This document shows positions 1 through 64,000 of a DNA stretch of 64,000 nt, in pieces (positions within the stretch are counted from its first letter, which is position 1; each line of letters starts with the position of its first letter). The notes below the pieces were generated by a model. It did not search any database and was not told where the DNA came from. It saw only the letters and a list, made by a program, of their open reading frames with translations. The stretch covers positions 2,576,001-2,640,000 of the forward strand of contig NZ_CP029190.1 in NCBI RefSeq assembly GCF_008642295.1, written 5' to 3'. Origin of the DNA: Streptomyces venezuelae. Its GTDB lineage: Bacteria; Actinomycetota; Actinomycetes; Streptomycetales; Streptomycetaceae. The position numbers were made by a program, and so were the translations under genes.

Positions 1-777
1 ATCCTGGGATGTGATGCCGCGGGGATCGACCCGGACGGCAACGAGGTCGTTCTGCACTCCGTCATCGGGCAGAGCGGGCACGGGGTCGGGCCGGACGAGC
101 CGCGCTCGATCCTGACCGAGCGCTACCAGGGCACCTTCGCCGAGCAGGTGACCGTCCCCGCCTGGAACGTACTGCGCAAGCCGGCCGGGCTGTCCTTCGA
201 GGAGGCGGCCTGCCTGCCGACCGCATGGCTGACGGCGTACCGGATGCTGTTCACCAACGCGGGGGTCCGCCCCGGCGATTCCGTCCTGGTCCAGGGCGCG
301 GGCGGGGGCGTGGCCACCGCCGCGATCGTCCTGGGCAAGGCGGCCGGACTGCGGGTGTTCGCCACCAGCCGGGACGAGGCGAAGCGCAAGCGGGCCGTGG
401 AACTCGGCGCCGTGGACGCCTTCGAGCCCGGGACGCGGCTGCCGCAGCGGGTGGACGCGGTGATCGAGACCGTGGGCGCCGCGACCTGGTCGCACTCGGT
501 GAAGTCGCTGCGGCCCGGGGGCACGCTCGTCATCTCGGGCGCGACCAGCGGGGACCGGCCGGCACATGCCGAGCTGACCCGGATCTTCTTCCTGGAGCTG
601 AGGGTGGTGGGGTCGACCATGGGCTCGAAGGACGAGCTGGAGGACCTGCTGTCGTTCTGCGCCGCGACCGGCGTACGCCCGGTGATCGACGAGGTGCTGC
701 CGCTGGACCGGGCGCGCGAGGGCTTCGAGAAGCTCGCCACCGGCGATCTGTTCGGCAAGGTGGTGCTGACCGTCTGA
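1..777 (+). CDS. Zinc-type alcohol dehydrogenase/quinone reductase (MDR), 5'-truncated
   Basis: The reading frame is open from the first base of the window, so the N-terminus lies outside. About 258 residues are visible. They contain the Rossmann NAD(P)-binding loop GAGGGVATAA followed by a basic stretch (SRDEAKRKR) typical of NADP(H) binding, and the MDR C-terminal layout ending in FGKVVLTV. Members of this superfamily reduce quinones or enones or oxidise alcohols in the cytoplasm. The exact substrate cannot be told. An internal ATG near base 148 is only a shadow start, because coding continues upstream with catalytic-domain sequence (QSGHGVG, YQGTFAEQV). The gene converges on the DUF4097 gene and has no clear link to the peptide locus. 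Confidence 0.85.
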   Translation: MLGCDAAGIDPDGNEVVLHSVIGQSGHGVGPDEPRSILTERYQGTFAEQVTVPAWNVLRKPAGLSFEEAACLPTAWLTAYRMLFTNAGVRPGDSVLVQGAGGGVATAAIVLGKAAGLRVFATSRDEAKRKRAVELGAVDAFEPGTRLPQRVDAVIETVGAATWSHSVKSLRPGGTLVISGATSGDRPAHAELTRIFFLELRVVGSTMGSKDELEDLLSFCAATGVRPVIDEVLPLDRAREGFEKLATGDLFGKVVLTV

Positions 778-795
778 CGGCCCCTCCCCCGCCGG

Positions 796-812
796 GCCCC
801 CTGACCGGGGGC
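796..812. terminator. Possible weak hairpin between convergent genes
   Basis: A 6-bp stem (GCCCCC/GGGGGC) with a 5-nt loop lies in the 40-bp gap between two converging genes. The stem is short, so termination here is only a suggestion. Confidence 0.25.
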
Positions 813-817
813 TCGGC

Positions 818-1690
818 TCAGGGCCAGTCGTCGGAGCGGAGATCGACCGCCGAGCGGCGGACCACGATGTCGCCGATGACGGTCCGGGCATGCACCTGGA
901 CGGCATCCTCGGGGGTGCCGATCATGTTGTCGAAGAGGTCCAGGGACCGGTAGACCGTCCCGGAACGGGCATCGAGGTCCAGCTGGGTGGCCGTGCCTCC
1001 GACGATGCCCACCTCGAGCTGCCCGGAGGCCGTCTCCAGGACGAGCGGCCCCCGGAGGGTCTCGTCGATCCGTACGTCGCCCTGCGAGGTCCGCGCCTCG
1101 ACCGAGGAGTGCGCCCGGCCGATGTGGACGTCGCCGTTCTCCGCGAACACGCCCAGCGGGCCCATGACCTCGCCGAGCAGGGTGTCGCCCTTGCTGCGCC
1201 GGACGGTGGCCTCGCCGTCGATGGTGTGGATGCGTACGTCGCCGCAGTCCGCGGACACCTCCACGGCTCCGGCGGCCCGGTCCACGGTGACGTTGCCGAG
1301 GCCGGAGGTCACGTGCAGGGCCCCGGTCCGGGCGAGCCGGATGTGGCCACAGTCGTTGGTGAGCCGGCACTCCCCCAGCCGTCCGTCGCAGCGGAAGTCG
1401 GCGGCCACCCCGTCCCCGTAGACGGTGGATCCGGCCGGCAGGTGGACCACCAGGGAGACCGCTCCGCCCGCCCGGCCCCGGTCGCGGCCCTTGGGGACGC
1501 TCACCACGAGCTTGCCGGTCGCGTAGTCGATGCGGGTCTGGTCGGCGGCCACGACGTCCCGGGGGTCCGAGGCGTCGAAGGGCCGCACGTCGACGATGGT
1601 GTCGGTGCGCTCGCTCGCGATGATCCACACATTGCCGATGTCGAGTTCGACGGTGGCACGGATCGGATGCGGTGTGACGAATATCGGCAT
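818..1690 (-). CDS. DUF4097 family beta-helix protein
   Basis: The protein has 290 residues from ATG 1690, preceded by an AAGAGG site at a spacing of 8. A longer in-frame start at 1816 adds only low-complexity residues and is rejected. The sequence is a string of short beta-repeats of the type 'GDVRI / GNVTV / GQLEV' from about residue 70 to 270, characteristic of DUF4097 (putative adhesin) proteins. No signal peptide or membrane segment is visible. The function of this family in actinomycetes is unknown. In Streptomyces such genes often sit next to ABC transporter genes, as here. It could be co-transcribed with the exporter upstream, although a hairpin lies between them. Confidence 0.75.
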   Translation of the reverse strand: MPIFVTPHPIRATVELDIGNVWIIASERTDTIVDVRPFDASDPRDVVAADQTRIDYATGKLVVSVPKGRDRGRAGGAVSLVVHLPAGSTVYGDGVAADFRCDGRLGECRLTNDCGHIRLARTGALHVTSGLGNVTVDRAAGAVEVSADCGDVRIHTIDGEATVRRSKGDTLLGEVMGPLGVFAENGDVHIGRAHSSVEARTSQGDVRIDETLRGPLVLETASGQLEVGIVGGTATQLDLDARSGTVYRSLDLFDNMIGTPEDAVQVHARTVIGDIVVRRSAVDLRSDDWP

Positions 1691-1799
1691 GGCGGGGGCC
1701 TCTTGGAGGTCTGCGGTCGCCGTCCCCGGCTCCGGCATGGGCGGAAAGGATGTCAGGAAGGACAAGGGCGGTGGTGGAGCGGGGCTGGACCTAAGGCAA

Positions 1800-1833
1800 G
1801 CAGCCCGTGCCGGCACGATCGGCCACGGGCTGC
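1800..1833 (-). terminator. Hairpin downstream of the ABC exporter operon
   Basis: A 10-bp perfect inverted repeat (GCAGCCCGTG/CACGGGCTGC) with a 14-nt loop lies about 75 bp past the stop of the permease gene and before the DUF4097 gene. This is a plausible terminator or attenuator. Confidence 0.4.
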
Positions 1834-1908
1834 GGTTGCTCTGTGCTGCGTTCGGTGCGCTCGGGGCCGGCTGCTGTCCGCTGATCCGGGTTCGGGATCA
1901 GTGGGTGA

Positions 1909-2697
1909 TCAGTGGGTGCGGTCCTTGTTGAAGTGGGCCATGGCCCAGAAGAAGCCGAGGATGGCGATGGCGAGGATCCAGGCGGTGGCGATCCAGCCGC
2001 TGTTGCCGATCTCGGTGCCCATGAGGAGGCCGCGGAGGGTTTCGATGACGGGGGTGAAGGGCTGGTATTCGGCGAACCAGCGCAGGCCGGTGGGCATGGT
2101 GTCGGTGGGGACGACGCCGGAGCCGACGAAGGGCAGCAGGATCAGGGGGAAGGGGGCGTTGGAGGCGGCGTCGAGGGTCTTGGCGGCGAGGCCGAAGGCG
2201 ACGCCGAGCCAGGTCAGGGCGAAGCTGATGCCGGCCAGGAGGCCGAGGGCGGCAAGCCATTCGACCGGGGAGGCGGAGGGCTCGAAGCCCATGAGCCAGG
2301 CGACTGCGAAGACGAAGGCCATGGAGGCCAGGGTCTGGACGACGGAGGAGATGACGCGGGCGATGAGGATGGAGGGGCGGAAGATCGCCATGGTCTTGAA
2401 CCGGGCGATGATGCCTTCGGTCATGTCGACGCTGGTGGAGACGGCGGTGCCGAGCATTCCGGTGGCGGCGGTCATGATGATCAGGCCGGGCAGGACGTAG
2501 TTGACGTATTCGGCCCGTCCGCCGGATGGGCCGACGCCGGTGCCCAGGACCCCGCCGAAGACGTAGACGAACAGGAGCAGGAACAGGACCGGGATACCGA
2601 TGATCGAGATGGTGGTCGTCGGGTAGCGGAGCTGGTTCTTGACGTTGCGGCGCAGCAGGGTGACGGAGTCGGCTACGGCGAAGTTGACGGTGCTCAT
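1909..2697 (-). CDS. ABC-2 type exporter permease (DrrB-like)
   Basis: The protein has 262 residues starting at MSTVNFAVAD (ATG 2697). It overlaps the upstream ATPase gene by four bases (ATGA), which indicates translational coupling. About six hydrophobic segments are visible (for example IIGIPVLFLLLFVYVF, LPGLIIMTAATGMLGTAV, WILAIAILGFFWAMAH), as in the DrrB/daunorubicin-resistance family of ABC-2 permeases. With the ATPase it would form a drug exporter in the cytoplasmic membrane. Whether it exports the NRPS product is not shown; it sits beside the locus under its own TetR control. An 11-bp tandem duplication (GATCAGTGGGT, 1896-1917) spans the stop codon. Confidence 0.88.
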   Translation of the reverse strand: MSTVNFAVADSVTLLRRNVKNQLRYPTTTISIIGIPVLFLLLFVYVFGGVLGTGVGPSGGRAEYVNYVLPGLIIMTAATGMLGTAVSTSVDMTEGIIARFKTMAIFRPSILIARVISSVVQTLASMAFVFAVAWLMGFEPSASPVEWLAALGLLAGISFALTWLGVAFGLAAKTLDAASNAPFPLILLPFVGSGVVPTDTMPTGLRWFAEYQPFTPVIETLRGLLMGTEIGNSGWIATAWILAIAILGFFWAMAHFNKDRTH

Positions 2698-3683
2698 ACC
2701 AGGACCTTCTTGTCGGTGTCGGCGGAGGCGGTGGTGGTCTCGGTTCCGGTCTCGGTTCCGGTCTCGGTCTTGGTCTGGCCGGTGAGGGCGAGGAAGACGT
2801 CGTCGAGGTCGGGGGTGTGCAGGGACATCTCGTGGATGGTGGTGGTGTCGAGGCGGTTCAGGACGGCCTGGACGTTCTGGGCGCTGCCGTCGGAGGGGAT
2901 CCGGAGCTTGAGGTCCTCGTCGTTGCGGGTGAAGGGGACGGTCAGGGTCCGGGCCGCGAGGTCGAGGGCGTAGGCGGTGCTGAACTGCAGGTCGATGCTG
3001 CCGCCGGGGACCTTCCGCTTCAGCTCTTCGGGGGTGCCCTGGGCGACCAGCCGGCCGCCGTCGAGGACCGCGATGCGGTCGGCGAGCTGGTCGGCCTCCT
3101 CCAGGTACTGGGTGGTCAGGAAGATGGTGACGCCGTCGGCGACCAGGCCGCGGATCATCTCCCACATCGAGCGGCGCACCCGCGGGTCGAGACCGGTGGT
3201 GGGCTCGTCCAGGAAGATCACCTGCGGGCGGCCGACCAGGGTCATCGCCAGGTCCAGACGCCGCTTCATACCGCCGGAGAAGGTGATCACCGGCTTCTTC
3301 GCGGCCTCGACCAGGTCGAACTGCTCGATCAGGTCGGTGGACCGCTGCTTGACCGTCTTGCGGTCCAGGTGCCAGAGCCGGCCCATCAGCTCCAGGTTCT
3401 CCATCGCGTTCAGGAACGGGTCCACCGCGGAGAACTGACCCGTGACACCGATGCTGGAACGCACCCCGTCCGGGTCCGAGGCCAGATCATGCCCCAGGAC
3501 ATTCGCGCTGCCCGAGTCCATCGTGGTCAGCGTCGAAAGGATCTTCACCGTGGTGGTCTTGCCCGCACCGTTGGGACCCAGCAGCGAGAACACCGACCCC
3601 GCCGGGATGTGCAGATCCACACCATCGAGGACCTTGTGCTCCCCATAGGCCTTGCGAAGACCGGTAGCCGTAATGGCCGTCAT
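2694..3683 (-). CDS. ABC exporter ATPase, DrrA-like
   Basis: The protein has 329 residues. The start MTAITATGLRKAYG (ATG 3683) has a strong AGGAGG site; the 11-residue longer frame is rejected. Walker A is GPNGAGKTTTV, the signature is FSGGMKRRLDL and Walker B is VIFLDEPTTGLD, followed by the Q-loop/H-loop regions and a C-terminal extension of about 100 residues typical of DrrA-type drug-resistance ATPases. An unusual TETGTETGTETTT run lies close to the C-terminus. It energises the membrane partner encoded immediately downstream. Transcription probably starts in the operator-containing divergent promoter region shared with the TetR gene. Confidence 0.92.
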   Translation of the reverse strand: MTAITATGLRKAYGEHKVLDGVDLHIPAGSVFSLLGPNGAGKTTTVKILSTLTTMDSGSANVLGHDLASDPDGVRSSIGVTGQFSAVDPFLNAMENLELMGRLWHLDRKTVKQRSTDLIEQFDLVEAAKKPVITFSGGMKRRLDLAMTLVGRPQVIFLDEPTTGLDPRVRRSMWEMIRGLVADGVTIFLTTQYLEEADQLADRIAVLDGGRLVAQGTPEELKRKVPGGSIDLQFSTAYALDLAARTLTVPFTRNDEDLKLRIPSDGSAQNVQAVLNRLDTTTIHEMSLHTPDLDDVFLALTGQTKTETGTETGTETTTASADTDKKVLV

Positions 3684-3706
3684 GACATTCCTCCTCGGAA
3701 GAGTCT

Positions 3707-3782
3707 GCTTGTACACCGTTCAAGTCAGACGATAGAGCCGACTTGCACGCTGTGCAAGTAGCTTCTTGAACTTTGTGCAATC
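3707..3782. promoter_or_regulatory. Three-copy TetR operator between the ABC exporter and its regulator
   Basis: The central site at 3741-3759 is a perfect palindrome, ACTTGCACGCTGTGCAAGT (8-bp arms, 3-bp centre). Two diverged copies flank it with the same 8-3-8 design: GCTTGTACACCGTTCAAGT at 3707-3725 and TCTTGAACTTTGTGCAATC at 3764-3782. They lie between the divergent ABC operon and the TetR gene, exactly where a TetR repressor would control both. The regulator-operator match is inferred from position and symmetry. Confidence 0.75.
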
Positions 3783-3807
3783 CGAAATCTTGATCTACTG
3801 TTGGCGC

Positions 3808-4494
3808 ATGCCGCGTGACACATTGACCCGGGAGCAGATCGTTCGGACCGCCGTCGAGCTCCTGGATGCCGAGGGTCTTGAAGGCTTGAACATGCGCAGC
3901 CTGGGCAAGCGGCTCGGCTCCGCCGCCACAGCGGTCTATTGGCATGTCAAGAACAAGGACAATCTCGTCATACTCGCCAGTGACGAGGTGTGGAACGAGG
4001 TCGGGCTACCCGACCTGGACACCGTCGACTGGCGGACGGCGGCCACTTCCATGGCCACCGACCTCTACGCGATGATCGCCCGGCATCCATGGCTCGTCAT
4101 GGCCTTCGCCTCCCAGCCCCTCTTCGGGCCGAACAAGGCGCGTCATGACGATCACAGTCTTGCGGTCTACGAGAAGGCCGGCTTCGTCGGCGCGGAAGCC
4201 GACCAGGCGACGGCCGCGGTCTTCATGTTCGTCCTCGGCAGCACCCTCGGCCTGTCGGCCTCGGTCTCCGTGAACAGACGGCTCAGTCATGGGGGCGGGA
4301 ACGCCCAGGCCCTCGTCCAGGAAGCCATGACGCAGGCGACGGAGATCGCTTCGCGGTTCCCGAGGCTGCGTGCCCGGCTCGACTCCTACGCCGACGCCGA
4401 CTACGCCGCAGCACCCGAGAAGAGCTTCGAGTTCGGCCTCCAGTCCGTCATGGACGGTCTGGAGGAGCGACTCACGACCCGCCTTCATCGCTGA
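3808..4494 (+). CDS. TetR family repressor of the ABC exporter
   Basis: The protein has 228 residues from ATG 3808 (MPRDTLTREQ). The upstream extension in the same frame overlaps the third operator copy and is not typical TetR sequence. The N-terminal helix-turn-helix is clear (REQIVRTAVELLDAEGL, then LGKRLGSAATAVYWHVKNK). The C-terminal half is the TetR_C_1-type ligand pocket, including RHPWLVMAFASQPL. TetR proteins repress divergent exporter genes until a ligand binds. The three operator copies immediately upstream support autoregulation and control of the DrrAB-like genes. The ligand is unknown. Confidence 0.9.
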   Translation: MPRDTLTREQIVRTAVELLDAEGLEGLNMRSLGKRLGSAATAVYWHVKNKDNLVILASDEVWNEVGLPDLDTVDWRTAATSMATDLYAMIARHPWLVMAFASQPLFGPNKARHDDHSLAVYEKAGFVGAEADQATAAVFMFVLGSTLGLSASVSVNRRLSHGGGNAQALVQEAMTQATEIASRFPRLRARLDSYADADYAAAPEKSFEFGLQSVMDGLEERLTTRLHR

Positions 4495-4569
4495 CTCCCT
4501 TTCGTCGGCCCGTTCCCTCGATCTGGATACAACGTTAGAGAGCGGCCCTATCGGGTCGTTATCGTCGGA

Positions 4570-4587
4570 GTATCCGGCTCCGGATAC
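4570..4587. terminator. Possible small hairpin between convergent genes
   Basis: GTATCCG-GCTC-CGGATAC forms a 7-bp stem with a 4-nt loop in the gap between the convergent TetR and P450 genes. Strength is modest. Confidence 0.3.
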
Positions 4588-4683
4588 GGGAAATCCCCGC
4601 CGGCACATGCGCCCGGACGGGGAGTTCTCGCAGGTCGGAACAGGTGGAGCCGGTCCAGCAGGAGGTTCCCGAACGGCCCGGTC

Positions 4684-5883
4684 TCAGCTGGTGCGGACGG
4701 GCAGGCTGCGCACACCCGTGAACTCGGGGGAACCGTAGAAGACGGGCGGCAGGTCCGGGTCCAGCCGGAGGTTCGGGTAACGGTCCATCAGGGCGTTGAA
4801 GACCGTACGGACCTCGACACGGGCCAGCTGGACGCCGATGCAGTAGTGCGGGCCGCGGCCGTAGCCCACGTGCTGGTTCGGCGACCTGGTCACGTCGTAC
4901 GTTTCCGGGTCGGGGAACTGGAGCGGGTCGCGGTTGGCGGCGCCGAGCTGCACACAGACCAGGCTGTCCTTGGGGATCTGCTTCCCGGCCAGGACCACGT
5001 CGGCCTCGGTGACCCGGTACGAGGTCGAGGCGGGGCTGAAGAACCTCATCGTCTCCTCGAACATGGAGGGGATGAGGGACGGGTCGGCCTTGATCTTCGC
5101 CGCCTGCTCGGGGAAGGCGTCCAGGCAGAGCATCGTGTTGCCGATCAGGATCGGGCTGGTGACATGGCCGGCGCCCAGCACGGCGATCGCGAAGTTCACC
5201 AGCTCGTGGTGGGGCATCTTGCGGCCGTCGAGGTACCGGAAGTCGAGCATCAGGCTGAGCAGGTCCTCCTGCGGCTCCCGCATCCGCTCCTCGATGACCT
5301 CGCTGAGGAAGTCGCGGAGCGGCTGAAGGGGGTTGAGCATGGAGCTGAAGTACTCCTCGCCCTCCTGCCCGGAGGTGCTCATGTGCGCGTCCACGTCCAT
5401 GGTCGCGTTCACCCTGAGCAGGTGCTTGCGGCCCTCGACCGGGGTGCCGATGATCTTGCTGAACAGGATCCCCGACACCTCGTCGATGAAGTCGTGGATC
5501 AGGTCGAAGCGGTCCCGGTCGCCCAGCCGGTCCAGCAGTTCGACCGCCGTCTCGCGGACCCGCTCCTCCAGGTCGCCCAGGTGCTTGGGGGTCAGCAGCT
5601 TGCCGACCTGCCGGCGCATGTGGATGTGGTCGGGGCCGTCCATCTGGGCGATGTCGCCGGCGAAGTACTTCCGCGATTCCTCGTCGACCTCGAACAGCCG
5701 GGCGCTGTCGGTCGAATACCTGGCTGGGTCGTTCAGGACCTCGCAGACCTCGCGGTAGCCCCAGACCTGCCACAGACCGAGCTTCTCGTCGTACCAGACC
5801 GGCTCCGCCGGACGCTGCCCGCGCAGCCAGGTGCGGTGCTCTGCCAACCCCCACAGGTCGGCCAATACCGTCGTCGTCGTCAT
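4684..5883 (-). CDS. Cytochrome P450 (first of two)
   Basis: The protein has 399 residues starting at MTTTTVLADLWGL (ATG 5883, AGGGG site). It has the heme-cysteine loop GYGRGPHYCIG, the I-helix AGHVTSPI and the K-helix ExxR (EETMR), so it should be an active class I bacterial P450. It is the last gene of the NRPS operon, separated from the other P450 gene by a 97-bp gap with a strong hairpin, so it may be made at a lower level. P450s in peptide loci hydroxylate carrier-bound amino acids or cross-link and tailor the peptide. With piperazate-type adenylation domains, ring hydroxylation is one possibility. The substrate is not determinable from sequence. No ferredoxin gene is visible in the window. 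Confidence 0.9.
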   Translation of the reverse strand: MTTTTVLADLWGLAEHRTWLRGQRPAEPVWYDEKLGLWQVWGYREVCEVLNDPARYSTDSARLFEVDEESRKYFAGDIAQMDGPDHIHMRRQVGKLLTPKHLGDLEERVRETAVELLDRLGDRDRFDLIHDFIDEVSGILFSKIIGTPVEGRKHLLRVNATMDVDAHMSTSGQEGEEYFSSMLNPLQPLRDFLSEVIEERMREPQEDLLSLMLDFRYLDGRKMPHHELVNFAIAVLGAGHVTSPILIGNTMLCLDAFPEQAAKIKADPSLIPSMFEETMRFFSPASTSYRVTEADVVLAGKQIPKDSLVCVQLGAANRDPLQFPDPETYDVTRSPNQHVGYGRGPHYCIGVQLARVEVRTVFNALMDRYPNLRLDPDLPPVFYGSPEFTGVRSLPVRTS

Positions 5884-5927
5884 TGGTGATTCCCCTGTAG
5901 AACAGTTTGCGGCCCCCGCCGCCACGA

Positions 5928-5967
5928 GCGGTCACGCGGCACCCGCAAGGAGGTGCCGCGTGACCGC
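5928..5967 (-). terminator. Strong hairpin between the two P450 genes
   Basis: A perfect 16-bp stem (arms 5928-5943 and 5952-5967) with an 8-nt loop sits between the two P450 genes. There is no T-run, as is common for actinomycete terminators. It may terminate or attenuate transcription before the last gene of the operon, or protect the upstream mRNA. Confidence 0.55.
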
Positions 5968-5980
5968 GTGGCGCAGGGAT

Positions 5981-7174
5981 TTACTTGTAGAGGACGTCGA
6001 AGGAACGGACGCCGACCATGTCGGTGGACGGGAAGAAGGTCGGCGGGTTCTCCGGGTTGCTGGCGAACTTCGGGAAGCGGTCCATGATCGTGTTGATCGC
6101 GATCTTGCCCTCGAGGCGGGCGAGTCGGGTGCCCAGGCAGTAGTGCACGCCGTAGCCGAACGAGATGCTCGGGTTCGGGGTGCGGGCCGGGTCGAACACG
6201 TTGGGGCGGTCGAACTTGAGCGGGTCGCGGTTGGCCGCGCTCACCCACGGGAGGATCATCTGCTCGGCCGGGATGGTGACCCCGCCGATCTCGACCTCGC
6301 GGGTGGTCACCCGGGACAGGGTGGCGGCCGGCGGCAGCAGGCGCAGGGCCTCCTCGATGGCGCCCGGGACCAGCGAGCGGTCGGCGCGCACCTGGTCGAA
6401 CACGGCGGGCTCGGTGTCCAGGCAGGCCATGGTGTTGCCGACCATCATGGTGCTGGTGATGTGACCGGTGATCAGCAGCACGTTGGCGATGTTGACGACC
6501 TCGTTGTCGGTGAGGCGCTCACCGTCCTGCTCCGCCTGGATGAGGTAGGTCAGCAGGTCCTCGCGGGGCTGCTTGCGGCGCTGGGCCACCTGGTCGGCCA
6601 TGTAGTCGAGCATGGGCTTCAGGCGGGCCTCGGCGGCGTGGATCTGGTCCTCGATGCCGTCGCCGCCGGCCACGAAGTCCAGGCCGGCCATGTTCTCGAT
6701 GATGTCGAACGCGACGCCCTTGAACAGGTCGCGGTCGCTGAGCGGGACGCCGAGCATCTCGGCGATCACGATCACGGGCAGCGGGTAGGCGAGGTCCGCC
6801 ACCAGCTCGAAGCTGCCCTTCTCCTGCACCTCGTCGATCAGCTCATCGGTGATCTTCTGGATGCGGTCCTCGAGGCCGTTGATGACCCGCGGGGTGAAGG
6901 CGTGGCCGATCAGCTTGCGGTACTTGTTCTGCTCCGGCGGGTCCATCTGCGAGATGTCCCCTTCCTGGAACTTCGGGTCGACCTGCACCGCGGCGTACTT
7001 GGCCGTCGCCGCCGAGAACGTGGCGTGGTCGCCGAGGATCTGCTCGACCTCGTCGTAGCCGTAGGCGCACCAGGCGCCGATCTCCTCGTCGAACTCGATC
7101 GGGTTGGCTGGTCGGATTCCCCGCAGCCACTGGCGGGTGGGGTGGACGTTCCACCGCTCGATGACCTCAGACAC
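5981..7174 (-). CDS. Cytochrome P450 (second of two)
   Basis: The protein has 397 residues from a GTG start at 7174 (MSEVIERWNV), with a GAGAGGAAG site upstream. Conserved elements are the heme loop FGYGVHYCLGTRLAR, the I-helix GHITSTMM and the ExxR motif EEALRLL. Its N-terminus (RQWLRGIRPANPIEFDEEIGAW) resembles that of the neighbouring P450 (WLRGQRPAEPVWYDEKLGLW), so the pair are related and probably arose by duplication or work on related positions. The 36-bp gap to the MbtH gene places it in the NRPS operon. Predicted role: oxidation of a carrier-bound residue or of the finished peptide. Confidence 0.9.
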   Translation of the reverse strand: MSEVIERWNVHPTRQWLRGIRPANPIEFDEEIGAWCAYGYDEVEQILGDHATFSAATAKYAAVQVDPKFQEGDISQMDPPEQNKYRKLIGHAFTPRVINGLEDRIQKITDELIDEVQEKGSFELVADLAYPLPVIVIAEMLGVPLSDRDLFKGVAFDIIENMAGLDFVAGGDGIEDQIHAAEARLKPMLDYMADQVAQRRKQPREDLLTYLIQAEQDGERLTDNEVVNIANVLLITGHITSTMMVGNTMACLDTEPAVFDQVRADRSLVPGAIEEALRLLPPAATLSRVTTREVEIGGVTIPAEQMILPWVSAANRDPLKFDRPNVFDPARTPNPSISFGYGVHYCLGTRLARLEGKIAINTIMDRFPKFASNPENPPTFFPSTDMVGVRSFDVLYK

Positions 7175-7211
7175 TGGTGCTTCCTCTCTGCGTACTCTGG
7201 GAAATCCGGAT

Positions 7212-7430
7212 CTACTGGGATACGGCCATGGCGTCCTGCAGGCTCTTGGGCCGCAGGTCCGTCCAGTTGTCCTCGACGTAGGTCAGGCAGTCCGGCCGGG
7301 CCGCCGCGCCGAACACGATGCGCCAGCCGGCCGGAACCTCGGCGAATGCGGGCCACAGCGAGTGCTGGTCCTCGCCGTTCACCAGCACGTAGAACTGGCC
7401 GCTCTCGTCGTCGAACGGGTTGCTACTCAT
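7212..7430 (-). CDS. MbtH-like protein
   Basis: The protein has 72 residues and carries the complete MbtH signature [19 protein letters not shown] plus the terminal [10 protein letters not shown] block. MbtH proteins bind adenylation domains and are needed for their folding or activity. The start codon overlaps the stop of the giant NRPS gene by four bases (ATGA), so the two are translationally coupled. This is the cognate chaperone candidate for the four adenylation domains upstream. A second MbtH gene lies at 41011-41244. Confidence 0.95.
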
Positions 7431-10400
7431 ACCTGAACTCCATTTCCATCCGACTGCTTTGCGGAAACTTCTCGACCGACGATCCGGCACATCTCGGCAG
7501 CAGGTTCCGGCAGCACCATTTCGTGGTGGGTGGTCTCGATGTCGTACTGCTTGACGGTGCCCGTGATGAACGGCTTCCACAGGTCGCCGAACCGTGCGTC
7601 CGGATTGGGCACGGCATTGAAGAAGAGCGCGTCTCCGTGGAACACGGGCGAATTGAATCCGGGTGTCAGAGACGTGTGGTTGAGGATGACGCGCACCGCG
7701 TTGTCCAGGAACGACTCGTGGTCCTCCGAGCCGGCCAGGCCGGTGAGCTGCTCCTGGAAGTACTCCCGGAGCGCGCCCGCGGTGGGCGATGCCTGCGTGA
7801 CCAGGTACGTACTGGGCACGCTGTCCAGCATCGCCAGCAGCGCCACCTCGTGCCCGCGCTGCTGCAGTTCGGCGGCGATCGCCTGGGCGAACGTACCGCC
7901 GATGGAATATCCGGCCAGGTGGAAGGGGCCTTCCGGCTGGATCTCCAGGATCTCCCCGACATAGTCGAGGATCATCTCGTCGATGGACTCGGGCAGTTTC
8001 GTCCGGCCGTCGAATCCCTTCGCCTGGATTCCGTTGATCGTCGTGTACTGCGGAAGACGACCGGCGAATCCGAGGTAGGGCCAGCATATGCCGCCACCGG
8101 GGTGGATGAACCACAGAGTTCGGTCATTTGTCAGGGAATTGGCGCCGCCCTTGATGGACAGGACCGCACCGAAGGGGTCACCGGCGCCGCCGGACGAACC
8201 CTCCGCCTCCAGGTAGCCCACCAGCTCGGCGACCGTCGGGGAGTCGAACACCGCCCGCAGCGGGAGGTTGACGCCCAGCACGATCCGGATGCGGGTGATG
8301 AGGCGGGAGGCCAGCAGGGAGTGTCCGCCCCGGACGAAGAAGCTGTCGTCGATGGTGACCGACTCGAGCCCCAGCACCTCCGCGAACAGGCCGCAGAGGA
8401 TCTCCTCGCGCGGGGTCCGCGGCGCACGGCCGGCCGACTCCCCCGCGTAGTCCGGCGCGGGCAGCGCCCGCTTGTCCAGCTTGCCGCTCAGGGTCAGCGG
8501 CACCTCCTCGATGGCCACCAGCGCGGCGGGCACCATGTGCTCGGGCAGCCGGTCCCGCAGCAGTCCGCGCACCTCGGCGAGCAGGTCCCCGGACGTCTCG
8601 GACGTCTCGGACTCCCCGCCGGCCGGCACCACATAGCCGACCAGGCGCTTGTCCCCGCGCTGGGCGTCGACCACCACCACCGCCCGGTCCACGGCGGGGT
8701 GTGAGGCCAGGGCGGCCTCGATCTCGCCGAGCTCGATGCGGAAGCCGCGGATCTTGACCTGGTCGTCGGCCCGGCCGCGGAAGACCAGCTCGCCGGCCTC
8801 GTTCCAGGACACCACGTCGCCGGTCCGGTACATCCGCTCGCCGGGCCGCCCGAACGGGGAGGCCACGAAGCGCTCGGCGGTCACGGTCGGCTTGCCGAGG
8901 TACCCGCGGGCCACGCCGGGCCCGGCGATGTACAGCTCGCCGGCCACGCCCACGGGCACCGGCTGGAGCGCCGCGTCCAGCACGTACACCCGGGTGTTGT
9001 GGATCGGCGTACCGATCGGGAACACCGTGCCGTCCGGGGTCATCGGCGCGCCCATCGTGGCGCACACCGTGGTCTCCGTCGGGCCGTAGACGTTCATCAT
9101 CCGGCGGCCCGGCGCCCAGGCGGCGACCAGCTCCGGGGCCGGCGATTCGCCACCGACCAGCAGGGAGACCACGCTGGTCAGCGCGTCCGTGGGAAGCGCG
9201 GCCAGCATCGCGGGCGGCAGCATCATGTGCGTCACCTGGTGCCGGTCGACGGTGTCGGCCAGCGGCAGGCCCGGAGCCAGCTGCTCCTTGTCGGCGACCA
9301 CCAGGGCCGCTCCGGACAGCAGGACCGTGAACATCTCGCAGATCGACACGTCGAAGCTGGGCGAGACGAGCTGGAGCATCCGGCTGCCGGCGGTGACGGC
9401 CATCTTCTCCGTGTGGGCGGCGACCAGGCTGGCGATGCCCCGGTGGGTGACCACGGTGCCCTTGGGGCGGCCGGTGGAACCCGAGGTGTAGATGACGTAC
9501 GCGGCGCTGTCGAGGGTCTGGAACCGCTGGACCGGGGCGAGGGCCCCGCCCGATCCGGCCTCGTCCCGGGCGGCCTCGTCGACCCGCAGGGTCGGCAGGC
9601 CGTGGCCGGCCATGACCTCGGCCGCGACCGCGTCCACCACGGCCAGCCGGGCGCCCGAGTCCTCGACCATGTAGGCGATGCGCTCGGCCGGGTAGGTGTG
9701 GTCGACGGGCAGGTAGGCGCCGCCCGCCTTGGACACGCCGAGCAGGGCCACCACCAGGTCCGGGGAGCGGCGGGTGGCGACCGCCACCACCGTCTCCGGT
9801 CCGACGCCCTGCGCCACCAGGGCGTGGGCCAGCCGGTTCGCCCGCTCGTCGAGCTCGCGGTAGGTCAGCCGCTCCTCTTCGAAGAGCACCGCCACCGCGT
9901 CCGGGGTGGCGGCGGCCTGCCGCTCGAAGAGGTCCGGGACGGTCCCGTCCGCGGTGGCCGCGGCGGTGGCGTTGAAGCCGGCCAGCAGCCGCTCCCGCTC
10001 GGTCGGCGGCACCATGTCCACCGCGCCGAGCGCCACGTCCGGGTCGGACACCAGCTGGTTCAGCACCCGGGCGAACCGGGCGGCGATCCCCTCGGCGGCC
10101 TCCGCCTCGAACAGGTCCTCCTGGTACTCCATCACCACGTGCAGGGAGTCGTCGGCCGCAGCCGCGATGCCCAGCGGGTAGTGGGTGCCGTTGCCGGTGC
10201 TGACGCCGGTGATGGCGATGCCGCCGTTGACCCCGGTGTCGGCGAGACCGTCCCGGTCCATCGGGAAGGACTCGAAGACGACCACGGTGTCGAACAGGGT
10301 GCCCAGGCCGGTGCTCCGGGTGATCTCCGTCAGTCCGATGTGGTGGTGGTCCATCAGCGGGCCCTGCCGGTCCTGGAGGCCCGTCAGCACCTGGCGCAGG

Positions 10401-13400
10401 GTGTGCCAGGGGGACAGCTCCGCCCGTACCGGGAGGGTGTTGATGAACAGGCCCACCATGGACTCCACCCCGGCCACGGCCGGCGGGCGGCCCGAGACGG
10501 TGGTGCCGAAGACCACGTCCTGACGTCCGGTCAGGCTACCGAGGACGATGGCCCAGGTGCCCTGGACCAGGGTGTTCAGCGTGATGCCGAGGTCGGCGGC
10601 GCTGCGCACCAGTTCGCGGGCGGTCTCGGACGACAGCGGGATCTCGATCTGGCCGACCCGCTCGGGGTCCACCTCGGATCCGGCGCCGGGCGCGATGAGC
10701 GTGGGCTCCTCGACCCCGGCGAGCTCGGTCTCCCAGGCGCGGGCGGACTCGCCTGCGTCCTGTTCGGTCATCCAGCCGAGGAAGTCCCGGTACTTGCGGG
10801 CCCGCGGCAGCACCGAGTCGTCGCCGGCCGAGCCGTAGAGGCGCAGCAGCTCCTGCATCAGCACGCTCAGCGACCAGCCGTCGAGCAGGGCGTGGTGCGA
10901 GGTGAGGACCAGTTCGGCCGTGTCCGCGCCGGTGAGCGCCAGCGAGAGCCGGAGCAGCGGGGCGCGGGTCGGGTCGAAGCGGTTGGCCTGGTCCTCGGCC
11001 AGGAAGCGCTCCAGTGCCCGGTCACGGCGGGCGGCGTCCAGGTCCCGGAGGTCGGTGAACTCCCAGGGGAGTTCGACCTCGTCCAGGACCAGCGCCACCT
11101 GGTTGCCGGCGGCGTCGGAGACGAACGCGGTGCGCAGGTTGGCGTACCGGTCGAGGAGGGCCTGTCCGGCGGTCCGCATCCGGTCGGGGTCCACGGCGCC
11201 GGAGAGGTCGTACACCACCTGGACGTGGTAGGCGTCGTAGGTGGAGTCGGCCATCAGCGACTCGAAGAGCAGGCCGGACTGGAGCGGGGTGAGCGGCCAT
11301 ACGTCGGACAGGGACGGGTAGCGGCGTTCCCAGACCTCCAGCTCGCTCTGGCGGACCGTGACGAGCGGGACGTCGGAGGGGGTCAGGCCGCCGGCGCCCG
11401 GCTGGGCGACATGGCGGGCCAGGCCCTCCAGGGCGGTCCGCCAGAGGTCGGCGAGCTGCTCGACCTCGGTGCGGGCCAGGACTCCGGCGGGGAAGCCGAA
11501 GCGGACGCCCAGCTGCGGGCCCTCCGCGGTGTCGGTGACGGCCGCGTTGATCTCCAGGGTGGACATCACCGGCATGTCGGCGTCGGGGACGGCGATCAGT
11601 TCGCTGCTGCCGGGGGCGAGGGTCCAGCCCAGCCCGCGGAGCTCCTCCGGCATGTCCGTGGTGGAGAACCGGCCGAGGTAGTTGAACGCGATCTGGCCGG
11701 TGCCGTGGCCGCGGAGCTGCTCGGCGGTGTCCTCGTTGAGGTAGCGGAGCAGGCTGTAGCCGAGGCCCTTGTCGGGGATCCGGAGCAGCTGCTCCTTGAC
11801 GGCCTTGACCACGCGTCCGGCGGCGGCGCCGCCGGCCAGGGCCTCGTCGAGGTCCGCTTCGCCGATGTCGAGCCGGACGGGGAACATGCTGGTGAACCAG
11901 CCGACGGTACGGGAGAGATCGGCGCCGGGGACGACGCCTTCCTCACGGCCGTGGCCCTCCAGCTTGACCAGCAGGGAGGACTCCTCGATCCCGCGGGTCC
12001 GCCGCCACTGGGCGACGGCCAGGGCGAGGCCGGTCAGCAGGCCGTCGTTGACACCGCCGCGGAAGGCGGCGGGGACCTCGGTGAGCAGGGCCTCGGTGAC
12101 CCAGCCGGGCACCTTCAGCCAGACGTGCTCGACGGTGGAGACCACGTCCACGGCGGGGTCGATGTCGCGGGAGCCGAGGAGCGGGTCCGGGCCGTCCACC
12201 ACGGACTGCCACAGGCCGAGTTCGGCGACGCGCTTCGGGGAGGCGGCCTCGTCGATCAGGGCCTGGGTCCAGCGGCGCACCGAGGTGCCGACCGCGGGGA
12301 GCTCGGGGGCCTTGCCCTCGCGGATCTGCCCCCAGGCCTCGGCGAGGTCGGGCAGCAGGATGCGCCAGGAGACACCGTCCACGACCAGGTGGTGCAGGAT
12401 CACCAGCAGCCGGCCGGCGCCGGTTCCGGCGTCGAACCAGACGAACTGCGCCATCACACCGGCGGCCGGGTCCAGGCGGCCGGTGGCCGCGTCGAGTTCC
12501 TCGGTGGCGCGGGCCAGCCACGCCTCGTCCCAGGCGCCGTCCCAGTCGATCCGGTGCACCAGGCCCGATACGTCGACCGAGCCGGGCGCGCTGACGATCA
12601 TGCCGCCGGCGGTCAGCTTGGAGCGGAGCAGGTCGTGCCGGTCCCACACCGCGGCCAGGGTGGCGACCAGGCCGTCCCGGTCGATGCCGGCCGGCAGGTC
12701 GGCGACCGTGGACATGGTGAACCGGTCGAATCCGCCGCCCAGTTCGAGGAGGTAGCGGGCCACCGGCAGCAGCGGCATAAAGCCGACGCCGCCGCCCTCG
12801 AACTCCTCCAGGACCACCGCCGCGCCGACCCGCTCGGCCGCGATCAGCGCGAGTTCGGCCACGGTTCGGCACTGGAAGACCTCGCGGGGGCTGACCTCGA
12901 CCCCGCGGGCACGGGACCGGGAGACCACCTGAATAGAGCGGATGCTGTCGCCGCCGATGGCGAAGAAATCGTCGTCGACGCCGACCCGGTCCACGCCGAG
13001 GACCTCGGCGAAGACGACGGCCAGGGTCTCCTCGACCTCGTTCGACGGGCCGCGGTAGACCTCGCCCTTGAACACGGGGTCGGGCAGCGCCGCCCGGTCG
13101 AGCTTGCCGTTGGGGGCCAGCGGCAGCCGGTCCAGCATGACGAAGGCGGACGGGACCATGTACTCCGGCAGACGGGCCGAGGCGAACCGGCGGAGCTCCT
13201 GCGCGGAGACACCGGCGGTGAGGTCCATGCTGTTCTTCTTGGCGGGGGCGTCCTGGTCCGCGGTGCGGGCCGGGACGACATAGCCGACGAGCTGCTTGGC
13301 ATCGCCCTTGCCGGCGCGGACCAGGACGGCGGCCTGCTCGACGCCCGGGTGGGCGGTGAGCGCGGCCTCGATCTCGCCCGGCTCGATCCGCAGGCCGCGG

Positions 13401-16400
13401 ATCTTGACCTGGGCATCGCCACGGCCGACGTACTCCAGGGTGCCCTCGGCGGTCCAGCGGGCCAGGTCGCCGGTGCGGTACATCCGGGAGCCGGGCGGGC
13501 CGAAGGGGTCGGCGACGAAACGTTCCGCCGTCAGGGCGGCACGGCCCCGGTAGCCACGGCCCACGGAGGCGCCGGCCACATAGAGCTCACCCGGGACGCC
13601 CGGCGGGACCGGGGTCAGGCCGGTGCCCAGGACGTACGCCCGGACGTTCTCCAGCGGGGTGCCGATCGGCGCACCGGCGGCACCGTCCCACTCCTCGCCG
13701 GCGGCCAGCGAGAAGGCGGTGGCGTAGAAGGACTCGGTCTGGCCGTAGCCGTTGACCACACGGACGCCGGGGAAGGCCTCCCGGGCCCGGGCCACCAGCG
13801 AGGCCGGCAGGGCCTCGCCCGCGAACACCAGGGTGTCCACACGGGTCTTGCCCGCGATCTGGTCCAGCAGCTCCGCGAAGACCGAGGGGACGGAACTGAT
13901 CACACTGCCCGACCAGCTCTCCCGCTCGCCCAGCTCCAGCACGTCGCGGACCACCTCGACACTGCCGCCCGTGGTCAGCGCGGTCATGATCTCGAACACC
14001 GAGACGTCGAAGTTGACCGAGGTGCCGGCCAGGATCCGGGCACCCGGCTCCAGACCCAGGGCTGCCACCAGGCCCGGCAGGGCACTGGTCACGTTGCCGT
14101 GGGTCACGGCGACGCCCTTGGGGACGCCCGTGGAACCGGAGGTGTACATCACGTACGCCAGGTTGTCCGGGGACGGCGCGGCCGGTACAGCAGCCGCCGC
14201 ACCCTCTGTCAGGTCGATCTTCCCGAGGAAGAGCTCCGCGACCCCGTGCTCCGGCAGCACCCGGGCGGCCTCCTCGTCGAGGAGGAGCAGCTCGGGGGCG
14301 GCCTGTTCCAGCATCAGGCCCAGCCGCCCGCTCGGGAAGCGGGGGTCGATCGGCAGGTAGGCGGCACCGGACTTCAGGATGCCGAGCATCGCGACGACCA
14401 GGTCGGCCGAACGCGAGAGCGCCAGACCCACCACGGACTCCCGCTGCACGCCCCGGTCGGCCAGGGCGCGGGCGAGCCGGTTGGCGCGCTCGTCGAGCTC
14501 CCGGTACGTCAGGGTCTGCTCGCCGGAGACCACGGCCACCGCGTCGGGGGCGGCCTGGGCCTGCGCCTCGAACAGTCCGGTGACGGTGGTGGCCACCGGG
14601 CGGGTGGCCTCGCCGGCCGGGACCGCGGGGCGGGAGAAGCCGTCCAGCAGCTCCTGCTCCCCCGGGACCAGCACGTCCACCGTGGCGATCCGCCGGGCCG
14701 GCTCGGTGACGAGCTGGCGGACCACCTGCACGAAGCGCTCGGCGAGCTTCTCGATGGTGCTTCGGTTGAAGAGGTCCGTCGCGTACTCGAGGTAGCCGAT
14801 CACGCCGGTGCCCGGGATGTCGCCCATGTTGAAGAACAGGTCGAACTTGGCGGTGTCGGTGAACGAGGGCTCCCAGGTGACCTGGAGCCCGCGCATCTCG
14901 AAGTCCTCGCGGGTGATGTTCTGCCAGGCGAACATCACCTGGAACAGCGGGTGGTAGGCGGTGGAGCGCTCCGGGTTGAGGATCTCCACCAGCCGCTCGA
15001 ACGGGGCTTCCTGGTTGTCGTACGCGGTGAGGGCCTTGCCCCGCACCTGCCGCAGCACCTCCTCGAAGGAGGGGTTGCCGGACAGGTCGGCGCGCAGCAC
15101 CCAGGTGTTGACGAAGAAGCCGACCAGCTCGGCCAGTTCCGCGTCGGTGCGGTTGGCGATCGGGGAGCCCATGGTGATGTCGTCACCGCTGCCGAGCCGG
15201 CCGAGCAGCACCGACAGCGCCGACTGGAGCACCATCGAGGCGGTCGCGCCGTGCGTACGGGCCAGCTCTTCGACCGCGGCCGACAGCTGCGGGTCGAGGC
15301 CGAACTCCACCACGTCTCCGCGGTGGCTGGGGGCCGGCGGGCGGGGCCGGTCCACGGGCAGCGGCAGCGGCTGCGGGGCGCCGGCCAGCTCCTGCCGCCA
15401 GTACGAGGCCTGGGCGGTGAGCAGGCTGTCCGGGTCGTCGGCCTCGCCGAGCAGCTCGCGCTGCCACAGCGTGTAGTCGACGTACTGGACCGGCAGTTCC
15501 TCCCAGGCCGGCGCGTGGCCGTCCAGCCGGGCCGCGTAGGCGGCGCCCAGGTCGCGGGCGAGCGGGGCCATCGACTCGCCGTCGACGGCGATGTGGTGGA
15601 TCACCAGGACCAGGCGGTGCTCCTCGGCGCCGGAGCGCACCAGGGCGGCCCGGACCGGGATCTGCGTCGCCATGTGGAACGGGTCCTCGAGGACCTCGGC
15701 CACGGCCTCGGCCACGCCGGTGGCCGACACGTCCACGAGCGGGATGTCCAGGGACACCTCGGCCGCGGGCACGACCTGCTGGTAGGGGTGGCCGTCGGCG
15801 TCCTCCACCATCAGGGTGCGCAGGGTCTCGTGGCGGGCCACCAGGTCGCGGACGGCGGCGCGCAGCGCCTCGACGTTGAGCAGGCCGGCCAGGCGCAGCA
15901 CGAAGGAGTGGTTGTACGTGGACGAGGGGCCCTCGAAGCGGTCCACGAACCACAGCCGGGTCTGGGCGTAGGAGAGCGGCACCCGCTCGGGGCGGGTCTC
16001 GACGCGGCGCAGCTGCGGCCGGGCCGGGCCGGTGGCCGTCAGGTGGCGGCTCAGCTCGGCGACGGTGGGCGCGTCGAACACCAGCCGGACCCGGACCTCC
16101 GCGCCGAGGGCGGCGCGGATCCGGTTGACCAGACGGGTGGCGAGCAGCGAGTGGCCGTTGCGGGCGAAGAAGTCGTCGTCGATGCCGATCCGGTCCACGC
16201 CGAGGACCTCGGCGAACAGCCGGCACAGCACTTCCTCGTTGGCGTTGCGGGGTGCCCGGTAGGCCACGCCGGTGAACTGCGGCTCGGGCAGCGCGGCCCG
16301 GTCCACCTTGCCGTTGGGCAGCAGCGGGAACTTCTCCAGGGTGACGAACGCGGCGGGGACCAGGTGGTCGGGGAGCCGCGCCGAGGTGTAGCCGCGGAGG

Positions 16401-19400
16401 TTCTCAGGTGCCTCGGTGCCGGTGGGGACCACATAGGCGGCGAGGTACTTGGAGGTGCTCTTGCCCTGGCCCTCGCGGGCGACGACCAGGGCCTGGCCCA
16501 CCTCGGGGTGGGTGATCAGGACGGCCTCGACCTCGGCGGGCTCGACGCGGACGCCGCGGATCTTGACCTGGCCGTCGCCGCGGCCGACGTACTCCAGGGT
16601 GCCCTCGGCGGTCCAGCGGGCCAGGTCGCCCGTGCGGTACATGCGCGAGCCGGCCGGGCCGAAGGGATCGGCGACGAAACGTTCCGCCGTGAGGGCGGCA
16701 CGGCCCCGGTAGCCGCGCCCGAGGGAGGCGCCGGCCACATAGAGCTCGCCCGTCACGCCGGGCGGCACCGGGGTCAGGCCGGCGCCCAGGACGTACGCCC
16801 GGACGTTGCCCAGGGGCACGCCGATCGGCGCGCTCGCGCCGCCGGTCCACTCCTCGGCGGCGGCCAGCGAGAAAGCGGTGGCGTAGAAGGACTCGGTCTG
16901 GCCGTAGCCGTTGACCACACGGACGCCGGGGAAGGCCTCCCGGGCCCGGGCCACCAGCGAGGCCGGCAGGCCCTCGCCCGCGAACACCAGGGCCTGCGGG
17001 CTGATCCGGCCCGGCAGGTCGTCCAGCAGCTCGGCGAAGGCCGAGGGGACCGAGCTGATCACATCGGCGGACCAGTCCGTGCGCTCGGCGAGGGCGAGGA
17101 CGTCGCGGACCAGCTCGACGCTGCCGCCGGTGGTCAGCGCCGAGAAGATCTCGAACACCGACACGTCGAAGTTGATCGACGCACCGGCCAGGACCCGCGC
17201 GCCCGGCTCCACACCGAGGGCGTCGACCAGTCCCGGCAGGGCGTTGGTGACGTTCCGGTGGGTGATGGCCACGCCCTTGGGGATGCCGGTGGAGCCGGAG
17301 GTGTACATCACGTACGCCACGTTGTCCGGGAGCGGGGCCACCACGGGGGTCGTGGCACCCGCACCCTCGGCGGCGGTCTCGATCTCGTCGAGGAACAGCC
17401 GGGGGATGTCGGCGGGCGGCAGCACGCCCTGGGCTCCGGCCTCGGTGAGGATCAGCGAGGGTGCCGCGTCGCCCAGGATGAACTCGAGCCGGCGGCTCGG
17501 GTACTCGGGGTCGATCGGCACGTAGCCGGCCCCGGACTTGAGGACGCCGAGGAGGGCGACCACCAGGTCCGCGGTGCGCGGCAGTGCGACGGCGACGACC
17601 GACTCGCGGCCCACGCCGCGGGCGGCCAGGCCGGCCGCCACCCGGTCCGCGCGCTCGTCCAGCTCGCGGTAGGTGAGCGACTGCCCGCCGGCCACCACCG
17701 CGATGGCGTCCGGGGTGGCCGCGGCCTGCTCGGCGAACCGGCCGGGGACGGTGTCCTCGGTGACCGGCACCGTGCCGGTGCTCGTGCCGGCGCCGCGCAG
17801 GATCTGCTCCCGCTCGGCGGGGGCGAGCACGTCCACCGCGCCGACCGGCATGTGCGGGGTGGCCACCAGCTGGGTCAGGACCCGCTCGAAGCGCTCCGCG
17901 AGGGTGTCCACCGCGGCCCGGGCCAGGACGTTGCGCTGGTACTGGAGGGACAGCTGGAGGTTGGGGTCGGCGTCCGCCATCACGGTCAGCGGGTAGTGGG
18001 TGCCGCTGAACGGGGTGATGCCGGTGATGGCAACGCCGGAGGAGGCGTTGGCCTCGCTCAGGCCGACGTGGTCGACGGGATAGGACTCGAACACCACGAT
18101 GGTGTCGAACAGGTTGTTGGTCCCGGCGGCCTGGTAGATCTCGGTCAGGCCGTAGTGGTGGTGGTCGAGCAGCGCCCCCTGCCGGTTCTGGAGGGCGCCG
18201 AGCAGCTCGGCGAAGGTGTCGCCGGGGGCGGCCGGCACCCGCACGGGCAGGGTGTTGATGAACAGGCCCACCATGGACTCGACGTCCGGCACGGCCGGCG
18301 GGCGGCCCGAGACGGTGGCGCCGAACACCACGTCCGAGCGGCCGGTCAGCTGGCCCAGCAGGACCGCCCAGGCGCCCTGGACCAGGGTGTTCAGGGTGAC
18401 CCCGAGGTCGGCGGCGGTGGCGTTCAGACCGTGGGCGAGTTCGGCGGAGAGCGGCACCTCGACCAGGCCGACGTCGTCGCTGTGCGAGTCGGCGCCCTTG
18501 TCGGGCACCAGCAGGGTGGGCTCGTCGAAGCCGTCGAGCTCCTCGGACCAGGCCCGGGCGGCGGCGTCGCGGTCCTGCTCGGCCAGCCACACCAGGAACT
18601 CGCGGAAGCCGCGGACCCGCGGCAGGGCGGTGGCATCGCCGGCGGAACCGTAAAGCCGGAGCAGGTCCTGCATCAGCCAGGGCACCGACCAGCCGTCGAA
18701 CAGCACGTGGTGGGCGGTGAAGACCAGGGCGGAGCGGCCGGGACCGCGGGTGACCAGGGTGATGCGCAGCAGCGGCGGGGTGACCGGGTCGAACCGCGTG
18801 TTGCGGTCCTCGATCAGGAACTGCTGGAACTCCTCTTCGCCCTTGCCGGTCATGTCCAGGTGCTGCCAGGGCAGTTCGACCTCGTCGAGGACGAGCTGGA
18901 CCAGGTCTCCGGCGTCGTCGGAGACGAATGCGGTGCGCAGGTTGGCGTACCGGTCGAGGAGGGCCTGGCCGGCCGCGCGCATCCGGGCGGCGTCCACCGG
19001 GCCGGACAGGTGGTACGCGAACTGCATCTGGTACGCGTCGTAGGTGGCGTCGGACAGCATGGACTCGAAGAGGAGCCCGTTCTGGAGCGGGGTGAGCGGC
19101 CATACGTCGGTCAGGGACGGGTAGCGGCGCTCCCAGACCTCCAGCTCGCTCTGGCGGACCGTGACGAGCGGGACGTCGGAGGGGGTCAGGCCGCCGGCCT
19201 CGGGGCGGGCGGCGTGCCGGACCACGCCTTCCAGGGCGGTCTGCCACAGCTCGGCGAGCTGTTCGACGTCCTCGCGGGCCAGGACGCCGGTCGGGAAGCC
19301 GAACCGGGCGGTCAGCTGCCCGGAGTCGGTGACCAGCGCGTTGATCTCCAGGGTGGACATCACCGGCATGTCGGCGTCGGGGACGGCGATCAGCTCGTTG

Positions 19401-22400
19401 GTGCCGGGGGCCTGGGTCCAGCCCAGGCCGCGCAGCTCCTCGGGCATGTCGGCCGAGTTGAAGACGCCCAGGTAGTTGAAGGCGATCTGGCCGGTGGGGT
19501 ACTCGGCGAGCACGGCGGCGGTGTCGTCGTTGAGGTAGCGGAGCAGGCCGTAGCCGAGGCCCTTGTCGGGGATGCGGAGCAGCTGTTCCTTGACGGCCTT
19601 GATGACCTGCCCGGCGGCGGCGCCGCCCGCGAGGGCCTCTTCGACGTCGGCGGTGCCGAGGTCCAGGCGGACGGGGAACATGCTGGTGAACCAGCCGACG
19701 GTGCGGGAGAGGTCGGCGCCGGGGACGACGCCTTCCTCGCGGCCGTGGCCCTCCAGCTTGACCAGCAGGGAGGACTCGTCGATGCCGCGGCTGCGGCGCC
19801 AGCTCGACACGGCGATGGCCAGGGCGCTGAGCAGGCCGTCGTTGACACCGCCGCGGTAGGCGGCGGGGACGTCGGCGAGCAGCGCGCCGGTGACGGCGGC
19901 CGGCACCTTCAGCCAGACGTAGTCGACGGCGGAGATGGTGTCGGTCTCGGGGTCGATGTCGCGGGAGCCGAGGAGCGGGTCCGGGCCTTCGACCACGGAC
20001 TTCCACAGCTCCAGTTCGGCGAGCCGCTCGGGGCTCTCCGCCGCGTCGATCAGGGCCTGGGTCCAGCGGCGCACCGAGGTGCCGACCGCGGGGAGCTCGG
20101 GGGTCCTGCCGTCGCGGATCCTGCCCCAGGCCTCGGCGAGGTCCGGGAGCAGGATGCGCCAGGAGACGCCGTCGACCACCAGGTGGTGGAGGCTGATGAG
20201 GAGGCGGCCGGCGCCGGCTCCGGCGTCGAACCAGACGAACTGCGCCATCACTCCGGCGCCCGGGTCCAGGCGGCCGGTGGCCGCGTCGAGTTCCTCGGTG
20301 GCGCGCTCGTACCAGGACTCGTCCCAGGCACCCTCCCACTCCACCCGGTGGATGAGGGAGGCGGTGTCGACGGAGCCGGGCGCGGTGACGACCATGCCGT
20401 CGTCGACGAGCCGGGAGCGGAGCAGGTCGTGCCGGTCCCAGACGGCTGCCAGGGTGGCGGCCAGGCCGTCGCGGTCGATGCCGGCGGGAAGGTCGGCGAC
20501 CGTGGACATGGTGAACCGGTGGTAGCCGCCGCCGAGTTCGAGGAGGTAGCGGGCCACCGGCAGCAGCGGCATAAAGCCGACGCCGCCGCCCTCGAACTCC
20601 TCCAGGACCACGGTGGCGCCGGCCCGGCCGCCGGCGGCGATCGCGAGTTCGGCCACGGTGCGGCACTGGAAGACCTCGCGGGGGCTGACCTCGACCCCGC
20701 GGGCGCGGGACCGGGAGACCACCTGGATGGAGCGGATGCTGTCGCCGCCGATGGCGAAGAAGTCGTCGTCGACGCCGACCCGGTCCACGCCGAGGACCTC
20801 GGCGAAGACGGCGGCCAGGGTCTCCTCGACCTCGTTCGACGGGCCGCGGTAGACCTCACCCTTGAACACCGGGGCGGGCAGGGCCGCCCGGTCGAGCTTG
20901 CCGTTGGGGGCCAGCGGCAGCCGGTCGAGCATGACGAAGGCGGACGGGACCATGTACTCCGGCAGGCGCGCGGAGACGAACGTGCGGAGCTCGGCCGTGG
21001 AGACGCCGGCGGTGAGGTCGACGTGCAGGTCGCCGATGCTCTCGGCGGCGCCGGGGTCGCTGCCGAGGACGCCGACCGGGACGACATAGCCGACGAGCTG
21101 CTTGGCGCCGGCCCGCTCGTGGACGGTGACCACGGCCTGGGAGACGCCGGGGTGGGCGGTCAGCGCCGCCTCGATCTCGCCGGGCTCGATCCGCAGGCCG
21201 CGGATCTTGACCTGACTGTCGCCGCGGCCCGCGTACTCCAGCTTGCCCTCGGAGTTCCAGCGGGCCAGGTCGCCGGTGCGGTACATGCGCGAGCCGGCCG
21301 GGCCGAAGGGGTCGGCGACGAAACGTTCCGCCGTCAGGGCGGCGCGGCCGTGGTAGCCACGGCCGACCACGCCGGAGACATAGAGTTCGCCCACCACGCC
21401 CGGGGGCACCGGGGTCAGGCCCGGGCCCAGCACATGGGCGCGCATGTTGCCCAGCGGGTCACCGATCGGCACGCTGCCGTTGGCGTCCCACTCCTGGGCG
21501 CCGTCCACGGTGAAGGTACCGGCGTAGAAGGACTCGGTCTGGCCGTAGCTGTTGACCACGCGGACGCCGGGGAAGGCCTCCCGGGCCCGGGCGATCAGGG
21601 AGGCGGGCAGGGCCTCGCCGGCGAACACCAGGGTGTCCACGCTGGTCTTGCCCGCGATCTGGTCGAGGACCTCGGCGAAGACCGAGGGGACGGAACTGAT
21701 CACACTGCCGGACCAGCCCTCGCGCTCGCCCAGCTCCAGCACGTCGCGGACCACCTCGACGCTGCCGCCGGAGGTGAGCGCGGTGATGATCTCGAAGACG
21801 GAGACGTCGAAGTTGATGGAGGTGCCGGCCAGCATCCTGGAGCCGGGGCCGATCCCGACCACCGAGGCCAGCCGCATCACGCCGTTGACCACACCGTGGT
21901 GGGTGATCGCGACGCCCTTCGGGGTGCCCGTGGAGCCGGAGGTGTACATGACGTACGCCAGGTTGTCCGGACGCAGCGGCACCTCCACCGCGGCGGCCTC
22001 GGCACCCGCCAGGTCCAGGTCCTCCAGGAACAGGCAGGGGGCGTCGTGCTCCGGCAGTCCGCCCGCCGTCGCGAGGTCGGTGAGCAGCAGCACCGGGCGG
22101 GCCTGGGAGAGCACCAGGCTCAGGCGCTTGCTGGGGAAGCGGGGGTCGATCGGCAGGTAGGCGGCGCCGGACTTCATGATGCCGAGCATCGCGACGACCA
22201 GGTCGGCCGAGCGCGGCAGCGCCAGGCCCACCAGGGTCTCCGGCTGCACACCCCGGTCGGCCAGGGCGCGGGCCAGCCGGTTGGCGCGCTCGTCGAGCTC
22301 CCGGTAGGTCAGCGTCTGCTCGCCGAACACGACGGCAACGGCGTCCGGGTCGACGGCGACCTGCTGCTCGAACAGCTCGGGGACGGTGACCGCGGGGGTC

Positions 22401-23770
22401 GAGGCGGCGGTGTCGGCGAAGCCGGCCAGCCGCTCGCGCTCGCCGGGCAGCAGCACATCGACGGAGCCGACCGGACGGGCGGGGTCGGTGAGGAGGTGGC
22501 GCAGCACTTGGAGGAGGCGGGCGCCGATGTTCTCCACGGTGCTGCGGTTGAAAAGATCGGTCGCATACTCCAGGACGCAGCGCATGCTGTCGTCCGCCGG
22601 GTCGACCGCGAAGTTGAACTCCAGGTCGAACTTGGCGGTGTGGGTGGGGACGGCCTCGAGCTCGCCGGTCACCCCGGGCAGGTCCAGGACCAGCCGGTCG
22701 TTGCTCTGCCAGGTGAACATCACCTGGAACAGCGGGTTGTAGGCGGTGGAGCGCTCCGGGTTGAGCACCTCGACCAGGCGCTCGAAGGGGGCGTCCTGGT
22801 TGTCGTACGCGGCGAGGGCCTTGTCCCGGACCCGGTCCAGCACCTCGTCGAAGGAGGGGTTGCCGGTGAGGTCGGTGCGCAGCACCCAGGTGTTGACGAA
22901 GAAGCCGACCAGGTCCAGCAGGTCCTCGTCGACGCGGCCGGCGATGGTGGCGCCGAGCGGGATGTCCTCGCCGGCACCCATGTGGTGCAGCAGGACGGCG
23001 AGCGCCGCCTGCATGACCATGGGGGTGCTCGCGCCGTGTACGGCGGCCAGCCGCTCGGCGGCGGCCACCAGCTCGGCGTCGATCGCGAAGTCGACCATGT
23101 CGCCGCGGTGGCTGATCACGGCGGGGCGGGGCCGGTCCAGCGGCAGCCGCAGCTGCTCGGGGGAACCGGCCAGTTCCTCGCGCCAGTAGGCGAGCTGGGC
23201 GGAGATGACGCTGTCGGGGTCGCTCTCCTCGCCGAGCATCTCGCGCTGCCAGAGGGTGTACTCCCCGTACTGGACGGGGAGTTCCTCCCACTCCGGGGCC
23301 TCGCCGTGGACCCGTGCCGTGTAGGCCTCGGCCAGGTCGCGGGAGAGCGGCAGCATCGACTCGCCGTCCGCGGCGATGTGGTGGATGACGAGGATCAGCA
23401 CGTGCTCGTCCGGTGCGCTGCGCACCAGGCGGGCCCGCACCGGGATGTCGGTGGCGAGGTCGAAGTGGTGGACGACCTCCTCGGAGACCACCGCATCCAC
23501 GGCGTCCGGAGCGGCCACGATCAGTGGAATGTCCAGGTCCAGGCTCTCGGCCGGAAGGACCTGCTGGGCCGGCACACCGCTTTCGTCGACGACGAAAACG
23601 GTGCGCAGGCTTTCGTGCCTCAGGACCACGTCGCGCAATGCGGCAGACAGCGCGCCCTCATCGAGAGTTCCGCTCAAGCGGAGCAGGAACGGAACGTTGT
23701 AGGTCGCCGACGGCCCCTCGAACCGGTCGATGAACCACAGGCGCCGCTGGGCGAAGGACAAGGGGATCAT
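7427..23770 (-). CDS. Four-module nonribosomal peptide synthetase, C-A-T-E / C-A-T / C-A-T-E / C-A-T-TE
   Basis: The protein has 5447 residues (ATG 23770, GAGGAG site). Domains by approximate residue: C1 1-440, A1 460-960, T1 (Ser1011), E1 1065-1500 (HHLVVDG at 1195), C2 1545-1980, A2 1990-2480, T2 (Ser2541), C3 2590-3030, A3 3050-3550, T3 (Ser3609), E3 3665-4090 (HHLVVDG at 3793), C4 4140-4580, A4 4590-5090, T4 (Ser5151), TE 5200-5440 (GYSIGG, Ser5289). All four C domains keep HHxxxDG, and C2 and C4, which follow E domains, have DCL-type sequences. Pocket codes read by eye are A1 DVFSVASYAK, A2 and A3 DVFSVAGYAK, A4 DVCMLGVVCK. I associate the first pattern with piperazate-activating domains; A4 is unassigned. 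The predicted chain is acyl-D-aa1-L-aa2-D-aa3-L-aa4, released or cyclised by TE. C1 accepts the starter from the neighbouring loading protein. Confidence 0.95.
11284..13130 (-). repeat. Module-scale internal repeat in the NRPS gene, copy 2 (T3-E3-C4 start)
   Basis: This segment closely repeats 19084-20930 at an offset of about 7.8 kb. Both begin with the same run around the start of the DCL condensation domain (GAGCGGCCATACGTCGG) and extend through the E domain and carrier domain into the end of the A domain (CTTGCCGTTGGGGGCCAGCGG). It points to segmental duplication or gene conversion between modules 1 and 3. Confidence 0.7.
19084..20930 (-). repeat. Module-scale internal repeat in the NRPS gene, copy 1 (T1-E1-C2 start)
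   Basis: This is the partner of 11284-13130. Protein similarity across the copies is very high; for example both E domains share the run [19 protein letters not shown]. It is the duplicated unit carrying the carrier and epimerisation domains of module 1. Confidence 0.7.
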
Positions 23771-23853
23771 TTAGCGTCTACTCCTCGATCAGTCGTCCTG
23801 CGCAGACGTGGCAATGTGGCAGCAGGACACCACTAAAGACGGCTGAGGGTCAG

Positions 23854-26800
23854 TCAGTTCGTCGTGTGCCGTTCGATGGTCGCGGCCATTCCCGCCACGG
23901 TCGGCAGCTCGTACAGCTCTTGGGTCGAAACCCGGAATCCGAGCTTGTTGTCCACGAGCGCCAGCAGGCGCGTGGCCCGCAGTGAATTCCCGCCGAGTTC
24001 GAAGAAGGAATCGTCCCTGCCGACTTCCGGGCGGTTGAGGGCGTCGGACCAGATCAGAGCGAGGTTGCGCTCCAACTCGGTGGCGGGCTCGGTGTAGTTG
24101 CGGCTCGGCTTGTCCGGTGCGACGTCGTGCAGCAGCTGGGCGGTGTCCACCGCGCCGTAGGCGTCCCGGGGGATGCGGGGTACTGCGACGACCCGTACCG
24201 GCACGGCCAAGCTTCCCACATTTTCCGCGATTGCGGCACGTACGGAAGCCTGTTCCGGAGCATCCGAAATGAAGGCGATGACAATTTCGCTCACCCGCAG
24301 TTTCTGCGGTACGAGTTCCTCGACGATGGCCGGGTTCTTCAGGTCGAGCCCGACCACCAGGTAGTGGTGATCGCCTGCCGTTCCGTTGAGGAACAGCCGC
24401 AGACCGGTCTCCGGGTCGATGGAACGGAATCCGCGGTGTTCGGCGGCTGCGGCGGACTGCGACCTGTTCATTCCGACGCCGGTCCACATGCTCCACGCCA
24501 GGCAGTGCACGGTGCGCCCGCGCTCGTGGCGCCAGTGGTCGGCGAATCCGGTGAGGAAGCTGTTTGCGGCGGAATAGGCGCCGAACGAATGGCCGCCGAA
24601 TTCGCCGTTGACGGAGCCGAAGAGCACCAGGGAGGCGTCCGGGCGGGATTCCAGCGCCTTGGCGATGGCCAGGGTGCCGGCGACCTTGGCGCCGTAGTGC
24701 AGGTCGAAGGTCTCGCGGGTCTCCTTCGCGAGGGTGTGCTTCTCCAGCTCGGACCACTGTCCGGTCGGGTCGGCGGCGGCGAGGTGCAGCACCCCGTCGA
24801 GGGGGCGGCCCCAGCGGGCCTCGGCCGCGGCGATGGCGGCCTCCAGCGCGGCCTCGTCGGCGACGTCGAGCTGCTCGTACGCGACCTGCCCGAAGGCGGA
24901 CAGTTCGGCGAGCCGGGCGGCCTTGTCGCCCTCGGCGGCCGAGCGGCCCACCAGGAGCAGGCGGATCCCGAAGGCGGCCAGGAGGTAGCCGGCGATGTCG
25001 TGGGCGATACCGCCGAGACCGCCGGTGACCAGGTACAGCCCGCCCGGGGTCACGGGCTGCCGGGCGGCACCCGTGCCGGTGACCGCGGCCTCGTCCTCGG
25101 CGACGGGGACGAGCTTCGGCTGCCAGCGCTTGCCGTCGCGGGAGGCGATCACCCCGGTACGGGTCCGGTCGGCGAGCTCGGCGCGCACGGCGGCGGGCCA
25201 GTCGATCGGGCAGGGGGTGAGGTCGAGCTGCCGGACGGGCAGCGGGGCGGCCTCGGCGATCGCGGTCCGGACGAGTCCGGGCAGGTGGACGGCGCCCAGG
25301 TCGAGGGTGTCGCCCTGCTGGACGTAGAGGGCGCCCTGGCTGACGACGAGCAGCAGCGGGCGGCCGAACTCGCCGTCGGCGAGCACCGAGACCAGGGCGG
25401 TGAACTCCTCGGTGGCGGTGGCCAGCCGGGCGGCGGAGCCGCCGGTGCGGCCCAGCATCGGCAGGGCGAGGACCACGGTGGAGAGCTCGCCGTGGCGGGC
25501 GGTGGCCTCGCTGAGCAGGCGCCGCAGTTCGGTGCGGTCGGTGGTCCGCAGCCGGTAGCGGTCCGGGCCGTCCTCGGTGTACTGCACGCCGCGGCGGACG
25601 CTGACCACCGTGCCCTGGAGGTCGAGCCACTTCAGGTCCTGGTCGGCGGCGATCGCGATGGTCACCCCGGGAGCGGCGGCTTCGGCGGCGGGGGCCGCGG
25701 CGGGCTCGGGGAGCTGCACCCACTGGCGGCCGAAGAGCCAGGTGTCCTCGCCCTCGTCCTCGTCCACGGCCTCCGGGCCGGGGCCGGCCGTGCGGTCGGC
25801 GAAGGCGCCCGCCCGCAGGGCGGTGACCAGGGCGGCCCGCTGGACCTTGCCGCTGCCGGTCTTGGGGAACTCCTCCTCGGTGACCGGGACGATCAGGTCG
25901 GGCGAGACGCCGGCCTCGCGCACCAGGACGGCGCGCACCTGCTCGGAGGTCCGGGCCAGGGCGTCCGCGTCCCAGTCCGCCGGGACGAAGAAAACGGCCA
26001 GGTCGTCGGAGCCGGCGCCGGGCTCGCGGACGCCGACGGCCGCGGAGAAGGTGACCCGCACCCCGTCCACCCGCTCGACGACGCTCTCCAGCTCGTGCGC
26101 CATGTAGTTGATGCCGCGGACGATGATCTGGTCCTTCTTGCGGCCCGCGATGACGACCTCGCCGTCCCGGACGAACGCCAGGTCGCCGGTGTGGAACCAG
26201 CCCTCGGCGTCGTAGGCCTCGGCGTTGGCCTCGTCGTTGGCGAAGTAGCCGCGCATGATCGTGGGCCCGGTGATGACGAGCTCGCCCATCCGGCCCTCGG
26301 GCAGGACCGCGCCCTTGTCGTCGACCACGCGGATCCGCACACCGGGGATCGGCCGACCGACCCGGGACAGGACGACCGCGTCCTCGTGTCCGGGGTCGAG
26401 GTGGCGGATGGTGCCGCTGAGCGAGGCGGGGTCGATGGCGACCGTGCCGGCGGCGCGGTCCTCGCGGCTCTGCCGGGTGTAGGTGACGCCGGAGCAGGTC
26501 TCGGACATGCCCCAGCAGGGCACCATCGCGTCGGCGGGCAGCCCGTGCGGGGCCAGCAGCTCCAGGAAGCGGTGGCTGGTGGCGGCGACGACCGGCTCGC
26601 CGGCATTGGCGATCTCGCGGAGGCTGGAGAGGTCCCAGGACCCGGCGGCGATCTCCTCGGCGCGCTCGTTGACCAGCGCGAAGGCGAAGTTCGGGGCCCA
26701 GACGTTGGTGGCCCGGTAGCGCTCGATCCAGTCGAGCCACTGGATCGGGTCGGCGAGGAAGTGGTGAATCTTCGCGTTGACGTGCATGCACTGGAGGAAC

Positions 26801-27753
26801 ACGTCGCGGACGTTGTAGTAGGCGACCGTGACGTGGTCGAAGGGCATCCAGATGAGGCTGACGTCGTCGGCGGTCAGGCCGCAGTGCTGGATGACGGCGA
26901 GCTCGCGGGCGACCACGCTGGCGTGGGTGTGCTGGACGCACTTGGGGACACCGGTGCTGCCCGAGGTGAGCAGGTTGAGCACCGGGGATCCGGCGGTGGC
27001 CGGGAACCAGTCGCGGTCGGGCTCGTGGGCGGCGAGCTCCTCGACGGTCAGGATGCGGACGTCCGGCTCGCCCCACAGCTCGCGTACGCCGGCCAGCTCG
27101 CCCGCGGTGGCCGAGTCGGTGACCAGCACCGGGCGGCCGAGCAGGTTCCAGGCGCCCCGCAGCTTGCGGTTGACCTCGTTCGCGGAGGTGTAGGAGGTGG
27201 CCACGGCGACCGGGGTCGGCACGAAGCCGCCGAGCACACAGGCCCAGAACGCGGTCAGGTAGCCGCGGTTGTCGTCGAAGACGAAGAGCGCGGCGTCGCC
27301 CGGCTGCAGGCCCGCGGCACGGAAGCCGGCGAGCACCCGCTCGGCCGCGGCGAGCAGCTCGGCGTACGTCTGGAAGACGTCCTCCTCGCCGGCCCGGAGG
27401 TAGACGGTGCCCTTGTCCGGGGCCTGCTCGGCCGCCGCGCGCAGGGCCTCCTGCAGGGTGGCCGGCGTACCGGGGCGCACGATGAGGTCCCCGCCGTAGA
27501 GGTCGGAGGCCGGGCCGGCCGGCTCGTCCGCCGCGGGCGCCACGGGCACCTCGGCGGCAGCGGGGGCGGCGGGGGCCGCGGGGGCGGCGGGGGTTGTCGG
27601 AGCCGCGGCCTCCGTCGCCGGCTGTGCCGCCGCCGGGTCGGCGGCCCGCACCTTGCGGGCGACGGCGACCGCGTCGAAGACTCCGGGAACTTCCTTGGCC
27701 GCGACCGTGATGGCGTCGAGTGCGCCGTCGCCGAGCAGGTCGGGGGCGGTCAT
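23854..27753 (-). CDS. Loading protein: acyl-AMP ligase / ketoreductase / carrier domain
   Basis: The protein has 1299 residues (ATG 27753, GGGAGG site). A short N-terminal segment and an Ala/Pro-rich linker (to about residue 95) precede an adenylate-forming domain (about 110-650; [32 protein letters not shown]) that looks more like fatty-acyl or aryl acid ligases than amino-acid A domains. A full ketoreductase follows: a structural half about 660-880, then the nucleotide site TGGLGGIA near 905 and the catalytic Ser and Tyr-x-x-x-Asn (FGSVNG, AYSAAN). It ends in a carrier domain with Ser1257 (ELGGNSLRA). I infer that it activates a carboxylic acid, reduces a keto group on the carrier-bound unit, and hands the starter to C1 of the NRPS. 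The gene overlaps the thioesterase gene upstream by ATGA. The substrate is unknown; an alpha-keto acid reduced to a hydroxy acid fits the architecture. Confidence 0.85.
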   Translation of the reverse strand: MTAPDLLGDGALDAITVAAKEVPGVFDAVAVARKVRAADPAAAQPATEAAAPTTPAAPAAPAAPAAAEVPVAPAADEPAGPASDLYGGDLIVRPGTPATLQEALRAAAEQAPDKGTVYLRAGEEDVFQTYAELLAAAERVLAGFRAAGLQPGDAALFVFDDNRGYLTAFWACVLGGFVPTPVAVATSYTSANEVNRKLRGAWNLLGRPVLVTDSATAGELAGVRELWGEPDVRILTVEELAAHEPDRDWFPATAGSPVLNLLTSGSTGVPKCVQHTHASVVARELAVIQHCGLTADDVSLIWMPFDHVTVAYYNVRDVFLQCMHVNAKIHHFLADPIQWLDWIERYRATNVWAPNFAFALVNERAEEIAAGSWDLSSLREIANAGEPVVAATSHRFLELLAPHGLPADAMVPCWGMSETCSGVTYTRQSREDRAAGTVAIDPASLSGTIRHLDPGHEDAVVLSRVGRPIPGVRIRVVDDKGAVLPEGRMGELVITGPTIMRGYFANDEANAEAYDAEGWFHTGDLAFVRDGEVVIAGRKKDQIIVRGINYMAHELESVVERVDGVRVTFSAAVGVREPGAGSDDLAVFFVPADWDADALARTSEQVRAVLVREAGVSPDLIVPVTEEEFPKTGSGKVQRAALVTALRAGAFADRTAGPGPEAVDEDEGEDTWLFGRQWVQLPEPAAAPAAEAAAPGVTIAIAADQDLKWLDLQGTVVSVRRGVQYTEDGPDRYRLRTTDRTELRRLLSEATARHGELSTVVLALPMLGRTGGSAARLATATEEFTALVSVLADGEFGRPLLLVVSQGALYVQQGDTLDLGAVHLPGLVRTAIAEAAPLPVRQLDLTPCPIDWPAAVRAELADRTRTGVIASRDGKRWQPKLVPVAEDEAAVTGTGAARQPVTPGGLYLVTGGLGGIAHDIAGYLLAAFGIRLLLVGRSAAEGDKAARLAELSAFGQVAYEQLDVADEAALEAAIAAAEARWGRPLDGVLHLAAADPTGQWSELEKHTLAKETRETFDLHYGAKVAGTLAIAKALESRPDASLVLFGSVNGEFGGHSFGAYSAANSFLTGFADHWRHERGRTVHCLAWSMWTGVGMNRSQSAAAAEHRGFRSIDPETGLRLFLNGTAGDHHYLVVGLDLKNPAIVEELVPQKLRVSEIVIAFISDAPEQASVRAAIAENVGSLAVPVRVVAVPRIPRDAYGAVDTAQLLHDVAPDKPSRNYTEPATELERNLALIWSDALNRPEVGRDDSFFELGGNSLRATRLLALVDNKLGFRVSTQELYELPTVAGMAATIERHTTN

Positions 27754-28535
27754 GCGGTCCTCCCGGAGGTTGCGGGGTTCAGAATCCTGCGGCTGATGAC
27801 CGAGACCACCTCGGAGGGCTCTTCCAGGAAGTAGAAGTGGCCGCCGGGGTAGAGCTCCGTCTCGAAGGGGGCTGTGGTGAAGTCCCGCCAGCGCTCGACG
27901 TGTTCCAGGGGCGCGCGCGGGTCGGACTTGCCGGTGAGCGCGGTGATCGGGATGTCCAGCGGGGTGTCGGAGGCCGACTCGTGCCGCTCCCAGAGGGCGA
28001 AGTCCGCGCGGAGGGTGAAGAGGAGGGACTCCATGACGTCCTCGTCCTCGGCGATCTCGGGGTCGAGCCCGCCGAGCGCGACGATCTCGGCCGCGAGGTC
28101 CTCGTCGGAGAGGTCGTGCAGCTGCCGCAGGCCGCTCTCCCCCGGTGCCGGCTGCGCGGAGAGGAACAGCTGCTCCGGTCCCCGGCTGCCGCGCGCCCGC
28201 AGGGCCTTGGTGAGCTCATAGGCGAGCGAGGCGCCACCGGAGTGCCCGAAGAAGGAGAACGGGCCGTCGAACACCGGGCGCAGCGCCTGGCCGAGCACCG
28301 CAACGAGCGGAGCGACCTCGGTGAAGGGGTCCTCGGCGATACGGTTCTGCCGGCCGGGCAGCTGAACGGCAACCAGCTCGATCTCCGGCGGGAGCAGCCC
28401 GACCCACTCGGCATAGGCAGCCGCACCGGCGCCCGCATGCGGGAAACAGATCAGCCGATGGGTCGGTTCCGGGCGCTTTGCACGCCAGATGTAGGGGGTT
28501 TCGGGGACCAGTTCCTGGCTTTCCAACGGCAGCAT
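27750..28535 (-). CDS. Type II thioesterase (first of two)
   Basis: The protein has 261 residues, an alpha/beta hydrolase of the NRPS/PKS editing type. Landmarks are CFPHAGAGAAAY near the N-terminus, the nucleophile elbow GHSGGASLA, an Asp-containing TGKSDPRAP and the catalytic His in PGGHFYFLEE. These enzymes clear misprimed carrier domains. It is the first gene of the leftward NRPS operon and is coupled to the loading-protein gene by a four-base overlap. The operon promoter should lie in the 398-bp region shared with the SARP gene. Confidence 0.92.
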   Translation of the reverse strand: MLPLESQELVPETPYIWRAKRPEPTHRLICFPHAGAGAAAYAEWVGLLPPEIELVAVQLPGRQNRIAEDPFTEVAPLVAVLGQALRPVFDGPFSFFGHSGGASLAYELTKALRARGSRGPEQLFLSAQPAPGESGLRQLHDLSDEDLAAEIVALGGLDPEIAEDEDVMESLLFTLRADFALWERHESASDTPLDIPITALTGKSDPRAPLEHVERWRDFTTAPFETELYPGGHFYFLEEPSEVVSVISRRILNPATSGRTA

Positions 28536-28933
28536 GTGCTGGCTACTCCTCGCTCCGGCGAAGGTTTCTGTACGGGAAGACGGCGGTTCGGCACACCGGC
28601 GCGGGTCTCACCACGGCGCACGGGCGTCATCGAATTCCGTGATCTGATGGATCGACAGCAAGGCTGTCCGAATGAACCTTACGCTCCCCCCTGGCGCGAA
28701 GTCGTCGTGCACGTCCGGTAATCGGCTCCCTCACGACGCCCAACACCCTCATGTGTCCGCGCCATCCGAGTCAAGCGATATCGGCTCCGCCCGCACGGCC
28801 CGGTACTCGGCGTCCCGTCGACAGGACAGTTCCGGACAGACGCCGCCGGGAGGTCCCGGACCGCCGCGTGGACACCGGCGGATTCCCGGGCTTATCTCAT
28901 GGGAAGTCAATGCGGATCTGCGAGGGTATTTCG
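28536..28933. promoter_or_regulatory. Divergent promoter region between the NRPS operon and the SARP gene
   Basis: This 398-bp stretch has no credible gene. It separates two divergent transcription units. A near-palindrome at 28812-28827 (GTCCCGTC/GACAGGAC, one mismatch) matches the core of the perfect palindrome at 31441-31462 in the halogenase/S9 peptidase promoter region. A smaller repeat, GACAG-5 nt-CTGTC, lies at 28654-28668. I could not assign -10/-35 elements with confidence. Confidence 0.5.
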
Positions 28934-29695
28934 ATGGAGTACGGGATTCTGGGACCCGTGGAAGTGCGGGACGGCGGCGTCGACATTCCGCTGGACGGGC
29001 CCAAGCAGCGAACGGTTCTGGCGGCCCTGCTCATCGCCGAGGGCTCTTTCCTGCCCGATTCGGAACTGAGCCGCTTTCTGTGGGGGGAACGCCCGCCCCG
29101 GACGCTCCACGCGCAGATCTACACCTATGTCTCCCGGATTCGCCGGACCCTCGGTCCGCGGGCGGTCATCAGCCGCCGTCCGAACGGATATCTGATGGAG
29201 ATCGGCGCCGCCTCTTTCGATCTCGTGGAGTTCCGGAAACTGGCCACGCGCGGCCAGCTGGAACTGATCGCCGGGCGCTACCCGGAGGCCGCCGGACTGC
29301 TGCGCGCCGCGCTGGCGCTGTGGCGCGGGCCGGTCCTGGCCAATGTCTCGGAGCAGCTGGCCGCCACCGAGGGCCCGCCGATCGAGGAGGCCCGGATCTC
29401 CGCGCTGGCGAGCCGGATCGAGGCGGACCTCGCGGTCGGGATGCACCTCCAGGTGCTGCCGGAGCTGACCCGGCTGATCGACCGGCACCCTCTGCATGAA
29501 CGTTTCCGCGCCCAGCTGATGACCGCGCTCTACCGGTGCGACCGGCAGGCCGAGGCCCTGGCGCTCTACGACAGCAGCAGACGGCGGCTCGCCACGGATC
29601 TCGGCCTCGAGCCGGGGCCGCTGCTGCGCGAGGTGCACCAGGCCATCCTCAGCGCCGACCCCGCCCTGCACCGCCCGGCGGCCCTGCGGCACTGA
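28934..29695 (+). CDS. SARP family pathway activator
   Basis: The protein has 253 residues from ATG 28934 (GAGGG site). It is a short SARP: an OmpR-like winged-helix DNA-binding domain (MEYGILGPVEVRDGG... KQRTVLAALL) followed by the bacterial transcriptional activator domain (about 95-240, GRYPEAAGLLRAALALWRGP and SSRRRLATDLGLEPGPLL). There is no NB-ARC or TPR part. Such proteins bind direct repeats near the promoters of their clusters. It is divergent from the NRPS operon and convergent with the halogenase gene, so it is the best candidate for the pathway-specific activator. Confidence 0.92.
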   Translation: MEYGILGPVEVRDGGVDIPLDGPKQRTVLAALLIAEGSFLPDSELSRFLWGERPPRTLHAQIYTYVSRIRRTLGPRAVISRRPNGYLMEIGAASFDLVEFRKLATRGQLELIAGRYPEAAGLLRAALALWRGPVLANVSEQLAATEGPPIEEARISALASRIEADLAVGMHLQVLPELTRLIDRHPLHERFRAQLMTALYRCDRQAEALALYDSSRRRLATDLGLEPGPLLREVHQAILSADPALHRPAALRH

Positions 29696-29696
29696 G

Positions 29697-29733
29697 CCTC
29701 CGCCCCCTCCCGGGGGGGGTGAGGGGGCGGAGG
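29697..29733. terminator. Bidirectional terminator between the SARP and halogenase genes
   Basis: A perfect 13-bp stem (CCTCCGCCCCCTC/GAGGGGGCGGAGG) with an 11-nt loop begins two bases after the SARP stop and ends eight bases before the stop of the convergent halogenase gene. Confidence 0.7.
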
Positions 29734-29741
29734 GGGAGCGC

Positions 29742-31334
29742 TCAGGCCGGAACGCCCAGCTGGGCGAAGTACTCGTACTGGCTCGGCAGCGTGTCGACCA
29801 GCGCCCGGGCGGTGTCCCGGACCTCGGCGAACTGCCGGCGGGCCGCCTCGTCGTCGGCCAGGGACACGGCCGGCGAGGGCCGCAGCGGCATGGCCCCGGT
29901 GCCCAGCAGGATGCAGGCGTACGAGTCCGGGGTCAGCCCGGGCCCGGCCGCGGGCCCGCCGGCCGCGCCCGCGCCCCCGCCCGTGTCCGTACCCCCGCCC
30001 GCGCCCCCGGCCGCGTCCGGCATCCGCACCCGCCACCGCTCGATGCGCTCGGCGAGCGCCCGCGGCAGGGTCTGGGTCTTGGTGTCCCGCCAGTACTGCG
30101 AGTCCTCCCGCGCGGCCCCCTGGTAGTGCAGGGCCAGGAAGTCCCGGGCATCGTCCATCACCCGGGCCACCGAGGCGTTGAAGGCCGCGGCCCCCTCGGA
30201 CGGCCCGCCGGCACCGGGGAAGTTCCGCACCAGCTCGGCGACCGCGTGGTGCACGAAGGAGGCCTCGGAACAGGCCAGCGGCTCGACGAAGCCGGCCGAG
30301 GCACCGACCGCCACGCAGTTGTTCTTCCACGCCTGCCGGCTGCGGCCGACCCGCAGGGTGCCGTGGGCGGCCTCCACCCCGGCCGCCTCCGGGCCGACCG
30401 CGGCGCGCAGGGTGCGCTCGGCCTCCTCGGGGCTGCAGTAGTCCCGGGCGTAGACGTAGCCCACACCCAGCCGGCTGACCAGCGGAATCGTCCAGATCCA
30501 GCCCGCGCTCCGGGCCGTGGCCGTGGTGTACGGGGCGATCCCGCGGGCCCGCATGTCGGCAGGCACACGGAGTGCGACCACGCTGTCGTTGGGCAGTGCG
30601 CCCTGGTAGGAGACGAAGGGGACGCGCAGCGCCCGGTTGATCAGCAGGCCCTGGAAGCCGGTGCAGTCCACGAACAGGTCGCCGTGGACCTCGCCGTGCT
30701 CCCGGGTGACCAGATGGCCGATCCAGCCGCGCTCGTCCAGCCGTACATCGGTGACCTCACCGGCCAGGTGCCGCACCCCGCGGCCCAGGGCGTGGCCGCG
30801 CAGGTACTCGGCGAGCAGGGCCGCGTCCAGGTGGTAGGCGTACGGGAGCTGCCCGCCGACGGCCTCGCCCCGCAGGCCCGGGGGCGGGGAGCCGTCGAGG
30901 TGCCGGGGGCTGCGGCCCGCGTCGCACAGCGAGGCCACCACAAAGCAGTCCCGGTCGAAGCGCCCGCTCGGCCCGTTGTGCAGCCACCATTCGGTCAGCG
31001 GGAATCCGCCTGCGGACCGGGTCTGCTCGAACGGGTGGTAGAAGTGCTGCCCCGGACGGTTCCAGTCCTGGACACGGACCGCGAGTTTGTACGCGGCATT
31101 ACAGGCCGGCATCCACTCCTCTTCGGCCAGGCCCAGGAAATCGAAGAACCTCCCGATATCGCTGAAGGTCGTCTCTTCACCGGACAGCGGGCCCGCCGCG
31201 CCGGCCTCGGATCCCGATTCGATCAGGGTGACGGAAATCCGGTCGGAGAAGGCGGCTTTGAGATAGGCAGCGGTCATCCAGCCTGCGACTCCACCGCCCA
31301 CGATCACGACATTTTCGGGGTTCCGCGTACCCAC
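29742..31334 (-). CDS. Flavin-dependent halogenase homologue with altered active site
   Basis: The protein has 530 residues from a GTG start at 31334 (GAGGTG site). It has the FAD site VIVGGGVAGWMTA, the halogenase motif WxWxIP (GWIWTIPL) and the catalytic-Lys block AYKLAVRVQDW (Lys83), all as in the PrnA/RebH class. In those enzymes a GFVEPLESTG-type block carries the catalytic Glu and the chloride-binding Thr-Gly. Here it reads GFVEPLACSEA: the Glu position is Ala354, Thr-Gly has become Ser-Glu, and a Glu appears three residues later (357). It may be an active variant, use another substrate, or catalyse a different flavin reaction. A flavin reductase gene at 38620 could supply reduced flavin. 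A Gly/Ala-rich insertion lies near residues 445-465. Confidence 0.88.
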   Translation of the reverse strand: MGTRNPENVVIVGGGVAGWMTAAYLKAAFSDRISVTLIESGSEAGAAGPLSGEETTFSDIGRFFDFLGLAEEEWMPACNAAYKLAVRVQDWNRPGQHFYHPFEQTRSAGGFPLTEWWLHNGPSGRFDRDCFVVASLCDAGRSPRHLDGSPPPGLRGEAVGGQLPYAYHLDAALLAEYLRGHALGRGVRHLAGEVTDVRLDERGWIGHLVTREHGEVHGDLFVDCTGFQGLLINRALRVPFVSYQGALPNDSVVALRVPADMRARGIAPYTTATARSAGWIWTIPLVSRLGVGYVYARDYCSPEEAERTLRAAVGPEAAGVEAAHGTLRVGRSRQAWKNNCVAVGASAGFVEPLACSEASFVHHAVAELVRNFPGAGGPSEGAAAFNASVARVMDDARDFLALHYQGAAREDSQYWRDTKTQTLPRALAERIERWRVRMPDAAGGAGGGTDTGGGAGAAGGPAAGPGLTPDSYACILLGTGAMPLRPSPAVSLADDEAARRQFAEVRDTARALVDTLPSQYEYFAQLGVPA

Positions 31335-31617
31335 GCCAACACCTCAGTTCATAAGCCCGCTTACGTACGCAACCCAATGTGACATTCGGTTCTACGAAGC
31401 ATCTATATATGTCCTGTCAGGCTGCTTGGCAGCCCTCTTGCCTGTCCTGTCGACAGGACAGGGAACCGGTGCCACGGGCTGCCGCGAACTGGTCAACGAC
31501 CGCACGGGGTGGCGATGATGGGGCTGCCCCGGTAACGAAAGTCAGCGCCACGCGCGCGCACGTTCCGATTCACGGACGGAATCCGTTCAACCACTCCGAA
31601 GGAAGGGCACACACCCG
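31335..31617. promoter_or_regulatory. Divergent promoter region with a 22-bp perfect palindrome
   Basis: The region between the halogenase and S9 peptidase genes holds a perfect palindrome at 31441-31462 (11-bp arm CCTGTCCTGTC followed by its exact reverse complement). A lone half-site GTCCTGTC lies at 31411-31418, 33 bp (about three helical turns) from the same sequence inside the palindrome. A related 16-bp site is present in the NRPS/SARP promoter region at 28812. This pattern suggests an operator for a dimeric cluster regulator. Confidence 0.6.
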
Positions 31618-33909
31618 ATGCACTCGACCGAACTCGACGTCCGGGCCTATGAGACGGCGGAGCGGCTTCTCCGGCACAACCGAAAGGAACTCGTCCGCGG
31701 TGACAAAGTAACTCCGCGGTGGATTGAAGGCGGCAGCCGCTTCTGGTACACGATCGGCACGGCCGAGGGAAAGCGGTTCGTCCTCGTCGATCCGGAGACC
31801 GGCACCAGGGCGCCCGCCTTCGACCACGAGCGCCTGGCCGCCGCCCTGGCCGCCGCCTCGGGCCAGGAAGTGGACGCGGCAGCGCTGCCGTTCCCGGCCA
31901 TCCAGCCGGTCGCCGACGCGGTCGAGTTCGACGCCTTCGGTGCGCACTGGCGGTGCCGCCTGGACCACTACGCGGTGGAGAAGGCCGAGGGCGGCGCCCC
32001 CGGCAACCCGCTCGCCGTCCCCGCCCCCGACCGCAAGCACGCCGTCTACCGGGCCGGTCACGACCTGCGCGCGCAGGAGCTGGACGGCAGCCGCGACTGG
32101 GCCCTGACCTCCGACGGCACCGAGGACCACGACTACGGCGCCAACCCCGACTACCTCATGTACTCCACCCTGCTGGGGAAGATCGGGCTGCCGCATCTGC
32201 CGCCCGCCGTGGCCTGGTCCCCCGACTCGGCCCGGGTGCTGACCCACCGCACCGGCCAGGCCGGCGTCCGGCGCACCCACCTGGTGCAGGCGGCGCCCGC
32301 CGACGGCAGCGCGCCCGGCCTGCTCTCCCCGCGCTTCGCGGTCCCCGGGGACGAGCACATACCGGTCGCCGAGTTCGTCGTGTTCGACATCGCCTCGGGC
32401 ACCTCCACGGTCGCGCAGGCCGAGCCGGTCGCGATGTCGATGATGTCGCCGGTCTTCCAGAAGTGGGCCTGGTGGGCGGAGGACGGCTCGGCCGTCTACT
32501 ACCTCTCCCGGACCCGCGACGCCCGGACCCTGGCCCTGCACCGCCTCGACCCGGTCTCCGGCGAGGTCCGCACCCTGGTCACCGAGACCGGCGAGACCCG
32601 GGTGGAGCCGGCGCAGCAGCAGCTCCAGCAGCCCCTGGTCCGGGTCCTGACCGGCGGCAACGAGGTGATCTGGTACTCGCAGCGCGACGGCTGGGGCCAC
32701 CTCTACCTGTACGGGACGGACTCCGCGGAGCCGCTCGCGCAGATCACCTCCGGCCCCTGGGGCGTGCAGGAGATCCTGCGCGTGGACGAGGAGCAGCGGG
32801 TCGTGTACTTCACCGCCTCCGGGCTGGTGGAGGAGAACCCGTACCGCCGCACGGTGTGCCGGGCCAACCTGGACGGCACCGGCTTCACCCGGCTGACCGA
32901 GGACGATCTCGACCACGCGGTCACCGTCGCACCGGACGCCGGCTGCTTCGTGGACTCGGCCTCGGCCTCCGACACCCCGCCGGTGATCACCGTCCGGGAC
33001 TGGTCGGGCGAGGTCCTGGTGGAGCTGGAGCGCGCCGACATCACCGGGCTGAAGGCGACCGGCTGGACCGCGCCCGAACCCTTCACGGTCACCTCGGCCG
33101 ACGGCACCATCGACATCCACGGCCTGCTCTACAAGCCGCACGGCTTCGACCCCGCGCGCCGCTACCCGGTCATCGACACCCCGTACGGCCTCCCGACCGC
33201 GACCCGGGTGAGCCCCTCCTTCGACCCGGGCTACTACGGCTACGACGCCGAGGTGCTGGCCGCGCTGGGCTTCGTCGTGATCGCGGTGGACGGCCAGGGC
33301 TCGCCGGGCCGGAGCAAGGCGTTCCACGACGCCTCGTACGGCAACCTGGGCGACGCCACGGGCCTGCCGGACCATGTGGCGGCGATCCGCGAACTGGCGG
33401 AGACCCGGCCCTGGATGGACCTGGACCGGGTGGGCGTCACCGGTATGTCCTCCGGCGGCTACGCGGCGGTCCGGGCGATGCTCCGGTACCCGGAGCTGTT
33501 CAAGGCCGGAGTCGCCGAGTCCGGCATGCACGACTTCCGGCTGCTGGAGCCGGGCCTCGGCGAGGGCTACCACGGCCCGGTCGGCGAGGCGGACTACACG
33601 GCCACCTCGAACGCGGAGCTCGCGGACCGCCTGGCCGGCAAGCTCCTGCTGATCCACGGCGGCCTGGACGACCGGGTCTCCCCGCAGCTGACGCTCCGGC
33701 TCGCGGAGCGGCTGGTGCAGCACGGCAAGGACTTCGACCTGGTGATCGTGCCGGACGCCGACCACATCTACTTCGGCTACGAGCACTATGTGACCCAGCG
33801 CCGCTGGGACTTCCTGGTCCGCAACCTGCTGGGCGCCGAGCCCCCGGCGGGCTTCCGGCTGCCGCCGGTCCCGATCGACATGGAGGCGCTGGCGGAGCTC
33901 TTCGGCTGA
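31618..33909 (+). CDS. S9 family peptidase (dipeptidyl-peptidase IV/prolyl type)
   Basis: The protein has 763 residues from ATG 31618. The N-terminal two thirds are the DPP IV-type beta-propeller (repeats such as WAWWAEDGSAVYYLSR and GHLYLYGTDSAEPL). The C-terminal alpha/beta hydrolase has the nucleophile motif TGMSSGGYAA, an Asp in HGGLDDRVSP and the His in PDADHIYFGYEHY, so the triad is complete. No signal peptide is evident, so it is likely cytoplasmic. S9 enzymes cleave short peptides, often after proline. In this locus it could trim a pro-drug or process the nearby Pro-rich secreted peptide, or be housekeeping. Its gene is divergent from the halogenase gene. Confidence 0.9.
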   Translation: MHSTELDVRAYETAERLLRHNRKELVRGDKVTPRWIEGGSRFWYTIGTAEGKRFVLVDPETGTRAPAFDHERLAAALAAASGQEVDAAALPFPAIQPVADAVEFDAFGAHWRCRLDHYAVEKAEGGAPGNPLAVPAPDRKHAVYRAGHDLRAQELDGSRDWALTSDGTEDHDYGANPDYLMYSTLLGKIGLPHLPPAVAWSPDSARVLTHRTGQAGVRRTHLVQAAPADGSAPGLLSPRFAVPGDEHIPVAEFVVFDIASGTSTVAQAEPVAMSMMSPVFQKWAWWAEDGSAVYYLSRTRDARTLALHRLDPVSGEVRTLVTETGETRVEPAQQQLQQPLVRVLTGGNEVIWYSQRDGWGHLYLYGTDSAEPLAQITSGPWGVQEILRVDEEQRVVYFTASGLVEENPYRRTVCRANLDGTGFTRLTEDDLDHAVTVAPDAGCFVDSASASDTPPVITVRDWSGEVLVELERADITGLKATGWTAPEPFTVTSADGTIDIHGLLYKPHGFDPARRYPVIDTPYGLPTATRVSPSFDPGYYGYDAEVLAALGFVVIAVDGQGSPGRSKAFHDASYGNLGDATGLPDHVAAIRELAETRPWMDLDRVGVTGMSSGGYAAVRAMLRYPELFKAGVAESGMHDFRLLEPGLGEGYHGPVGEADYTATSNAELADRLAGKLLLIHGGLDDRVSPQLTLRLAERLVQHGKDFDLVIVPDADHIYFGYEHYVTQRRWDFLVRNLLGAEPPAGFRLPPVPIDMEALAELFG

Positions 33910-33928
33910 GCCCGCTCCCCCCTGTACG

Positions 33929-33976
33929 ACGAAAGGTGCCCCCGGCCTGGATCCCCAGGCCGGGGGCACCTTTCGT
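33929..33976. terminator. Bidirectional terminator between the S9 peptidase and AfsR-like genes
   Basis: A perfect 22-bp stem (first arm begins ACGAAAGGTGCCCCC) with a 4-nt loop ATCC lies between the two convergent stops. It is the strongest hairpin in the window. Confidence 0.9.
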
Positions 33977-33990
33977 GATGCGTCCCCGGT

Positions 33991-36948
33991 TCAGTCGACG
34001 AGCGCCCCGAGCGCCTCCTCGGTCCGCTCCAGCCACGCCGAGGCGCCGACCGCGGTGAACCGCTCCTTGGCGGTGAGCAGATGGCCGCGGGCCTTCACCG
34101 GTTCGCCGCGGCGCTGCCACACCTCGGCGAGCGCCAGCCCGATCCGGCCGGCCACCAGCGGGCCCTTGTTCTCCTCGGCGATCTCCCAGGCGTCCGCGAG
34201 GGTGGACTCCGCCGGTTCCAGGGCGCCCGTGGCCAGCCGGGTCTCACCCAGACCGAGCAGGGCATAGGCCAGTCCGATCATGTCGGACTTCTCCTTCACG
34301 ATCCGCACGGTCCGCAGGAAGGACTGCTCGGCCTCCGGCAGCTGTTCCAGCGCCAGCTGCACCCGGCCCAGCCGGTGCAGGGCCTGAGCCAGGTTGCGGG
34401 TGACCTCCGTCGTGCTGCTCTCCTCGATCCGGACCGCGCCCTCTGCGTACTCCATCGCCTGGTCCAGCCGCCCTCGGTCGACCTCGATGTCGGCCATGTT
34501 GTGCAGGGTGTGCCCCTCGCCCAGCCGGTCCCCGAGCTCCCGGAAGAGCGACAGGGCCTCGAGGTAGCGGGTCATGGCGAGGTCCAGGTCCCCCCGGTTG
34601 CGGTCGACCATGGCCAGGCAGCGCAGGCTCATCGCCCGGCCGTTCGGGTCGTCGGCCTCCGTGTAGTACCGGAGCGCCGCCGTGAAGTGCGGGGCGGCGG
34701 CGTCCATGCTGCCCATCATCTCCAGGGTGCCGAGGTTGTAGTGCATCGCGCCCTGGCCGACCAGGTCTCCGATGGCGTGGGCGGCCTCCAGCGCAACCGT
34801 GCAGCAGGTGCGGTACTCACTCCGGTAGTTGCGCATGGCGAAGAACGGGGCGGACACGGCGGTCAGTCCCCAGGCGAGGTCCGACAGCCCCATCCGGGCC
34901 GCCTGCCGGACGGAGCCCACCACGGCCGGCCGTTCGGCCTCGAACCACTCCAGGTGCGCGGCGAGCAGCTCCTCCATCAGGTCGGAGTTGAGCCGCCGGC
35001 GCTGGAACTGAGCCGGCAGGTCCAGGGCGTTGGGGTCCTCGTGCCGGTACGCCTCCTCGGCGATCGTCAGGAAGGTGCGCAGGACCCGGACGCAGGCCGC
35101 CGTCCGGTCGTGTTCCGGCTCCTCCTCCTGGGCGCGTTCGGCCGCGTACAGCCGCAGCAGACCGTTGAACCGGTAGCGCAGCTGGCCGGTGGCATCCATG
35201 GTGACCACCTCGAGGAACTGCGCGTCCACCAGGTGTTCGAGGAGCCGCTCGGCGTCCAGGACCTCGTTGTTGAGCAGGGCGGCGGCGACCCAGGCGGTGA
35301 AATCGGGTACGTCGAGCAGCCCGAGCCGCCGGAACAGCCGGGCGGACTCCTGCGGCAGGTACCGGTAGCTCAGCGCGAAGCTGGCCCGGATCTGCGACTC
35401 GCCCTGGCTGAGCTCGTCCAGCCGGCGGCGCTCGTCGCTGAGCCGCGAGACCAGGAACTTCACCGGCCAGTGCGGCTTGGAGGCCAGCCGGGCCGCGGCG
35501 ATCCGCAGGGCGAGCGGCAGCCGCTCACACAGTTCGGCCAGCCGGACGGCGTCGGTGCGGGCCGGGCCGATCCTGCGCTCGCCGACGATGGTCGTGAGCA
35601 GCTGGACGGCCTCCTCCTCGGACAGCACCCCCAGGTGCACGCGCGCCTGGGACGGCCAGGCCACCAGCTGCTCCATCTGGTCGCGGCTGGTGACCACGAC
35701 GCAGCAGCGCCCACTGCCGGGCAGCAGCGGGCGGATCTGGGAGTAGCTGCGCGCGTTGTCCAGGACGATCAGCACCCGCCGGTCGGCGAGCAGGCTGCGG
35801 TAGAGCGAGATCCGGTCGTCCAGCTCGGTCGGGACCTGCTCCGCGGGCACGCCGAGGGAGCGCAGGAAGCGGCTGAGCACCTCGTGGGTCTTGGTGGGGT
35901 CGTGCTGCTCGTCGTATCCGCGCAGGTCGACGAAGAGCTGGCCGTCCGGGAAGTTCTCGGCGACCCGGAACGACCAGCGGGTCACCAGGCCGCTCTTGCC
36001 GATGCCCGCGGCACCGGTGATCAGTCCGATGGTGGAGCTGCGGTCATCGCTGCCGCCCGCAACGAGGCTGTCCAGCGCGGCCAGTTCGGTCTCGCGGCCG
36101 GTGAACCCGGGGATGTCGGGCGGCAGTTCGGAGGGGACGGCGTACACGGGGGCGGCGGGGCGTTCGGCCGGGGCCTGCACCACCGCCGCGAGCGAGGGGT
36201 CGTCGCGCAGGATGGCGTCGTGCAGTTCCTGGAGGTCGGGGCCCGGCTCGATACCGAGTTCGTCGATCAGGTGCCGGCGTGCGTCACGGAAGGACTCCAT
36301 GGCGTCGGCGCGGCGGCCCGACCGGTACTGGGCGAGCATCAGGTGGTGCCGGATGCGCTCGCGGAGGGGGTGTTCGCGGACCATCGCGGCCAGTTCGGGG
36401 ATGAGTTCCTGGTGCTGGCCGAGCTCGAGGTGGACGAGGGTGGAGTCGTCGTAGGCGTTGAGCCGGTGCTCTTCCAGCCGGTCGGTCTCGTCGTCGATGA
36501 CCTGTCCGCCCACGCCGGCGAAAGCGGAGCCGCGCCAGAGTGCGAGCGCCTGGGCGTAGTGGTGTGCCGCTTCCTGGAGCCGGCCGTCCCTGGTGTGCTG
36601 TTCGGCGGACTGGACGAGCCCGGCGAATTCCAGGGAATCGATGCGGTGGCCCTCGGTTTTGAGGAGATAGCCCGGATGGGCGGTGACGATGACATCGTCC
36701 GCGACGCCCGCGGCTTTGAAGATTTTGCGAAGGGCCGCGACGCAGATGGCGACCTGGGTCCGTGCCGTGGTCGGCGGGTTCATGTTCCAGACCGTCTCGA
36801 CCATGGTGTCCACGGAGACGACGCGGCCGGGAGTGAGCAACAGCAGCGCGAGGATGGTGCGCTGGCGTGCTCCACCGAGCGATATGTCCTGGTCTCCCGC
36901 GGTCACTTCCAGTGGTCCCAAGACCTTGAAGCTGAGCTGTGCCCCCAC
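33991..36948 (-). CDS. AfsR-like regulator: SARP / NB-ARC / TPR
   Basis: The protein has 985 residues from a GTG start at 36948. Domains: SARP DNA-binding and activator region (1-250; LGPLEVTAGDQD, HLIDELGIEPGPDLQ), NB-ARC ATPase (about 290-600; P-loop TGAAGIGKSGLV, Walker B RVLIVLDNARS), then TPR repeats to the end (for example DLDLAMTRYLEALSLFRELGD). This is the AfsR class, which integrates a signal through the ATPase/TPR half and activates promoters through the SARP half. The upstream gene on the same strand encodes a small secreted peptide with repeated APWPVAPK, so a peptide-sensing role of the TPR domain is a testable idea. A 15-bp palindrome lies in the gap between them. Confidence 0.92.
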   Translation of the reverse strand: MGAQLSFKVLGPLEVTAGDQDISLGGARQRTILALLLLTPGRVVSVDTMVETVWNMNPPTTARTQVAICVAALRKIFKAAGVADDVIVTAHPGYLLKTEGHRIDSLEFAGLVQSAEQHTRDGRLQEAAHHYAQALALWRGSAFAGVGGQVIDDETDRLEEHRLNAYDDSTLVHLELGQHQELIPELAAMVREHPLRERIRHHLMLAQYRSGRRADAMESFRDARRHLIDELGIEPGPDLQELHDAILRDDPSLAAVVQAPAERPAAPVYAVPSELPPDIPGFTGRETELAALDSLVAGGSDDRSSTIGLITGAAGIGKSGLVTRWSFRVAENFPDGQLFVDLRGYDEQHDPTKTHEVLSRFLRSLGVPAEQVPTELDDRISLYRSLLADRRVLIVLDNARSYSQIRPLLPGSGRCCVVVTSRDQMEQLVAWPSQARVHLGVLSEEEAVQLLTTIVGERRIGPARTDAVRLAELCERLPLALRIAAARLASKPHWPVKFLVSRLSDERRRLDELSQGESQIRASFALSYRYLPQESARLFRRLGLLDVPDFTAWVAAALLNNEVLDAERLLEHLVDAQFLEVVTMDATGQLRYRFNGLLRLYAAERAQEEEPEHDRTAACVRVLRTFLTIAEEAYRHEDPNALDLPAQFQRRRLNSDLMEELLAAHLEWFEAERPAVVGSVRQAARMGLSDLAWGLTAVSAPFFAMRNYRSEYRTCCTVALEAAHAIGDLVGQGAMHYNLGTLEMMGSMDAAAPHFTAALRYYTEADDPNGRAMSLRCLAMVDRNRGDLDLAMTRYLEALSLFRELGDRLGEGHTLHNMADIEVDRGRLDQAMEYAEGAVRIEESSTTEVTRNLAQALHRLGRVQLALEQLPEAEQSFLRTVRIVKEKSDMIGLAYALLGLGETRLATGALEPAESTLADAWEIAEENKGPLVAGRIGLALAEVWQRRGEPVKARGHLLTAKERFTAVGASAWLERTEEALGALVD

Positions 36949-37011
36949 CTCGCCCCCCGTCCATTGATCCCTGTTGTTCGGCGGCTCCCAATGTAGGTCA
37001 CCAGCAGGGAA

Positions 37012-37026
37012 GTTCCGGTCCGGAAC
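37012..37026. promoter_or_regulatory. Palindrome upstream of the AfsR-like gene
   Basis: GTTCCGG-T-CCGGAAC is a perfect 15-bp palindrome about 65 bp upstream of the AfsR-like start codon. It may be an operator; no binding protein can be named. Confidence 0.35.
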
Positions 37027-37137
37027 AGGGGCGGGAAGTCACCTTCGGGGGTGCCCGTTCGGGAGGTCGACGGGCTGCCTGAACCGGAACGGAGACGAGT
37101 CCTCGAACATTCCGGCGGCGGGTGGTGGAACGGTGCG

Positions 37138-37350
37138 TCAGGCGGAGGGACCGGCGGGCTTCGGCGCGACCGGCCACGGAGCCAGGTTGGCCAGGATGAC
37201 CTCGCCGCCGGCGGAGGACTTCGGCGCCACCGGCCACGGAGCCTGGTTCGCCTCGGTGGTGGTCGAGCCGGAGGAGGCGAATATCGCGGCGCCCGCGGCC
37301 AGCGCGACGGTGAGGGTCTTGGCGGTGTTCTTCACGGTGGCGTTCAGCAT
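37138..37350 (-). CDS. Small secreted peptide with duplicated APWPVAPK motif
   Basis: The protein has 70 residues from ATG 37350 with a clear AAGGAG site seven bases upstream, which argues for a real gene. The N-terminus looks like a signal peptide: Lys residues, a hydrophobic run LTVALAAGAAIFA and a small-residue cleavage zone near residues 24-28. The mature part, about 42 residues, holds two copies of AN(Q/L)APWPVAPK exactly 20 residues apart, also visible as a 34-bp DNA repeat at 37159-37192 and 37219-37252. It has no Cys. I recognise no family. Position just upstream of an AfsR-like regulator and a few kilobases from a prolyl-type peptidase suggests a signal, but a structural or defensive role is equally open. 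Confidence 0.72.
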   Translation of the reverse strand: MLNATVKNTAKTLTVALAAGAAIFASSGSTTTEANQAPWPVAPKSSAGGEVILANLAPWPVAPKPAGPSA

Positions 37351-37439
37351 GTCCGTCTCCTTCTCGGTGTGCCGCTGTGGTCTCTGACCTGCGGCTTCTT
37401 CCTTCTGCCGAGAAAATTACGGAGGCGCTCTTTCGGGCT

Positions 37440-37489
37440 GTTATCGCTTCGGCACCGGCCTTCGATAACGGCGATAACGGCGATATCGA
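37440..37489. promoter_or_regulatory. CGATAAC boxes between the secreted-peptide and PPTase genes
   Basis: Two perfect tandem copies of CGATAACGG (37463-37471, 37472-37480) are followed by a degenerate third (CGATATCGA, 37481-37489). A reversed GTTATCG box lies at 37440-37446. They lie between the divergent secreted-peptide and phosphopantetheinyl transferase genes. Short direct repeats of this kind are typical of SARP targets, although SARP sites usually repeat every 11 or 22 bp, not 9. Confidence 0.45.
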
Positions 37490-37608
37490 GGGAGGGATAA
37501 CCCACCCTGGGACGGAGGATTTCCTGCTACCCGGTCACCCCCGCCGAGTCGAAGACTTGTGGCAGCGGCAGATGCACTGCCGCAGCAGTACGGGAGGTGA
37601 AACCCGGA

Positions 37609-38508
37609 ATGACGCCCATCCACGCAGCCGGCACCTTGCTGGCTCCCGCAGAAGGTGCCGCCGACACACCGCAGGCCATCGCCGAGTGCCACATCTGGTC
37701 CCTGCGCCCGCTGTCCAGCCCGCAGTCCTGGTACGGGCTCCTCGACAGCGCGGAGCTCACCCGCGCCGCGTCCTTCGCCCACGAGCTCGACCTCGCCCGG
37801 TTCGTCACCGGCCGGACCCTGGCCAAGACGGCCCTCGCCAGCCTGGTGGGCACCGGCCCGGAGGCGATCGGCTTCCGTACCCGGTGCCCCGGATGCGGCG
37901 GGGCCCACGGCAAGCCGCAGGCGGTCGGGGCCGGGGCGGGGTGGGAGCTGTCCATCACGCACTCCGGGGACATCGTGGCGGTGGCCATCGCCCGCGGCAG
38001 ACCGCTGGGAGTCGATGTCGAACGCTTCGAGCACTGGGGCGGCCCAGGACTACCACCCGAGTACGACCTGGTGCTGACACCAGCCGAGCGGGCAGCCGTC
38101 GAGCGGCTGCCCGAGCGGGAGCGGGCACGGGCCGGACTGACCTACTGGACGCGCAAGGAAGCCGTCCTGAAGGCGACCGGCGAGGGGCTCAACACCCCGA
38201 TGACCGACTTCACGCTTTCCGGGTCCGACGAGCCGCCGGCCCTGGTGCGCTGGCACGGCCCGGAGGCCGCCGGACGCCCGGTGCCGGCGCTGGCCGACCT
38301 CGCCCTGGGCGGGGAGTACGCCGGGGCGGTGGCGGTGCTCGGGGCCCGTTCGGTACTGACCACGCTGCACAGCGGCCCGGACCTGATCGCCCGGACCCGG
38401 CCGGTGCCGGGCCGGCGGCCCGCGGAGCCGGTACGGGTGCTCTCCACGGAGCAGGCGCTGCCGGGCCGGACCGCGCAGGCCCGTTCGCCGGCGGGGCCGC
38501 CGTTCTGA
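37609..38508 (+). CDS. Sfp-type 4'-phosphopantetheinyl transferase (first of two)
   Basis: The protein has about 299 residues from ATG 37609, with GGAGGTG nine bases upstream; a GTG four codons earlier is less likely. It has the PPTase core: SITHSGDIVAVAIA, the Mg-binding LGVDVERFE and WTRKEAVLKATGEG, plus an N-terminal CPGCGGAHGKP block common in actinomycete Sfp proteins. It transfers phosphopantetheine from CoA to carrier serines, here probably the five carrier domains of the NRPS and loading protein. The C-terminal 60 residues are Pro/Arg-rich and poorly conserved. The next gene is 111 bp downstream on the same strand. Confidence 0.92.
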   Translation: MTPIHAAGTLLAPAEGAADTPQAIAECHIWSLRPLSSPQSWYGLLDSAELTRAASFAHELDLARFVTGRTLAKTALASLVGTGPEAIGFRTRCPGCGGAHGKPQAVGAGAGWELSITHSGDIVAVAIARGRPLGVDVERFEHWGGPGLPPEYDLVLTPAERAAVERLPERERARAGLTYWTRKEAVLKATGEGLNTPMTDFTLSGSDEPPALVRWHGPEAAGRPVPALADLALGGEYAGAVAVLGARSVLTTLHSGPDLIARTRPVPGRRPAEPVRVLSTEQALPGRTAQARSPAGPPF

Positions 38509-38619
38509 GCGCCCGGGCCGAGGGGGAGCCGCGCGACCACCGGCCGCGCGGGCCCCGGCCCCAACCCAGGAGCCCACCATCCGGCAGGAGCCGGCCCACG
38601 TCCCGAAAGGCCCGTCACC

Positions 38620-39153
38620 ATGACCACCCTGACCCCGACCCGACCAGTCCCGCTCGCCCTGTTCCGCTCGATGATGAGCGCCTTCCCCTCCGGCGTCTCC
38701 GTGATCACCACATACGACCGGGAGGGCATACCGCGCGGGCTGACGGCCTCGTCCCTGGCGAGCGTGACCGCCGAACCGCCGACCGTGTCGGTCTGCCTCA
38801 CCACGGCCGGGGAGACCCTGCAGGCCCTGCGCGAGCACGGCTCCTTCGCCGTGAACCTGCTGCACACCGGGGGCCGCCGGGCGGCCGGGGTGTTCGCCAC
38901 CCCGAACATCGACCGGTTCGCCGAGGTGGACTGGCGCCCCTCCCCCGGGCTCGGTCTGCCGTGGCTGGTCGAGGACGCGTTCGTGACCGCCGAGTGCGAG
39001 GTGGCCGGGATGCTGGAGATCGGCTCCCACACCCTCGTCCTGGGCACGCTCGTCGAGGTGGCCCAGGAATCCGGGACGCCCCTGCTCTACGGCGGGCGGG
39101 AGTTCGCGGACTGGCCGGGCGGCGACATGCCGGGCCGGGCACCCCTGATATGA
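38620..39153 (+). CDS. Flavin reductase (FMN/FAD reductase family)
   Basis: The protein has 177 residues, full length for the flavin reductase-like domain. Recognisable blocks are FPSGVSVITTYDREGIPRGLTASSLASVTAEPPTVSVCL and the core GSFAVNLL. It uses NAD(P)H to reduce free flavin, which two-component monooxygenases and flavin halogenases need. It follows the PPTase gene on the same strand and is the natural partner for the halogenase homologue at 29742-31334, because no other flavin-dependent monooxygenase is visible in the NRPS locus. Confidence 0.9.
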   Translation: MTTLTPTRPVPLALFRSMMSAFPSGVSVITTYDREGIPRGLTASSLASVTAEPPTVSVCLTTAGETLQALREHGSFAVNLLHTGGRRAAGVFATPNIDRFAEVDWRPSPGLGLPWLVEDAFVTAECEVAGMLEIGSHTLVLGTLVEVAQESGTPLLYGGREFADWPGGDMPGRAPLI

Positions 39154-39313
39154 CCCGGCGCGCCGAGGGCTCTGCGGGTACGCCGGCGACGGCGGTGTCC
39201 GGACCCTGCGGGAGATCCCCACCAGGTCCGGCCCGCGTCCTCCCCGGCTCCGGTCGCGGGCGGCGGTGTGATGCGGGCCGGCCCGGAAGACAGCGGTACC
39301 CGGCGAAAAACAG

Positions 39314-39346
39314 CGGTACCCGGCGGGGGATCCCCGCCGGGTACCG
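39314..39346. terminator. Bidirectional terminator between flavin reductase and thioesterase genes
   Basis: A perfect 15-bp stem (arm CGGTACCCGGCGGGG) with loop GAT lies in the gap between convergent genes. A partial copy of the first arm (CAGCGGTACCCGGCG) is found just upstream as well. Confidence 0.75.
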
Positions 39347-39370
39347 GTCACGGTGTCGTGCTGCGACGGC

Positions 39371-40186
39371 CTACCGGCCGCTCCACGCGGGCACGCCCGT
39401 CATGGCCTCGATATCGCGTGACAGCCGCTCCAGGAACGGAGCGGGGTTCTCGTGGAGGAAGAAGTGCCCTCCGGGGAAGCGGACCAGCTCCCGGCCGCCG
39501 ACGGTCTCCTCGCCGTCCCAGGGCCAGGCGTCGGCCTCGCCGACCAGCGGGTCCTTCTCACCCGTGTAGACGCGCAGTTCGCACGGCAGCGGGGATTCCC
39601 GGCGCGGCCGGTGCCGGGCGAGTATCTCCATGTCGGCGCGGAGCACGGGCAGGTAGAAGTCCAGGAACTCCGGATTGCGCCGGAGCTCCGGCGGCAGGCT
39701 CTCGGACTGGTCGAGCAGGGTCAGCAGTTCCTCCTCGCTGCTGTCCGCGCCGGCCTTCCAGCGGTCCGGAGCAGGCCGGGAGGGCGCGGGTGAGGCCACC
39801 GACACCAGGCCCCGGACGGGCCGTCCGCTGTAGTGGCGCAGCGTGCGGCACAGCTCCCAGCCGATCACCGCGCCCATGCTGTGGCCGAGGACGACGGTCG
39901 GCAGGGCCGGGTCCGGGAGGGTTTCGAGGGCGGTGACGATCCCGTCCACCACTTCCGCCATGCGGGTCAGAGGTTCCTCGGTGAGGCGGCTCCCGTGACC
40001 CGGGAGTTCGACGGCGAGGACCTCGGTGCCGGTGGGCAGTGAGGCGGCCCAGTCCCGGTACAGGTGGGCGGCTCCGCCGGCCGGCGGCAGGCACAGCAGC
40101 CTCCGGCGGGCGGTGGCCCGGGTGGTGCGAGGGGCGTACGAGGTCTTCAGCCAGTCGGCTGGGCCCGCGGGCGGACTGCCGTACAT
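39371..40186 (-). CDS. Type II thioesterase (second of two)
   Basis: The protein has 271 residues. It has LLCLPPAGGAAHLYRDW near the N-terminus, the nucleophile elbow VVLGHSMGAVIGWEL, an Asp in TGEKDPLVGEA and the catalytic His in FPGGHFFLHE. It is an NRPS/PKS editing thioesterase, only moderately similar to the one at 27750. Having two type II thioesterases in one locus could reflect separate duties, for example starter loading versus chain editing. It lies downstream of the sulfotransferase gene on the same strand (gap about 97 bp). Confidence 0.9.
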   Translation of the reverse strand: MYGSPPAGPADWLKTSYAPRTTRATARRRLLCLPPAGGAAHLYRDWAASLPTGTEVLAVELPGHGSRLTEEPLTRMAEVVDGIVTALETLPDPALPTVVLGHSMGAVIGWELCRTLRHYSGRPVRGLVSVASPAPSRPAPDRWKAGADSSEEELLTLLDQSESLPPELRRNPEFLDFYLPVLRADMEILARHRPRRESPLPCELRVYTGEKDPLVGEADAWPWDGEETVGGRELVRFPGGHFFLHENPAPFLERLSRDIEAMTGVPAWSGR

Positions 40187-40283
40187 CTGTGGTGCTCCCT
40201 ACTTCCTCGTGGTGGTCCCGGCCGGAGGGGCCGGGCCGTCGGTCTTCAGGGTGACCGGCTGCCCGGGGCGGCCTGTCACCGGG

Positions 40284-40994
40284 TCACCCGGTCACCACCG
40301 GTTCGAGTTCGAGGCGGTGGGCGCTCAGCCACGCGTGGTAGGGCAGTTGGTCGGCGTACAGCTCGGCCAGGTGCGGATCGCCGAGCACCAGCTCGGTGAG
40401 GCTGCCGGTGCCGGCCGGCAGCCACTCCTCCTCCATGGTCCACCGGCCGGGTCCGGCGGCCGGCGGCAGCCCCGTGTGCATGGCGTACGAGGCGGCCACC
40501 TCCGCGGGCCGCACCGGCAGGTCGGCGGCGTCCAGCACCACCGGAACGGCGCCGGAGGCCATCCGGGCCAGCTCGAAGATCTCCCAGCAGTTGCCGAAGC
40601 CGATCGCTTCGGAGGTGCTCTCCCGTCCGCCGGCCCGGTGTGCGGCGATGACCTCGGCCGGGTCGCGGATGAGGAAGGTGTGCTGGATGCGCGAGGTGAA
40701 GCGGGTGTCCATGAGCAGGTCGGGGTGGCGGAGGGCGGTGCTGTCGGTGAAGAGGACCGGCCGGGCACCGGGCCGCTCGGCCCGTTCCAGTACGGATTCG
40801 AGCAGCGCGGTCGCGGTGCCGTACAGGCGGCCCTCGTGGCTGTACCTCCCGGTGAGCGCGAGCTTGGTGAACGGCTCGTGCAGCACGGTGAGGTCGCCGC
40901 GGTCGATCATCATCCGCTCGAAGCCGGTGGCCCGGCAGCCCGGCGGGCTCCACAGGGCGATCACCTGGAGACGATCGTGCATTAAATGGATCAT
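40284..40994 (-). CDS. Sulfotransferase-like protein with an early TTA codon
   Basis: The protein has 236 residues from ATG 40994 (MIHLMHDRL). It resembles the P-loop sulfotransferase-like family: the opening VIALWSPPGCRATGFERMM stands where the PAPS-binding loop is expected but is not a canonical P-loop, and FLIRDPAEVIAAH matches the RDP-type 3'-phosphate-binding block. It could sulfonate a hydroxyl on the peptide or act as a non-catalytic relative. The fourth codon is TTA, which depends on the bldA tRNA in Streptomyces. A start at ATG 40982 would avoid it but lacks a spaced ribosome-binding site. The gene follows the second MbtH gene closely and is probably in an operon with it. Confidence 0.72.
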   Translation of the reverse strand: MIHLMHDRLQVIALWSPPGCRATGFERMMIDRGDLTVLHEPFTKLALTGRYSHEGRLYGTATALLESVLERAERPGARPVLFTDSTALRHPDLLMDTRFTSRIQHTFLIRDPAEVIAAHRAGGRESTSEAIGFGNCWEIFELARMASGAVPVVLDAADLPVRPAEVAASYAMHTGLPPAAGPGRWTMEEEWLPAGTGSLTELVLGDPHLAELYADQLPYHAWLSAHRLELEPVVTG

Positions 40995-41010
40995 GGAAGG
41001 TGGCTCCCTG

Positions 41011-41244
41011 TCATGCCGCGCCCGCAACACCGCCGGCCGGCCGGTCCGAGTCCAGGGCCCGGCGCAGGCTCATCGGGCGCATGTCGGTCCAGTTCTCCTC
41101 GATCCAGGCGAGGCAGTCCTCCTTGGAGGCGGGGTCGCCGACCGACTGCCAGCCCGCCGGAATCTGCTGGTCACCCGGCCAGATCGAATACTGGTCCTCG
41201 TCGTTCACCACGATCCAGTAGGACTCGGCGGCGGCACTGGCCAT
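41011..41244 (-). CDS. MbtH-like protein (second copy)
   Basis: The protein has 77 residues (ATG 41244) with the full MbtH signature NDEDQYSIWPGDQQIPAGW and ENWTDMRPMSL, plus an Ala/Gly-rich tail not found in the first copy. It is 16 bp upstream of the sulfotransferase gene. It may serve a second NRPS elsewhere in the genome or one of the adenylation domains of the NRPS at 7427-23770. Confidence 0.93.
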   Translation of the reverse strand: MASAAAESYWIVVNDEDQYSIWPGDQQIPAGWQSVGDPASKEDCLAWIEENWTDMRPMSLRRALDSDRPAGGVAGAA

Positions 41245-41596
41245 GATCGCTTCTCCACGCGGGTCTCGGGGATATCCGAATTCGAACGGCGGCGCCGGAG
41301 CGCTGCCTTTCCACTCTCCAAACAACCAGCCGAAGGCTGCTGCGGACAACCGCCCGACCCCTGCGCACGGGGAACTTTGTCACCTCGGAGCACCGGGGCC
41401 CAGGGAATGTGTCAGCTCGTCCGCGGGCGGGCACCACCGCAGCTCACAGGGGGTTTCGCGGGTTCGGGAATCCTCGGCGAATTCAGTTGGCAACTAGCTG
41501 ACATAAACCCCCCACACCGCATGCCCATGGCAACGATCACGGTTAGATTCGCCTCCCACCAATACAACAGGGCGCGGCTCTGCGAGAGGGGGCCCG
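41245..41596. promoter_or_regulatory. Divergent promoter region between MbtH-2 and transaldolase-like genes
   Basis: This 352-bp stretch contains no convincing gene. It holds a small palindrome AGTTG-G-CAACT near 41485 and the run CCCCCCACAC near 41509, which also occurs just upstream of the PucR-type regulator gene near 46067. Promoter elements are not clear enough to assign. Confidence 0.4.
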
Positions 41597-42715
41597 ATGG
41601 ATCTGAGAACGAGGATGACCAGCAATCCCGCGAGACAGCTCGCCGCCGAAGGGGTGTCCCTCTGGCTGGACGGCGTGAACCGCCGTCAGGTGTCCTCCGG
41701 CGTCCTGGACCGGCTGGTCCGCGAGCTCGGCGTCACCGGTGCCACGTTCTCCTTCGGCGGCCTCACCGGCCCGGTCCACGGCTCCGCATACCGGGACCGG
41801 CTGGCCGATCTGGCGGCCTTCGGGGCCGGCCCGGAGGAGGCCGCCCGGGTTCTCGCCGCCGACGATCTGCGGGCGGTCTGCGATGCCCTGGACCCGGTGT
41901 GGCGGACCGGCCGGGGCACCGAGGGGCTGGTGTGCGCGGGGGTCGGCCAGACGCTGGATCCGGCCGCCGCGGTGGCCGAGGCCCGCTGGCTGCACTGGAT
42001 CGTGGACCGCCCCAATCTGCTGGTGCAGTTCCCCGCCGACCGGGTGGGCCTGGCCGCCCTGAGCCGCTGCCTGGCGGAGGGCATCGGGGCCGCCGCCGGA
42101 CCGGTCTTCACGGACCGCGGGTACCGGGAGGTGCTGACGGCCTGGTTCGACGGGCTGGAGGCGGCCCTCGCGGCGGGCCGCCCGCTGGACGGCCTCTCCT
42201 CCGCGATCCGGGTTCCGGTGGGCGCGGTGGATGCGGAGGTACTGGCGGCGCTGCCGGCCGGCACCCGGCCGGACGGGGTCGCGCAGGCGGTGTGCCGGCA
42301 GGCCGGTATCGCCGTGGCCCGGCTGGCCTTCACCGTCCACGAGCGGCTGTTCGAGGATCCGCGCTGGCCCCGGCTGGCCCGGGCCGGTGCCGTGCCGCCG
42401 CGGCTGGCGCTGGCGCTCGACGGGGCCTCGGTACCGGCCTCCGTGGGCGGGCTGGTGGCGGCCGGCACGGTGCACGTACTGACCGAGGACGGCCTGGAGC
42501 GGCTGGCCGAGGCGACCCTGCTGATGGAGGGCGACACCCTCTCCGGGCGCCATCTGAGCGCCCGGGACGATCTGGACCGGATCGAGGAACTGGGCGTTCG
42601 CTGGCCCGAGTTGGTGCGGAGCATGGAGGCGGCGGCACCGCCCCGGCAGTACTGGGAGTGGCGGGCGCTGGTGGCCGCGGTGGGCCGCGCACTGGCCGGC
42701 CCGGAGGGCAGGTGA
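41597..42715 (+). CDS. Transaldolase homologue lacking the catalytic lysine
   Basis: The protein has 372 residues. It is recognisable as a transaldolase of the long actinomycete type: GVSLWLDGVNRRQVSSG, then RPNLLVQFPADRVGLAALS in the position of the family's N-(V/L)-x-I-K-x-P-A-T block, where Lys forms the Schiff base. Here that residue is Gln144. The second conserved block near the C-terminus (PRPLWAST-like) is replaced by PPRLALALDGAS. So it is probably not a transaldolase in the chemical sense. It is divergent from the MbtH-2 gene and next to the chorismate enzyme, which makes a cluster role likely. It may bind a sugar phosphate, act as a lyase by another mechanism, or be a scaffold. Confidence 0.72.
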   Translation: MDLRTRMTSNPARQLAAEGVSLWLDGVNRRQVSSGVLDRLVRELGVTGATFSFGGLTGPVHGSAYRDRLADLAAFGAGPEEAARVLAADDLRAVCDALDPVWRTGRGTEGLVCAGVGQTLDPAAAVAEARWLHWIVDRPNLLVQFPADRVGLAALSRCLAEGIGAAAGPVFTDRGYREVLTAWFDGLEAALAAGRPLDGLSSAIRVPVGAVDAEVLAALPAGTRPDGVAQAVCRQAGIAVARLAFTVHERLFEDPRWPRLARAGAVPPRLALALDGASVPASVGGLVAAGTVHVLTEDGLERLAEATLLMEGDTLSGRHLSARDDLDRIEELGVRWPELVRSMEAAAPPRQYWEWRALVAAVGRALAGPEGR

Positions 42716-42747
42716 CCCCTGACGGCGGGTGGACCCTGACGGCGGGT

Positions 42748-42777
42748 GACCCCGGCCGGAGGTGCCCGGCCGGGGTC
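42748..42777. terminator. Bidirectional terminator between transaldolase-like and ADC synthase genes
   Basis: A perfect 12-bp stem (GACCCCGGCCGG/CCGGCCGGGGTC) with loop AGGTGC lies between the convergent stops. It is preceded by two tandem copies of CTGACGGCGGGTG. Confidence 0.75.
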
Positions 42778-42804
42778 GGAGCCCCCGTCAGTACTGCGGC
42801 GGCC

Positions 42805-44970
42805 TCAGCCGGAGAGCCCGGAGCCCACCGGCAGCTCGGCCCGGCCGGGGAATCCCTCCTCGGTCAGCCCCAGCAGCGGGGCGGACTTCACCGCGGTCTC
42901 CTCGAACTCGGCGGCCGGGTCGGACAGGGCCACGATCGCCCCGCCGATCCCGTACCGGACCCGGCCGGGGGTGAGCACCAGGGTGCGGATGACGATGGAG
43001 AGGTCACAGGCGCCGGAGAGCGAGAAGTAGCCGATGGCACCGGCGTAGATGCCCCGCGGCCCGGCCTCCAGCCGGTCGATGATCTGCATCGTACGGAGCT
43101 TGGGGGCGCCCGTCATGGAGCCGCCGGGGAAGGCCGACCGGACGCAGTCCACCGCGCTCAGGCCGGCCCGCAGCCGGGCGGTGACCGTGGACACCAGCTG
43201 GTGGACGGTGGCGTAGCTCTCGATCCGGAAGATGTCACCGGCCTCGACGCTGCCGGGCTCGGCACACCGGCCCAGGTCGTTGCGGACCAGGTCGACGATC
43301 ATCAGGTTCTCGGCGCGGTCCTTCTCGCAGGAGGCCAGCTCCCGGCGGATCTCCAGGTCCTCGGCCGCGGTCCGGCCGCGCGGCCGGGTGCCCTTGATGG
43401 GGCGGGACTCGGCGACGCCCTCGGCGTCCACCCGCAGGAACCGCTCGGGCGAGGTGCTGAGCACCTGGGTCCGGCCGAACTGGAGCAGCGCGGCGAACGG
43501 GGCCGGGTGACTGCGGCGCAGGGCCCGGTAGGTCTCCCAGGCGTCGGGGCTGCCGTCCGCCTCGGCGAGGTTGGTCAGGCACACCTCGTACGTCTCGCCG
43601 GCCGCGATCTCGGCCTGGCACTCCTCGATGAGGTCGAGGTAGGCGGACCGGTCGTGGCGCAGCCGCAGTCCGGTGAGCGGCTCCTGCCGGACCGGCCGGG
43701 GCAGCGGCGCGGGCTCGCCGGTCAGTGTGCGGGCGGTCCGGACCAGCCAGTCACGGGCAGCCTCCTCCTCGCCCCCCTCCGCAAGGGCGAGAAGGTAGGT
43801 GGTGCCGGTGTGGTGGTCGAGAACGACGGCGCGGTCGGCGAAGACCATGACGGCATCCGGGTCCTCGGCCCGGTGCACGGCCTCGCCCCCGCACTGGGCC
43901 TTGAGCTCGTAGCCGAGGTAGCCGACCCAGCCGAGGGCGAAGTCGAAGGGGAGTTGCGGGACTTCGGTCCGGCAGGAGCGCAGGTCGCGGTCGATCCAGT
44001 CGAGGAAGTCCTCGGCGACGAGCTGCTCGGGGACCCCGCCGGCCGAGTAGACCGAGACGGTGCCGCTGGTGACATCGGCCTTGGCCACGCGGGAGAGCGG
44101 GCCGGCCGCGTTGCCGAGGAAGGAGAACCGCCCGTCGGGGCCGTCGGCCCGGCTGCTGTCGAGCCAGAAGCCGTGCGGGCCGGAGCGGAACAGCCGGTCG
44201 TAGACGGCCTCGTCGTCCCAGCGGGTGGTCAGGATGTCGGCGAGCACCCGGAGCCGGCGGACGGGAGTGGCCTCGGCGGCCGTCGCCGGTGCCGTAGCCC
44301 CTGCCGGGGCGGCCGGGACCGGGGCGGCCGGGCGCGGCGCGGGCCGGCGACCGCCGTGCTGCACATGCTGCACGTGCCGCCCGTGCGCCGCGTGGTGCTC
44401 GACCACCAGCCGCCGGAAGTTGTCGATCAGTTCGTGCCCGTACGTGGTGGCGACCGACTCGGGGTGGAACTGCAGACCCCAGTGCGGCCGGGAGCGGTGG
44501 CGCAGGCCCATCACCACGCCGTCCGGGCTCCAGGCGGTGGCCTCCAGCTCGGCGGGCAGGTCGGCGACGGCCAGCGAGTGGTAGCGCACGACGTCGAAGG
44601 GGGAGGGCAGTCCGGCGAACAGGCCGCTGCCGTCGTGGATGACCGGGGAGATCCGGCCGTGGCGCGGCTCGGGGGCACGGACCACCCGGCCGCCGTGGGC
44701 CCGGGCCATGCCCTGGTGTCCCAGGCAGACGCCGAGCAGCGGCAGATCGCAGTGGTCCAGGATGTCGCGGCAGATGCCGAAGTCGGCCGCCCGGTCGGGG
44801 GTCCCCGGTCCCGGGGAGAGCACGACCGCGTCGAAGCCGTCGAGCAGACCCGGTCTCCAGGTCGTCTCGTCGTTGCGCAGGACCACCGGTTCGGTGCCGG
44901 TGACCTCGGTGATCTGGTGGAAGAGGTTGTAGGTGAAGCTGTCGTAGTTGTCGACGAGCAGGGTGCGCAC
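42805..44970 (-). CDS. pabAB: Aminodeoxychorismate synthase, fused PabA-PabB type
   Basis: The protein has 721 residues from a GTG start at 44970 (GAGGA site), where it begins RTLLVDNYDSFTYN. The N-terminal 200 residues are a class I glutamine amidotransferase with the nucleophile loop LGVCLGHQGMA and the His-Glu pair in LQFHPES. After a linker of about 60 residues comes the chorismate-binding domain, with SRPIKGTRPRG. The Lys in PIKGT marks ADC synthase rather than anthranilate synthase (PIAGT). It converts chorismate and glutamine to 4-amino-4-deoxychorismate, the precursor of p-aminobenzoate or p-aminophenylalanine. Neither the lyase nor a PapB/PapC pair is visible in this window. It is the second gene of an operon with the methyltransferase. 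Confidence 0.92.
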   Translation of the reverse strand: MRTLLVDNYDSFTYNLFHQITEVTGTEPVVLRNDETTWRPGLLDGFDAVVLSPGPGTPDRAADFGICRDILDHCDLPLLGVCLGHQGMARAHGGRVVRAPEPRHGRISPVIHDGSGLFAGLPSPFDVVRYHSLAVADLPAELEATAWSPDGVVMGLRHRSRPHWGLQFHPESVATTYGHELIDNFRRLVVEHHAAHGRHVQHVQHGGRRPAPRPAAPVPAAPAGATAPATAAEATPVRRLRVLADILTTRWDDEAVYDRLFRSGPHGFWLDSSRADGPDGRFSFLGNAAGPLSRVAKADVTSGTVSVYSAGGVPEQLVAEDFLDWIDRDLRSCRTEVPQLPFDFALGWVGYLGYELKAQCGGEAVHRAEDPDAVMVFADRAVVLDHHTGTTYLLALAEGGEEEAARDWLVRTARTLTGEPAPLPRPVRQEPLTGLRLRHDRSAYLDLIEECQAEIAAGETYEVCLTNLAEADGSPDAWETYRALRRSHPAPFAALLQFGRTQVLSTSPERFLRVDAEGVAESRPIKGTRPRGRTAAEDLEIRRELASCEKDRAENLMIVDLVRNDLGRCAEPGSVEAGDIFRIESYATVHQLVSTVTARLRAGLSAVDCVRSAFPGGSMTGAPKLRTMQIIDRLEAGPRGIYAGAIGYFSLSGACDLSIVIRTLVLTPGRVRYGIGGAIVALSDPAAEFEETAVKSAPLLGLTEEGFPGRAELPVGSGLSG

Positions 44971-45032
44971 GGCAGCAGTCCTCGCGGATGTAGAGGGGCG
45001 TAAGAGCTGAGGGCGGTGCGGGGGGTGGTGGG

Positions 45033-45797
45033 TCACCGGGCGGGCACGATCGCCATGAGGATGTGGTCCACCGGGAGGTCGTTCTCCCTCACCTGGCGGG
45101 TGACCAGGGTGAGCAGCTTGCGGCCGGTCTCGGCAGCGAGCTGCCGAAGGAGTTCCATGTCGCCGCGGGAGCTGAAGTGCAGCAGGGCCGAGCCGTTGGG
45201 GGTCAGCCACTCGCAGACCTCGGCGAGGTAGCGGCGGTGCACGGAGTAGCCGGGGTCCACATAGGCCTTGTCGTGCTCGGAGGCGTAGCGGTGGCCGGCC
45301 GGCGCAAGAACGTAGTTGGAGCTGAAGAAGATCAGGTCGAAACGTTCCTGCCGGTCGAGCCCCGAGAACAGGTCGCTGTGGACGGCCTGGACCCGGGCGG
45401 TGACCCCGTGGCGGTGGGCGTTCAGCCGGGCGTTGTCCACGGCGTGCGGGTTGATGTCCGCCGCGACCACCCGCCGGCAGCCGGCCAGGGCGCCCATCAC
45501 CGAGATCACACCGGTGCCGCAGCCGATCTCCAGCATGGAGCCGGAGCGGGGGGTCTCGACGGTGTCGGTCCAGCCGAGGAAGTCCAGGGCGATGGAGGTG
45601 CTGGGCGAGTAGACGGGGGCGAAGACCTCGTCCAGGAGGTCCCAGGTACGGCCCCGGAGCTCGAACTGGCTCGGCCGGTCGGCACGGGTGCGGGACTCGA
45701 CACTGCGCGCCAGCGAACGCTGGTAGTCGCGTACCTCATGGGTGGGGTAGGCGTGGGCGAGCGCGGTGGCGTCGGAAGCGACAGTGGCCTGGGACAT
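45033..45797 (-). CDS. SAM-dependent methyltransferase
   Basis: The protein has 254 residues starting at MSQATVASD (ATG 45797) behind a good AGGAGG site; a longer frame upstream is rejected. The Rossmann methyltransferase core is clear: SMLEIGCGTGVISVMG binds SAM, VVAADINPHAVDNAR is motif II, and DLIFFSSNYVLAP is motif IV in a HemK-like arrangement, although the NPPY of true HemK is absent. It is 62 bp upstream of the aminodeoxychorismate synthase gene and probably co-transcribed. It could N- or O-methylate a chorismate-derived amino acid or the peptide. Confidence 0.85.
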   Translation of the reverse strand: MSQATVASDATALAHAYPTHEVRDYQRSLARSVESRTRADRPSQFELRGRTWDLLDEVFAPVYSPSTSIALDFLGWTDTVETPRSGSMLEIGCGTGVISVMGALAGCRRVVAADINPHAVDNARLNAHRHGVTARVQAVHSDLFSGLDRQERFDLIFFSSNYVLAPAGHRYASEHDKAYVDPGYSVHRRYLAEVCEWLTPNGSALLHFSSRGDMELLRQLAAETGRKLLTLVTRQVRENDLPVDHILMAIVPAR

Positions 45798-46092
45798 GGT
45801 TCCCCCTCCTGGAATGTCACTCGAGAACTGGTCGAGTAGGCGTGCCAGGAAGTCTGCTGCGGGCACGAGCCGATGCAGAAGGTGAGCCCTCCACACAACA
45901 TGGGCCCCGGGGTGGTGTTCCGGCCACTGCCCCCTCCGCAGAATCGGATCAATGGCTTACAAAAGACCATGCAGACGGAATCTTCAACTCCTCTTTAACC
46001 ACGGCGTATTGACAATTGACCATGGAGAGTGAGGTCACCTAGATTTCCAGCCAGCGAGGTTGTGCACCCCCCACACGTGAGGAAACAACCCC
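45798..46092. promoter_or_regulatory. Divergent promoter region with a sigma-70-like promoter for the PucR-type gene
   Basis: For the rightward gene a consensus-like promoter is visible: -35 TTGACC at 46016-46021, an 18-bp spacer, and -10 TAGATT at 46040-46045, about 47 bp before the start codon. The stretch upstream (about 45955-46010) is AT-richer than its surroundings. CCCCCCACAC lies near 46067. The leftward methyltransferase gene has its AGGAGG site here too. Confidence 0.55.
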
Positions 46093-48066
46093 ATGGCATT
46101 AGATGCGCAGCCGACGCAGACCGGCATCCTGACTGTTCTGGAACTACTCGCCCGCGAGGCACCGGCCCGGGCCTTCGAGGGCCTCCTCGGCACGGCGGGC
46201 CACTCCGACGCGAGCCGCGCCCGGCACGAAGAGCTCGACCGGGCGCTGCGGCTCGCCGCCGACGTACGCGAACAACTGGGCCGCCGGCAGCAGCGGGAGG
46301 CCGTGCTCTCCGCCCTGGTGGACACCGCCCACGACCTCACCCTGCCCTACGACCTGGACGCCCTGCTCCGGGTGATCGCCCGCCGAGCGCGACTGCTGCT
46401 CAACCTGGACATGGCGTACATCAGCTTCCACGACGAGGAGACGGGCGACAGCTACGTCCGGACCGCGGACGGCCATGCCACCGCGCTGACCGTGGGCTTC
46501 CGGGTACCCGGCGGCTCGGGTCTGGGCAGTGCGGTCCGCCACAGCAGCGCCCCCTTCTGGAGCCCGGACTACCTGGCCGACGAGCGCGTCTCGCACCATT
46601 CCGTGATCGACGACGTGGTCCGCGCCGAAGGGCTGCGCGCCATCGTCGCCGTACCGCTGCGGCATCGCGGCTCCGCACTGGGCGTGCTCTACGCCGCCGA
46701 CCGCACCATCCGGCACTTCACCCCCGACGAGATCGCCCTGATGGCCTCGCTGGGCGACCTCGCCTCGGTGGCCATCGAGAAGACCCGGGTGCTCAGCCGG
46801 GCCCGGGCCGACATCGCCGACCTGGAGCGCTACACCTCCCAGGCCAAGTCCGACCTGGTCTCGGAGCGCCGGGCCAACGACGCGCACACGCGGATGACGG
46901 ACCTGCTGCTGGCCGGCGGCGATCTCGGCCAGCTGCTCGCAGTGGCCGCCGAAACCCTGGGCGGCACCGCCGCCGCACTCGACCCCGACGGCCGGGTGCT
47001 GTCCGCGACCGGGCCGCTTCCCCCCACGCTGCCCGGCCCGGAGGAGACTGCCAAGGCCGTCCTGGAAACCCATGTGGCCTGCCGGCCGGTGCAGTTCGCC
47101 CCGGACCTGTGGCTCGCCCCGGTCGCCGCCGGTACCGAATGCCTGGGCTGCGTCCTGCTGCACACCGCCGATCCGCTCTCCGACAGCGGGCTGCGGCTGC
47201 TGCGCCTGACCGCGGGCACCACCGGTGTGCTGATGCTGATGCACCGCAATACGGCGGTGGCCGAAAGCCAGGTGCGCGAGGAGTTCTTCGAGGACCTGCT
47301 GACGGTACCCGGCCGGCCGCCGGCCCAGCTCCGCGACCGGGCCCGCCGGCTCGGCCTCGACGTGGAACGCCCGTACGCCGTGGCGGTCATCCGCCCCGAG
47401 GGCGGCTCGCAGGGCCGGGCGGTGGTGTGGGCCTCGTCCTACGCACTGCGGGCCGGCGGCCTCTCCACCGTACGGGGCGGCTGCCTCACCCTGCTGCTGC
47501 CCTCCGACAACCCGGGGGCGACCGCCCGCCAGGTGTCCGACGAGCTGTCCCCGCTGCTCGGCCACCCGGTGACGGTGGGTGCGGCCGGGCCCACCACGGG
47601 TCTGGCGGACGTCGAACCCGCGCACGCCGAGGCGCTCCGCTGTCTGGGCGCACTCACCGCACTGGGCAGCACCGGCACCACGGCCGCCGCCAACGAACTC
47701 GGCTTCCTCGGGCTGCTGCTCGGAGACAACCACAGCGTCGGCGGCTATATCGCCGACACCATCGGTCCGGTCATCGACTACGACAGTCACCGGTTCACCA
47801 ACCTGGTGCAGACCCTGGAGGCCTATTTCGAGTCCGGCAGCAGCCCCACCCATGCCGCCGAGACCCTGCACGTCCACCCCAACACGGTCTCCCGGCGGCT
47901 GGAGCGGATCACCGCCCTGCTGGGCGAGGACTGGCAGGAGCCGGCCCGCGCCCTGGAGGTGCAGCTCGCACTCCGGCTGCACCGCACCCGTGACACCCTC
48001 CGGCCGGACGGGCCGGCCCCGGTGACGGGCGAGAACGCTCACGCGGACCGTCTGGGTGCGCCGTAG
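46093..48066 (+). CDS. GAF domain / PucR-type helix-turn-helix regulator
   Basis: The protein has 657 residues. A GAF domain (about 90-235; LRVIARRARLLLNLDMAYIS, RAIVAVPLRHRGSALGVLY) is followed by a linker with coiled-coil character, a middle region, and a C-terminal PucR/CdaR-type HTH (AAETLHVHPNTVSRRLERI). These regulators sense a small molecule through GAF and bind DNA through the terminal HTH. Its position, divergent from the methyltransferase/ADC synthase operon, suggests control of that operon or of the cluster edge. Its 3' end overlaps the convergent transposase-like gene by 28 bp. Confidence 0.88.
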   Translation: MALDAQPTQTGILTVLELLAREAPARAFEGLLGTAGHSDASRARHEELDRALRLAADVREQLGRRQQREAVLSALVDTAHDLTLPYDLDALLRVIARRARLLLNLDMAYISFHDEETGDSYVRTADGHATALTVGFRVPGGSGLGSAVRHSSAPFWSPDYLADERVSHHSVIDDVVRAEGLRAIVAVPLRHRGSALGVLYAADRTIRHFTPDEIALMASLGDLASVAIEKTRVLSRARADIADLERYTSQAKSDLVSERRANDAHTRMTDLLLAGGDLGQLLAVAAETLGGTAAALDPDGRVLSATGPLPPTLPGPEETAKAVLETHVACRPVQFAPDLWLAPVAAGTECLGCVLLHTADPLSDSGLRLLRLTAGTTGVLMLMHRNTAVAESQVREEFFEDLLTVPGRPPAQLRDRARRLGLDVERPYAVAVIRPEGGSQGRAVVWASSYALRAGGLSTVRGGCLTLLLPSDNPGATARQVSDELSPLLGHPVTVGAAGPTTGLADVEPAHAEALRCLGALTALGSTGTTAAANELGFLGLLLGDNHSVGGYIADTIGPVIDYDSHRFTNLVQTLEAYFESGSSPTHAAETLHVHPNTVSRRLERITALLGEDWQEPARALEVQLALRLHRTRDTLRPDGPAPVTGENAHADRLGAP

Positions 48067-49277
48067 CCCACCATCGGAAGGCCTGCCACCGGTGGTGCGG
48101 CCACCCTGGTGTGTCCTGTCGCCGGGACACCGGCCCGGACACCGGCCGCAGCACGGGCCGCCGCGGCGTGCGTCTCCCCGGCGAGGGCGCACACCGCGTG
48201 GGCGGCCGAGGCCAGGGTGACGTGCCGGTGCCAGCCGGGGAAGGACCGTCCCTCGAAGTCCCGCATGCCGACCCGCTCGGAGATCCCGGCGAAGTCCCGG
48301 TCCACCCGGCGGGACAGCTCGGCCAGCCGCAGCAGCCCGGCCGGCGGCGCCGAGACCAGGTCGGTCAGCAGGATCCGGTCGGGGCGGCGACGCGGATCGC
48401 TCCATTCCGCAAGCAGCATCAGGGGCCGCGCCGCGCCGCCCGCGCGGGTGGCCGTCTCCACCCGCACCGCCGCCGTGAAGGCCGTCCGCACCGAGCCGTC
48501 GACCCCGTCGGGGTAGCGGACCGGGCGGCGCAGCATCCGGGCCGCTTCCATCACCGTGCCGGCCCGGTTCCGGGTGCGGCCGATGCCCGGCAGGTGCGGG
48601 TCGATCACGGTCACCGGGGTGCTCCCGCCGATCCGCATCACGAACGGCAGCCCGGCCGCCGCGAACTGCTGCGGGAGCTCCTCGGCCCCGCCCTGCACCG
48701 CGTCCAGCACCACGGGCAGCCGGCGCAGCGTCCCCGGACCGGCGAGGTCCAGTACGGACCGGGCCGCGCAGTCGGCGAGGGTGCTCTCGGCGGGCAGGTG
48801 CAGCGACCAGCCGACCGGCGCGGTGACCTCGTCGCCGACGGCCCAGGCGCCGAACGCCTGCTGCCCGTTGACCATCTGGCCCAGCCGGGCGTCGAACCGG
48901 CGCTCCACCCCGACCGTGTGCGCCCCCGACTTGGGGATCACCATCGGCTTGACCACCCAGGCCCGGAGTCCGGCCGTCCGGTCCAGGTAGACGGCCAGCG
49001 CCTCCCGTACCGACTGCCAGTCCCAGGTCGAGCAGCTGATGAAGTGGTGCAGGCTCTGCTCCCCGGCCGCCATGCCGGCGTGCGCGGCGATGCTGCGCAT
49101 GGACTTCCGGCCGGGCGCGGTCAGCAGGCCCCGGACGTACAGTTCGGCCTTGCGCCGCTGGTCGGCGCGCGGCAGCGTGTCGAAGACCGCGGCGCACAGG
49201 TGACCGACCGCGTCCACCGCTCCCGCCCCCGCACCGTGCGGCCGTGTGCGTCGCTCCGCCAGTCGCGAGCTGCCCAT
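48039..49277 (-). CDS. Domesticated IS701-type transposase-like protein
   Basis: The protein has 412 residues from ATG 49277. It matches the IS701 DDE transposase family in blocks such as LYVRGLLTAPGRKSMRSIA, EQSLHHFISCSTWDW and FEGRSFPGWHRHVTL. The first catalytic Asp normally lies in a W-V-I-D-D-T-G-F block; here it reads WVVKPMVIPK, with Lys110-Pro111 replacing the Asp pair. The second Asp block (VVLDAVQGG) and the Glu-containing block remain. I see no terminal inverted repeats or target duplications around it. A DNA-binding or regulatory role is more likely than transposition. Genes of this type recur in Streptomyces biosynthetic loci, as far as I recall. Confidence 0.82.
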   Translation of the reverse strand: MGSSRLAERRTRPHGAGAGAVDAVGHLCAAVFDTLPRADQRRKAELYVRGLLTAPGRKSMRSIAAHAGMAAGEQSLHHFISCSTWDWQSVREALAVYLDRTAGLRAWVVKPMVIPKSGAHTVGVERRFDARLGQMVNGQQAFGAWAVGDEVTAPVGWSLHLPAESTLADCAARSVLDLAGPGTLRRLPVVLDAVQGGAEELPQQFAAAGLPFVMRIGGSTPVTVIDPHLPGIGRTRNRAGTVMEAARMLRRPVRYPDGVDGSVRTAFTAAVRVETATRAGGAARPLMLLAEWSDPRRRPDRILLTDLVSAPPAGLLRLAELSRRVDRDFAGISERVGMRDFEGRSFPGWHRHVTLASAAHAVCALAGETHAAAARAAAGVRAGVPATGHTRVAAPPVAGLPMVGYGAPRRSA

Positions 49278-50065
49278 GCCCCCGCCTCTTCCCTCGTCCG
49301 CCAGGTCACTTCCAGCTTGGCTTCCGGACCCCTTGTGCACGAGGGCCGCCGGTCACACACCCTCACCCGAGGGGTGGTGACGTCGTCACCACCACCCGGT
49401 GAAGGAGCCGGTCGTCGGGGGTCCGGCAGAGCGGAATTGTGTGGGCGGGCCACACCGGCCCGGCTCCGGAGGTCCGGCTCCCCGACGCCCCGGCCGCCCG
49501 GCGGCAGGTCCACGCGGCGCCATCGCGCGGGCCGCGCATCCGGAACCGGCCCGAGGCCCGCGCCCCCCCCGGCCCGCCGGGGGCCCGGCGGGGCATCGGC
49601 CGGGCGCCGGCCATCGCACCGCGCAGGGCGCGCGACCGTTCGGCACCCCGGCCCCGGGCCGCCACGGGCTGCCCCAGGCGCCGGCCGGACGACGGCCGGA
49701 CCGCGGTCGGCGGCCGGACCGCGGCCATCGCGCCACCCCGGGCGGCGGGCCCGGTTCGGCACCCCGGCCCGCCCCGTGCGCCGGCCGGGGCGCAGCCGGA
49801 CCACGGCCGGACCACGGCCGGACCACGGCCGGACCACGGCCGGACCACGGCCGGACCACGGCCGGACCGCGGCCATCGCGCCACCCCGGGCGGCGGGCCC
49901 GGTTCGGCACCCCAGCCCGCCCCGGGCGACGGCCGGAGCGCAGCCGGACAACGGCCGGACGACGGCCGGACCCAGCCGGACCGCGGCCGGACCGCGGCCA
50001 TCGGCACCAGCCACGAGACCGGCTGCGGATGCCGCCCGGGCGCCGGCCTCTCGTACTCTCATCGG
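49278..50065. repeat. Gene-poor, repeat-rich stretch
   Basis: About 790 bp with no credible gene, although all frames are open because of extreme GC content. Six perfect tandem copies of the 11-bp unit GCCGGACCACG run from 49795 to 49860, followed by a variant (GCCGGACCGCG). A 64-bp direct repeat with one internal mismatch occurs at 49713-49776 and 49861-49924 (offset 148 bp). Degenerate copies of GACGGCCGGAC extend to about 50000. It resembles an expanded minisatellite. Confidence 0.8.
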
Positions 50066-50818
50066 GTGACCGCGTACGTGAACCCACTTGGCGGGGCCCG
50101 CCCCGCGACCGGCGCGCGCCCCACCGGCACCGCCGTGGCCGTGTGGTCCCTGGACACCACGCTCCCCGTGGTGGGCGGGCACCCGGTGGACGAGGCCGCG
50201 GCCGTACTGGACGCGGCCGAGCGCGAGCGGGCCGGCCGGCTGGTCCGGCCGGGCCACCGGCAGCGCTACCTGGCCTCGCACCTCGGCCTGCGCATCCTGC
50301 TGGGCCGCTATCTGGACCTGCCGCCGGAGGAGGTCCCGCTGGCCCGGGAGGCCTGCCACGGCTGCGGCGACCCGCACGGCCGCCCGGTGGTCGCCGGAGG
50401 CGGCGTGCACTTCTCCCTCTCGCACAGCGCGGACGCCGCCTACCTCGCCTTCTCGGGGGTACCGGTCGGCGTCGACGTGGAGTCCATGCCGACGCCCACC
50501 GCCGTGGCCGACGTCCTGAACGCCCTGCACCCGTGGGAGACCGCGGAGCTGTCGGCCCTGCCCGAACCGGACCGGCCGGCCGCCCTCGCCCGGATCTGGT
50601 CCCGCAAGGAGGCCTGCCTCAAGGCCACCGGCGCGGGCCTGACCGCCGGGCTGGCCGAACCCTACGTCGGCTCGGGCCCGGTGCCGGCCGCGGTCGCCGG
50701 CTGGACGCTGACCGACCTGCCGGCCCCCGCCGGCTACGCGGCGGCCCTGGCCGTGACCGCCGTGACCGCAGCCGGCCCCGGCGGCCCGGCCGGACCCGCC
50801 GGCCCGGAACACCGGTAG
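50066..50818 (+). CDS. 4'-phosphopantetheinyl transferase (second copy)
   Basis: The protein has 250 residues from GTG 50066 ([10 protein letters not shown]); the frame stays open far upstream but that sequence is repeat-derived. It has the PPTase features [25 protein letters not shown], the Mg-binding [10 protein letters not shown] and [15 protein letters not shown]. It activates carrier proteins. It is clearly different from the first PPTase at 37609 and could serve another pathway. The C-terminus is a Gly/Pro/Ala-rich tail. An 82-bp gap separates it from the subtilisin gene on the same strand. Confidence 0.9.
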
Positions 50819-50900
50819 CGCGCCCACCGGGAGGGCGTGTCGTGCGGCCACTCGGCGCACCCTCGGTGCGCCCCGGGCGGCCCTCGTCCAGCATCGCCGC

Positions 50901-52139
50901 ATGACCGCACTTTCCGTACTGCTCCCGGCCGCAGCCCTGTTGACGGCCGTGGCCCTGCCCGCCCCGCCGCCCGCCGGCACGGCTCCCGCCCCCGGTCCCG
51001 CATCGGCTCCCGCCCCGGTTCCCGCCACCGCACCCGACGCACCGGCCGCCCCGTACGTGGTCGTCCTCAAGGACGCCGCCCCGCGCGCCCTCACCCGCTC
51101 CCTGGCCGCCGAGGCGGCCGAGGCCGGCGACGAGGTCGGCCCGGTCTTCGGCGCCGCACTGCACGGTTTCGCCGTACGCACCACCCCGGCCCGGGCCGCC
51201 GCCTACGCCGCCGACCCCCGCGTGGAACGGGTCGAGCCCGACATCCGGTTCCGGATCAGCGACACCCAGCAGGCGGCCCCCTGGCAACTGGACCGGGTCG
51301 ACCAGCCCGATCTCCCGCTCGACGGCTCGTACACGTACGGCACCACGGGCGCGGGCGTGACGGTGTACGTCCTGGACACCGGGATCAACACCGACCACCG
51401 GGAGTTCGGGGGCCGGGCCGTACACGGCGCCAACGCGGTGCGCGAGGAGGGGCCCGAGGACTGCAACGGCCACGGCTCGCACGTCGCGGCGACCGCGGGC
51501 GGTGCCACGTACGGGGTGGCCAAGGGCGTACGCCTGGTGTCGGTGAAGGTGGCCGACTGCAAGGGCTACGGCAGCCTCTCCGGGATCCTCTCGGGCATCG
51601 ACTGGATGGTGCGCCACCATGCCGCCGCCCGCCCGGCCGGCCCCGCAGTGGCCAATATGAGCATGGGCGGCGGCCGGAGCTTCGGCATGGACAGCGCCGT
51701 ACGCCGGGCCGTGGCCCGGGGCATCACCTTCACGGCCGCCGCGGGCAACGAGGGCCTGGACGCCTGCACCTCCTCCCCCGGCTCGGTCCCCGAGGCGCTG
51801 ACGGTCGGCGCCACGGACTCCGGCGACCGGCGGGCCGGGTTCTCCAACCACGGCTCCTGCGTGGACGTGTTCGCGCCAGGGGTGGGCATCACCTCGGCAT
51901 GGTCCGGCGGCCGGGAGACGGTCCGCACCATGTCCGGCACCTCCATGGCCGCCCCGCAGGCGGCGGGGGCCGCCGCGCTGGTCCTGGCCCGGCAGCCCGC
52001 GGCCACTGTGGCGCAGGTCGCGGCGGAGCTCGTACGGTCCTCGGTGCCGGACCGGATCGGCGGACTGCCGGCCGGTACCGCGAACCGGCTGCTCCAGGTC
52101 CCGGCGGAGCACGCGACCCTGCCGGCCTTCCCCCAGTAG
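50901..52139 (+). CDS. Secreted subtilisin-like serine protease (S8)
   Basis: The protein has 412 residues with a signal peptide ([19 protein letters not shown]) and a Pro/Ala-rich linker. An inhibitor I9 propeptide covers about 50-120 ([19 protein letters not shown]). The S8 catalytic domain has Asp in [15 protein letters not shown], His in [13 protein letters not shown] and Ser in [15 protein letters not shown]. The triad is complete, so it should be an active extracellular endopeptidase of the proteinase K/aqualysin type. It has no obvious link to the peptide loci. Confidence 0.95.
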
Positions 52140-52314
52140 CACCCCGGCCCAACGACTCGTCCTGATGGGACATCAATTTCTGTGTGCTTCGGGCGAAAGC
52201 AAGCCATTGACTTCTCATGGCGGCAAAGCGTCAATGTCGGCCACCGCACCGGCTCGGTCTCCCCCGCACAGCGGGTCGGGGGAGGGTTCGTCATGACGAA
52301 GGAGTCGCGACCCA

Positions 52315-53610
52315 GTGAGTACCGGAACCTTTCGACGAAGAGTGCTGGCCGGGGCGGGAGCCCTCTCCCTGGCCCTGACGGGTGGCGTGGCGGGCCTGGC
52401 GGGAACGGCACAGGCGGCGACCAAGACCACCACCGTCTTCGTGCAGTGCGACGCTCCGGATCCCCAGCCGGACGGCTCGGGCAACCAGACCTTCACGGTC
52501 ACCCTGCCCGACACGGCCAAGGCCGGTGACACCGTGCCCATCACGGTGGACCCGGGCCCGAGCCCCCTGCTGCCGCAGTTCGCGGTGACCACCGAGAACA
52601 CCACCAAGATCACCCTGGTGGTCGGCAGCGCCAAGCAGACCATCATCGGCGACCCGGAGACGGTCACCGTCACCCCCGGCGTGCCGCTCGACCCCAAGCC
52701 CGTCACCAAGACCATCAAGGTGCCGGACGGCAGCGAGGGCACCACCGTCGACGTCAAGCTCGACCTGATCGTGACGGACGCCAAGCTCGGCGCCTCCGTC
52801 TTCACCACGACCTGTACGCCGGCCCCGCGCCCGAGCGCCTCGCTCGGCTCGATCGCGGTCGAGGCCCTGCCGAAGGACCCGGTCACCACCAAGCTGACGC
52901 CGAACAGCGGCAAGGCGGGCACCTCCGTGGCCGTCTCCGGCGCCAACTTCCCGGCCGGACCGGTCACCTGTTCCGCGACGCTCGGCGGCACGGCCACCGG
53001 TGACACCGGGACCGGCAGCGCGGACGCCTCCGGGGCCGCCGCCTGCACCCTGACGGTCACCAAGAAGGCCGATGCGATCAGGATCGACGGTTCGACCGGC
53101 GCGGCCAAGTCCTTCGTCTTCATCGAGGAACAGGCCGGAGTGAAGAACCCGGTCGACGTCGAGGTGCTGCCCGGCCCGCTGGGCATCGGTCCGAAGGACG
53201 GCTTCCCGGCCTCCGAGTGGGGCAAGGTCACCATCAACGGAAAGCCGCAGTCGGTCATCGGCCAGTTCAACGCCGCCACCGTGCAGGACTTCCGCGGCGG
53301 CAGCCTCGGCTGGGACGTCACCGCGACCCGTACGCCGTTCCTGAACGAGGCCACCGGCCACTCGATGGCGAATGCGCAGATCGGCATCCAGCCGAGCTGC
53401 ACCGTCACCAACCCGGACAGCCCGAGCACCTGCACCGCCGGTGCGCCCGGGGCGATCACGGACACCCCGATGAAGGTGGCCTCCCAGGCCGCCGGCGGTG
53501 ACCAGCTGACCGGTGGCGAGTTCTCGGTCGGCGGCGCCGGGATGATCCAGCTCCCGTCGTTCATGTTCGCCGACACCTACCAGTCGGTGGTGACCTTCTC
53601 GGTCGCCTGA
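52315..53610 (+). CDS. Secreted WxL-like surface protein
   Basis: The protein has 431 residues from GTG 52315, with GAAGGAG ten bases upstream. A twin-Arg-like N-terminus (TGTFRRRVLAGAGALSLALTGG, AQA cleavage near residue 34) leads to a beta-rich protein with an IPT/TIG-like part (TKLTPNSGKAGTSVAVSGANF, about residues 200-245). The C-terminal about 170 residues have a 'GSLGWDVTATRTPF' block and end in SVVTFSVA, resembling the WxL cell-wall domain of Firmicutes (GW-x-L-x-V ... ending in beta strands). The next gene encodes a DUF916-like membrane partner, as in WxL operons. The match is by eye and distant. Confidence 0.65.
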   Translation: MSTGTFRRRVLAGAGALSLALTGGVAGLAGTAQAATKTTTVFVQCDAPDPQPDGSGNQTFTVTLPDTAKAGDTVPITVDPGPSPLLPQFAVTTENTTKITLVVGSAKQTIIGDPETVTVTPGVPLDPKPVTKTIKVPDGSEGTTVDVKLDLIVTDAKLGASVFTTTCTPAPRPSASLGSIAVEALPKDPVTTKLTPNSGKAGTSVAVSGANFPAGPVTCSATLGGTATGDTGTGSADASGAAACTLTVTKKADAIRIDGSTGAAKSFVFIEEQAGVKNPVDVEVLPGPLGIGPKDGFPASEWGKVTINGKPQSVIGQFNAATVQDFRGGSLGWDVTATRTPFLNEATGHSMANAQIGIQPSCTVTNPDSPSTCTAGAPGAITDTPMKVASQAAGGDQLTGGEFSVGGAGMIQLPSFMFADTYQSVVTFSVA

Positions 53611-53632
53611 CCGGTCAGTCCGGCCCGATCCC

Positions 53633-53664
53633 GGGTGGTGCGGGGCTACGGCCCCGCACCACCC
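53633..53664 (+). terminator. Hairpin between the two surface-protein genes
   Basis: A perfect 14-bp stem (GGGTGGTGCGGGGC/GCCCCGCACCACCC) with loop TACG lies 22 bp after one stop and 23 bp before the next start. It probably limits read-through, giving more of the first protein than of the second. Confidence 0.65.
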
Positions 53665-53687
53665 TTCCCTGTCTGGAGAACGCGCCC

Positions 53688-54779
53688 ATGGCCGCCACCC
53701 GCACCATCCGCCGCTCCCCGCTCGCCCTCCTCAGGCTGCTGCTGCTCCTCGGCCTGCTCTCCGCGGGCCTCATACCGGCCACCGCGGCCCGGGCCGCGGA
53801 CAACGGCAGCTGGGGCGTCTTCCCGACCCCGCCCGCGGGCGCGCAGATGCCCGACCGGGCGTACTTCTTCCACCAGGGGGCGGCCGGCAGCACCGTCCGC
53901 GACAGCGTGACCGTGCACAACGCCTCCGACCGGGAGCTGACCTTCCGGGTCTTCGCCACCGACGCCGTGAACACCCCGGTGGGCGGAGCGTTCGCCCTGC
54001 TGCCGGTGGAGACCCGGCCCAAGGACCTCGGCACCTGGATCGGACTGGGGCCGGAGGCCTCCGGAACGGTCACCGTCCCGGCCAAGGGCCGCAAGGACAT
54101 CCCGTTCACCATCACGGTGCCGGAGGACGCCGCCCCCGGTGACCACGTGGGCGGCATCGTCGCCCTGGGCACGGCGATCGAGGGCACGGAGGGCGAGGAC
54201 AAGGTGAAGGTCGGGGTCCGGCGCTCGGTCGGGGCGCGGATCTACTTCCGGGTGCCCGGCCCGGTGGCTCCCGGGCTGAGCGTGGAGAACGTACGGATCT
54301 CCCGGAGCGCACCGCTGCTGCCGTGGACCGGCAAGGCGCCGGTGACCGTGTCGTACGCGCTGGTCAACCGGGGCAATGTGGTGCTGGCCCCGACCGTGTC
54401 GGTGCGCGCCGAGGGCCTGTTCGGGCGTACGGTGCTGAACCGTCCGGCGCGGGACCTGAAGCTGGTGCTGCTGCCCGGGCAGCGGATCGAGCTGACCGAG
54501 CCGTGGCCGGACTCCCCGCAGCTGGACCGGGTCGAAGTGACGCTGACCGCCGGGGCGGTGGACCACCCGGTCCTGTCGGCGGAGGGCGGTACGGCCTTCA
54601 CGGCGGTCCCCTGGCCGGCGGCGGGCGCCCTGCTGCTCCTCTCCGGCGCGGCTCTGGCCCTCTGGGCCCGGCGGCGCCGCCGCGGTACCGGCACCGGTGC
54701 CGGTGCCGGTCAGGCGGGGGGCCCGCCGGCCAGTTTCCTTTCCCAGAAGATTTCGTCGCGCCATGCGCCGTCGGCGTAG
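53688..54779 (+). CDS. DUF916-like (WxL-interacting) membrane-anchored protein
   Basis: The protein has 363 residues. It has a signal peptide (LLRLLLLLGLLSAGLIPATAARA), two immunoglobulin-like beta domains (about 45-160 with SVTVHNASDRELTFRVFATD and TVPEDAAPGDHVGGIVALG; about 170-300), and a C-terminal membrane helix (AGALLLLSGAALALWA) followed by Arg residues. This is the architecture of DUF916/WxL-binding proteins, here outside the cell and anchored by the last helix. It pairs with the WxL-like protein upstream. The last 70 bp overlap the convergent GNAT gene, and the final 30 residues look like an extension created by that overlap. Confidence 0.72.
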   Translation: MAATRTIRRSPLALLRLLLLLGLLSAGLIPATAARAADNGSWGVFPTPPAGAQMPDRAYFFHQGAAGSTVRDSVTVHNASDRELTFRVFATDAVNTPVGGAFALLPVETRPKDLGTWIGLGPEASGTVTVPAKGRKDIPFTITVPEDAAPGDHVGGIVALGTAIEGTEGEDKVKVGVRRSVGARIYFRVPGPVAPGLSVENVRISRSAPLLPWTGKAPVTVSYALVNRGNVVLAPTVSVRAEGLFGRTVLNRPARDLKLVLLPGQRIELTEPWPDSPQLDRVEVTLTAGAVDHPVLSAEGGTAFTAVPWPAAGALLLLSGAALALWARRRRRGTGTGAGAGQAGGPPASFLSQKISSRHAPSA

Positions 54780-55243
54780 AAGTGCTCATGGGCGATGCCC
54801 CAGGAGCGGAATCCCGCCTTGCGGAGGATCGCCTGGGACGCGAGGTTCTCCAGTTGGGTGTGGGCCTCCAGCCGGTGCAGGTTCAGCTCCTCCTCGGCGA
54901 TCCGCAGCACGAGGCCGACGGCACGGCTCGTGTGCCCGAGTCCCTGGTGGCGGGCGGAGACCCAGTACCCGAGGAATCCCTTCTGGAACGGGCCGCGCAG
55001 GATCGAGCCGATGGTGACCTGCCCGATGACGGTGCCGTCGGAGACCACGACGCCGGGCCAGGCGAGCCCCTTGTCATGGGAGGCCAGCAGGGATTCGATG
55101 GCCGCGGCCTGCCCGTCGGGCGTGTAGAACCCGTCGGGCCTCTCGGGCAGCCAGCGCGCGTACGCCGGCCTGTCCCGGGAGAGCAGGCCGGCGAGTGCGC
55201 GTGCGTCGGAGGCCTCGATCAGGCGGATCGACGTGGAGTTCAC
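54710..55243 (-). CDS. GNAT acetyltransferase, RimJ/RimL type
   Basis: The protein has 177 residues, full length for the RimJ/RimL N-acetyltransferase family. The acetyl-CoA core is visible: QVTIGSILRGPFQKGFLGYWVSARHQGLGHTSRAVGLV and the NLASQAILRKAGFR block near the C-terminus. It acetylates an amine, either a protein N-terminus or a small molecule. It is 18 bp downstream of the aldo/keto reductase gene on the same strand, and its 3' end overlaps the 3' end of the DUF916-like gene by 70 bp. Confidence 0.9.
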   Translation of the reverse strand: MNSTSIRLIEASDARALAGLLSRDRPAYARWLPERPDGFYTPDGQAAAIESLLASHDKGLAWPGVVVSDGTVIGQVTIGSILRGPFQKGFLGYWVSARHQGLGHTSRAVGLVLRIAEEELNLHRLEAHTQLENLASQAILRKAGFRSWGIAHEHFYADGAWRDEIFWERKLAGGPPA

Positions 55244-55261
55244 GGGTGTTCTGCTGTCCTG

Positions 55262-56254
55262 TCAGCTGCGGTAGTCGGTCGGTTCCGAGGGCGTCTTGCG
55301 CGGGTCGCGCTCGATGACCGGCCCGAGGATGCGGTCGATCCGCTCGACGGTCTCGTCGTCCAGCTCGATCCCGGAGGCCGTGACGTTCTGGGCGATCTGC
55401 TCGGGCTTGGTGGCGCCGACGATCGCCGTCGCGACGTTCGGGTTGCGCAGCACCCAGGCGATGGCCAGCTGGGGCATGGACAGGCCGAGGTCGGCGGCGA
55501 CCTCGCCGAGCGCGGCGACGCGCTTGAGCACGTCGTCGGTCAGCGCTCCCGAGGCGAACTGGGAGGCGGCCACCCCTGCGGCGCGCGATCCGGCGGGGGG
55601 CGGCTGGCCGGGCTGGTACTTACCGGCCAGCAGGCCCTGGGCCAGCGGTGACCAGACGAGCTGCCCGATCCCCTCGCGCTCGCACAGCGGGACGATCTCC
55701 TCCTCGATGACCCGCCACACCATGTTGTACTGCGGCTGGTTGGAGATGATCCGGTCGAAGCCCATCCGGTCGGCGAGCGCCAGGGCCTCGGAGATCTGGT
55801 CCGCGGTCCATTCCGAGACCCCCACGTAGAGGACCTTCCCCTGCCGGACCAGGTCGTCGAAGGCGCGCAGGGTCTCGGCGAGCGGGGTCTGCGGGTCGAA
55901 GCGGTGCGCCTGGTAGAGGTCGATGTAGTCGGTCTTGAGCCGGCGCAGCGAGCCGTGCGCCGCCTCCATGATGTGCTTGCGGGACAGGCCCCGGTCGTTC
56001 GGCCCCGGCCCGATCGGGGCGAAGACCTTGGTCGAGATCTCCACGGATTCCCGGCGTACGTTCTCCAGGGCGCGACCGAGTACGGCTTCCGCCCGGGTGC
56101 CACCGTAGACATCGGCGGTGTCGAAGGTCGTAATGCCCTGCTCGAGCGCCTCGCGGGCGATTCGTTCAGCGGATCCCTCCGTATAGCTGATCCAGCTTCC
56201 ATAGGAGATCTCGCTTATTTTCAGCCCGCTGCGTCCTAGGGTTCGATACTTCAT
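55262..56254 (-). CDS. Aldo/keto reductase (potassium-channel beta-subunit type)
   Basis: The protein has 330 residues starting at MKYRTLGRSGLKIS (ATG 56254); a frame extension upstream is rejected. It has the AKR core: Asp-Tyr-Lys-His tetrad regions (GITTFDTADVYGGTRAEAVLG, VEISTKVFAP, YIDLYQAHRFDP), the NADPH loop and the terminal GATKPEQIAQN block, as in the Kv-beta/YajO-like group. It reduces carbonyls with NADPH. It forms a leftward pair with the GNAT gene and is divergent from the transketolase/RiPP operon, so it may be only a neighbour. Confidence 0.92.
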   Translation of the reverse strand: MKYRTLGRSGLKISEISYGSWISYTEGSAERIAREALEQGITTFDTADVYGGTRAEAVLGRALENVRRESVEISTKVFAPIGPGPNDRGLSRKHIMEAAHGSLRRLKTDYIDLYQAHRFDPQTPLAETLRAFDDLVRQGKVLYVGVSEWTADQISEALALADRMGFDRIISNQPQYNMVWRVIEEEIVPLCEREGIGQLVWSPLAQGLLAGKYQPGQPPPAGSRAAGVAASQFASGALTDDVLKRVAALGEVAADLGLSMPQLAIAWVLRNPNVATAIVGATKPEQIAQNVTASGIELDDETVERIDRILGPVIERDPRKTPSEPTDYRS

Positions 56255-56381
56255 GGGTCGGGAGTGTACGCACAGCCCCGGCCGTCCAACACCGCAACCT
56301 GACAAGGTCTTCGGGCGGTCGAACCGGAAGGCCCCCGATCGGAACTAGTGTCGTTCCCGCTGGGCTTTCGAGGGGATGATC

Positions 56382-57101
56382 ATGCACGAAATCCTGACCA
56401 GGGAACGCGATGCAAAGTCGGACTCATACGGGTTCGAAGACCTCGCAGGACTGATGTCCCGGATGACCGGGGACGAAAAGCATTCCGAAGCCGCCACCTC
56501 GACCATGGACGCACTCTGGGTGCTCTACGACCGGGTCCTCCAGGTCGATCCCACCCTGCGCGAGGACCGCGACCGCTTCTATCTTTCAAAGGGCCACGGC
56601 CCACAGGCCTACTACGCAGTACTGTGCGCCAAGGGATTCTTCGAGCCCGAGCTTTTCGACATGTTCGGCGCATTCAATTCGCCGCTCGGCTACCACCCCG
56701 ACCGTGCGCTCATCCCCGGTGTCGAGATATCCAGCGGGTCGCTGGGACACGGGCTGCCGCTGGCGGTGGGGACGGCGCTGGGTCTGCGGGCGCGCGGACT
56801 GACCGACTCCCGGCTCTGGGTCCTGCTCGGCGACGGCGAATTCGACGAGGGCTCCAATCACGAAGCCGTCGCCTACGCCGCCCGGGCCGGCCTGGACCGG
56901 CTGAACGCCGTGGTGATCGACAACCACTCGGCGACCCAGGGCTGGCCCGGCGGTCTGGAGACCCGGTTCGCGGCCGAGGGCTGGGCGACCCTGCGGGTCG
57001 ACGGCCGCGACCACGAGGCGCTGGAGAAGGCCTTCACCACCCCGCATCCGGGCCGGCCCGGTCTGGTCGTCGCCGATGTGGGCGCTCCGGCCGACCGCTG
57101 A
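56382..57101 (+). CDS. Transketolase N-terminal subunit (thiamine diphosphate-binding)
   Basis: The protein has 239 residues from ATG 56382, where GAGGGG stands six bases upstream; an ATG at 56376 overlaps that site. It is the N-terminal half of a transketolase: FYLSKGHGPQAYYAVLCAKGFF, SGSLGHGLPLAVGTALG, and the ThDP/Mg motif LLGDGEFDEGSNHEA ending with IDNHSATQG. It has the length expected for a split transketolase subunit. The partner follows after 34 bp. Being first in the RiPP operon, the pair may transfer a two-carbon or acyloin unit for peptide tailoring, or supply a small precursor. Its role is not known. Confidence 0.88.
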   Translation: MHEILTRERDAKSDSYGFEDLAGLMSRMTGDEKHSEAATSTMDALWVLYDRVLQVDPTLREDRDRFYLSKGHGPQAYYAVLCAKGFFEPELFDMFGAFNSPLGYHPDRALIPGVEISSGSLGHGLPLAVGTALGLRARGLTDSRLWVLLGDGEFDEGSNHEAVAYAARAGLDRLNAVVIDNHSATQGWPGGLETRFAAEGWATLRVDGRDHEALEKAFTTPHPGRPGLVVADVGAPADR

Positions 57102-57135
57102 CGCCCGGACACCGGAACTACTCAGAGGAGTGCCC

Positions 57136-58041
57136 TTGGCAGGCATCATGCGCGAGCGCTTCGTCGATGTCACGACAGAGCTGCTAGGCGTCCACGAGAA
57201 CCTTGCACTGGTGACCGCCGACCTCACCGCGGGGCTGTTCCGCGCGGCCAAGGAGAGCCACCCCGACCGGGTCGTCAACCTGGGGATCAGGGAACAGTTG
57301 CTGGTCAGCGTCGCGGGCGGGATGTCGCTGGCAGGAATGCGGCCGATCGCCCACAGCTTCGCACCCTTCCTCATCGAGCGGCCCTTCGAGCAGATCAAGC
57401 TCGATCTGAACCATCAGGACGCGGGCGCGGTCCTGGTCAGCGCCGGCGCCTCGTACGACATGGCGAGCAGCGGCCGGTCCCACCAGTCGCCCGGAGATGT
57501 CGCACTGCTGTCGACACTGCCCGACTGGACCATCCATGTTCCGGGCCACCCGGACGAGGCCGAGGCGCACCTGCGCGAGGCCGCGACCGGCGACGGACTC
57601 GTCTACGTCCGGCTGTCCAACCAGTCGAACGCCGAGCCGTACGGCCTGGACTCCGGGCACGGGTTCCGGGTCCTGCGCCGCGGAACACAGGCCACCGTCA
57701 TCGCGGTGGGGCCCCTGGCCGACGCCGTGCTGGAGGCCACCGAACACCTGGACGTCACCGTCCTCTACGGCGCCACCATCCGCCCCTTCGACACCGCCGG
57801 ACTGCGTGCGGTGGTAGGTGAGCAGGCGGTGGCCTCGGTCGTCCTCGTCGAGCCCTATCTCGCGGGAACATCGACCGCCGAAATCGCCGGCGCCCTTGTG
57901 GACCGGCCGCACAGAATCCTCGCTCTCGGGGTCTCGAAAGAAGAACTGCGGAACTACGGCTCGCCGCGCCAGCATGCCATTGCGCATGGCCTGGGCCCGG
58001 CCGGAATGCGCCGGAAGATTTCTTCTTTCCTTTCCTCTTGA
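57136..58041 (+). CDS. Transketolase C-terminal subunit
   Basis: The protein has 301 residues. The likely start is TTG 57136, seven bases after an AGAGGAG site; ATG 57148, four codons later, is an alternative. It holds the pyrimidine-binding half with the catalytic Glu motif RVVNLGIREQLLVSVAGG, then AHSFAPFLIERPFEQIK and SHQSPGDVALL, and a C-terminal transketolase domain (EPYLAGTSTAEIA). With the upstream subunit it should form a complete ThDP enzyme at an alpha2beta2 interface. The precursor-peptide gene starts 94 bp downstream, after a more AT-rich leader. Confidence 0.88.
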   Translation: MAGIMRERFVDVTTELLGVHENLALVTADLTAGLFRAAKESHPDRVVNLGIREQLLVSVAGGMSLAGMRPIAHSFAPFLIERPFEQIKLDLNHQDAGAVLVSAGASYDMASSGRSHQSPGDVALLSTLPDWTIHVPGHPDEAEAHLREAATGDGLVYVRLSNQSNAEPYGLDSGHGFRVLRRGTQATVIAVGPLADAVLEATEHLDVTVLYGATIRPFDTAGLRAVVGEQAVASVVLVEPYLAGTSTAEIAGALVDRPHRILALGVSKEELRNYGSPRQHAIAHGLGPAGMRRKISSFLSS

Positions 58042-58135
58042 CGAGAGATCCGCATTACCGTTCTAATTGTTTCACCAACCCGTTGAAAACAACGGGAAAT
58101 CGATTCACCGCCGGAAAAGAAAAAGGGGTATTCGA

Positions 58136-58261
58136 ATGTCCATCAACGACAAGCTCTCCGCCACCAACGAGGAGACCATCATCGCTGCCGCCGACGCTGA
58201 GGTCGCGGAGCTCTCCGACCACGAGCGCCCGATGGTCATCGGTGTCATCAACGAGGCCTAA
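58136..58261 (+). CDS. Candidate RiPP precursor peptide
   Basis: The protein has 41 residues from ATG 58136 (AAGGGG site). It is rich in Ala, Glu and Asp in the leader-like part (residues 1-31, with LSATNEETIIAAADAE and ELSDHER), followed by the hydrophobic C-terminus PMVIGVINEA (32-41). Its size, acidic leader, position ahead of YcaO/TfuA and modifying enzymes, and the strong hairpin behind it all fit a RiPP precursor. The single proline (Pro32) is just before the likely core. The core has no Cys, Ser or Thr, so azoles are unlikely; backbone thioamides and side-chain hydroxylation (for example of Asn39 or Val/Ile) are possible. An in-frame start at 58067 would add a basic, unlikely extension. 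Confidence 0.78.
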   Translation: MSINDKLSATNEETIIAAADAEVAELSDHERPMVIGVINEA

Positions 58262-58270
58262 AGCGTGATT

Positions 58271-58296
58271 CGGGGGCGGCCTTCGGGCCGCCCCCG
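58271..58296 (+). terminator. Attenuating hairpin after the precursor gene
   Basis: A perfect 11-bp stem (CGGGGGCGGCC/GGCCGCCCCCG) with loop TTCG starts nine bases after the precursor stop codon. Such a hairpin between a precursor gene and its enzymes commonly gives excess precursor mRNA. There is no T-run except TTTCG further on. Confidence 0.75.
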
Positions 58297-58326
58297 ATCG
58301 GTTTCGATTTAGTGATAAGGATTCTC

Positions 58327-59199
58327 GTGGAAACCGTACATCCACTGACTCGCCTCATTGACGAAGTCGACCTCATGGGCGCCTTCTGGAACAAGAGGCA
58401 CGGGTTGTTCAAGAATGCCTCTCCGGTGGCGGGAATGCTGGATGAGACGGCCATTCAGGAAGTGCTCGACGTCGGCCTGCTCCGCTGGCCGTACTTCATG
58501 CTCCTGAAGGAGGGGATCCAGCCGGCGATCTCGGACTTCACCCGCACCAGGAACGTCCGCGGCCAGAGCGTGAGCGACTTCGCCGACGCCGAGAAGGTCC
58601 GGAAGCACCTGGCCGGCGGCGCCACCATGAAGCTGAGCCAGCTCGAGGACTGGCACCGGCCGACGCGGCAGCTCATGGACGAGATCGAGAGCAGGCTCCC
58701 CGCCGAGCTCAAGGCCTATGTCTTCTACACCCCGTGCGACAACACCGGCATGCTTCCGCACCGGGACCCGTCCCATGTGCTCGCCGTGCAGATCGCCGGC
58801 GCCAAGGAATGGCGCATCTACGACGCTCCGGACAAGGTCGACTCCCGTGGCGGACTCCTGCCCGAGCTGGATGCGGACAGCCACTCGCGCTCCTTCGTCA
58901 TGGAGCCCGGGGATGTCCTCTACCTGCCGCACGGCGTCCCCCATGTCGCCACGGCCCGGACGGGCACCTCGCTCCACCTGACCCTGACCCTCACCGAGCC
59001 GGCCCCGCTGGAGCTCGTCGAGTCCCTGATGCAGGGCTTCGGCGAGGAAGCGGACCGCCTGGAATCCACCACCTCCGGCATCTCCACCGAGGCCAAGGCC
59101 GAGGCGGTGACCCGTGCGTTGCTCGGCTACCTGGACCAGGTGGACCCGGACGCACTCGTGGACAAGACCGTGGCGCGCATGCGGAACCGGAGGGCCTGA
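58327..59199 (+). CDS. JmjC/cupin-type Fe(II) oxygenase, first copy
   Basis: The protein has 290 residues from GTG 58327 (AAGG six bases upstream); GTG 58312 is an alternative. It belongs to the cupin_4/JmjC group related to RoxA and NO66, protein hydroxylases using Fe(II) and 2-oxoglutarate. The metal site is visible: His145 and Asp147 in PHRDPSH, and His206 in PHGVPH. The C-terminal helical part (after 235) fits the dimerisation/winged-helix region. It is a good candidate for hydroxylating a side chain of the precursor peptide, perhaps a beta-carbon. Confidence 0.85.
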   Translation: METVHPLTRLIDEVDLMGAFWNKRHGLFKNASPVAGMLDETAIQEVLDVGLLRWPYFMLLKEGIQPAISDFTRTRNVRGQSVSDFADAEKVRKHLAGGATMKLSQLEDWHRPTRQLMDEIESRLPAELKAYVFYTPCDNTGMLPHRDPSHVLAVQIAGAKEWRIYDAPDKVDSRGGLLPELDADSHSRSFVMEPGDVLYLPHGVPHVATARTGTSLHLTLTLTEPAPLELVESLMQGFGEEADRLESTTSGISTEAKAEAVTRALLGYLDQVDPDALVDKTVARMRNRRA

Positions 59200-59203
59200 A
59201 CCG

Positions 59204-60070
59204 ATGACCATCGACGTTTCCGCGCGGACGGAAGAGACCACGCGGGCACCCGAGCACCTCGCCGACCTCGTCGGTGACGCCGAGACCTTCCTCGGCGAGG
59301 TATGGGGAATCCGTACGGCCACGTTCAGCTGCGAGCCGGCGAAGACGCTGCTCTCCACGGCGGACGTCTGGAACGAGCTGGACTGCGGCTCGCTGGTCGC
59401 CCCCTACTTCGGCATCCTCAGGGAGGGCACCGACCCCACGGTCTCGGGCGTCGCCGAGACCCGGATCGTCCAGACGAAGCCCCGGCCCGGGTACGCGAAG
59501 CCGGCCGCGGTGCGCGAGCTGGTCGCCTCCGGCCACGTCTTCGTGCTGAGCCAACTGGAAGACTGGAAGGGCCCGATCGGCGCACTCGTCGACGCGCTCC
59601 GAACCGAATGCCGTGCCCAGGCCGGTGCCGACGCGTACTTCTGCGCCGCCGGATCCGATGGCGTACCCGCCCATGCGGACGGCGCCCACACCCTCACCGT
59701 GCAGCTCGAAGGCCGTATGCGCTGGATCGTGGGCGAGGGCGGGCAGGCCACCGAGACCGTGCTCGAAGCCGGCGACGTCCTCTACGTCCCGGCCGGGCGG
59801 GTGCGCCGGGGAGCCCCGGCCGGCACCGATGCCCTGCACCTGGTGATCTCGCTCCAGCAGCCCACCGCCCGGGATCTCGCCGAGCTGGCCCTGGCCGTGT
59901 TCCTCAAGGGCTCCGCCGCGGCAGGGGTGGCCGGAACGCATCACTTCCTGTCCGTGGAGGAGAAGGTCGCCTGGCTCCGGAGCGAGCTGCACGCCCATCT
60001 CGCCGGCCAGGACCACGGAGCGCTGGCAGCACAGGCCGTACGGCTCCGGCAGCGCGAAGGCAGGGCGTAG
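59204..60070 (+). CDS. JmjC/cupin-type protein, second copy, distal His lost
   Basis: The protein has 288 residues (ATG 59204, four bases after the previous stop). It shares the fold and many blocks of the upstream gene (LSQLEDWKGPI against LSQLEDWHRPT; AGDVLYVPAG against PGDVLYLPHG). The first metal ligands remain (His157 and Asp159 in PAHADG), but the third ligand position reads PAGRVR (Arg201) instead of PHGVPH. So it probably cannot bind iron normally. Like other pseudo-enzyme pairs it may form a heterodimer with the first copy, bind the peptide, or have changed chemistry. Confidence 0.82.
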   Translation: MTIDVSARTEETTRAPEHLADLVGDAETFLGEVWGIRTATFSCEPAKTLLSTADVWNELDCGSLVAPYFGILREGTDPTVSGVAETRIVQTKPRPGYAKPAAVRELVASGHVFVLSQLEDWKGPIGALVDALRTECRAQAGADAYFCAAGSDGVPAHADGAHTLTVQLEGRMRWIVGEGGQATETVLEAGDVLYVPAGRVRRGAPAGTDALHLVISLQQPTARDLAELALAVFLKGSAAAGVAGTHHFLSVEEKVAWLRSELHAHLAGQDHGALAAQAVRLRQREGRA

Positions 60071-60074
60071 CACC

Positions 60075-62123
60075 GTGCCCGGACCCACCACCGAAGGCAG
60101 CGCCGGGACCGCTCTGTTCGAACTCCTGCGGACACAGCAGCGGCTGACGAGGGCGCACCGCCTGGGCAGCCGTCTTCTCGTCGAATCCCAGATCGAGCGG
60201 GAGAACCGTCCCGACCTCGTTCCCTTCGTGCTGGGCTACTCCCCCGACCACGGCGACGGGCCGACCCTGCTGCACGCACACGCGGGCGCCTCGTCGGTGA
60301 CCGTCCTCGGTGACGAGGACTACCTCTTCCTCTCGGACCGGCGCCCGCCGGCGGAAAACTCTCTGGGCTCGGTGGGCGGCCGGTCGCTCTGGCGGCACCG
60401 CGAGGGGCGGGAACCGCAGGCACTGCTCGGCACCGCCCGCGACGTGGTCTGCTACGCCGCCGCCGGCCGGACGGCCGTCGCGGCCGTCTGGGTGCACGCC
60501 AAGGCGGACTCCTTCGCAGCGGACCGGGCTCTCCGGGAGCAGGAGGCCCGGGAGGGCCTGACCGCGGTGACCGTCGAGGGCGACCTCTGGCCGCGCTCCA
60601 GCCAGCAGTTCGGCACCGAGGTACTCAAGCTGGTCGTCCTGTCCCTGGCCGAGAATGCCGGCGATGCCGGGGAGGCCGGGGATACGGCCGAGCCGGTCCT
60701 GCTGGAACTTCCCCTCGACCGGGACACCCGGCTGTCCGGGCAGGTCGCCCTGACCCCCGACGGCCGCCGCTGCGCCGCCGGGCTGGTCCGCTTCCTGCCC
60801 GGCGGGCACCGTCGCTACGGGCTACTCCTGTTCTCCCCGGGCTTCTCCCCGGACCTGCCGGATGAGGCCCGGCAGGTCTGGGCCGAGGACGACCTGAGCG
60901 ACGCGGTCGCGTCCCCCGACGGCGCCTGGTTCGCCTGCACCGCGGAACGGATCGCGGTCCCCGGTATGGCGCCCCGTCAGGAGGCGGCCCTGGTGTCGAG
61001 CGACGGACTCGACGTCCGCAAGGTCGCTCAGGCCCACCGCGACTGGCTTCAGCCCCGCTGCTGGCAGGACTCCACGACGCTGCTGTGCACCGGCGAGGAG
61101 GACGGGCGGCGCCACCTCTGGCGGATCGCCGTCGACACGGACGTCATCACACGGTTGGACGCCGGCGGCTCGGTGCTCTCCGTGACGGCCCGCGGGAGCG
61201 AGGCCCTGGTCGTCCGCTCCTCCATCGGGTCGCCCCCCTCGGTCGTGGCCCTCTCGCTCGCCACACCGGAGGCCACCCGCACGGAGGTCTTCGCCCCGGC
61301 CGCCGCGGCCATCCCCCGGGGCAGGATGGAGCGTCTCACCTACGAGGCACCCGACGGAGCCAGGTGGAGCAGCTGGCTCTGCCTGCCCGAGGACTTCGAC
61401 GGGGATGCCGGCGGCGGGCTTCCCGTCCTCGTCTGGTGCCACGGCGGGCCGATGCTCAGCTGGACCGACTGGTCCTGGCGGTGGAACCCCTGGCCGTTCG
61501 TCGCCGACGGGTACGCGGTCCTGATGCCCGACCCTCCCCTGTCGGTCGGGTACGGCCAGGACGCCATCGAGCGCGGGTGGGGGAAATGGACCTCCGAGGT
61601 GGCCGCCGTGGCCGCCGAGCAGATCGGGGACGCACTGCTCGATCCCCGTCTCGACGCCGAGCGGGTGGCGGTGATGGGAGCGAGCTTCGGCGGCTTCCTC
61701 TCGCTGGCACTGGGAACCCTCCTGCCCGAACCGCGCCTGATCGTCAGCCACTGCGGCTGGGCCGATTTCCCCGCGGTGGCCCGGGCCTGCGATCTGCACT
61801 GGCACTGGCTGCGCGAGTACGGCCCGGTGGATGCCTCGCCGGCCTACCGCTCGGAGAGCCTCTCGCTCGAGGCCATCTCGCCGCGGACCAAGGTGCTCCT
61901 GTCCCACGGATGTGAGGACAGCCATGTGCCGGTCGGTGAATCGCGCGCCGTGTACCGGGCGCTGGACACCCTGGGCGTGGACGTCGAACTCATGCTCGTC
62001 CCGGACGAGCGGCACAGCATCCTCAGACCCGCGAACGCCGCCGCCTGGCACCGGTGGGTCGCCCAGGCATGTCGCGAGAGGCTCGGCAAGCGGTCGGCCA
62101 GAAAGGAATTCAGCGTCAGATGA
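60075..62123 (+). CDS. S9 prolyl-oligopeptidase-type protease
   Basis: The protein has 682 residues from GTG 60075. A beta-propeller-like N-terminal region (to about 415; for example LSDAVASPDGAWFACT) precedes an alpha/beta hydrolase with WCHGGPMLSWTDWSW, the nucleophile in MGASFGGFLSLA, Asp in SHGCEDSHVPVG and His in PDERHSIL. The triad is complete. No signal peptide is evident. In RiPP operons such proteases remove the leader. The precursor has exactly one proline, at the probable leader/core border, which fits post-proline cleavage. It overlaps the YcaO gene by four bases. Confidence 0.88.
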   Translation: MPGPTTEGSAGTALFELLRTQQRLTRAHRLGSRLLVESQIERENRPDLVPFVLGYSPDHGDGPTLLHAHAGASSVTVLGDEDYLFLSDRRPPAENSLGSVGGRSLWRHREGREPQALLGTARDVVCYAAAGRTAVAAVWVHAKADSFAADRALREQEAREGLTAVTVEGDLWPRSSQQFGTEVLKLVVLSLAENAGDAGEAGDTAEPVLLELPLDRDTRLSGQVALTPDGRRCAAGLVRFLPGGHRRYGLLLFSPGFSPDLPDEARQVWAEDDLSDAVASPDGAWFACTAERIAVPGMAPRQEAALVSSDGLDVRKVAQAHRDWLQPRCWQDSTTLLCTGEEDGRRHLWRIAVDTDVITRLDAGGSVLSVTARGSEALVVRSSIGSPPSVVALSLATPEATRTEVFAPAAAAIPRGRMERLTYEAPDGARWSSWLCLPEDFDGDAGGGLPVLVWCHGGPMLSWTDWSWRWNPWPFVADGYAVLMPDPPLSVGYGQDAIERGWGKWTSEVAAVAAEQIGDALLDPRLDAERVAVMGASFGGFLSLALGTLLPEPRLIVSHCGWADFPAVARACDLHWHWLREYGPVDASPAYRSESLSLEAISPRTKVLLSHGCEDSHVPVGESRAVYRALDTLGVDVELMLVPDERHSILRPANAAAWHRWVAQACRERLGKRSARKEFSVR

Positions 62124-63397
62124 CGATCGTTCATACGCGTGTCCCTGCGAGCCTCGACCGGACCCACTGGTTCCCGCCCGCGGCCGACGCGCCCGCCACC
62201 GCCTGCGGCACCTCCCTGCGGACCCGCACGCTGGAAGAGACGGAGGCGCTGGCCCGGGCCAGCTTCACCCGGTGCGGAATCACCCGGGTCGCCGATGTCA
62301 CCGAGCTCGATGTCCTCGGCATCCCGGTCTTCAACAGCTTCCGGCCCGCCGCGGCACCCGGGCTCAATACGGTGACCAGCGGAAAGGGCATGACCGCGGC
62401 GGCAGCCCGGGTCTCGGCCATGATGGAGGCGATCGAGCGGACCTGGTGCGAACAGCGGGCGGGTGAGCCCCCGCTGCGGGCTTCGTACGCCGAGCTGTGC
62501 GCCTCGGGCGTCCCCGCGCTCGACCCCCGGCGCCTGATCCTCAAGCGGGGCCACACCTGGACCGAGGACGCGTCCATCGCCTGGTGGCCCGTACGGGAAC
62601 TGGCCTCGAACACCGAGGTGCTCATTCCCGCTCTCGCGGTGTTCGTGCCCTTCCCGAACGAGTGCGGGATGTTCCGGTCGAACACCATCGGCCTCGCCGT
62701 GGGCAACAGCCCCCAGGAGGCCCTGCTGCACGGACTGCTCGAGACCATCGAGCACGACTGCACGGCATTCGGCGAGACCCTCAAGAGCGGCTGGAACATC
62801 CGGCTGTCCTCGCTGCCGGACGCCGCCCGGGAACTGGTCGGCCGGTTCGGGCAGATGGGGGTCAACGTCCAGGTCTTCGCCTATGTCAACGACATCGGAG
62901 TACCGACGTTCTTCGCGACCACCGACGACACCCAGGCCGGCGACGGGATGCTCTTCAACGGCGGCGCGGGCTGCCATCTCGATCCGGTCGTCGCGGTGAC
63001 CCGCGCGCTGACGGAGGCGGCCCAGTCGAGGCTCGCGGTGATCGCGGGCGCACGGGAGGACTTCGCGGGCCAGGCCTACCGCCGCCACTCCTCCTACGAA
63101 GCCCTCCGCGAGATGTACGAGGTGTGGAGCAGCGGGCGGCCCACGGCGGATTTCGACGTGGTCCAGAGCTCGAGCACCGGCACGACGGACGGCGACCTCG
63201 AGGTGGTCCTGGCCGGACTGGAACGCGCCGGGCTCCCGCTGGTCTTCGCCACGGAACTGGCCCCCGACGACCTTCCGTTCTCGGTCACCAAGGTGATCGT
63301 GCCCGGACTCGAGGTCTACCACAACGATCCCGCGCGGCTGGGAACACGCCTGCACCGCGAGATGGTGCGAGCCGGACTCACAAAGGCCCTGTCATGA
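62120..63397 (+). CDS. YcaO-domain protein, thioamidation type
   Basis: The protein has 425 residues (ATG 62120, ATGA overlap with the protease gene). The YcaO ATP/Mg-binding signature is clear: MMEAIER (Glu103, Glu106), LLETIEHD (Glu208, Glu211) and EAAQSR (Glu299, Arg304). The C-terminus ends in RAGLTKALS and lacks the PxPxP tail of azoline cyclodehydratases. YcaO proteins activate the peptide backbone amide with ATP. Together with TfuA this one would install a thioamide rather than an azoline. The adjacent precursor has no Cys, Ser or Thr in its presumed core, which agrees. Coupled to TfuA by another ATGA overlap. Confidence 0.93.
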   Translation: MTIVHTRVPASLDRTHWFPPAADAPATACGTSLRTRTLEETEALARASFTRCGITRVADVTELDVLGIPVFNSFRPAAAPGLNTVTSGKGMTAAAARVSAMMEAIERTWCEQRAGEPPLRASYAELCASGVPALDPRRLILKRGHTWTEDASIAWWPVRELASNTEVLIPALAVFVPFPNECGMFRSNTIGLAVGNSPQEALLHGLLETIEHDCTAFGETLKSGWNIRLSSLPDAARELVGRFGQMGVNVQVFAYVNDIGVPTFFATTDDTQAGDGMLFNGGAGCHLDPVVAVTRALTEAAQSRLAVIAGAREDFAGQAYRRHSSYEALREMYEVWSSGRPTADFDVVQSSSTGTTDGDLEVVLAGLERAGLPLVFATELAPDDLPFSVTKVIVPGLEVYHNDPARLGTRLHREMVRAGLTKALS

Positions 63398-64000
63398 CGA
63401 TCAGCCCCACCATCACGGTGTTCACCGGCCCCTCGCTGCGCCCGGCGGACCTCACCCGGCTCCAAGGCCTCGCCCGGGAACGGAACCGGACGCTCGATCT
63501 GCGGCCCCCGGTCCGCCGGCACGATCTGCTGGCCCTCATCGGCGCGGAGTCCCCTCGTAAAGTCATCATGCTGGACGGGGAGTTCGGCCAGAGTCTCGCG
63601 GTGAGCGTGACCGAGGTGCGGGCCCTGCTGTTCGCCGGGCAGCCGCTGTCCGGCGCGTCCTCGATGGGCGCGCTGCGGGCCGTGGAATGCCGGACGATCG
63701 GGATGACCGGCAGCGGCTGGGTCTACTCGCAGTACCTGAACGGCTCGATCGACTCCGATGGCGATGTGGCGCTGCTGTACGACCCGGAGGACTTCACCCC
63801 CGTCACCATTCCGCTGGTGAACGTCCGCTGGCTGCTGGCGGAACGGGTGCGGGAAGGCGACCTCTCCGCCGAAGAGGCGAGCAGTGCGCTGGAGATCGCG
63901 AAGGCCCTGAACTTCCGGGACAGACGGCATTCCGTTCTGTTGAAGCAGTGGAAGCACGGGCTCCCCGAGGGCGCCGCGGCGGCCCTGGAAGCACATTTCG
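63394..64000 (+). CDS. TfuA-like protein, truncated by the window end
   Basis: At least 202 residues are visible from ATG 63394, overlapping the YcaO stop. The TfuA core shows in TVFTGPSLRPAD at the start, KVIMLDGEFGQSLAVSVTEVRALLFAG and SGASSMGALRAVE. TfuA works with YcaO to form thioamides, likely by handling the sulfur donor. The C-terminus, and any further genes such as transport or sulfur delivery, lie beyond the window. Confidence 0.92.
   Translation, partial: MTISPTITVFTGPSLRPADLTRLQGLARERNRTLDLRPPVRRHDLLALIGAESPRKVIMLDGEFGQSLAVSVTEVRALLFAGQPLSGASSMGALRAVECRTIGMTGSGWVYSQYLNGSIDSDGDVALLYDPEDFTPVTIPLVNVRWLLAERVREGDLSAEEASSALEIAKALNFRDRRHSVLLKQWKHGLPEGAAAALEAHF

Follow-up and report, generated by a model that had tools for sequence, protein, structure and literature searches.

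A locus in the 64,000-nt stretch of Streptomyces venezuelae DNA analysed here (the window) places a YcaO/TfuA pair in one operon with a split transketolase, two JmjC homologues and an S9-family peptidase, and raises the question of what such an assembly makes. Starting from gene content, conservation, the state of active-site residues and selection on the precursor, all of which are direct observations, we read it, at a probability of roughly three in four, as a gene cluster for the biosynthesis of a linear RiPP bearing thioamide and hydroxyl modifications, with every chemical step proposed from the genes. The operon runs in the order of Table 1, from TKN to TfuA and on into PhyH and MFS genes past the window, and the ATGA overlaps at both the S9/YcaO and YcaO/TfuA junctions, at matching coordinates, bear out the co-directional, translationally coupled protease, YcaO and TfuA genes noted in an earlier, sequence-only reading. 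The cluster extends further than that reading had it, to GNAT and AKR genes upstream, on the minus strand, and to PhyH and MFS downstream. For TKC, the coordinate in Table 1 reflects our choice of a TTG codon that follows AGAGGAG; an ATG at 57148 is the other candidate start. The Pfam scan covered eleven cluster genes.

Table 1. Features of the cluster (window positions unless marked L007).
Feature	Position	Strand	Basis
GNAT N-acetyltransferase	54710..55243	-	PF13302 6.8e-19
Aldo/keto reductase (AKR)	55262..56305	-	PF00248 1.7e-77
TKN, split transketolase N-terminal ThDP-binding subunit	56376..57101	+	PF00456 6.5e-24
TKC, split transketolase C-terminal pyrimidine-binding subunit	57136..58041	+	PF02779 2e-25
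Precursor peptide, 41 aa	58136..58261	+	position and sequence conserved
GC-rich hairpin, precursor/JMJ1 spacer	58271..58296	+	RNAfold
JMJ1, Fe(II)/2OG hydroxylase, ribosomal-oxygenase type	58312..59199	+	PF08007 1.6e-20
JMJ2, JmjC-fold protein	59204..60070	+	PF08007 2e-14
S9-family serine peptidase	60075..62123	+	PF00326 1.3e-21
YcaO, thioamidation-type	62120..63397	+	PF02624 4.5e-74
TfuA	63394..64000, plus 77 nt past the window (L007 9394-10077)	+	PF07812 3.7e-31
PhyH	L007 10113-10865, beyond the window		
MFS	L007 10862-12100, beyond the window		

The JmjC-YcaO-TfuA set and its precursor recur in other genera. In the co-occurrence check suggested earlier, 18 of 19 loci had them together, with the precursor adjoining the other genes; the exception (L016) is truncated at a contig end, and TfuA adjoins YcaO in all 19. 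Two architectures are seen: clade 1 is of the window type, with the transketolase, and clade 2 instead carries AAC(3), GNAT and mostly M16. Since the loci were recruited via JMJ1 (L105 via S9), the JmjC linkage is partly by construction. Excluded from the counts were 12 of the 26 JMJ1 loci (L023-L034), in which no other cluster gene was matched except a transketolase near the distant JmjC of L023, an ordinary 665-aa enzyme that was dropped; L065, L066, L068 and L069, which repeat L014, L011, L020 and L022; and 13 of 20 stretches around weaker JmjC matches (L072-L084), where YcaO and TfuA are absent. A phylum-wide sample gave matches in 2/396 genomes (E<=1e-40), both at known loci and none new. 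The S9 peptidase matched 214 plasmid records, the best of which, the sole one opened, holds a clade-2 cluster.

The sequence-only reading was right to place a two-subunit ThDP transketolase in the operon (PF00456, PF02779). Both a ThDP motif (GDG...DN in TKN) and a catalytic-Glu region (GIREQ in TKC) are present, as read by eye; TKC falls slightly below the cut-off of PF02780, and among solved chains it lies nearest to the C-terminal one of the split transketolase from Carboxydothermus (6yaj, 1.8e-23). What needs correction is the pair's standing: it is a member of a family that many Streptomyces carry. At E<=1e-40, TKC has matches in 189 of the 391 genomes of the order, and the five transketolase neighbourhoods outside such clusters have zero genes common to all five, three of them (L106, L108, L109) having near the standalone transketolase an operon that we take to be conservon-type. 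These observations would suit a chance neighbour of the YcaO/TfuA/JmjC RiPP cluster, serving, for example, sugar metabolism. Such an accident is nevertheless improbable: the transketolase is found in 8/8 clade-1 loci whose contig extends far enough (TKC only in L013), across Streptomyces, Streptantibioticus and Streptacidiphilus and at varying positions, and the cluster copies form a single branch in the trees (support 0.996 for TKN and 1.0 for TKC). It looks as though a ThDP enzyme was recruited once into the RiPP cluster. A speculative and rather unlikely extension is that the clade-1 transketolase acts on the peptide itself, taking a two-carbon ketol unit off a sugar phosphate and joining it to a carbonyl that JmjC or PhyH chemistry has created on the thioamidated core, with optional reduction by the AKR; if true, a RiPP would here undergo ThDP-dependent C-C bond formation under the guidance of a JmjC/pseudo-JmjC pair.

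Both JmjC proteins belong to PF08007, so the homology claimed for them earlier holds, but not the implied presence of two intact hydroxylases. JMJ1 combines the JmjC fold with the HxD...H motif of ribosomal-oxygenase-type PF08007 proteins: the iron triad is intact in 18/18 rows, and the top fold matches of its structure model (pLDDT 89) are NO66, MINA53, YxbC and YcfD. Three helices follow the jelly roll, as read from the whole model; YcfD, NO66 and MINA53 carry a C-terminal winged-helix domain. For YxbC, the match of near size, no enzyme description was found among the open-literature titles and abstracts listed. JMJ2 is also predicted to be a jelly roll (pLDDT 87), and its triad is complete in 8/8 clade-2 rows versus 0/9 clade-1 rows (the unreliable L071 row was dropped, and the triad audit preceded the finding of L105); in the window, the distal iron-binding His is replaced. 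Because the clade-1 rows lack a complete triad, clade-1 JMJ2 is probably a pseudoenzyme or partner subunit. Retention of HAD in the window and L009, and of the fold in the model, might instead suggest that JMJ2 is active through an alternative ligand set and that both proteins hydroxylate. This is quite unlikely, as either the proximal His or the Asp is missing from each of the remaining seven clade-1 rows, and the losses differ from row to row in the manner expected of relaxed constraint. The pairs offer a natural experiment, active/active in clade 2 and active/pseudo in clade 1.

The assignments of YcaO (PF02624, 250 bits against a cut-off of 25.7) and TfuA (PF07812, 107.8 bits against 30) are clear, and with ycaO and tfuA adjacent and a conserved precursor gene alongside, the locus resembles YcaO-TfuA thioamidated RiPP clusters, in support of the sequence-only reading, which had described a thioamide-type RiPP operon with uncommon tailoring enzymes. 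The best NCBIfam match of YcaO is TIGR03266, the McrA-glycine thioamidation YcaO (267.6 bits, under the equivalog cut-off of 365). TfuA matches the solved TfuA 6xp8 (3.9e-24) and is the only TfuA match in the genome, which has four ThiS matches. The absence from clade 1 of the Lys of the clade-2 'KEI' motif had hinted at an inactive TfuA, an idea dropped because 6xp8 has REI at that site. YcaO proteins are known for azol(in)e, amidine and thioamide formation, and the YcaO here also matches the SagD family, TIGR03604, below its cut-off (134.5 bits against 219). That it forms azol(in)e or amidine rings, and not thioamides, is very unlikely: the C-terminal sequence RPMVIGVINEA has zero Cys, Ser or Thr, so that azol(in)e formation on the core is ruled out, TfuA stands beside YcaO at every locus counted, and the Pfam matches of the ten other cluster genes include no cyclodehydratase partner.

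The window precursor, MSINDKLSATNEETIIAAADAEVAELSDHERPMVIGVINEA, has 41 aa and the acidic leader described for it earlier, and ends in …DHERPMVIGVINEA, the core being predicted to start after RP. Among 51 related proteins, 49 share the C-terminal pattern (R/A)P…IN(E/M)(A/S), 31 of RP type and 18 of AP type; conservation peaks at the C terminus, and the leader differs between clades. The dN/dS ratio lies between 0.06 and 0.55, below 1 in 15/15 pairs from six clade-1 sequences, pairs that are not independent given the close relatedness of L011, L013 and L014 and that leave out L012, L015 and L071 for length or divergence. To judge from these comparisons, the ORF is genuine and under purifying selection, and this range of ratios, with the recurrence across genera, argues that the gene set is more than chance. 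Homologous loci lacking a precursor-like ORF had been named as the finding to look for against the proposal; the ORF was found there. The precursor/JMJ1 spacer (58259-58311) folds at -33.7 kcal/mol (RNAfold), and all 15 spacers folded have a GC-rich hairpin, with z-scores against mononucleotide shuffles from -1.1 (L018) to -7.0 (window); the hairpin is possibly an attenuator holding the precursor transcript in excess. That the small ORF encodes a regulator or immunity peptide, an idea helped by a cluster product that is so far only predicted and by a leader unlike any RiPP leader known to us, is hardly credible when its C terminus is the most conserved part, its leader diverges between clades and it lies upstream of JMJ1 with the hairpin between in every spacer folded.

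Of the prolyl protease claimed earlier, the S9-family peptidase stands (PF00326), and its prolyl specificity is presumptive. The best NCBIfam match is Dpp5 (95.9 bits, far under the cut-off of 900), its nearest relatives of known structure comprise an S9 peptidase, acylpeptide hydrolases and DPPs, and it is equally close to the latter two; a role in leader or X-Pro processing would fit. The GNAT, presumably for self-resistance or peptide N-acylation, has relatives in 7 of the 8 other clade-1 loci (51-61% in L010-L015, a different GNAT type in L016), the L009 contig stopping short of its position. AKR orthologues (70-89%) lie beside the cluster in L009, L010, L012 and L015, in differing arrangements, and were not seen in the L011, L013, L014 and L016 stretches (L013 and L016 truncated on one side), suggesting an optional partner. 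MFS and transketolase genes follow TfuA in L012, and GNAT and AKR lie downstream in L010 and L012; transketolase, MFS, AKR and GNAT stay with the core operon despite rearrangement.

The most likely product is a linear peptide of nine or ten residues, released by cleavage after Pro and then exported, that carries a backbone thioamide as well as a hydroxylated residue. Precursor would be produced in excess over the enzymes via the hairpin attenuator 3' of its gene, and YcaO, with sulfide delivered via ThiS-COSH and TfuA, would turn one or more backbone amides in the C-terminal core into thioamides, the conserved I-N pair being a first guess at the site. JMJ1 would hydroxylate one core residue, likeliest the conserved Asn or the clade-1 Arg before Pro; clade-2 precursors lack this Arg, so an Arg model cannot cover every member of the family. 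JMJ2 may assist JMJ1 without catalysing anything itself, or may bind the leader, PhyH could add further oxidation in the window type, and the clade-1 transketolase might supply or attach a small ketol-derived unit. Cleavage by the S9 peptidase after the conserved Pro would release MVIGVINEA (window) or clade-2 decapeptides, which the MFS protein would export and the GNAT may acetylate, unless it shields the host. Against a thioamidated RiPP count the sub-cut-off TIGR03266 score and the transketolase relatives outside such clusters. Exact-mass tests would be simple, the core being short and free of Cys, Ser or Thr; for MVIGVINEA the calculated [M+H]+ is 945.5074 when unmodified, 961.4845 after a single O-to-S exchange, 961.5023 after a single hydroxylation and 977.4794 when both are present.

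Known families differ in several respects. In thioamitides (thioviridamide-like), a C-terminal Cys and a Ser/Thr of the core form AviMeCys, and neither these nor the residues of an azol(in)e RiPP occur here. Thiovarsolin-like hallmarks, in the excerpts available, are repeated cores and heme-oxygenase-like and amidinotransferase genes; here the core is single and neither Pfam domain occurs. Excerpts of PMC13174530 list thioviridamide-like compounds, thiovarsolins, thioamidated thiopeptides and chimeric lanthipeptides as YcaO-TfuA classes, with which the locus shares adjacent YcaO/TfuA, a short precursor and a Streptomyces host, and from which it is set apart by its JmjC pair, S9 peptidase, split transketolase and PhyH. 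The same excerpts describe the std cluster of S. thermodiastaticus, similar in YcaO-TfuA, oxidative tailoring, MFS and a conserved C-terminal Asn-containing motif (SNKEWQE there, INEA here), but with an MNIO and a peptidase-carbamoyltransferase in place of JmjC, S9 and transketolase. JmjC-type hydroxylases occur in biphenomycin-type RiPP clusters (BipG, BpmG and PbsQ, with ornithine hydroxylation demonstrated for BipG and PbsQ), where the available text describes a single JmjC with MNIO and B12-rSAM and does not mention YcaO/TfuA (PMC12707348, PMC12257519). PF08007/cupin-4 proteins also lie near RiPP genes elsewhere, with no TfuA-linked JmjC pair or transketolase mentioned in the excerpts (PMC12710340, PMC9426513).

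The claim of an undescribed combination held within the open PMC literature searched (some genome-mining supplements lie outside its scope): neither a YcaO, TfuA and JmjC cluster nor YcaO, TfuA and thioamidation with a transketolase was found there. TfuA and transketolase were co-mentioned in a Pseudomonas genome comparison, seen in excerpt, and a match for YcaO thioamidation, prolyl oligopeptidase and precursor peptide lay, in the text available, in a reference list only. Genome-mining supplements may already contain the family as an uncharacterised entry. In E. coli, the RoxA hydroxylase and YcaO modify adjoining Arg81 and Met82 of uL16, a ribosomal protein substrate, without TfuA (PMC13063428, in excerpt); by analogy, this would be a precedent for the same enzyme pair on one short stretch, and the present family of precursors, whose clusters come in two or more architectures, brings together a YcaO of the thioamidating kind and a hydroxylase of the ribosomal-oxygenase type. 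Finally, a relative from Streptacidiphilus carbonis is named in PMC8120280 as having two tfuA and three ycaO genes, with no precursor or JmjC mentioned in the available parts of that paper. Our L071 appears to come from that species: transketolase and S9 genes were not matched in it, and it holds a JmjC gene, two YcaO/TfuA pairs and a precursor (...GPRPVLLENIDD) identical to P0045 of S. carbonis.

The cluster lies mostly in the window, which spans positions 2576001-2640000 of one 7.5 Mb contig, and runs from a split transketolase (TK; N- and C-terminal subunits TKN and TKC) through a precursor peptide, two paired JmjC genes (JMJ1 and JMJ2) and an S9 serine peptidase to YcaO and TfuA. All of these genes are on the plus strand, and ATGA overlaps occur at both the S9/YcaO and YcaO/TfuA junctions, bearing out the sequence-only reading of a co-directional operon with coupled protease, YcaO and TfuA genes.

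Genes of the cluster in window coordinates, with Pfam families matched above cut-off
Gene	Position	Strand	Pfam family
GNAT (upstream)	54710-55243	-	Acetyltransf_3
Aldo/keto reductase, AKR (upstream)	55262-56305	-	Aldo_ket_red
TKN	56376-57101	+	Transketolase_N
TKC	57136-58041	+	Transket_pyr
Precursor ORF, 41 aa	58136-58261	+	
JMJ1	58312-59199	+	JmjC_2
JMJ2	59204-60070	+	JmjC_2
S9	60075-62123	+	Peptidase_S9
YcaO	62120-63397	+	YcaO
TfuA	from 63394; stop 77 nt past window end	+	TfuA
PhyH	past window, after TfuA		PhyH
MFS	past window, after PhyH		MFS_1

A pattern scan of 84,980 species genomes with JMJ1 as bait returned 26 loci. Fourteen of these (L009-L022) carry the JmjC pair with YcaO, TfuA and S9, part of the co-occurrence for which a search had been proposed, while pair partner, YcaO, TfuA and S9 were unmatched in the other 12 (L023-L034). 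With JMJ1 as the bait, the JmjC linkage is in part built in, which does not apply to the linkage among precursor, YcaO, TfuA and S9. The window, these 14, three extra loci (L067, L070 and L071) and an annotated plasmid stretch reached via S9 (L105) form a set of 19. In an order-wide sample, JMJ1 was matched at E<=1e-15 in 100/391 genomes and above 200 bits in only seven, all in cluster context, and in a phylum-wide sample at E<=1e-40 in 2/396; given so few strong matches, the family is, as far as these samples indicate, rare and mainly streptomycete. Precursor matches also carry the names Kitasatospora, Streptacidiphilus, Sphaerisporangium and Micromonospora. Among 20 stretches around JMJ1 matches, seven hold YcaO and TfuA and 13 neither.

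Two architectures are seen. Clade 1 (the window and L009-L016; n=9) has the order precursor-JMJ1-JMJ2-S9-YcaO-TfuA, plus TK (8/9; L013, at a contig start, has TKC alone, and L016 is cut before TK), GNAT (8/9; L009 is cut before it), MFS (7/9, absent from L013 and L016, both cut upstream) and AKR (5/9). Its third oxygenase varies: the window's genome and L009 have PhyH; L011, L013, L014 and L016 encode a third JmjC whose triad is intact, and a CmcI-like methyltransferase goes with it in L011, L013 and L014; neither oxygenase was matched in L010, L012 and L015. Block order also shifts, with MFS-TKN-TKC after TfuA in L012 and GNAT-AKR downstream in L010 and L012, so that the lasting gene association reflects more than synteny by descent. 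Clade 2 (L017-L022, L067, L070 and L105; n=9) has the order precursor-JmjC-JmjC-YcaO-TfuA-S9-AAC(3)-GNAT-M16-M16-MFS, and TK is absent from its nine loci. M16 occurs in 7/9 (unmatched in L017 and the 7.4-kb L070) and MFS in 6/9 (L019, L020 and L070 stop before it). L071 possesses two YcaO/TfuA pairs, one clade-2-like and one clade-1-like, its second YcaO being 45-48% identical to clade 1 versus 30-32% to clade 2; S9 and TK were both unmatched there. The first YcaO of this S. carbonis relative appears split into two ORFs that overlap, through either a frameshift or a sequencing error. L016, a clade-1 Sphaerisporangium locus, bears a clade-2-type GNAT (6621-7133; 57% to that of L105), a sign of exchange between the architectures.

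A precursor-like ORF, expected at homologous loci, was found in 18/19 (L016 is cut); that of the window encodes MSINDKLSATNEETIIAAADAEVAELSDHERPMVIGVINEA. A profile search returned 51 proteins (50 at E<=0.01), with neighbourhoods considered only where they coincide with the 19 loci. Two patterns accommodate 49 of them (31 RP-type, 18 AP-type), a number of fits and not a measure of invariance, since P and IN are built into the patterns; the exceptions are an S. carbonis peptide (RPVLLENIDD) and one ending after AP. Among the RP-type peptides, the M/T, V/L/T and I/V/M positions after Pro change conservatively, and the two residues preceding INEA are the most variable. Precursor dN/dS was 0.06-0.55 in 15/15 non-independent pairs of six equal-length clade-1 coding sequences, and a GC-rich hairpin lies 3' of the gene in 15/15 folded spacers (z -1.1 to -7.0 versus 100 mononucleotide shuffles).

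The top NCBIfam match of YcaO is the McrA-glycine thioamidation family, under the equivalog cut-off. TfuA is matched once and ThiS four times in the window's genome, which elsewhere has three more YcaO-domain places inside 13 kb (G000:C1:336993-349915). PMC13185837 describes a TfuA Ser-Lys pair that hydrolyses ThiS-COSH, and the protein here carries the GASSMGAL Ser as well as a Lys within DxKRxDA, the putative catalytic one. The core, the predicted C-terminal part of the precursor, contains no Cys, Ser or Thr, which rules out azol(in)e formation on it. Building on the gene content, linkage, selection and active-site state established here, the core would be thioamidated at a putative site, JMJ1 would hydroxylate the peptide with JMJ2 as partner, the precursor may be cleaved after Pro and the product exported, and TK would presumably contribute. 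Each half of this model has a described precedent: on uL16, RoxA acts on Arg81 and YcaO on Met82 (PMC13063428), and in the std case YcaO-TfuA acts on Asn (PMC13174530).

The two JmjC homologues first recognized do comprise two JmjC_2 domains, but the JMJ2 triad is incomplete in 9/9 clade-1 rows. HxD...H is present in JMJ1 in 18/18 rows, and in JMJ2 in 8/8 clade-2 and 0/9 clade-1 rows; the window and L009 retain HAD and have lost the distal His, and the other seven are without the proximal His or the Asp. Predicted models were confident (pLDDT 89 for JMJ1 and 87 for JMJ2, the latter from a 14-row alignment including active relatives that may bias it toward an active fold). The top PDB matches were NO66, MINA53, YcfD and B. 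subtilis YxbC. Their query TM-scores were about 0.47-0.64 and their rmsd values 6-11 Å, so that the modelled fold is common to them, though not close.

TKC was matched at E<=1e-40 in at least 189/391 order genomes (up to six candidates scored per genome), and among the six of 34 candidates scored in the window's genome only the cluster copy was seen. One branch separates cluster TKC copies (support 1.0; 8 sequences from clusters, 22 others) and one the TKN copies (0.996; 7 and 22), in trees that are unrooted and limited because the 22 were picked as best matches and five are repeats. Since relatives are common in the order and cluster copies share a branch, the clusters probably recruited a widespread enzyme a single time and retained it; ThDP and catalytic-Glu motifs were found by eye. 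Five TKC neighbourhoods outside such clusters have no gene common to all five, and three contain what we take to be a conservon-type operon.

Among 5.39 million open PMC papers, searches yielded no combination of YcaO, TfuA, thioamide and transketolase, of YcaO, TfuA and JmjC, or of transketolase and YcaO in a RiPP context. TfuA and transketolase are named together in one paper, a comparison of Pseudomonas genomes. A sponge survey mentions TfuA and cupin separately (PMC9426513), PMC6511847 reports 74 peptide networks, and PMC8120280 reports 797 precursor clusters, one of its figure legends noting that some TfuA clusters contain PhyH and S9 genes. The suggestion of an undescribed system stands within these searches, but the family may already be listed, without function, in the supplements of the latter two.

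Finally, a second paired-JmjC family without YcaO/TfuA was seen at seven loci. A small upstream ORF is absent from L082 and L083, whose JmjC proteins are longer, and present in the other five (L078, L079, L080, L081 and L084), where its middle is Ala-rich and signal-like and its C terminus is, for example, VEAGCGDCYPDVI or VEASCGGCPLDVI; this family looks like an independent JmjC-pair RiPP.
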